Source of the DNA: a virus
Virus record (IMG/VR): IMGVR_UViG_3300030104_000580
Coordinates: 20,748-47,718 of that record
Length of the DNA: 26,971 nucleotides
Reading direction: 5' to 3' (one strand)
Part shown: piece after piece, positions 1 to 26,971 of the stretch
How positions within the stretch are numbered: position 1 is the stretch's first letter
Layout of the letters: each line of letters begins with the position of its first letter
Made by a program: the position numbers and the translations under genes
Notes under the pieces: generated by a model
Database searches by the model: none
Told to the model about the DNA's origin: nothing
Seen by the model: only the letters and a program-made list of their open reading frames with translations

Positions 1-1
1 G

Positions 2-154
2 TTTCGCAATCCATATTATGTGCGTATGAGAACTATGACCATAAATGATAAGCGAGAGAAAGAAACTTTAAACAGACACAAACACGAAATCCACCAAGCA
101 AAACTTTTAGATAAGGAGATAAAAGATGCAAAAAATAAAAATAAAGATGAATAA
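2..154 (+). CDS. C-terminal end of a gene cut by the window edge (hypothetical)
   Basis: Reading frame 2 is open from the first base to a TAA at 152-154, giving about 50 residues. The tail is very rich in Lys, Glu, Asn and Asp and looks like a charged, possibly helical C terminus. It overlaps the next gene by 29 bases and contains that gene's ribosome binding site, a packing style seen throughout the window. There is no recognisable domain. An internal ATG at 26 could instead start a 42-residue peptide. It may also be a chance open frame, so confidence is moderate. Confidence 0.4.
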   Translation, partial: FRNPYYVRMRTMTINDKREKETLNRHKHEIHQAKLLDKEIKDAKNKNKDE

Positions 155-344
155 AGAACAATGGATAGGCTTGTATACTGACATGCATGAGATGATTATG
201 CATAGGTATACCGCACCAGAGAAATTGACACACGCAAAGTTTGTTGATATAAGAGATGACATATTAAATATTCTTTCTGCTAATTTTGAGAGAGATTGGG
301 AGCAAGGATTAACAAGTGAAACAAAGGTGACAATACATGATTAA
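126..344 (+). CDS. small hypothetical protein (72 aa)
   Basis: I do not recognise this protein. It starts at ATG 126 behind a good Shine-Dalgarno (AAGGAG, 113-118, 7 bases away). An internal ATG eight codons in is possible but has a weaker leader. The product is soluble, helical and mildly charged, with a His/Met-rich stretch near residues 20-27 and no membrane segment or cysteines. Its end overlaps the methyltransferase start by 8 bases, so the two are probably translated together. Small phage proteins in this position are often early host-takeover factors, but nothing in the sequence proves that here. Confidence 0.65.
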   Translation: MQKIKIKMNKEQWIGLYTDMHEMIMHRYTAPEKLTHAKFVDIRDDILNILSANFERDWEQGLTSETKVTIHD

Positions 345-1311
345 CGTATCTATATGTGATGGCTTATCTGGTACACGCATTGCGTGGGACAGAGTAGGCT
401 TGGGCGAAGCTGAGTGGCATGTCTTTGAGACAGACAAGTATGCCAGTGCAGTAAGTCGCTACAACTATCCAGACATGACCAGACATGGTGATGCTAGGAA
501 TTACACAAAGCTGATAGGCAAGGATATATTCCTATTGGTGGCAGGTTTTCCATGCCAACCATATAGTGTGGCAGGTTCTCAAGGTGGCAATGATGATGCC
601 AGAGATTTAAGTCAGCTATGCTTTGATGCATTGCGAGACTTGAAGCCTAAGTACTTTATGTATGAGAATGTGGCATCTATGAAGCAGGAACATCAAGACT
701 ACATATCAAAAGGTTTAGGAGTTGAGCCTATTATGATTGATGGTGCAGACTTCTCTGCTCAAAGTCGCAAGCGATTGTTCTGGACAAACATATCTATACT
801 ACCTTGGCAGGACAAAGGCAAAGTTATTAGAGATATACTAGAGACTGGAGATACCGCAGACATAGTGTCCATGTATGGTAAAAAGCCACAACGATTGGAC
901 ATAAACAAGGCGAGTTGTCTCATGGCTAGAGACTACAAAGGTTTTGGCAGACAAGCACAAACTGGTGTACGTTGTATACAAGTAGGTGAGACTGCTGATA
1001 TAAAAGGCTACGATATTATCAAACGTGTGTATTCAGTAGATGGTAAAGCACCAACACTAACCACTATGCAAGGTGGACATCGTGAACCTAAGATAGCTAC
1101 GACTGATACTACATGGCGCAAGCTTGTACCACTAGAATGTGAACGATTGCAGACTATTAATGATGGATACACGCAGTATGGTGTATTTGATAAAGGACAC
1201 CCATCATATGCAATAGAAAAGATATCCAATTCACAGAGATACAAGATGTTAGGCAATGGATTTGTCGTAGATGTTGTAGCTCATATATTAAAAGGAATAC
1301 CCAATGAATAA
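337..1311 (+). CDS. DNA C5-cytosine methyltransferase
   Basis: This enzyme transfers a methyl group from S-adenosylmethionine to C5 of cytosine in DNA. Conserved C5-methylase motifs appear in order: a divergent motif I (ICDGLSGTRIAW, residues 6-17), motif IV AGFPCQPYS with catalytic Cys73, motif VI ENV (110-112), motif VIII QSRKR (142-146) and the C-terminal motif X with GNG (304-306). At 324 residues it is compact, with a small target-recognition region between about 155 and 250. No restriction endonuclease lies next to it, so it is an orphan, most likely protecting phage DNA or modifying it for regulation. A Shine-Dalgarno AAAGGTGA precedes ATG 337. The recognition site cannot be read from the sequence. 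Confidence 0.93.
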   Translation: MINVSICDGLSGTRIAWDRVGLGEAEWHVFETDKYASAVSRYNYPDMTRHGDARNYTKLIGKDIFLLVAGFPCQPYSVAGSQGGNDDARDLSQLCFDALRDLKPKYFMYENVASMKQEHQDYISKGLGVEPIMIDGADFSAQSRKRLFWTNISILPWQDKGKVIRDILETGDTADIVSMYGKKPQRLDINKASCLMARDYKGFGRQAQTGVRCIQVGETADIKGYDIIKRVYSVDGKAPTLTTMQGGHREPKIATTDTTWRKLVPLECERLQTINDGYTQYGVFDKGHPSYAIEKISNSQRYKMLGNGFVVDVVAHILKGIPNE

Positions 1312-1495
1312 ACCACTACTAAATGATATTAGCAATGCAATGTTTAATATAAATGATTTAAAAGAAACCATGAAAGCACATGGATTGCGTGACATCAAGC
1401 GTGTACATGATGGCACAAATAATGAAGATACCATAGGAGATTTAGTAGATGACTTACATTATTTTCTATGCAATCTTTATAACTCGACAATTTAA
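1304..1495 (+). CDS. small hypothetical protein (63 aa)
   Basis: This 63-residue acidic, helical protein of unknown function starts at ATG 1304, overlapping the methyltransferase stop by 8 bases. AAAGGAA (1291-1297) is the ribosome binding site. The 17-base leader plus start is nearly identical to that of the next gene (16 of 17 bases). There are no membrane segments and no metal-binding pattern. It lies between the methyltransferase and the SleB hydrolase on the same strand and is probably co-transcribed with both. Confidence 0.65.
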   Translation: MNKPLLNDISNAMFNINDLKETMKAHGLRDIKRVHDGTNNEDTIGDLVDDLHYFLCNLYNSTI

Positions 1496-1506
1496 AGGAG
1501 TACCCA

Positions 1507-1929
1507 ATGATAGCTGAAGCATTAATGTGCATGGCACTCAATATGTATCACGAAGCGAAGAACCAATCCATGCTAGGACAAGTGGCGGTTGGTCAAGTTG
1601 TGATGAATAGAGTGAAAGACGATAGATTTCCCGACACAGTATGTGAAGTAGTGAAGCAAGCTATAACATACAAAGGAACTGATAAGCCTGTAATACACAA
1701 GTGTCAGTTTAGTTGGTACTGTGATGGGAAGTCTGATGAACCAAAGGTAGATAGCAAACAATGGAGAAGAGCAATAGACTATGCACACATTGTGATGTCT
1801 GGTACAATAGTGCTAGATGTAACCGAAGGAGCTACACACTACCACGCTACATATGTAAGACCATCATGGGCGAAAACAAAGACAAGAACTACAAGAATTG
1901 ACAGACATATATTTTACAGATGGGAATAA
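1507..1929 (+). CDS. SleB-type cell wall hydrolase (probable endolysin)
   Basis: The 140 residues match the catalytic domain of the SleB/CwlJ hydrolase family (Hydrolase_2), whose members are lytic transglycosylases that cut peptidoglycan glycan strands. Visible landmarks are MYHEA with the expected catalytic Glu16, GQVAVGQVVMNRV (about 24-36), RFPDTVCEVV (about 40-49) and the hallmark CQFSW (about 66-70). There is no signal peptide, so export would need a holin or another route. It is the best endolysin candidate in the window, yet it sits on the strand with replication genes and not with the virion genes. The start is ATG 1507 after a strong AAAGGAG (1494-1500). A role in virion entry is the alternative. 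Confidence 0.88.
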   Translation: MIAEALMCMALNMYHEAKNQSMLGQVAVGQVVMNRVKDDRFPDTVCEVVKQAITYKGTDKPVIHKCQFSWYCDGKSDEPKVDSKQWRRAIDYAHIVMSGTIVLDVTEGATHYHATYVRPSWAKTKTRTTRIDRHIFYRWE

Positions 1930-1963
1930 TTTTCTTATCGTTACTAGTATAGAGAGATAGTGT

Positions 1964-1991
1964 TTGACAATAAACCCCAAGGTGTGATACT
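1964..1991 (+). promoter_or_regulatory. candidate sigma70 promoter upstream of the DUF932 gene
   Basis: The gap 1930-2051 is the longest non-coding stretch in the window. It has a perfect -35 TTGACA (1964-1969), a 16-base spacer and a -10 GATACT (1986-1991) preceded by TG at 1983-1984, as in an extended -10. A second TTGACA occurs at 2010-2015 without a good -10. The gap directly precedes the DUF932/ADP-ribosylglycohydrolase genes, which fits a promoter. The -10 matches only four of six consensus bases. Confidence 0.5.
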
Positions 1992-2019
1992 GTTATACTA
2001 TGATGTCAGTTGACACCTT
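1979..2019. repeat. 7-base inverted repeat flanking the candidate promoter -10
   Basis: AAGGTGT (1979-1985) and its reverse complement ACACCTT (2013-2019) flank the -10 and predicted start region in the only sizeable intergenic gap. The arms are 27 bases apart, which suits a looped or paired operator better than a terminator. The arms are short, so chance is possible. Confidence 0.3.
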
Positions 2020-2051
2020 TAAAACTTTAACTAACTAAAAAGGAGATGGAT

Positions 2052-2912
2052 ATGCCATTTGATTTATTACCCGAAAATTTAGACTTTGATGTACAATTCG
2101 AAGACACCAAAGTTCACGACAAAAGATATGTGGTTAACAATGCTACTGGAGAATACATTGGTATTGTTGGCGACAAATTTAATTGTGTTAGTCATGGAGA
2201 ATTTTTCTCTGGTGTACACAACACAATGCTTTCCAATCTTGGCGAAGATGAGCTTGCCAATGCGAAAGTTAACTGGAGAGTTGCACGACAAAATGCATGG
2301 GCATTGATGGATGTGACACTACCCGATTCAACACATACCATAACTACTGACAGACACCAGACTAAAGTTGGTCAGAGAGTTATTGCACTACATGGTGTAG
2401 ATGGCTCATGTTCTAACATGGTGTTCTTTGGTGCTATAGATTTCTTCTGCACCAATGGTATGATTCGTGGTGAGCATGACAAGGTGCGAAGAAAGAACAC
2501 CACATTCTTTAGCATGCCTACCTTTGAGCAACAGTTACAAAGGTCTAAGGATGACTTTTACTTTCAAGCTTTGAGACTGCAAGTCATGGCAGATACATCT
2601 CTCAAGGATGTAAATGTTAAGACATTGGTTGAGTCCATCATCAAGTCAGAGAAGAAGTCTGACAAGATGCTTGCACTGTACTATCAAGAAATGGGTACAA
2701 GAGGTGAGAATGTGTTTGCACTATATAGTGCGTTCACTAACTACTCATCATATGCAGATGAGAGAAATGGTTTCAATCTGCGTAACACAGGTGTCGATAC
2801 ACGAGCAGTCAACATGTTCAACAGAGAACATGAAGTTGCTAAGTGGACTGATACACCGCAGTTTAAGTCTCTTCTTGGAGAGTACCCACATCAAGCAGAA
2901 AGGGTGGCTTAA
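2052..2912 (+). CDS. DUF932 family phage/plasmid-like protein
   Basis: The protein matches the DUF932 (phage/plasmid-like) family of unknown function, common in phages and plasmids. Family features visible are the N-terminal VGDKFNCVSHGEFF segment, the central FFGAIDFFCTNGMIRG and a helical C-terminal half. The length of 286 residues is normal for the family. I prefer ATG 2052 to the in-frame ATG at 2046: the AGGAG at 2041-2045 directly abuts 2046 but is an ideal six bases from 2052. It is the first gene after a promoter-like gap and is coupled to the next gene by a TAATG overlap. A DNA-metabolism role is often guessed for the family but not established. Confidence 0.85.
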   Translation: MPFDLLPENLDFDVQFEDTKVHDKRYVVNNATGEYIGIVGDKFNCVSHGEFFSGVHNTMLSNLGEDELANAKVNWRVARQNAWALMDVTLPDSTHTITTDRHQTKVGQRVIALHGVDGSCSNMVFFGAIDFFCTNGMIRGEHDKVRRKNTTFFSMPTFEQQLQRSKDDFYFQALRLQVMADTSLKDVNVKTLVESIIKSEKKSDKMLALYYQEMGTRGENVFALYSAFTNYSSYADERNGFNLRNTGVDTRAVNMFNREHEVAKWTDTPQFKSLLGEYPHQAERVA

Positions 2913-3772
2913 TGAAACATATATCAATCAATCAAGCTAAAGGCATGATGATTGGACTCGCTGTGGGGGATGCGTTAGGTGCATCCCTTGAGTTCACTAA
3001 GCCTAGACAACCTAAAAATTATCTACGCAAGTATGGTACTGGTGGTATATGGAACGTCAAAGAAGGAGAATGGACTGATGACACAGCTATGGCATATGGT
3101 ATGGCTTGTGCTATTCGGGACAAAAAAGAATTTGAACCCCATGCCATTATGGATAACTTTGTTAAGTGGCGAATGGAAGGACAGTTTATTCCTCGTGGTG
3201 TATGCTTTGATATAGGTAACACTACTGAGCGTTCTATTCAAAACTATATAGCTCTACCATATACACCATACAAAGGACGTGATGATGAGATGGAGTCTGG
3301 TAATGGGGGATTGATGCGATTAGCACCTGCCATTATCTCTGCCAGTACACGAGAGATGGCTATAAAACAAGCTATACAGTCTACCATGCTCACACATGGA
3401 AGTCCAACCTGTATAAAATATAGCCGAGCTTTAGGAGAAGAACTGTGGATGGGTTCACCATTACAAAAACATAGAAACTTAAGACACCCGAAAGGCATTG
3501 ATAGAAACTACGTCAAGTCTGGTGGGTATGTAGTGGAGACATACCAAGCATCCATGTGGGCATTCTATAACTCAAGTTCTTTTGAAGAGTGTGTAGTCAT
3601 GGCGGTGAACAGAGGTCACGATGCTGACACAACAGGTGCGGTAGCAGGTATGATTGCAGGTGTATACTATGGACTAGATGCTATACCAGACCATTTTAAG
3701 GATAAACTTATGTGGTATGATAAGTTAGAAAAAGTAGCCATAGACTTACATAATATGGAAAGTCCTAACTAA
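2912..3772 (+). CDS. ADP-ribosylglycohydrolase (ARH/DraG family)
   Basis: Enzymes of this family hydrolyse the bond between ADP-ribose and a protein side chain (classically arginine) or other acceptors, using two Mg ions. The family pattern is complete: GLAVGDALGA (15-24), WTDDTAM with metal-binding T55-D56-D57, SGNGGLMR (129-136), a His at 162, and the C-terminal metal site GHDADTTGAVAG (235-246; D237, D239, T240). The length of 286 residues is normal for a single-domain ARH. It starts by TAATG overlap with the DUF932 gene. In a phage this could undo host ADP-ribosylation used in defence, or reset modifications made by the phage's own candidate ADP-ribosyltransferase encoded at 16585-19293. 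The substrate cannot be read from sequence. Confidence 0.93.
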   Translation: MKHISINQAKGMMIGLAVGDALGASLEFTKPRQPKNYLRKYGTGGIWNVKEGEWTDDTAMAYGMACAIRDKKEFEPHAIMDNFVKWRMEGQFIPRGVCFDIGNTTERSIQNYIALPYTPYKGRDDEMESGNGGLMRLAPAIISASTREMAIKQAIQSTMLTHGSPTCIKYSRALGEELWMGSPLQKHRNLRHPKGIDRNYVKSGGYVVETYQASMWAFYNSSSFEECVVMAVNRGHDADTTGAVAGMIAGVYYGLDAIPDHFKDKLMWYDKLEKVAIDLHNMESPN

Positions 3773-3855
3773 TGGACAAAGGCTTTCTATATTTTCTTGC
3801 AATCGTTACATTGTGCTATATACTCGATGTAACATTTAAATATTTATTTTTTTAG
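3772..3855 (+). CDS. 27-residue single-helix membrane peptide
   Basis: This small frame starts with ATG overlapping the preceding TAA (TAATG) and ends at TAG 3853-3855, just before the next gene's leader. The product is almost wholly hydrophobic (GFLYFLAIVTLCYILDVTF, then KYLFF), so one transmembrane helix is likely. TAATG coupling is the same junction used by many real genes here, which supports it. It could be a holin-like or other membrane microprotein, but no family is recognised. Confidence 0.45.
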   Translation: MDKGFLYFLAIVTLCYILDVTFKYLFF

Positions 3856-3864
3856 GAGACTTAA

Positions 3865-4086
3865 ATGAATAAACTATACGACACTGACTTTGTAATACTT
3901 AACAAGAAAACTAAAGAACCTATTGAATCTCTTGATGTGGTATATAGTTCTTTATCTCTTGCAGAGTTTCTTAACTCTGGTGAGTATCAAGTAACACCAG
4001 ATGGTGACTATGAATTTGTAAGTATGACTGAGTTGCCAGAAGGATTACAGAACAGATATTTAAAACAAATAAGGAAGGAGAGTTAA
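3865..4086 (+). CDS. small hypothetical protein (73 aa)
   Basis: This 73-residue soluble protein has no recognised family. It starts at ATG 3865 after a clear TTAGGAG. It has an N-terminal beta-like stretch (TDFVILNKKTKEPIESLDVV) and an acidic middle, ending in a basic tail. It has no cysteines and no membrane helix. The next gene starts immediately after its stop (TAA 4084-4086, then ATG 4087), so the two are translationally coupled. Confidence 0.7.
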   Translation: MNKLYDTDFVILNKKTKEPIESLDVVYSSLSLAEFLNSGEYQVTPDGDYEFVSMTELPEGLQNRYLKQIRKES

Positions 4087-4269
4087 ATGAAACTTATACA
4101 GTATGCAGTAGTCTTTGAGCCTTTTGAGACAGAAGGTTTAGAGTACGTGAAGAAAGGATGTGGTGCTATGTGGGATGATAATAGTCCAATCAAACTGTTC
4201 GACACCCACGAAGAAGCACAGAAGGAAGCTAACAAGTGGAACACTGGAGAGGTGGTGCAGTATGGATAA
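4087..4269 (+). CDS. small hypothetical protein (60 aa)
   Basis: This 60-residue protein of unknown function starts directly after the preceding stop codon. The ribosome binding site (GGAAGGAGAG) lies inside the end of the upstream gene. It reads as a small alpha/beta domain: a beta strand (LIQYAVVFEPF), then a Gly/Trp-containing loop, then an amphipathic helix (HEEAQKEANKW) and a final strand. It is probably a small soluble phage factor in the same transcript as its neighbours. Confidence 0.65.
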   Translation: MKLIQYAVVFEPFETEGLEYVKKGCGAMWDDNSPIKLFDTHEEAQKEANKWNTGEVVQYG

Positions 4270-4354
4270 TGAAGGTCAGCTTACCATAGTGATGATAGTA
4301 ATGTTGATTGCTATGACGTTTACTTTAAACGCTTGTTTTGTGCAGGTGATGTGA
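4262..4354 (+). CDS. 30-residue membrane peptide
   Basis: A 30-residue frame starts at ATG 4262, overlapping the previous gene by 8 bases, and ends at TGA 4352-4354, overlapping the next ATG (TGATG). After a short polar N terminus (MDNEGQ) comes a hydrophobic helix (LTIVMIVMLIAMTFTLNAC). The helix ends in LNAC, which resembles a lipobox, but the peptide is too short for a normal lipoprotein. Tight packing on both sides supports it as a gene. Its role is unknown, and a holin-like function is only a guess. Confidence 0.45.
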   Translation: MDNEGQLTIVMIVMLIAMTFTLNACFVQVM

Positions 4355-4572
4355 TGAGTAATTATTCTTTTTGTTGTAACGCTGAGATTGATTTTGACAA
4401 GCGTTGCTGTGAATGTGGTATGCCACAGAAAATAACATGGGGTCAAAGTAATGAAGGACAGATGGAGTTTAACTTTCCTACACTAGATGCAGACTTTGAT
4501 TCTACATCTGATGAAGATGAACTAATGATTAAAAACTTTAAGAACTTAATTGATGGAGATTATCGTGAATAG
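4354..4572 (+). CDS. small zinc-ribbon-like protein (72 aa)
   Basis: The N terminus carries paired cysteines in the pattern CC-x9-CC-x-C-G (residues 7-22), consistent with a one-zinc ribbon as found in many tiny phage proteins. The rest is acidic (DADFDSTSDEDE). I chose ATG 4354, which overlaps the preceding TGA, over the in-frame ATG at 4333: the later start has an AGGTGA leader and places the cysteines at the very N terminus as is usual for such proteins. It may bind nucleic acid or a protein partner. Function is unknown. Confidence 0.65.
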   Translation: MSNYSFCCNAEIDFDKRCCECGMPQKITWGQSNEGQMEFNFPTLDADFDSTSDEDELMIKNFKNLIDGDYRE

Positions 4573-5059
4573 ATTTATTGTAGATGAAGACCCAGTGATT
4601 ATAGCAAAATCATTATGTGACCAACATATTGTAAAGATGCCACTGGAAGAAGCACAGATGTTATGCACTGCACTGTGGCATCACGCACCAGAGTATGCAG
4701 AGAAAAAAGGTTTGTATAAACCTGTTCATCAAAAACATCCATGCACATTGTGGGCAATGCATAGTCGTAGTAATTTTATGTATGCGTACAGACTTTATGT
4801 TGCAATGTTAGTTGAGTATACAAAAAGATATAGCAAGATACATGGTGCAAGCAAGCACAAGAATGCTATATTCTTTGGTAGTACCTATCTACCAGAGTTG
4901 GGTATCACAAAACATCCGCAGTGTTTTAGTGGCATGGACGAACTCAAGACAGATGAGTTTCTACCTATCAATGCTTATCGTGCTTTCTACAGAGCAGACA
5001 AGCTAAAGTTTGCCCGATACAACAAAGGTAGAAGTATGCCAGAGTGGTTGGCAGCATGA
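4565..5059 (+). CDS. conserved phage protein, possible DNA glycosylase-like family
   Basis: The 164 residues have a highly patterned sequence: CDQHIVKMPLEEAQMLCTAL near the N terminus, HPCTLW in the middle and an end of the form YRAFYRADKLKFARY...MPEW. I know this layout from conserved but poorly characterised proteins in marine phages. The C-terminal pattern is loosely like the T4 endonuclease V (pyrimidine-dimer glycosylase) family, but that link is weak. I prefer the GTG start at 4565, seven bases after GGAG, over ATG 4550, because it gives the N terminus NRFIVDEDP expected for the family. It overlaps the previous gene by 8 bases and the integrase by 4. Confidence 0.7.
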   Translation: MNRFIVDEDPVIIAKSLCDQHIVKMPLEEAQMLCTALWHHAPEYAEKKGLYKPVHQKHPCTLWAMHSRSNFMYAYRLYVAMLVEYTKRYSKIHGASKHKNAIFFGSTYLPELGITKHPQCFSGMDELKTDEFLPINAYRAFYRADKLKFARYNKGRSMPEWLAA

Positions 5060-5973
5060 CAAAAGTAAACCAACTTGTGGACAAATACTATAAGTCCCAT
5101 GATTACAAGAACTTACGTGATGAAACTAAATCACAATACAAATACTTCATGGGTGTTTTGTTGGACACAGATTTGGATGGTAAAGTCATAGGAGACTTGC
5201 GATACACTGAAGTGTCCACCAAACGTGCAAAGTTAGCCTACGATATGTGGTGTGACAGAGGAATATCTTTTGCTAATCATATCATGGGTGTAGCTAGAAT
5301 ATTATTTAACTACGCAGTACGCATGGAACATACCACTATAAATCCATTCTCTAACGTGCGTAGGAGAACCACTGACAGGCGAAAGACTGTCTGGAGTAGA
5401 GAACATGTCAAAACATTCTTAGACGTAGCCTACAGCGATTTTAGTACACGTAACATAGGATTGATTGCACACATGGCATACTCTTGGTGTCAGAGATTAG
5501 GAGACATGCGACTACTCACATGGGACAACATAAACTTTGAAGATGCTCGTGTACATATTGAGCAGTCCAAACGTAGAGCAGATGTTGAGTTGCCTATTGA
5601 TGACGACTTACTGTATATGCTGAAGGAACAAGAGAAAGATTTTGGCTTTCAGAAGTATATTGCACCTAGACCTCGCCCGATTGAAGGTGAATATAGACCA
5701 TATACAATATATAAATTGCCCAAGTACGCAAAAAAGATTATGACTGTTGCAGAATTGCCACAGGAGTTACGCTTATCCGACTTAAGACGTACAGGTACTA
5801 CAGAAATGGTGGATGCAGGTGTAGGAATAGCACAAATAATGTCTGTAACTGGACATGCTAACCCACAATCTGTGAAGCCATACATGAAAAATACGTACAT
5901 GAGTGCAAATAATGCATTGACAACGAGAAAAATGCACAGTACACTCACTTACAAGTGCCACACAGGAAAGTGA
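5056..5973 (+). CDS. int: tyrosine recombinase / phage integrase
   Basis: This is a tyrosine recombinase of 305 residues for site-specific integration or excision. The N-terminal half is a SAM-like core-binding domain, and the catalytic domain starts near residue 112. Catalytic residues seen are Arg147 (WCQRLGDMRLLTW), Lys172 (QSKRRADVELP), Arg244 (SDLRRTGTTEM), His267 (TGHANP) and the nucleophile Tyr276 (VKPYMK). The usual His of the HxxR box is Ser241, a known kind of variation in phage integrases. I chose ATG 5056, which overlaps the preceding stop as ATGA, over ATG 5044. No attachment site could be identified nearby. Its presence implies lysogeny is possible, although no repressor is visible in the window. 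Confidence 0.92.
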   Translation: MTKVNQLVDKYYKSHDYKNLRDETKSQYKYFMGVLLDTDLDGKVIGDLRYTEVSTKRAKLAYDMWCDRGISFANHIMGVARILFNYAVRMEHTTINPFSNVRRRTTDRRKTVWSREHVKTFLDVAYSDFSTRNIGLIAHMAYSWCQRLGDMRLLTWDNINFEDARVHIEQSKRRADVELPIDDDLLYMLKEQEKDFGFQKYIAPRPRPIEGEYRPYTIYKLPKYAKKIMTVAELPQELRLSDLRRTGTTEMVDAGVGIAQIMSVTGHANPQSVKPYMKNTYMSANNALTTRKMHSTLTYKCHTGK

Positions 5974-5974
5974 T

Positions 5975-6757
5975 ATGTATACTAATAATGTAATAAACAA
6001 TATAAGTGATGATATTCCAAATGGAACTACAAAAAGGACTGACTGTCCTAATTGTGGTGGTCGTAACACGTTTACAATCACCAACAATATGGGTTCTCTT
6101 GTGTGGAATTGTTACAAAGCGTCTTGTAATATTAAAGGTGGTACTCGTGTCCATTTGTCTGTTGATGATATTCGTAGTAGTATCAAGACTGGCATGGGCT
6201 TCGCAGGTGCTGAGAAATATGCAGAAGACTTTGTATTACCCGAATACGTTGTACCTTGTAAAGGTCAGCGTGAACTCACTAGGTTCGCAGAAGAGTATGC
6301 TATAGATGAATGGGAATTATATTACGATGTGAAAGATAATCGTGCTGTGTTCCCAGTTCGACATGATGGTGTTATAGTAGATGCCACAGGTCGTTCTCTT
6401 AGCAAGCGACTTCCTAAATGGAAGAAATATGGAAATAGTGGGTTGCCATTCACCGCAGGTTGTGGTAAGGTGGCTGTTGTTGTTGAGGACTGTGTGAGTG
6501 CAACTGTTGTTGGTTACAGTTCCTTTGTTGGGGTTGCGATTCTTGGTACATCTCTACAGGAGTCGCATAAAGGATTTCTCTCGCAGTTCTCGACAGCAGT
6601 AATTGCATTAGACCCCGATGCATTACCGAAGACACTGCAGATGGCGAAAGAATTACGTGGACATGTATCTGATGTACGTGTCCTTAAACTAACTAACGAT
6701 TTGAAATATCGTGACCCCAAAGATATGGAGAAATTAAATGGAATTATCATTAATTAG
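5975..6757 (+). CDS. DNA primase (zinc ribbon plus TOPRIM)
   Basis: The enzyme synthesises RNA primers for replication, equivalent to the N-terminal half of T7 gp4. A zinc-binding domain shows C24-x2-C27 and C46-x4-C51. The TOPRIM fold shows Glu171 in VAVVVEDCVSA and the DPD acidic pair (D213, D215) in ALDPDAL. At 260 residues it has primase but no helicase domain. The helicase is the next gene, overlapping by 20 bases, so the two proteins probably act together at the fork. It starts one base after the integrase stop, with AGGAAAG as ribosome binding site. Confidence 0.9.
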   Translation: MYTNNVINNISDDIPNGTTKRTDCPNCGGRNTFTITNNMGSLVWNCYKASCNIKGGTRVHLSVDDIRSSIKTGMGFAGAEKYAEDFVLPEYVVPCKGQRELTRFAEEYAIDEWELYYDVKDNRAVFPVRHDGVIVDATGRSLSKRLPKWKKYGNSGLPFTAGCGKVAVVVEDCVSATVVGYSSFVGVAILGTSLQESHKGFLSQFSTAVIALDPDALPKTLQMAKELRGHVSDVRVLKLTNDLKYRDPKDMEKLNGIIIN

Positions 6758-7961
6758 AAGTCTTATGAATAGGTCATTCTATGATGACCACCGAGGAGCG
6801 AAATGTCCCGACAAGCTATTCAGTAAGGATGTTCGCAAGATTAAACAGGCTATCGACAGTGCCATGACTAAGTACGAGCGTACTGTGACACCCGATGAAA
6901 TAGAAGCTCTGTTTATGTCAAACAATCCCACTATGACTACCGCACAGAAGCAAGCGTACTCTTCTTTGTTCTTCAAGATAAAGAAAGAACAGCCTATGGG
7001 TAGCGACATAGCTAATGAAGTGTTGTCTAAATTGTTTCAGCAAGTCATTGGAGAAGAGATTGCTAACTTAGGATTTGATTATGTCAATGGTGATATGTCA
7101 AGCCTAGAGCCATTACGCATTATGCTAGAGCAGTATGGTGATGACTTTGTTCCCAACTTGAATGTCGAGTGGGATGACATTGAGATAGAAACATTACTTG
7201 CACGAGCAGACTTGGAAGCACGATGGACTTTCAATGTACCTACACTTACACGCAAGGTCGAAGGTGTGAATGCAGGACATCTGATTGAGATAGGTGCTAG
7301 ACCTAATACTGGTAAGACATCTTTCCATGCCAGTTTGATTGCATCACCACAAGGTTTTGCCCATCAAGGTGCTAACTGTATTGTGCTATGTAACGAAGAA
7401 GGATATCATCGTGTGGGTGCTAGATACCTAACTGCTGCCACTGGTATGACCATGAAAGAAATCAAAGATAATCCTACCAAAGCTCGTGACTTATATGCAC
7501 CAGTTAAAGAACGCATCAAGATAAAAGATGCAACTGGTCGTGACATGGCTTGGGTTGAGAGTATATGTAAGACATTCAAGCCCGACATTGTATTGTTAGA
7601 CATGGGTGATAAGTTTGCTAAGACAGCAGGATTTGCCAGAACAGATGAAGCTCTGAAAGCAAATGCTGTACACGCTCGTATGATTGCCAAGCAACATGAG
7701 TGTGCTATCTTTTACATGTCACAGCTTTCAGCAGATGCGGAAGGTAAAGTGTTGCTAAACCAATCCATGATGGAAGGTTCACGTACAGGTAAGGCAGCCG
7801 AAGCTGACTTGATGGTATTGATAGCCAAGAATCCACCTGTAGATGGTCAAGAAGAAGAAGATGCACAAAGACATTTAAATGTTGTGAAAAATAAGTTGAC
7901 AGGATGGCATGGTGTGGTACACTGCGAACTTGATTATAAAACTGCGAGGTACTTATCGTGA
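6738..7961 (+). CDS. replicative DNA helicase, DnaB/T7 gp4 family
   Basis: This is a hexameric RecA-fold helicase that unwinds the replication fork with ATP or dTTP. An N-terminal helical domain (about 1-140) is followed by the motor: Walker A GARPNTGKTS (186-195), a catalytic acidic pair NEE (219-221), Walker B IVLLDMGDKF with D288, and the H3/H4 segments MSQL (Q329) and MEGSRTGKAAEADLMV, which end in the sensor region. The length of 407 residues is typical of phage DnaB-like enzymes. No separate loader is seen nearby. The gene overlaps the primase by 20 bases and the polymerase by 4 (GTGA), so primase, helicase and polymerase form one translational unit. Confidence 0.92.
   Translation: MELSLIRSLMNRSFYDDHRGAKCPDKLFSKDVRKIKQAIDSAMTKYERTVTPDEIEALFMSNNPTMTTAQKQAYSSLFFKIKKEQPMGSDIANEVLSKLFQQVIGEEIANLGFDYVNGDMSSLEPLRIMLEQYGDDFVPNLNVEWDDIEIETLLARADLEARWTFNVPTLTRKVEGVNAGHLIEIGARPNTGKTSFHASLIASPQGFAHQGANCIVLCNEEGYHRVGARYLTAATGMTMKEIKDNPTKARDLYAPVKERIKIKDATGRDMAWVESICKTFKPDIVLLDMGDKFAKTAGFARTDEALKANAVHARMIAKQHECAIFYMSQLSADAEGKVLLNQSMMEGSRTGKAAEADLMVLIAKNPPVDGQEEEDAQRHLNVVKNKLTGWHGVVHCELDYKTARYLS
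7896..7923 (+). promoter_or_regulatory. weak candidate promoter before the DNA polymerase gene
   Basis: Inside the 3' end of the helicase gene are TTGACA (7896-7901), a 16-base spacer and TACACT (7918-7923) with TG two bases upstream, as in an extended -10. It would start transcription about 30 bases before the polymerase GTG. Because it lies in coding sequence and the -10 is poor, a chance match is quite possible. Confidence 0.25.
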
Positions 7962-9997
7962 AAATAGTTGTTGATGTAGAAAACACAGTTACCAAACGAG
8001 ATGGTAAGATGCATCTAGACCCATTTGAACCAGACAATACGCTTGTTATGGTTGGAGTGTTGACAGATACAGGTGAAGAACATATCGTTACATTTGACCA
8101 CGCAGGTGCGGAAGCTACACCCAATGGACATCAAATTGTACAAGACCTACTTGACAAAGCAGGTGCTGTCATATGCCACAACTCTGCGTATGATTTAATG
8201 TGGTTGTGGGAGTCTGGATTTAAGTATGATGGTGCGGTGTTTGACACTATGTTAGCTGAGTATGTACTACAACGTGGTATTAAACAGCCACTGTCTCTTG
8301 AAGCATGTGCAGAAAGATATGAGTTAGATACTAAGAAGCAGGACACTCTTAAAGAGTATTTTAAACAAGGCTTATCTACAAGAGAGATACCACATGATGA
8401 ATTATCTGAGTATCTGTCAGCAGACTTACACGCTACACAACAGTTAGCAAATAAGATAACATATAAATTAAACACAACTGATTCGCCTTTGATGGACACA
8501 GTTCTTCTGACCAATCAGTTAGCAGTTGGCTTGGCTAAGATATATAACAGAGGATTTAAGGTAGACTTCTCTGCTCTTAGAGATGTGCGTATGCAGTACC
8601 AATCAGAACAGGCACTTCTTATAGATAGCTTAGAAGCACAAGTCAGAGAAGTTATGGGCGATACACCTGTAAACTTAAACAGCCCCGAACAATTATCATG
8701 GGTAATCTACGGTAGAAAAGTTAAAGACAAAACAGATTGGGTTACAGCTATTGACCCATACATGACCAGTTCGGACTTCAAAGAAGCTTTATCTAAGCAT
8801 ACAGAGAGATTATATAGAACAGAAGCAACGCAATGCACTACATGTTCTGGCTATGGTAAGATTCGTAAGACAAAGAAGGATGGCACACCTTTCTCTAAAG
8901 AGTCACGTTGTGTGGATTGTGATGGTAAAGGCTATCTATATACACCTACAGAAAAACGTGCGGGATTTTGTTTTGTACCACCATCACCAAAGTGGGCATC
9001 GGCTAATGGCTTTACAACAAACAAGATGAATTTACAAATGCTTGAGAGTACAGCCAAGAACAAAGGCATGGAAGATGCAGAGCGTTTCTTACGTAACGTG
9101 CGTAGGCTGTCTGCTGTAGAGACTTACTTATCTTCTTTCATTGAAGGTATATCTACACACATGAAACCAGATGAAATGCTACACGTTAGATTGTTACAGC
9201 ATCGTACATCTACAGGTAGACTGTCGGGTGCTGACCCAAACATGCAAAACATGCCTAGAGGTGGTACGTTTCCTGTTAAGAAAGTATTTATATCTCGTTG
9301 GAAAGGCGGTGAGATACTTGAAGCTGACTTTGCACAACTGGAGTTCAGAGCTGCGGCATATTTGTCACAGGACAAAGTTGCTATGGAAGAAGTGGCAACA
9401 GGCTTTGATGTTCATGCCTACACTGCTAAGATTATATCTGATGCAGGACAGCCAACATCTAGACAAGAAGCCAAGGCTCACACATTTGCTCCGCTATATG
9501 GTGCGAGTGGGTTTGGCAGAACTAAAGCTGAAGCTCGTTACTATGAACATTTTACACAGAAATATTCTGGCATTGCAGAGTGGCATAAGAAACTAGCTCG
9601 TAGTGCTTTAGACAATCAAAAGATTAGTACACCATCAGGCAGAGAGTTTTCTTTTCCCGATGTGTCACGTAATAGAAGTGGTAGAATTAGCCACTTCACA
9701 CAGATAAAGAATTATCCTGTGCAGTCGTTTGCTACAGCAGACATAGTGCCACTGGCACTGCTACACATAGATAATCTTTTAGAGCCAATGCATTCCTGTA
9801 TTGTTAATACAGTACACGATAGTATTGTTATTGATGTTCACCCACAAGAACGACAGAGCGTTATTGATACGATAGATAAAACTAATGAAGCTTTATCTGG
9901 TATAATATCAATGCGGTGGGGAATAGAATTTAATGTACCATTGTTATTGGAAGCAAAAATAGGTAATAATTGGCTTGACACTAAAGATGTAGTATGA
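7958..9997 (+). CDS. polA: DNA polymerase family A with 3'-5' exonuclease and DnaJ-type zinc insertion
   Basis: This is the replicative DNA polymerase (679 residues). The proofreading exonuclease shows D6-x-E8 (VVDVEN), HNSAYD (N75, D79) and YLSAD (Y152, D156). The polymerase shows RTSTGRLSGADPNMQN (416-431), motif A ADFAQLE (D457), motif B RQEAKAHTFAPLYG (R502, K506, F510, Y514) and motif C VHDS (H620, D621). Between them, residues 293-328 carry CxxCSGYG and CxxCDGKGY (C293, C296, C318, C321), a DnaJ central-domain-like zinc site. This layout is the recognised hallmark of HMO-2011-type marine phages. Phe510 aligns with E. coli Phe762. The start is GTG in a GTGA overlap with the helicase; no better start exists because the exonuclease motif begins at residue 6. 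Confidence 0.96.
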   Translation: MKIVVDVENTVTKRDGKMHLDPFEPDNTLVMVGVLTDTGEEHIVTFDHAGAEATPNGHQIVQDLLDKAGAVICHNSAYDLMWLWESGFKYDGAVFDTMLAEYVLQRGIKQPLSLEACAERYELDTKKQDTLKEYFKQGLSTREIPHDELSEYLSADLHATQQLANKITYKLNTTDSPLMDTVLLTNQLAVGLAKIYNRGFKVDFSALRDVRMQYQSEQALLIDSLEAQVREVMGDTPVNLNSPEQLSWVIYGRKVKDKTDWVTAIDPYMTSSDFKEALSKHTERLYRTEATQCTTCSGYGKIRKTKKDGTPFSKESRCVDCDGKGYLYTPTEKRAGFCFVPPSPKWASANGFTTNKMNLQMLESTAKNKGMEDAERFLRNVRRLSAVETYLSSFIEGISTHMKPDEMLHVRLLQHRTSTGRLSGADPNMQNMPRGGTFPVKKVFISRWKGGEILEADFAQLEFRAAAYLSQDKVAMEEVATGFDVHAYTAKIISDAGQPTSRQEAKAHTFAPLYGASGFGRTKAEARYYEHFTQKYSGIAEWHKKLARSALDNQKISTPSGREFSFPDVSRNRSGRISHFTQIKNYPVQSFATADIVPLALLHIDNLLEPMHSCIVNTVHDSIVIDVHPQERQSVIDTIDKTNEALSGIISMRWGIEFNVPLLLEAKIGNNWLDTKDVV

Positions 9998-10003
9998 TAT
10001 AAC
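9975..10003 (+). promoter_or_regulatory. near-consensus sigma70 promoter
   Basis: TTGACA (9975-9980) is followed after exactly 17 bases by TATAAC (9998-10003), with TG at 9995-9996 giving an extended -10. The predicted start is near 10010, and the gene behind it has its ribosome binding site at 10021-10026. The -35 lies inside the last codons of the DNA polymerase gene and the -10 at its stop codon. It should drive the operon beginning at 10037 using host RNA polymerase. Confidence 0.75.
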
Positions 10004-10036
10004 TATTGCTCATTTGTTAAAAAGGAGACAACATAA

Positions 10037-10930
10037 ATGACAGAACTTACAACTATAGACCCGAATAATTACAATGCAATGGCGAAAGCTATGGGCATAG
10101 CTAATGAAGCTCCTACGAAAGCTAAGAGCAGTTCTTTGGCTAGGCTTAGAATTAACCACTCGCCTATCATGGGTACAGCAGAAGTAAAAGGTAAAAGTGT
10201 TAACGTAGAAACTGTTAGCGGTGGTACATATAAATTGGAAATACCCGATGGGGATACCTACTACGCTAACTCTATAAAGATAAGACCGCACATGCAAAGG
10301 TTTATGTATAAGCGATTTGTTATGGGCGGTGCTAACTCCCCAAATCGTTACATCAAAACTATTATGTCTGACAATCTTAATGTAGATTTGAAAGACAATG
10401 ATGGCGGTTTTAATTGTGGTAAACCTGCAGGATATATACAGGACTTCAAGGCATTGCCTGAGAAGACACAAGACCTTATCAAGCAGATAAAAAGAGTACG
10501 AGTAGTACTTGGTGTTGTTGAGCTAGTGAATCCTATGAATGCAAAAGGCGAGGAAGTAAAAGTTGATACTATGCCTTTTATATGGGAGATTGATAATAGA
10601 GATGCTTTCAAACTTGTTGGAGAATCTTTTGCTAGTCTAGCTAAGTTACAGAGACTGCCAGTGCATCATATGATAACTGCATCTACAGATGAAAGAAAGT
10701 TACCAAATGGTAATAGCTTTTTTGTACCTGTGGTATCACTAGACGTTTCTAATACTCTTGATGTGACACAAGAAGACCAAACCATATTTGCTGATTTCTT
10801 AGCGTGGTTGGATAACTACAATAACTACATTCTTAACATGTGGTCAGAGAAAGCTAATGCTCGTATGAGTGAAGAAGATACTAGCGTTGTCGATGACTTA
10901 GTGGATATCGAAGTTGAGGAAGTAGCCTAA
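10037..10930 (+). CDS. probable single-stranded DNA-binding protein
   Basis: This 297-residue protein has no clear catalytic motif. The body is beta-rich (for example VEVKGKS/VETVSGGTYKLEI-type strands in the N-terminal third and VRVVLGVVELV in the middle). It ends in a strongly acidic tail (MSEEDTSVVDDLVDIEVEE), the classic partner-binding tail of phage and bacterial ssDNA-binding proteins such as T7 gp2.5. It sits between the DNA polymerase and the exonuclease, directly behind a strong promoter, as expected for a protein needed in quantity. The function is inferred from tail and position, not from a recognised OB-fold signature. AAAAAGGAG precedes ATG 10037. Confidence 0.6.
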   Translation: MTELTTIDPNNYNAMAKAMGIANEAPTKAKSSSLARLRINHSPIMGTAEVKGKSVNVETVSGGTYKLEIPDGDTYYANSIKIRPHMQRFMYKRFVMGGANSPNRYIKTIMSDNLNVDLKDNDGGFNCGKPAGYIQDFKALPEKTQDLIKQIKRVRVVLGVVELVNPMNAKGEEVKVDTMPFIWEIDNRDAFKLVGESFASLAKLQRLPVHHMITASTDERKLPNGNSFFVPVVSLDVSNTLDVTQEDQTIFADFLAWLDNYNNYILNMWSEKANARMSEEDTSVVDDLVDIEVEEVA

Positions 10931-11793
10931 TGAATCATCCTGCTGAACTGGCATTGCACCAGTACTTTGAAAATGCGGTTAAAGGCAAGACTACCATGTC
11001 TAATAAAACCATTAAACAAGTAGCAACTGATGTGGCTAGTGCTATGCAACGTCAGTTCGGTGGGACTAAGAGTCGCAAGGACTTCCGCATTAGAATGTCT
11101 AATGTGGGTAGACCATCCTGCCAACTATGGTATGAAAAGAATAAGCCTGAGAAAGCTTTGCCATTTCCTTCATCATTTATAATGAATATGATGCTAGGAG
11201 ATATAGTAGAAGCTGTATTCAAAGGTGTAATGACTGAAGCAGGTATTCAATACGAAGATGCCAAAGAAGTTTCTTTAGACGTTGGTGAGTCAACTGTATC
11301 GGGGACATACGACATTGTTGTAGATGGTGCAGTTGACGACATCAAGTCTGCTTCAGATTGGTCTTATAAGAATAAGTTTGAATCCTATGATACACTGGCA
11401 GAGTCAGATGGCTTTGGGTATGTAGGACAGTTAGCAGGTTATGCCAAAGCATCGGGTAAAAAAGTCGGTGGTTGGTGGGTTGTTAACAAAGCGAATGGAC
11501 ATTTTAAATATGTACCTGCAAAAGGTCTTGAACTAGATAAAGAAGTATCTAAGATAGAAAAGAATGTAAAGACAGTGAATGCTAATGTGTTTAAGCGTTG
11601 CTTTGATGCTGAAGAGGAAACATTTAGAGGAAAGACCACAGGTAATAAAGTATTGAATCAGAACTGCAAGTTCTGTTCATATAGATTTGATTGTTGGTCT
11701 GGTCTTATTGAGAAACCTGCGGTCAAATCACAAGCCAAGCAACCTAGAATGGTTGCGTATGTTCACTTAAACGAGGAGTATACAAATGAGTGA
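10930..11793 (+). CDS. Cas4/RecB-like exonuclease (PD-(D/E)XK, probable Fe-S)
   Basis: This nuclease of the PD-(D/E)XK superfamily likely degrades DNA ends during host DNA breakdown or recombination, in the position of T7 gp6. The active site reads GTYDIVVDGAVDDIKSAS, with Asp128 and the D137-x-K139 pair, followed by the RecB-family QLAGY motif (Q167-Y171). Four cysteines (C64 at the N-terminal side and C246-x2-C249-x5-C255 near the C terminus) are arranged as in Cas4/AddB iron-sulphur nucleases. The 287-residue length fits. It starts by TAATG overlap with the putative SSB gene. No cas genes or repeats occur here, so it is a phage recombination nuclease and not a CRISPR adaptation component. 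Confidence 0.88.
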   Translation: MNHPAELALHQYFENAVKGKTTMSNKTIKQVATDVASAMQRQFGGTKSRKDFRIRMSNVGRPSCQLWYEKNKPEKALPFPSSFIMNMMLGDIVEAVFKGVMTEAGIQYEDAKEVSLDVGESTVSGTYDIVVDGAVDDIKSASDWSYKNKFESYDTLAESDGFGYVGQLAGYAKASGKKVGGWWVVNKANGHFKYVPAKGLELDKEVSKIEKNVKTVNANVFKRCFDAEEETFRGKTTGNKVLNQNCKFCSYRFDCWSGLIEKPAVKSQAKQPRMVAYVHLNEEYTNE

Positions 11794-11995
11794 TATGGAA
11801 CTAGAAACTCTGGAGACAGAGATAAAAGAAACGCAAGAGCGTTTGAGTAATTTACGTAAAGAGTATAAAGAAAAAAAGTATGCGTCATTAAAAATGGCTA
11901 TGGAAGCTAAAAGAGAAGCGGACAGAGCTTTAGCAGAAGAGTATAAAGCTCTTGGTATTTCTTCTTTATCTTACAACAGGGGATTTTATCTTTAA
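11786..11995 (+). CDS. small coiled-coil protein (69 aa)
   Basis: This 69-residue, highly charged protein is predicted from its composition to be almost entirely helical. Residues 3-32 (ELETLETEIKETQERLSNLR and onward) form heptad-like coiled coil, followed by a Lys/Ala/Glu helix and a short aromatic tail (SLSYNRGFYL). It overlaps the exonuclease by 8 bases and is directly followed by the resolvase TTG start. Function unknown; it may be an adaptor or dimerisation factor for a neighbouring nuclease. Confidence 0.65.
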   Translation: MSDMELETLETEIKETQERLSNLRKEYKEKKYASLKMAMEAKREADRALAEEYKALGISSLSYNRGFYL

Positions 11996-12457
11996 TTGGT
12001 AAATAGATTCTCACAATTTATGGCAGCACGAAAGTACGGCTATCGTAGCGGTCTGGAAATAAAAATCTCTGACTTGTTGAAAGAGCAACGTGTAAAGTTT
12101 AAATACGAGCCTTTTAAAATAGAATGGGAAGACTTAGCCTACCGCACGTACACACCTGATTTTGTGCTGTCTAATGGTGTTATCATAGAAACCAAAGGAC
12201 AGTTTACCGCATCAGATAGAAGAAAACATCTGGCTATACAGAAACAACATCCTAAATTGGATATACGTTTTGTATTTACAAATAGCAGACGAAAGCTTAG
12301 AAAGGGTGCAAAGTCTACGTATGGCGAATGGTGTTCTCGCTACGACTTTGAGTACTACGACAGAATAATTCCTGAATCGTGGATAAAAGAGAAAGGTAAA
12401 GACAAGTATCCTACGTTCATTAAATTTAATGGAACAAAATTAAAAAGGAAAAGTTGA
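11996..12457 (+). CDS. T7 endonuclease I-like Holliday junction resolvase
   Basis: This enzyme cuts four-way and branched DNA, needed to resolve replication and recombination intermediates before packaging. It is clearly homologous to T7 gp3: RSGLE (E21), TYTPDF (D55), IIETKG (E65, K67), RKHLAIQKQHPKLDIRFVF and the YGEWC and IPESWIKE elements. With the TTG start at 11996, Asp55, Glu65 and Lys67 fall at the same residue numbers as the T7 catalytic residues, which supports this unusual start. The only nearby alternative, ATG 12020, has no ribosome binding site, while AGGGGA lies about 12 bases before TTG. It follows the preceding stop with no gap. Confidence 0.93.
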   Translation: MVNRFSQFMAARKYGYRSGLEIKISDLLKEQRVKFKYEPFKIEWEDLAYRTYTPDFVLSNGVIIETKGQFTASDRRKHLAIQKQHPKLDIRFVFTNSRRKLRKGAKSTYGEWCSRYDFEYYDRIIPESWIKEKGKDKYPTFIKFNGTKLKRKS

Positions 12458-12804
12458 TGGATATAGCAAATAAACTGGACAAGAATGACTTTGTAATTAG
12501 AGTTCGTCCTACAAGACAAAAAGGAAATGGCAGGTGGTCAGGCACTGCAGATATTACAGTAGTTACTTCAGAACTAAATGACTTAGATGATAAGGAATGG
12601 GGTGAGCTAATGGAGTTTTGTAGAATGATGTGTGCTTCTGTGCCTATTATAGAAGAGGTAGAAAACTTTAGAAACTTATTACACGATTATTTAAGACGTT
12701 CTTATGACAAAAATGAAGATGTTTTTCTTGACAAAGAACAAGATAGTAATATAATACACTTGAAATTTATGAATGGGAATAAGAACGATGAAGAAAAAGA
12801 TTGA
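12457..12804 (+). CDS. hypothetical protein (115 aa)
   Basis: I do not recognise this protein. It starts at ATG 12457, overlapping the resolvase stop (TGATG), with AAAAAGGAAAAG as leader. An upstream in-frame TTG is less likely. The N-terminal half looks like a small alpha/beta domain (FVIRVRPTRQKGNGRWSGTA), with Trp and Gly conserved-looking positions. The C-terminal half is helical and very acidic, ending in DEEKD. There are no metal sites or membrane helices. It overlaps the following DUF3310 gene by 17 bases. Confidence 0.65.
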   Translation: MDIANKLDKNDFVIRVRPTRQKGNGRWSGTADITVVTSELNDLDDKEWGELMEFCRMMCASVPIIEEVENFRNLLHDYLRRSYDKNEDVFLDKEQDSNIIHLKFMNGNKNDEEKD

Positions 12805-13027
12805 CTTAATAAACCACCCACCACATTACAAGAAAGGTAATATGGAAGTAATAGATGTCATAGAAGCTTTTCTAACTCCTGAAGAATATAGAGGATATAT
12901 AAAAGGTAATAATATAAAATATATTCTAAGAGAAACATATAAAGGCGGTGATGCTGATATAGGAAAAGCTAGGTGGTATTTAAATAGATTTTTTGATTAC
13001 TTTAAAGGGAAATTAAATGCTAGTTAA
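12788..13027 (+). CDS. DUF3310 family protein (T7 gp1.7-like region)
   Basis: The protein matches the DUF3310 family, small phage proteins sharing a domain with T7 gp1.7, an enzyme that phosphorylates dTMP and dGMP. The hallmark is NHPPHYKKGNMEVIDVIEAF near the N terminus, then GNNIKYILR and KGGDADIGKARWYLNRF. Whether this short form (79 residues) is a kinase by itself is uncertain. The placement next to ribonucleotide reductase supports a nucleotide-metabolism role. I chose ATG 12788, five codons into the longest frame, because family members begin a few residues before NHPPHY. ATG 12773 is also possible. Confidence 0.85.
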   Translation: MKKKIDLINHPPHYKKGNMEVIDVIEAFLTPEEYRGYIKGNNIKYILRETYKGGDADIGKARWYLNRFFDYFKGKLNAS

Positions 13028-13175
13028 AATGCTCATAGCTATAGATATAGACCCAGAGGAGTACCCCATTCCTGCTGATGGTAAAGTATCAGAAGAAATT
13101 GAGGATGGCATTCGTGAATATTTTTATGATGTTCATGGTGCTAAGATTAAAAATATAAAAACACTGAGAGAATGA
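13017..13175 (+). CDS. small conserved phage protein (52 aa)
   Basis: This 52-residue gene overlaps the DUF3310 gene by 11 bases and ends one base before the reductase ATG. A good ribosome binding site (AAAGGGA, 13004-13010) precedes ATG 13017. The product begins with a beta strand (MLVKMLIAIDID), then PEEYPIPADGKVSEEIEDG, an acidic helix and a basic strand (KIKNIKTL). The pattern of a strand, then PxEYPxPADG, then a helix resembles small conserved proteins of marine phages with no known function. Both flanking spacings argue that it is a true gene. Confidence 0.7.
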   Translation: MLVKMLIAIDIDPEEYPIPADGKVSEEIEDGIREYFYDVHGAKIKNIKTLRE

Positions 13176-13176
13176 T

Positions 13177-15114
13177 ATGAATAATATTTTACCAACCGAC
13201 TACCAAAACTTTATTGCGTTATCACGTTACGCAAGATGGAAAGAAGATGAACAAAGACGTGAGACATGGACTGAGACTGTCAGTAGATATATAGAATATA
13301 TGTCAGAGCATTTAAAGAATAACCACGAGTACACTATGTCGAGTGCTATGAAGCACAAGTTAGAAAATGGTTTGTTTAATCTAAGTGTTATGCCCAGTAT
13401 GAGAGCTTTGATGACTGCAGGTTCTGCATTAGATAGATGCCACGTTGCAGGATATAACTGTTCTTACATACCTGTGGATAGCCCACGAGCATTTGACGAG
13501 ACTATGTACGTACTCATGTGTGGTACAGGTGTAGGCTTCTCTGTTGAAAGAGAGAATGTAGATAAGTTACCAATTATAAATGAACACTTTGAAAAAAGTA
13601 ATACAGTTATTAAAGTGGGAGATAGCAGACCGGGATGGGCAAGAGCATTGCGAGAAATGATTGCCATGTTGTACGCAGGACAAATACCACAATGGGATGT
13701 ATCAGAAGTTAGACCTGCAGGTGCAAGACTAAAAACATTTGGGGGTCGTGCCAGTGGTCCTGCTCCATTAGAAGAATTGTTTGACTTCTTAATTGAGAAG
13801 TTTACTCAAGCCAAGAATCGTAGGCTGTACCCATTAGAGTGTCACGATATCATGTGCAAGATAGGAGAAGTAGTAGTAGTGGGTGGAGTACGTAGGTCTG
13901 CACTTATCTCGCTATCAAATCTAGGCGATACACAGATGCGACACGCTAAGTCAGGACAGTGGTGGGAGAATGAAGGGCAACGTGCATTAGCAAATAATAG
14001 TGTAGCATATAAGTTTAAACCTGATATGGACACCTTTATGCGTGAATGGCTTGCCCTTTATGAAAGCAAGTCGGGTGAGCGAGGTATCTTCAATAGACAG
14101 TCAGCTATTAATCAAGCATCTAAGAATGGTAGACGAGATACTGAACATGAGTTTGGATGTAACCCATGCAGTGAGATTATACTACGTCCTTACCAGTTCT
14201 GTAATCTTACTGAAGTTGTTGTCAGAGAAACAGATACGGAAGAATCTCTAGCAGAGAAAGTAGAACTTGCTACCATACTCGGTACATTCCAATCAACTCT
14301 TACAGACTTTAAATACCTACGTAAGATATGGAAAACTAATACAGAAGAAGAAAGACTGTTGGGTGTATCACTTACTGGTATTATGGACAATGCATTGTTA
14401 AGTGGCAACAGCCCAAGAATAGGACAAAACATTGAAGGACTGCTATCTAGATTACGTGATATAGCTATTGATACTAACAAAAAGTTAGCTGAGAGTTTAG
14501 GCATTCCACAATCTACTGCTGTCACAACAGTAAAACCTAGTGGTACAGTTAGTCAATTAGTTGACAGTGCCAGTGGCATACATGCACGACACAATCCATA
14601 TTACATACGCACAGTGCGTGGAGATAATAAAGACCCACTAACGCAGTTTATGATTGCACAAGGCATACCCTCTGAGCCTGATGTTATGAAACCCGATAGC
14701 ACTACAGTGTTTAGCTTTCCTATGGAAGCTCCTTCTTCTGCGCTATGCAGACAGGACATGTCAGCTATTGACCAACTTAACATATGGTTAAAGTATCAGC
14801 GATACTGGTGTGAACACAAACCATCTGTAACTATATCGGTGAAGGAACACGAATGGTTAGAGGTAGGCTCTTGGGTCTATAATCATTTTGATGAAGTGTC
14901 TGGTATAAGTTTCTTACCATTCAGTGAGCATACATATAAGCAAGCACCTTATCAGGATTGTACTGAAGAAGAGTATAAGACTATGTTAAGTCAAATGCCG
15001 AAAGGTATTGATTGGACTGCTCTATCTGAGTACGAAAAAGAAGACACAACTTCTGGTAGTCGTGAATTAGCGTGTACTGCAGGTGTGTGTGAAATAGTTG
15101 ACATAAATGTATAA
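13177..15114 (+). CDS. nrdJ: class II (B12-dependent) ribonucleoside-triphosphate reductase, monomeric
   Basis: This enzyme makes deoxynucleotides from ribonucleotides using adenosylcobalamin, and needs no oxygen and no small subunit. It matches the monomeric RTPR type: Cys95 (YNCSYIP), N329-P-C331-S-E333 with the thiyl radical cysteine and catalytic Glu, Cys342 (FCNLTEV, 11 residues after Cys331 as in the Lactobacillus enzyme), the TTVKPSGTVSQL loop, and a C-terminal redox pair C633/C638 (LACTAGVCEI). Here NPCGE is NPCSE. At 645 residues it is about 90 shorter than the Lactobacillus enzyme. The phage therefore depends on host or environmental B12. No cobalamin riboswitch precedes it. It starts one base after the 52-residue gene. 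Confidence 0.95.
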   Translation: MNNILPTDYQNFIALSRYARWKEDEQRRETWTETVSRYIEYMSEHLKNNHEYTMSSAMKHKLENGLFNLSVMPSMRALMTAGSALDRCHVAGYNCSYIPVDSPRAFDETMYVLMCGTGVGFSVERENVDKLPIINEHFEKSNTVIKVGDSRPGWARALREMIAMLYAGQIPQWDVSEVRPAGARLKTFGGRASGPAPLEELFDFLIEKFTQAKNRRLYPLECHDIMCKIGEVVVVGGVRRSALISLSNLGDTQMRHAKSGQWWENEGQRALANNSVAYKFKPDMDTFMREWLALYESKSGERGIFNRQSAINQASKNGRRDTEHEFGCNPCSEIILRPYQFCNLTEVVVRETDTEESLAEKVELATILGTFQSTLTDFKYLRKIWKTNTEEERLLGVSLTGIMDNALLSGNSPRIGQNIEGLLSRLRDIAIDTNKKLAESLGIPQSTAVTTVKPSGTVSQLVDSASGIHARHNPYYIRTVRGDNKDPLTQFMIAQGIPSEPDVMKPDSTTVFSFPMEAPSSALCRQDMSAIDQLNIWLKYQRYWCEHKPSVTISVKEHEWLEVGSWVYNHFDEVSGISFLPFSEHTYKQAPYQDCTEEEYKTMLSQMPKGIDWTALSEYEKEDTTSGSRELACTAGVCEIVDINV

Positions 15115-15125
15115 GGAGATATAAT
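15098..15125 (+). promoter_or_regulatory. consensus promoter-like hexamers over a start codon (doubtful)
   Basis: TTGACA (15098-15103) and TATAAT (15120-15125) are both perfect and separated by 16 bases. However, the -10 overlaps the ATG of the next gene, and the spacer contains its ribosome binding site. RNA starting here could not translate that gene and could only serve the one at 15353. It may be accidental. Confidence 0.25.
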
Positions 15126-15384
15126 GAAAGAAATTATACTAAACGCTGAAGCAAGTTATCTTAAAGGAGCTTTAAATAAACATTTAGCAAATGTGAGTTT
15201 ACTAATTGACAACCCAACAGGGGTGGCACAACATGAAGATATTATGGCATCCATCGAAAAAGAGCTAGGGCATATAGCCGAATATGATGGAAAAATACAA
15301 ATGCTATTCAAGTATATAGCCCCACCGCAACCTCAAACAGAAGGAAAATCGAATGACAAAGACAGCACCGTCACCAAAAAATAG
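15124..15384 (+). CDS. hypothetical protein (86 aa)
   Basis: This 86-residue helical protein follows ribonucleotide reductase. It has a strong AAGGAG (15113-15118) before ATG 15124. The pattern of a long amphipathic helix (YLKGALNKHLANVSLLIDNP), then a second helix (IMASIEKELGHIAEYDGKIQ), then a Pro/Gln-rich charged tail is like small conserved proteins in marine phages, with no known role. Its end overlaps the next gene by 32 bases in another frame. Confidence 0.65.
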   Translation: MKEIILNAEASYLKGALNKHLANVSLLIDNPTGVAQHEDIMASIEKELGHIAEYDGKIQMLFKYIAPPQPQTEGKSNDKDSTVTKK

Positions 15385-15778
15385 GAAGAAGTTCGACATT
15401 GATTTACAGTATGGAAAGGTAAGAGAGGAAGCTGTGGCAAAGATGCTACAGGATAAAAAGATTGAAGTGAAGAGTGAACGAGATGTGTGGCAGAGAACTG
15501 GTAACATTGCTATAGAATACGAATGCTATGGCAAGCCTAGTGGTATCAATGCTACTGAATCAGACTATTGGTTTCACAATCTTTGCATAGGTGAAGACAT
15601 CTTTGCTACTATAGTGTTTGATACAAAGAATCTAAGAAGAATTATAGGCAACTTAGATTACAAGAAGTCTGTATCTGGTGGAGACCATAATGCATCACGC
15701 ATGTATCTACTAAATTTACAGAAACTATTCTCTTCGGATGTTATCAAAGCGTTTAAGGAAAACAAAGATGCAGCCTAG
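15353..15778 (+). CDS. probable PD-(D/E)XK nuclease-like protein
   Basis: The 141-residue protein contains KIEVKSERD (E38-x-K40) followed after about 15 residues by GNIAIEYECYG (E55) and KPSGINATESDYWFH. This strand-ExK-strand-IEYE arrangement resembles small restriction-like endonucleases of the PD-(D/E)XK fold found in phages. A conserved Glu pair at 25-26 (VREEAV) could supply the first helix acid. The substrate is unknown; DNA branch or host DNA cleavage are options. The start at ATG 15353 has AAGGAAAA upstream and overlaps the previous gene by 32 bases. The assignment is from motif reading and could be wrong. Confidence 0.6.
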   Translation: MTKTAPSPKNRKKFDIDLQYGKVREEAVAKMLQDKKIEVKSERDVWQRTGNIAIEYECYGKPSGINATESDYWFHNLCIGEDIFATIVFDTKNLRRIIGNLDYKKSVSGGDHNASRMYLLNLQKLFSSDVIKAFKENKDAA

Positions 15779-16040
15779 AAAGTTTAGAAGATATGATGCC
15801 CCACTTAAGATACAATTTAAGTGGGGTTATGACGCATTTAAAAAGGGTGGCAAGTACAGGTATATAGGCGGTAAGAAAATGTTTACAGAACTTCGCCCTC
15901 GATTTAAAGAAGAGATGCAACTCAAAGAGTGGCAACGTGGATTTAACACTGCGTATTTTGAAAATCTGTCGAGGGTAAAAAAGAATGAACAACTTAGAAA
16001 AGGAAGCGATACAGTACATGAAATGGAAAAACATAAGTAG
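15768..16040 (+). CDS. small basic hypothetical protein (90 aa)
   Basis: This Lys/Arg-rich and aromatic-rich protein (RKFRRYDAPLKIQFKWGYD, GGKYRYIGGKKMF, EWQRGFNTAYF) could bind nucleic acid, but no family is recognised. I chose ATG 15768, 11 bases inside the previous gene with AAGGAAA upstream. A longer frame from 15738 would overlap by 41 bases without a leader. A perfect 10-base-pair inverted repeat lies within its first third. Its end overlaps the MazG frame if the longest MazG start is used. Confidence 0.6.
   Translation: MQPRKFRRYDAPLKIQFKWGYDAFKKGGKYRYIGGKKMFTELRPRFKEEMQLKEWQRGFNTAYFENLSRVKKNEQLRKGSDTVHEMEKHK
15799..15826. repeat. perfect 10-bp hairpin inside a gene
   Basis: CCCCACTTAA (15799-15808) and TTAAGTGGGG (15817-15826) are perfect reverse complements around an 8-base loop. 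The RNA stem would be stable. No run of T follows on either strand, so it is not a standard intrinsic terminator. It lies in codons 11-20 of the 90-residue gene. Confidence 0.75.
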
Positions 16041-16362
16041 CATGACAGCTACAGACTACCAGAACTCTGCGTGTAAGACAGCTATATTCCCAAAGGAATT
16101 GGGTGTGCAATACTTAGCCTTGGGACTTACAGGTGAAGCAGGTGAAGTAGCAAACAAAGTAAAGAAGCTTATACGTGATGGGGGAGATTCTCCAGACAAG
16201 CGTAAAGAAATAGCTAAAGAACTAGGAGATGTGTGTTGGTATCTTGCGGTACTGGCACAAGAACTGGGTTCAAATCTTGGCAAGATAATGGAAGATAACA
16301 TTGCAAAGTTAGAAGATAGAAAAGCTAGAGGTGTAATAGGTGGTTCGGGAGATAATAGGTAA
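15985..16362 (+). CDS. mazG: MazG-like nucleotide pyrophosphohydrolase
   Basis: The protein has the all-alpha NTP-PPase pattern: GLTGEAGEV (E51, E54) and KELGDVCWYLA (E79, D82), the four acids that bind Mg. Such enzymes hydrolyse NTPs or dNTPs to monophosphates; phage MazG has been linked to nucleotide-pool cleaning or altering alarmone levels, with the substrate varying by family. Proximity to ribonucleotide reductase suits nucleotide metabolism. The start is ambiguous: ATG 15985 has GAGGG nine bases upstream, ATG 16018 has AGGAAG, and ATG 16042 would remove the 56-base overlap with the previous gene but lacks a leader. The catalytic core is present with any of them. Confidence 0.88.
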   Translation: MNNLEKEAIQYMKWKNISSMTATDYQNSACKTAIFPKELGVQYLALGLTGEAGEVANKVKKLIRDGGDSPDKRKEIAKELGDVCWYLAVLAQELGSNLGKIMEDNIAKLEDRKARGVIGGSGDNR

Positions 16363-16595
16363 TGGAGATATTTATAATATATGCTGCATTAGCCTATGGG
16401 GAACTGACTAGTCTTGTGCAGTTCAAGGGTTCTACATTTAAGAGTATGGATGAGTGTACTGCTTATCTTAAGGACAATGAAATTAAAGTATGGGGTACAC
16501 TCAATCAGCATATAACGATGCACTATCCACAGGCTTCTGTGGCACATGTTGGATGTAGCCCATTGTCAGCGTTCAGAGAGGACACTAACGTCTAG
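16362..16595 (+). CDS. hypothetical protein with hydrophobic N terminus (77 aa)
   Basis: This is the last plus-strand gene, starting by TAATG overlap with mazG. Residues 2-13 (EIFIIYAALAYG) are hydrophobic and could be a short membrane anchor or weak signal peptide. The remainder is a small alpha/beta domain with Cys32 and Cys65, which could form a disulphide if exported. No family is recognised. Its end overlaps the end of the converging minus-strand gene by 11 bases, with no room for a terminator between the two operons. Confidence 0.65.
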   Translation: MEIFIIYAALAYGELTSLVQFKGSTFKSMDECTAYLKDNEIKVWGTLNQHITMHYPQASVAHVGCSPLSAFREDTNV

Positions 16596-19293
16596 CCATC
16601 AAGCCACCACGATTGAACTTGTCTGTTAATAGGAATACCATGCGTTTAAGGTCTTCATAACTAGTTTTAGGCATCTTCTGTGGGTTGTTGATAAACGTAT
16701 TATCTTTCATCATTTCTTTTAATTTTTTGTCTGATACTCCTCTAAGGCTAGACTTACCTGTATCTGTCTGGTACATTTTTGCTTTCATTTGCTCAAACAC
16801 CTGTGAAAGTGCATGCACGTTTTGTCTTTTCTCTCCCTCTGGTAAGAATTTTTTAAGTTTATCTACCGTTCTATCAGACTCACTAAAAAGAGTTTGAAGC
16901 AACGAGTCGTATGTACCTCTAGCACCATACTGTTCTGTAAATTGACCCAGAGCTTGTAGGTCTTTCATAAGATTTCTTAAATCTTCATAGGCAGCTGAAA
17001 CCACTTTAGCACCGCCTGAACCTTTTTTTAAATCACCTACGTAGCCAACACCCTGATTCTCTAAATGTGCTTCCAAATCTGTGTTCATTCTTGTATAAAA
17101 GTTGCTAATGTCATCTCTAACTTCATTAGCAAACTGTTGACCTACTATAATTCTATCCTCTAGTGACATTTTACCAAGATTTTTTAGCTCCTCTCTACCA
17201 ACAGAGTGTTCTAATCTGTCAGTTTTTTGAGATAATTGTCTTATGTTTTTTAGTTCTTCTGGTGTACTAAAGGCTATTTCAGCTTCCTTGTGTCTGGTTC
17301 TTGGTAAACCTAAAGCTGTCTCATCTTGCATATACTGTGCTTTATCTCTAGGAGCAGTATACTCCTCTCGTGTCATACCCCTAACCTTACTTCTAGGAAA
17401 TGGGGCTGATACTACGTTAGCAGGTACGAGGTCTCCGAAAGCCCTTTTTATAGATACAAGTGGGTCTCTTGATGTTGACAACATCTTTTTGCCTAACTCA
17501 GCATGTTTACCTGATGCGCCTTTTGAACCGCCTATACCTAACTCAACTCCTTCTTCAAAGTCTGTAAAGGGGGAAAATCCTTCTGCTTCTAATACCTCTG
17601 CTCTAGTCGTATCTCTATAGACTGTTCCTTTGTATCCCTCATAGGGTTGACTTACACCTGCTGACCCATGAAATATCCTCGGCATAGGTCTGTTCATTTC
17701 TTGTATCATTGTTCTACGTATAGATTTAGGCAATAGCTTTGCTATAGCTATTTGGTCAGCCTTATTTCTCATATCAAATTTTTTACCTGTAAAATCTATT
17801 GTGTTAATCCTATTAATTAAGTCTGTTTCATTTTCATTAAAAGACCCTTGTTTAAATCTGTCCATAAAATTTCGGACGGTGGATTTCTTTTCTCTTATCT
17901 TATCCACAAGAAATTTCTGGTCAGGTGTCATGTCCACGTCAATCTTGGCAAATGTGCCACCAATTACGTTTGATGTGTCAGATTTCTTCTGTATTACCTT
18001 TCCATTAATAGGGGGAGCATCATCAACTATTTTAACCCCTTCTGTATTTTGAAAATATTTCATGGTAGCTTTATAATCTGCGTCATCAAGAGGTGCATCT
18101 TTATAATGTTCTAATATATGAAATAATTGCTGTTTACTAACTTCATTATTTTGTTTACTTGCTAGTGCTTTAATAGCACTAGGAGAAGTAATACCCTTGT
18201 CTTGGTCATTTAGAATCTTTGTTATTTCGTCAATATTTTCAATTCCCTTTGATTTATCTAAATATTTCGTTTTAACTTGATAGGGAGTCTTGGCATCAAT
18301 ATTTTCAAATCCCTTTGTACTACCATACTGAGAACTAGGTTTAAGAGAATCAACAACATTTATATTTTTTATAGACATTTCAGAAAACGAGTCTTCAAGG
18401 TCTACAGAAGTCCAGTTTGGTTTACCCTTATTGAGTATTTCAGAAATCTGATTATTTGTAATTTCATTGTCTTGTGTTTTAGCCAGTTGTTCCATAGCAT
18501 TAGTTAACTTACCAGTTGTGCTTTTAGGTATCAAATCCCCTCCATCAACCTCAAAGTCATATCCAACAACCTTTATATTTTTTCCTGACAATTCAGTAAA
18601 AATATCTTCTACATCTACAGAAGTATAGCTCGGCTTATGTTTTTTTAATAATTGCTCTATCTGGTTATGTGAAATTTCATTGTTTTGTATTTTTGATTGT
18701 AATTGTATGGCATTAGTCAACTCGCTAGTGGTTGCTTCTTTTTTTGCTTTTTGAATGTCTAAGCCTTCGGGTGCTTCTACTTTTACAGACTTTCCTGATT
18801 TTACTAACTCGTCATCAAATGTTTCTGCAAAAGATTTTACTGCAGTTTTAGCAGGTTTTGCTCCATATTTTACTAAAGGTATTATACCCATTGCAGATAG
18901 AACAGAAAATGCACCACCCAGTCCCATCTTTCTTAAGTCGCCTTGGTCATAACCTGATTCTATCAATTCAAAAGCATAGGACAAGTCATCGGGTAATTCA
19001 TATGCAGCTTTTATTTCTCCTATCACAGGTGTAACATCGGCTATGCCCTTTACTGTGTTTATTGCTTCTTGTTTTATTTCTGCAGGAGTAAGTTTTGATA
19101 GAGATTTATAAACTTCTTCATTAGCCACACTCTCAAAATAATCAGTACCACTTCTCTCAGTTTTCTTTGCTTTTATCAATGCTTCTTCTGCACGAGATAA
19201 GACAGGCTCAAATTGATTAAAGTTATCTTCTGTGTCCGAATCTTCTAGCTCTAAGATTTGATTTTGTGCTGAGTTGGAATACAACATACCCAT
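16585..19293 (-). CDS. large virion-type protein with sigma70 region 1.1-like modules and candidate ADP-ribosyltransferase domain
   Basis: This 902-residue protein is the last gene of the virion cluster. Order of parts: acidic N terminus; a hydrophobic segment (about 82-152, with ADVTPVIGEIKAAYEL and GIIPLVKYGAKP) resembling pre-toxin domains of polymorphic toxins; three modules (192-246, 263-317, 372-428) like sigma70 region 1.1, the first two 30/55 identical; a candidate ART domain (537-690) with Arg560 in YRDTTR, STS at 606-608 and E670-x-E672 in KEAEIAF; then helical coiled segments to FNRGGLMARR. The likely role is an internal or ejected virion protein that modifies a host target, possibly RNA polymerase. 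Virion placement rests on gene neighbours; domain calls rest on motif reading. It couples to the preceding gene by TAATG. Confidence 0.75.
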   Translation of the reverse strand: MGMLYSNSAQNQILELEDSDTEDNFNQFEPVLSRAEEALIKAKKTERSGTDYFESVANEEVYKSLSKLTPAEIKQEAINTVKGIADVTPVIGEIKAAYELPDDLSYAFELIESGYDQGDLRKMGLGGAFSVLSAMGIIPLVKYGAKPAKTAVKSFAETFDDELVKSGKSVKVEAPEGLDIQKAKKEATTSELTNAIQLQSKIQNNEISHNQIEQLLKKHKPSYTSVDVEDIFTELSGKNIKVVGYDFEVDGGDLIPKSTTGKLTNAMEQLAKTQDNEITNNQISEILNKGKPNWTSVDLEDSFSEMSIKNINVVDSLKPSSQYGSTKGFENIDAKTPYQVKTKYLDKSKGIENIDEITKILNDQDKGITSPSAIKALASKQNNEVSKQQLFHILEHYKDAPLDDADYKATMKYFQNTEGVKIVDDAPPINGKVIQKKSDTSNVIGGTFAKIDVDMTPDQKFLVDKIREKKSTVRNFMDRFKQGSFNENETDLINRINTIDFTGKKFDMRNKADQIAIAKLLPKSIRRTMIQEMNRPMPRIFHGSAGVSQPYEGYKGTVYRDTTRAEVLEAEGFSPFTDFEEGVELGIGGSKGASGKHAELGKKMLSTSRDPLVSIKRAFGDLVPANVVSAPFPRSKVRGMTREEYTAPRDKAQYMQDETALGLPRTRHKEAEIAFSTPEELKNIRQLSQKTDRLEHSVGREELKNLGKMSLEDRIIVGQQFANEVRDDISNFYTRMNTDLEAHLENQGVGYVGDLKKGSGGAKVVSAAYEDLRNLMKDLQALGQFTEQYGARGTYDSLLQTLFSESDRTVDKLKKFLPEGEKRQNVHALSQVFEQMKAKMYQTDTGKSSLRGVSDKKLKEMMKDNTFINNPQKMPKTSYEDLKRMVFLLTDKFNRGGLMARR
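17224..17685 (-). other. candidate mono-ADP-ribosyltransferase domain (R-S-E type)
   Basis: Within the 902-residue protein, residues 537-690 show the three blocks of arginine-type ADP-ribosyltransferases in order: Arg560 in GTVYRDTTR, LSTSRDP with STS at 606-608, and KEAEIAF with E670-x-E672. The segment after the Arg (EVLEAEGFSPF) also matches the usual GF-x-P helix region. No structure or profile search was possible. Confidence 0.6.
18019..18714 (-). repeat. three tandem sigma70 region 1.1-like modules
   Basis: Modules at residues 192-246, 263-317 and 372-428 share the form Q-x-N-E-(I/V)-(S/T) then Q-(I/L)-x-x-(I/L)-L, an acidic D-x-E-D or DDAD helix start, and a closing strand (NIKVV, NINVV, GVKIVDDAP). 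Modules 1 and 2 align without gaps. The third ends GVKIVDDAP, very like the GI-x-V-x-(D/E)-E-A-P end of bacterial sigma70 region 1.1. The repeat is at protein level and the DNA copies are diverged. Confidence 0.6.
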
Positions 19294-22200
19294 TAGTCAC
19301 TCCCCTTTTGACCACGTATCTGTTTAGCTCTACTTAATGCCCATTGTAAAACATTTATTCTTTTACCACCTATTGTTACTGTTTTGTCTCTATCAGCAGA
19401 TACACTATTTTCACCACCTAACATCATTCTATATTCGGCATCTATTCTGTTCTTATCAACTCTATTTAATCTTTGCCATGTAATAGAATCTGTATAAGTG
19501 TAACTTGCACCTGCATCATAAGCTTCCATTTCTATTCTTGCGTCAGCTTTGTCTCTAACTTGAGCTATAACATTTTTAGCTGCAGCATCTAACATATCTC
19601 GCTTAATGGCTCTACCATCTGCTGTATAAGGTAGCTTTTTATACCTATCAGATTCCATAAGTGTATTCAGATTATCTTCTAGATTAAATGCCCCACCTCG
19701 TGTAGATAAAAGTTCTCTTATATATTTATCTCTAATTTCATTTTTATCTCTGCGGTATACATCAAATGGACGTAATCCAACCTTTGTCATTTCAGCTTGT
19801 AATTTATTCTTTGGCTTTCTTTTTGTTAAACCAAACATTTGTTTTTCTAATGGATTGACCTGCATTAAGTCACCAGTTTCAAATGCTGACCTTGCTCTTT
19901 CTGTATATTCACTAGCAAAGTTTTTAGGTAGAGAACGTGTACCTCTTGCATATAATATATCTAAGAAGTTCATCTCACCATTTCTTGTTTCAGGTATACC
20001 TCTAGCATCTTCATCAAATTGAGCATATACATCTCGTAAAGCAGATACAGGTAGGAGAAATGTATTCATTACATTACCTATGCCCTCCGCTAATATTTTA
20101 GTTCCTTTACCTCCTGCATCACGAGAAAATAAATCAGGCAAATCTTCTAGTAGGTTATCTAATGCATATAAGCCCATACCAGTTCTAAATGTAGAGCCTA
20201 GTGTTGCTTGTAATCCATCACGCATTATGGATACTTTATTTGCAGGTAAACCGCCATTCTGGTAACGTATCATAAAATCTGCTACAAGAACATGGGCAGC
20301 AAAAGGACCATACACAGGTCTACCATCTACTATATTTTCATTGTTATCTTTAAACTCATACCAGTTTGTAGTGTCTCCTTGTTTAAGTCTCCAGTTGTAT
20401 GCTGTCATAAACAACATAGCTCCTGTCATTTGCTTTGGCATCTTCTCTCTTAAATATTTTCTAACTGCCATTTCCTTGCCTAACTCGGCTACTGATTCTT
20501 TTGACAGGGGTTTATCCAATGGTAGTAGACCTAGCACTGGTGTGTGCTGATATATAAACTTCATTTGATTGGCTACATAACGTGGGAAAGGTAAGAATGA
20601 TGATATAAGAAAAGGGATATCTTGATGTGCTTTAATTGTGCCTTTAGCTAACTTACCAAAAAAGTTTGTACCTTTAAAGCTAGTCTGATATACAAAGTCA
20701 TACGCATCTTCTATAGACTCTCTTAATACATCTTGAGGTATTTTTTGTAAGTTATCAGTCTCTAACAAATCATGGAAATGTAATTTTTTCTGTTCTAACA
20801 AGTTACCATTTTCTTTATATAGATTATTTATAGTACCCTCTTGTTTAGCATCATCAATAATTTTACGGACATCAGCCCTACTATTACCACCCATACGAAA
20901 AATTCTATTAGCTAATAACTTTTCTCGTATATCATCAGTCATTTGAAAACCAATATCAGATATACGTCTTTTTAAAGAAGCAGATAATACTGCTCTTTTC
21001 CATATGTTATCAGACATGGTGTTAAGAAAATTTACTTTTCTACCAAGAGTAGCCAAAGCACCTTCTGCACCATACATAGCTTCTAAATCGGCAGCTTCTC
21101 TAAATAATTTTGCACTTAGTTCAGGGAAAGTTTCTTTGAATATTTGTTGCGTAATCATAGATTCATATGGATTTAACATATGTGCCGCTATATCAAATGT
21201 TCCATCAAAAGGATTTCTAGCACTTAATATATTATCAAAGGTACGTGTAGTTGCATCTATAGCAACTCTAAACCCACCATTAAGGTTGTTACGCATAGTT
21301 GTGGCAGGTTGAGAAGTCATCACTCCAAGTCTTAATCTATCTAAGTCTTTAAAAAAACCTGTTAGAGCATTTCTATTTTCTAATAATTTTTTAGCCCCAT
21401 CTGAATCTATACTAGATTTACCTACAGCGTTTAACTTATCTAAGTCGGCTAATAAACCATCAACTATTTTTTGAGAAAATTTGTAAGTTACTTGTTTAGG
21501 TGTTTCTATTTCTTTTAGTTTGCTTTTTTCACCTATTTCTCTAGATAATTTGCCCATTCCCCCAAGCACTCTACCTGCATCAGAAATTTCAGATAAAAAG
21601 AAATAGGAAAAAGTATCGTAGTTTAAATTGTGTTCTTCTAATATTTCTGAAACATCATCTAATAATCCTGTTTCGTTTCTTTCCATAGCCCTTTGTAAGG
21701 CACTTGTTACTCTTTCATTCTTTTGGGGTTTTATTTTTCGTTTAATTTGTATTGCTGCAGCAGTTATATTGTCCATAACTTCTACAGGTAATCCAAATTC
21801 TAATGTATCTGAAGTAGAGGATGTTTGTTTAAACAGTCTACCCTTTCTAACTAACTCAGGATTAAGTGACTTTAGTGTATCTTTAACTTCTGAAACTTCT
21901 TTTACACTTGAATCACGTATAACAATTTTACTATTTTCTCTAGCTTTTGTAGCTTTTTCTGCTGCTATAAATTGTTGTGCTACAAACTTTTCATTTGCTT
22001 TTTTAGCCGCTAATGTTTGTGGTATACTTACTAGAGGAAAATGAACTAGCCCTGCTGTAACTGCAGACGTTGCACCATGTACCATAGGTCTAACTCCTGT
22101 TGCTCTGTCCTGTAGACGTGTCTCTACTCTTGCCTGTTCTTGAACAGCACCCTGACCAAAACCTATAGCACCTTCAACTGCCATAGCTTTGGTTGAACCT

Positions 22201-22640
22201 TTAAGGGCTTCACTTAATATTTTTCTAGTTGCTATCTTTGCACCTTGCACTCCTGCAAGTGCTGCCAGTTTTCCTGAACCACCTGTTGCTATCCCTAAAT
22301 AGGTAGAGGGTGCGGTAGCAAGACCTTGCATATAGTCAACTGCACCAGTTATACCCACACCTTCATCTATTTTATCAAAGGCATCAATAAGACTGCCAAA
22401 GCGTAGTTTACCTTCTATGTTTGCATTTTGAGCATACTCTAAATCACGTATAGTGGTTACTTCATTCACGTTGTGAAATCGCATATGTTGCATAAAAGCA
22501 TCATAGGATTCCTCTGCGGTCATAGGCTCTGTAACACCTTTACGCTCACGTAAAAAGGCTTCTACATCATCTATAAACTCTACGTTGTTAAGTAAATCTT
22601 CTTTTTTTATTTCTTCTGCTTGACTGTAACTGCGGAACAT
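19293..22640 (-). CDS. large putative internal virion / ejection protein (1115 aa)
   Basis: The N terminus (FIDDVEAFLRER, ESYDAFMQHMRFHNVNEVT, IRDLEYAQNA) resembles conserved large structural proteins of marine phages. Residues 92-212 are Gly/Ala-rich and hydrophobic (GVGITGAVDYMQGLATAPST, GAIGFGQGAVQEQARVET), as expected of a protein that inserts into or crosses membranes during DNA ejection. The centre holds TSQPATTMRNNLNGGFRVA and many amphipathic helices, and the C-terminal third is charged. No catalytic motif was recognised, so lysozyme or protease activity cannot be claimed. It may be a polyvalent protein delivered with the genome. TAATG junctions at both ends couple it to its neighbours. 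Confidence 0.7.
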   Translation of the reverse strand: MFRSYSQAEEIKKEDLLNNVEFIDDVEAFLRERKGVTEPMTAEESYDAFMQHMRFHNVNEVTTIRDLEYAQNANIEGKLRFGSLIDAFDKIDEGVGITGAVDYMQGLATAPSTYLGIATGGSGKLAALAGVQGAKIATRKILSEALKGSTKAMAVEGAIGFGQGAVQEQARVETRLQDRATGVRPMVHGATSAVTAGLVHFPLVSIPQTLAAKKANEKFVAQQFIAAEKATKARENSKIVIRDSSVKEVSEVKDTLKSLNPELVRKGRLFKQTSSTSDTLEFGLPVEVMDNITAAAIQIKRKIKPQKNERVTSALQRAMERNETGLLDDVSEILEEHNLNYDTFSYFFLSEISDAGRVLGGMGKLSREIGEKSKLKEIETPKQVTYKFSQKIVDGLLADLDKLNAVGKSSIDSDGAKKLLENRNALTGFFKDLDRLRLGVMTSQPATTMRNNLNGGFRVAIDATTRTFDNILSARNPFDGTFDIAAHMLNPYESMITQQIFKETFPELSAKLFREAADLEAMYGAEGALATLGRKVNFLNTMSDNIWKRAVLSASLKRRISDIGFQMTDDIREKLLANRIFRMGGNSRADVRKIIDDAKQEGTINNLYKENGNLLEQKKLHFHDLLETDNLQKIPQDVLRESIEDAYDFVYQTSFKGTNFFGKLAKGTIKAHQDIPFLISSFLPFPRYVANQMKFIYQHTPVLGLLPLDKPLSKESVAELGKEMAVRKYLREKMPKQMTGAMLFMTAYNWRLKQGDTTNWYEFKDNNENIVDGRPVYGPFAAHVLVADFMIRYQNGGLPANKVSIMRDGLQATLGSTFRTGMGLYALDNLLEDLPDLFSRDAGGKGTKILAEGIGNVMNTFLLPVSALRDVYAQFDEDARGIPETRNGEMNFLDILYARGTRSLPKNFASEYTERARSAFETGDLMQVNPLEKQMFGLTKRKPKNKLQAEMTKVGLRPFDVYRRDKNEIRDKYIRELLSTRGGAFNLEDNLNTLMESDRYKKLPYTADGRAIKRDMLDAAAKNVIAQVRDKADARIEMEAYDAGASYTYTDSITWQRLNRVDKNRIDAEYRMMLGGENSVSADRDKTVTIGGKRINVLQWALSRAKQIRGQKGSD

Positions 22641-23905
22641 TAATAGTCTCCTACTGTATAACCCTCATGTATAGGTGAAGATGTATTAACACTCTTCTTT
22701 ATTCTGCTTATTTTTAAATTTTTATTGTACTCTGCTAGAGCCGCATCCAAGTAAGATTTATCATCAGAAAGTGTTTTACCTTCAGACTTTTCATGTTCTT
22801 TTAATAACTTAGCATAATTTTTTCTCCAAGTTTCTCCCTTTACATTAGCTCCACCATCAACCAACAGTTTTATCGCATTTGCCATATCAATTTGTATAAC
22901 AGCAGTATCTCTATTCTCATTCCCTTTGGGTGGTTTGGTAGGCTTAAGCAGAGTAGAAACTTCCGTATGTATTTTTCGTAAATTTGCACCAGAAATTTTA
23001 CCATCCTTGTCTTGAAGCTCTACAAATCTTTTAGAAAAAAGTTCTCTAATTTTAATAGTTGATGCATTTTCATTGGCTTCTGTTATTTCTGTAGGTATGT
23101 TAAAATTAGTAGCTCGTTCACCAGTATCGGTTATATATGTACTAAACTCTGCACCTTCAATTAAGTCTGCAGCAAGTTTAAATGTTTCAGACATAGCGGA
23201 ATTTCTTGTAATAGTTCCTTTGTCTGTTTTCAGTTCATCTATTGTCTTAATAACCGCTGCTTCTTCTAAACCAGAAGCTAAATTAATAGTACCTGTAAAA
23301 GGCAGGTCTGTTGGAGTAACACTACCAGTAGCATATTGTCTAAGATTAGCTACTGAACCTTTACCTGATATAGATTCTATTGCTTCTATTCTTTTCTTAG
23401 CCAGTTTATTCATATTAGGATTAAACAATTTGTCAAATGTGATACCCTTTGATTGTCCTGAATCTGCAAACGCATCACTTAAAGACATACCACCAGACAC
23501 TTTACCAACAACACTGTTAATCATTTCATCCATTGTCATACCACTAGATTCGTAGTTCTCACCCATGTTAACAATATTACCGATGTCATAGCCCACAGCA
23601 GCTTGTGTTTCAGCACTCATGTTGTGGTATTTTTTAATCTGTGCTAACACCTCTTCTCCACGTCCTTGTTCAAGAGCTACACCTATTTGGTCAACACTTA
23701 AGTACGGCTTTAATGCTCTAGCAAGTTTTCTAGTAGCTTTTTTATTAGCTACATGTGAATCCCAGTTAGCACTTCCTTTAGCTTCCCACTTAGCCATAGC
23801 ATCATCTATCAGCTTGTTGGCTCTTTTTCTTTCATCGTCCATGTATCTTGAGCCTTCAGCTGCAAAACCACCCAACGCACTTCCTAAATGTAAACCCAAT
23901 ACCAT
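22640..23905 (-). CDS. putative virion protein (421 aa)
   Basis: I do not recognise a family. The N terminus is Gly/Ala-rich and hydrophobic (LGLHLGSALGGFAAEG), followed by a long charged helix (DDERKRANKLIDDAMAKWEA). The middle is mixed alpha/beta and the C terminus is basic and helical, ending with IHEGYTVGDY. Its position in a TAATG-coupled series between other large virion-type proteins suggests a component of the internal core or ejection complex. No cysteine cluster and no enzymatic motif are present. Confidence 0.65.
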   Translation of the reverse strand: MVLGLHLGSALGGFAAEGSRYMDDERKRANKLIDDAMAKWEAKGSANWDSHVANKKATRKLARALKPYLSVDQIGVALEQGRGEEVLAQIKKYHNMSAETQAAVGYDIGNIVNMGENYESSGMTMDEMINSVVGKVSGGMSLSDAFADSGQSKGITFDKLFNPNMNKLAKKRIEAIESISGKGSVANLRQYATGSVTPTDLPFTGTINLASGLEEAAVIKTIDELKTDKGTITRNSAMSETFKLAADLIEGAEFSTYITDTGERATNFNIPTEITEANENASTIKIRELFSKRFVELQDKDGKISGANLRKIHTEVSTLLKPTKPPKGNENRDTAVIQIDMANAIKLLVDGGANVKGETWRKNYAKLLKEHEKSEGKTLSDDKSYLDAALAEYNKNLKISRIKKSVNTSSPIHEGYTVGDY

Positions 23906-24396
23906 TACATTGCTCTCCTTGCCATTAATCCTTTAGGTTCTTCTTCTACCTCTGGTTCTATTTCTATGCTGTCCATTTCTGGTTGTTTTTCTTCTTTTAA
24001 AGCATATGTTATTTCTGCTCTACTTGCACTTTTTTTAGCATCATTATTAGAAAATTTAACATGTTCAACACCAACTTTTTCTGCCATACTAGATATTACT
24101 TCTGTTAATGCAGGAGCAATAACAATACCTACATCTAAACTGTGAACACCCTCCATAACACCGCCTTGTTGTAGTATATCTACAAGTGTATCAACAGGAA
24201 CTCCGTTGTCTAATATGTCTAACAGTTCGTTAGCTCTTTCTGGTCTGGTTATTCTGTTAACATAAAATGCCAATGCATCATCGGGACTGCTATACCTAGC
24301 AGGTTTCTGCCAAGGTCTATCACCTAAAGGTGCAGTCAGCGACTGACCGGGAATAGGCGCATCAAATGGTACGTTATCTCTATCTTGCTTGACCAT
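23905..24396 (-). CDS. putative virion-associated protein (163 aa)
   Basis: This acidic protein has a Pro-rich N terminus (FDAPIPGQSLTAPLGDRPWQ), a helical centre with RANELLDILDNGVPVDTLVD, a hydrophobic helix (GIVIAPALTEVISSMAEKVG), then a glutamate-rich stretch (EIEPEVEEEP) and the end KGLMARRAM. The final GLMARR is shared with the last residues of the 902-residue protein. Similar small proteins sit among virion genes in other marine phages, with no assigned role. Stop and start overlap the downstream gene by TAATG. AAAGG precedes its ATG inside the end of the upstream gene (17-base overlap). Confidence 0.65.
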   Translation of the reverse strand: MVKQDRDNVPFDAPIPGQSLTAPLGDRPWQKPARYSSPDDALAFYVNRITRPERANELLDILDNGVPVDTLVDILQQGGVMEGVHSLDVGIVIAPALTEVISSMAEKVGVEHVKFSNNDAKKSASRAEITYALKEEKQPEMDSIEIEPEVEEEPKGLMARRAM

Positions 24397-24571
24397 TAGT
24401 TCTACCTTTCACTAATCTTAACAATCTAACTGCATCATTAACTTTTTCTTCTGGCTGTTTCTTTTCCGTTCTAGACAACAATCCTGTGTTTACTGGTTTT
24501 GGTTCTGGCATTTCTTCTAATGCTTGATATGTATTCTGTATTGCCTGATTAATTTTTCCTACTTGTGTCAC
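24380..24571 (-). CDS. small hypothetical protein, GTG start (63 aa)
   Basis: This 63-residue basic protein has a predicted N-terminal helix (VGKINQAIQNTYQALEEM), a Pro-rich linker and a second helix (VNDAVRLLRLVKGRT). The start codon is GTG with AAGGGG about six bases upstream. It begins 14 bases after the end of the 631-residue gene and overlaps the 163-residue gene by 17. The location in the virion cluster suggests a minor structural or assembly factor. Family unknown. Confidence 0.6.
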   Translation of the reverse strand: MTQVGKINQAIQNTYQALEEMPEPKPVNTGLLSRTEKKQPEEKVNDAVRLLRLVKGRTNGQAR

Positions 24572-24585
24572 GCTTAACCCCTTTT

Positions 24586-26481
24586 CTATTTACCAAGAAA
24601 GTTTTCTAATATTCTAAATGCAAATCCACCAACAGCCCTACTGTTTTCTGCATCTCTTTGTAGCTCTGCAGATGTTATATTTGCATCTGCCTGTATTCTA
24701 GCTGTTGCTATTTTAGTTTGTCTATCTAAATCATTATCGGCAGCTTCCCATGCAAACTCCATAGCATCAGAATAATACTGCCACAAATTATCGTATGCGG
24801 TTTTGCTCATGTCAAGAACATTTGTTGCATTTATTTCGTTAGCACGATTAATGGCTGCAGTATCTGCTGTAGCTATCTGTCTTCTCCACTGTGCATTTGC
24901 TTGTGCAATCACAGTTTGATTCTGTGCATTGAACTGGTCACGTTGGTTAGCCACCTCAGTATTAAATCTAGCGATTGTATTAGCTTGTCCTGCATTGTAC
25001 TGGTTCTGTGCATTGGCTTGTGTTGCATTAAATTGTGATACATTGTTAGCAAGGTTAGCAAAGAATTGGTCGGTTTGATTTTGGCTAGATGAGTTAAACT
25101 GTCTGGCTGCATTTTCTGCGGCTTGGTCTGTAAATAAAGCTTGTACTCTCTGCTGTGTCTTAAATATATCTGTCTGCTGTCTGTTGGACAGATTAGCCAT
25201 ATCAACCTGTAAAAAGTTTTGTGCATTCTGTACGGCAGCCTGTTGTCTATTGGATAAGTTTGCCATATCTAAGTTTGCTAATGCACCTGCTTCTGCCATA
25301 AGTAAAGCTTGTCTATTACTTAAATTATTTAACTCCATAGTATTAGCAATACGACTATTCTCTAACTGAACTTGTGTTTCATGTGTAAAGTTCATATTAG
25401 CTATATCACCTATACGTGCAGAGTTTTGTACTTTTGCTTGAAACGCTTGGTCAAACTCCATGCCTAAAAACTTAGCACGCTGTTCTGCTGCAAGCATAGC
25501 TCTCTGTTGTCTATTAGATAAGTTTTGTGCTTCAAAAGATGCTTGTGTCTGTGCATCAGCAGACGCTATTGGTAGTGCAGACTCTAAGGCTGCCTGTACC
25601 ATTGCCTGTCCTGCTATACTAGATGCACCCATACCTCTGGCTTGCATCTGAGCCATAACACCTCTTAATGCTCCTGCCGCCCAAGGTGGCGGATTAGTCG
25701 CATCAAAGTCGGCTGTAAGCTCTGCTAGTTGTCCTCTAACTGTAGCTTTCTCTGAAGGTGTTGCTGTTGCGGCTTGAATTTGTTCTGTAAACTTAGATGC
25801 TTTTTCTGCATTAGCTACACCAGTTATAATCTCACCGTCTTTTATTTCTCGTTGTACAGGATTGTCTATAAGTATACCAGTACCTTGAGCAGCATCTAAA
25901 TCAGACACAGAAGACTTAAGAGTCTCTTCGGCTTCTATTTCTAATCTAGGGTCATCGGGATTTGCTTGAGCAGCATTAAGTGCAGTTACAACTTCATCAA
26001 CTTCAGGCTTAACTTTATCAGGTGTTACAGTAGATATCGGAGTTTGTGTTACATCATCCGCTTTTTCTGTTTGTGCAAAATAGGTTTCAGACTTTCTGTC
26101 ACCAGTAAGCTGTCCAGTTGTTGTTGGTATATATGCACCTGCTTCATCACGAGTAAGTTCAGGGTCAACTTTAGCACCTGTTGGTAATTTAGGAGCTTGC
26201 ATTCTTTCTGCTGTAATGTCTGCTATGGGTGCAGAAGGATTCACTCCTGTTGTGTCATCTGGTTCTTTTTTAGGTGTACCACCCTCTTGCATTTTAACAA
26301 TACCACCTCTTGCCATTTGACGTGCTACGTCTTGATAACGCATCATCTCTGATTGTCTGTCGGGATTGTCCTGTAAGAACTTTTGAAAATCTTTTATGTT
26401 TCCTTGAAAACCCATAGCATTGGCTATCTTCTCCATGCCTGAAGGTTTAAATCCTTGAAACTGTTGTGGCTGTTGTATCAT
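24586..26481 (-). CDS. virion-type protein with 22/11-residue Gln/Asn-rich repeats (631 aa)
   Basis: Three parts are visible. Residues 1-70 are Gln/Met-rich and contain VARQMARGGIVKMQEGG. Residues 70-270 are acidic, Pro/Thr-rich and probably flexible. Residues 270-631 are almost all helical, with NLSNRQ repeated at 320, 386, 408 and 430 and a phenylalanine or tyrosine repeat every 11 residues from 461 to 516. The C terminus (GGFAFRILENFLGK) is a short hydrophobic helix. The helical repeat design suggests an internal core protein resembling T7 gp14 or gp15 in role, or a long fibrous element. No enzyme motif is present. It starts by TAATG overlap with the small membrane protein gene. Confidence 0.7.
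   Translation of the reverse strand: MIQQPQQFQGFKPSGMEKIANAMGFQGNIKDFQKFLQDNPDRQSEMMRYQDVARQMARGGIVKMQEGGTPKKEPDDTTGVNPSAPIADITAERMQAPKLPTGAKVDPELTRDEAGAYIPTTTGQLTGDRKSETYFAQTEKADDVTQTPISTVTPDKVKPEVDEVVTALNAAQANPDDPRLEIEAEETLKSSVSDLDAAQGTGILIDNPVQREIKDGEIITGVANAEKASKFTEQIQAATATPSEKATVRGQLAELTADFDATNPPPWAAGALRGVMAQMQARGMGASSIAGQAMVQAALESALPIASADAQTQASFEAQNLSNRQQRAMLAAEQRAKFLGMEFDQAFQAKVQNSARIGDIANMNFTHETQVQLENSRIANTMELNNLSNRQALLMAEAGALANLDMANLSNRQQAAVQNAQNFLQVDMANLSNRQQTDIFKTQQRVQALFTDQAAENAARQFNSSSQNQTDQFFANLANNVSQFNATQANAQNQYNAGQANTIARFNTEVANQRDQFNAQNQTVIAQANAQWRRQIATADTAAINRANEINATNVLDMSKTAYDNLWQYYSDAMEFAWEAADNDLDRQTKIATARIQADANITSAELQRDAENSRAVGGFAFRILENFLGK
24871..25533 (-). repeat. 22- and 11-residue protein repeats
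   Basis: NLSNRQ occurs at residues 320, 386, 408 and 430, spaced 66, 22 and 22, so two further degenerate copies fit at 342 and 364 (NFTHETQ at 364). Next come (Q/R)(F/Y) pairs at 461, 472, 483, 494, 505 and 516, exactly every 11 residues. Twenty-two is two hendecads, so one continuous helical repeat is likely. Confidence 0.8.
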
Positions 26482-26714
26482 TATTTATCCCTACTTAATA
26501 CTCTATCTAGCTTATCTTCTAATCTGTGTAGTGCTTCCATTACCCCATGCATTTCATCTTTTACTTCTGACCTCGACACATACTCTTCTCTTGTTTTATT
26601 AAGAAGTATGTCTATTCTTTTTACCTCTAGCATCATGTTACGAAATGTCCATAGTGCAGGAGCTATGACAAGTGTTAGGATTAAATTCCAAAACATTACT
26701 GGGTCTATTTCCAT
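26481..26714 (-). CDS. membrane-anchored coiled-coil protein, holin/spanin candidate (77 aa)
   Basis: A short acidic N terminus (MEIDPV) precedes one transmembrane helix (about residues 7-25, FWNLILTLVIAPALWTF) and then a charged helix with heptad spacing to the end (VKRIDILLNKTREEYVSR, EALHRLEDKLDRVL). One helix plus coiled coil is the plan of several phage holin- or spanin-like and inner-membrane proteins. It is joined to both neighbours by TAATG overlaps. A lysis role is plausible but not shown, and a structural role in the ejection complex is an alternative. Confidence 0.7.
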   Translation of the reverse strand: MEIDPVMFWNLILTLVIAPALWTFRNMMLEVKRIDILLNKTREEYVSRSEVKDEMHGVMEALHRLEDKLDRVLSRDK

Positions 26715-26971
26715 TATTTAAAACTCTTATTCATTGAGTCAAGAACGCTGTCTATGTTTGGCTCTTGACCATCAGGGTCATATTTACAACGGTACTCAGT
26801 CGGACATTGACCTTCTACTACAAGTGTATATGTATCGTTTGCACCTTTGTACAGACAGACTTGCTGTCCATTCTTAGCTTGTACTCTTTTGTATCTACGG
26901 CATGTGATATACTTAGGGTCTTCCCTTATGCCTAGTCTTTTCTCTTGCTCCCAAGTCCAATCACTGAACTT
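26714..26971 (-). CDS. C-terminal part of a cysteine-containing protein cut by the window edge
   Basis: A frame open from the window end runs to TAA at 26714-26716 and gives 85 residues, overlapping the next ATG as TAATG. It holds four cysteines (YITCRRY, QQVCLYKG, EGQCPTEYRC) in a compact beta-like domain, which could form disulphides if exported or bind a metal. The start lies outside the window. Family unknown. Coupling to the membrane protein downstream and the continuous frame make it a credible gene. Confidence 0.65.
   Translation of the reverse strand, partial: KFSDWTWEQEKRLGIREDPKYITCRRYKRVQAKNGQQVCLYKGANDTYTLVVEGQCPTEYRCKYDPDGQEPNIDSVLDSMNKSFK

Follow-up and report, generated by a model that had tools for sequence, protein, structure and literature searches.

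The window analyzed here, a stretch of 26,971 nucleotides from a 47.7-kb virus record, encodes a 631-aa protein with a long region of 11-residue units, or hendecads (hereafter, the rod protein; Table 1). Judged from its sequence, the phage belongs with the HMO-2011-type group, an abundant type of marine virus whose members are short-tailed (PMC9038755). The roseophage counterparts of the rod protein (e.g., those of CRP-1, -2, -9, -13, -207 and -345) share 41–55% identity with it, and remoter relatives are found in pelagiphages, Rhizobium and Sinorhizobium phages, Vibrio CHOED, Aeromonas phages and Slicky01. Nearly all are annotated as hypothetical. A scan of viral contigs returned 427 related stretches, of which 80 were retained, and four extra queries brought in distant ones. 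Pfam and PHROGs gave zero matches for the window protein and for its HMO-2011 homologue, as did a PDB sequence search with the family profile.

Table 1 Features of the rod protein, its gene and the neighboring genes in the window.
Feature	Window position	Strand	Remarks
Rod protein, 631 aa	24586..26481	(-)	Homologue of HMO-2011 gp25 (57% identity, annotated hypothetical)
Conserved N-terminal helical head, residues 1-68, ending in MARGGIVKMQEGG	26278..26481	(-)	Recurs among homologues with a rod of the window's length (class 0)
Variable linker, residues 69-257	25711..26277	(-)	Extra domains in its place in relatives
N-anchor, residues 258-313, Ala/Gly-rich helical hairpin with RGMGASS turn	25543..25710	(-)	HMM, 212 ORFs
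Hendecad rod, residues 309-545	24847..25557	(-)	~21 hendecads; Asn marks register position 0
Rod N-half, residues 309-450, NLSNRQ zone	25132..25557	(-)	22-residue subperiod, two opposite apolar stripes
Four NLSNRQ copies, in order of residue number	25507-25524, 25309-25326, 25243-25260, 25177-25194	(-)	
Rod C-half, residues 451-545	24847..25131	(-)	Aromatic once per 11 residues
C-anchor and C-terminal helix, residues 526-631, Gly/Ala-rich amphipathic end	24589..24906	(-)	HMM, 213 ORFs
163-aa protein	23905..24396	(-)	Found with the rod gene across all rod-length classes
421-aa protein	22640..23905	(-)	Same cassette
1115-aa protein	19293..22640	(-)	Same cassette
902-aa protein, downstream of the 1115-aa gene	16585-19293		No family match above cut-off
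Met-Ala-Arg motif in the 631-, 163- and 902-aa proteins	26278-26316, 23905-23930, 16585-16620		

The rod gene cassette and domains fused in relatives

The rod gene is the first of a conserved cassette, followed by the genes for the 163-, 421- and 1115-aa proteins. A homologue of the 163-aa protein was found at nearly all loci of each rod-length class (94/103, 37/40, 19/21, 16/17 and so on). One of the 45 homologues of the 1115-aa protein matched a PHROG annotated as internal virion protein (5.5e-10), and an AlphaFold2 model of the 1115-aa protein (pTM 0.62) had no PDB match above chance. Matches of the 421-aa family profile to TAL effectors contained no individually significant stretch and were set aside as artefacts produced by a poor alignment (12% mean column identity).

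Genes for peptidoglycan-related proteins are inserted into the cassette in some relatives. Between the rod gene and the 163-aa homologue, CRP-603 encodes a cell-wall hydrolase (Hydrolase_2; L096:4531-5472) and CRP-207 a LysM protein with a weak GH19 match (L095:4922-6538). In the pelagiphage HTVC115P, the rod gene is directly followed by one for a HlyC-type lysine acyltransferase (PF02794, 1e-15; L086:3994-4443), possibly a modifier of a cassette protein. In addition, three cassette proteins share a Met-Ala-Arg motif, which takes the form QMARGGIVKMQEGG in the 631-aa protein (residues 56-68) and ends the 163-aa protein as GLMARRAM and the 902-aa protein as FNRGGLMARR. It is possibly a packaging or cleavage signal.

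The rod protein itself carries additional domains in some phages. LysM or long insertions lie at the linker region in relatives, and in the CRP-235-type relatives the rod protein has LysM on its N-terminus and Peptidase_S74 on its C-terminus. The C-terminal Peptidase_S74 was detected in three Pfam-scanned relatives (E 1e-11 to 3e-9) and, with a local profile, in 30 of 209 homologues (27 with rods 66 residues shorter than the window's, two of class 0 and one with a rod 220 residues longer); Pfam did not detect it in the window protein. The CRP-235 C-terminus matched a PHROG named DNA ejection protein, but via its S74 region. A long relative (L049:485-3694) has EF-hand-like matches under the Pfam cut-off in its N-terminal extension.

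Periodicity and predicted fold of the rod

The first-pass annotation had described NLSNRQ repeats and regularly spaced aromatics that fit a single hendecad register. The NLSNRQ positions (residues 320, 386, 408 and 430) were exact. The aromatic positions, given as 461, 472 and onward to 516, were off by one and directly precede the actual aromatics, i.e., F462, F473, F484, Y495, F506 and F517. The single register holds: residue number modulo 11 is 1 for the Asn that opens each NLSNRQ and 0 for all six aromatics. Within residues 301-540, identity autocorrelation was highest at lag 22 (0.239 versus a base of 0.104), a peak that none of 3000 shuffles matched when all lags from 2 to 60 were considered, and Z was 5.4, 6.8 and 3.9 at lags 11, 22 and 33, respectively. 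One register holds six of the eight aromatics in residues 450-530, which was equaled by one of 20,000 random placements. The 11/22-residue periodicity is thus real and not due to chance. TRF detected no DNA-level tandem repeat in the window, indicating that the periodicity is a protein-level pattern, and DNA slippage was rejected as its immediate cause there. The described richness in Gln and Asn and low charge were also borne out (73 N+Q, 18 K+R and 19 D+E in 238 rod residues).

Far from being lost in homologues, the periodicity is kept. Asn was most frequent at one shared register position in all 76 representatives, where it occupies 66% of hendecads compared with an average of 31% at the runner-up position; another position was richer in Asn in 151 of 1231 six-hendecad windows. 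The rods of these representatives contain no proline in 17,949 residues, 29% Asn+Gln and few Lys. The hydropathy period was 98 degrees (3.67 residues) in most homologues examined, and charge is clustered at register positions 4 and 8. Two apolar stripes ~180 degrees apart run along the N-half of the rod (second harmonic 2.08, first 1.11), and a single stripe set by the aromatics dominates the C-half (1.88 and 2.08). From the sequence, the two N-half stripes would suit a helix with neighbors on both sides, as in a tube.

An AlphaFold2 model of the window protein (81 sequences; mean pLDDT 68) placed helices at residues 266-281, 288-339, 345-364, 367-385, 389-423 and 432-630, the last as one unbroken helix. 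Confidence was poor at ~360-430 (pLDDT about 40-55) and reached a pLDDT of 91-94 at residues ~11-50 in the N-terminal head. The model is mostly helix rather than non-helical, and the predicted helix over nearly all of residues 288-630, together with the absence of proline, supports the proposed hendecad helical rod. Structure searches of the PDB returned generic long-helix matches only, both with Foldseek (best E 0.33) and with VIA (best Z 6.7 at 12.4 A rmsd), and BFVD returned a few uncharacterised phage proteins and was otherwise uninformative. The rod protein has no canonical transmembrane segment; the best 19-residue mean hydropathy was 1.02 at the N-anchor and 0.29 at the C-tail.

Rod length varies in steps of 11 residues

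Rod length was measured as the distance between two HMM-located anchors (residues 258-313 and 526-600), which lie outside the repeat or at its ends, so that the measurement is independent of the repeat. In 208 of the 209 homologues holding both anchors, the difference in rod length from the window protein was exactly divisible by 11, giving 11 length classes (-88, -77, -66, -55, -44, -11, 0, +88, +110, +220 and +440 residues). The sole exception is +89 (L108:5041-7107), in which a single additional residue, possibly a sequencing error, immediately precedes the WRR motif where the rod ends. After clustering at 70% identity, all 76 clusters differed by multiples of 11. As controls, the flanks were not quantised: the N-terminal flank had 117 distinct lengths among 202 homologues and the C-terminal flank 38, each covering all residues modulo 11. 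Pairwise alignments of distant relatives contained gaps of 11, 22 and 44, among others. The length class switches at least 17 times, a rough lower bound, on a tree built from the anchors (~130 columns).

The first-pass annotation had taken the exact spacing to imply strong length constraint. This holds within the window's own group: the 76 distinct class 0 homologues, including HMO-2011 gp25, are 68–91% identical over residues 245-560 and have no indel in these 316 residues. It does not hold for the family, which spans -88 to +440, nearly all in steps of 11. What is conserved is the register, and absolute length is not.

At the standard 1.5 A per residue of helix, inter-anchor rods of ~158 to 680 residues would measure 24 to 102 nm as one straight helix. 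The longest, straightened (~102 nm), exceeds the head of a 55-kb phage. The portals of phages with +110, +220 and +440 rods are 67–78% identical to that of HMO-2011 (they are absent from two fragments), and the larger records with such rods are 52–59 kb, versus 55 kb for HMO-2011. With portals and genome sizes so similar, the longest rods could hardly be straight within the head. The longest rod has internal super-repeats of 110 residues, i.e., ten hendecads (L168, residues ~560-1240).

Rod length is not tied to the host. CRP-207 (-11) and CRP-235/CRP-3 (-66) share host FZCC0040 and differ by 55 residues, and the Pelagibacter phages HTVC033P (-66) and HTVC104P/HTVC115P (+88) are 154 residues apart. 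On these differences, the idea that rod length gauges the width of the host periplasm was rejected; they speak against a strict envelope ruler and in favor of the register alone being conserved.

Known systems and candidate roles of the rod protein

Hendecads, aromatic markers and variable unit numbers are already known from phage DNA-delivery proteins. In siphophages, the tape-measure proteins contain varying numbers of 11-residue units, each marked by a W or F (Belcaid et al. 2011, PMC3271669). The rod protein resembles them as a long protein of a tailed phage that is predicted to be helical, with an aromatic per unit and a unit number that varies among relatives, and the quantised 11-residue units are present in 208 of the 209 members of the rod family. 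Unlike them, the rod is rich in N and Q and occurs in a short-tailed phage group (PMC9038755), and its HMO-2011 homologue follows fiber genes, with no tail-tube or tail-chaperone genes annotated nearby; going by that annotation, the gene is not part of a siphophage tail module. What is added here is the occurrence of such repeats in short-tailed marine phages, in a family without a match in the libraries queried with the window protein, and a near-perfect 11-residue quantisation over a wide range of lengths.

Ejected proteins of other phages offer further parallels. The DNA pilot protein H of phiX174 forms a parallel decameric tube, lined with N, Q and R, that carries DNA across the envelope; each chain has three Gln-rich hendecads (including QKELTKMQLDN and QKEIAEMQNET) followed by heptads (PMC7354561). 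The likeness, compared by description, lies in hendecads within Gln-rich helices. In contrast to the window protein, H has only three hendecads and belongs to a tail-less ssDNA phage, and the membrane segments at both of its ends have no counterpart in the rod protein, on the hydropathy given above. The rod sequence has the two stripes and Gln-rich faces, from which a tube could be proposed. In T7, gp14, gp15 and gp16 form an ejected core, and after ejection gp14 is a hexamer of antiparallel helical hairpins in an extended channel (PMC11784390). The rod gene resembles that of gp14 in coming first in a cassette that ends with a very large protein, a positional analogy only, and both proteins have Ala/Gly-rich segments and a G-x-SS hairpin turn (RGMGASS versus MLEGSS in T7). 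Unlike the rod protein, gp14 is 196 aa long and has no hendecads. The two had an hhalign probability of <1%, with only six gp14 sequences used, and T7 gp14, gp15, gp16 and gp17 profiles showed zero similarity to the three cassette families. The T7 likeness is only a lead. P22 offers a parallel by description: its gp7, gp16 and gp20 are ejected proteins that build a trans-periplasmic conduit (PMC8402733). The HMO-2011 coat protein is annotated as P22-like.

We favor, at about an even chance, a virion protein that is ejected and whose helices build a rod or tube within the DNA conduit; the channel or core spool for ejection suggested by the first-pass annotation is plausible from gene context. 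The rod protein would be part of the virion, encoded in an ejection cassette, with a long hendecad alpha-helix over its C-terminal two thirds, flanked by the Ala/Gly-rich hairpin and the Gly/Ala-rich C-terminal helix. Parallel copies would associate along the apolar stripes to give a rod or tube whose faces are Gln/Asn-rich, be stored inside the particle, probably not fully extended, and upon ejection become part of a conduit taking DNA across the cell envelope. Only indels of whole hendecads, each three helical turns, would be tolerated, since any other would put the stripes of neighboring chains out of phase. The quantised lengths, proline-free rod, AlphaFold2 helix and two N-half stripes count in favor of this explanation, as do the cassette position, the match to the internal virion protein PHROG, the LysM fusion and the nearby peptidoglycan enzymes. 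Against it count the lack of similarity to T7 gp14, gp15 or gp16, of a clear structural match and of a transmembrane segment, a longest rod (~680 residues, ~102 nm if straight) that exceeds an envelope, and the independence of rod length from host. A tape-measure-like version, in which a parallel-hendecad tube of quantised length (24 to ~100 nm) is stored coiled in the head and extends only on ejection, we regard as doubtful.

The main rival, possible yet clearly less probable than an ejected conduit, is a trimeric fiber or tail needle, i.e., three parallel helices forming a straight or right-handed rod on the tail or plugging it, which in some relatives would rely on S74 as a cleavable chaperone of trimerisation. 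In the tailspikes and MyRF covered by PMC8326128, S74 domains are trimeric, and their presence at the C-terminus of 30 of 209 homologues recalls S74-chaperoned tailspikes and fibers; in favoring trimers, they also argue against a wide tube. The length of a fiber is free to vary, in keeping with rods of ~24 to 102 nm among phages whose portals are closely similar and whose genomes are 52–59 kb, and tail-fiber genes lie upstream in HMO-2011. However, the window protein lacks S74 and has no receptor-binding domain after its rod, which is alpha-helical by prediction, unlike such tailspikes and fibers. The N-terminal linker varies while the rod and C-terminus are conserved, the opposite of a usual fiber, and the two opposite N-half stripes misfit a simple three-stranded core. 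An ejected protein would account at least equally well for the N-terminal LysM and the nearby peptidoglycan enzymes. They would be left without a reason if the protein were instead a head-organising internal core or scaffold, retained within or near the portal, whose hendecads served solely for bundle packing. We consider this quite unlikely, even though the conserved cassette encodes other large uncharacterised, probably internal, proteins, and the MARGG/GLMARR motif of three cassette proteins could be a packaging signal.

Two further explanations concern the repeat itself. Amphipathic 11-residue repeats lie flat on membranes in alpha-synuclein, perilipins and apolipoproteins. The rod has the identical period and two apolar stripes of moderate strength, but its 29% Asn+Gln, few Lys and low hydropathy make a membrane-lying helix very improbable. 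We give equally little credence to neutral expansion, by which unequal exchange of 33-bp units would quantise the lengths without structural selection. The 110-residue super-repeats of the longest rod and the steps of 110, 220 and 440 residues speak for it; against it, the window has no DNA-level tandem repeat, deletions are likewise multiples of 11, and the window's class is gap-free over 316 residues in 76 distinct homologues. Such expansion may nevertheless supply the raw length variation.

The multiple-of-11 rule offers a clean genetic test: it predicts tolerance of 11- or 22-residue deletions but not of 10- or 12-residue ones. A rod that obeys it could serve as a marker for the ejection cassette in unannotated phages, and phages whose portals are closely similar but whose rods naturally range from ~158 to 680 residues provide a way to ask what role rod length plays.
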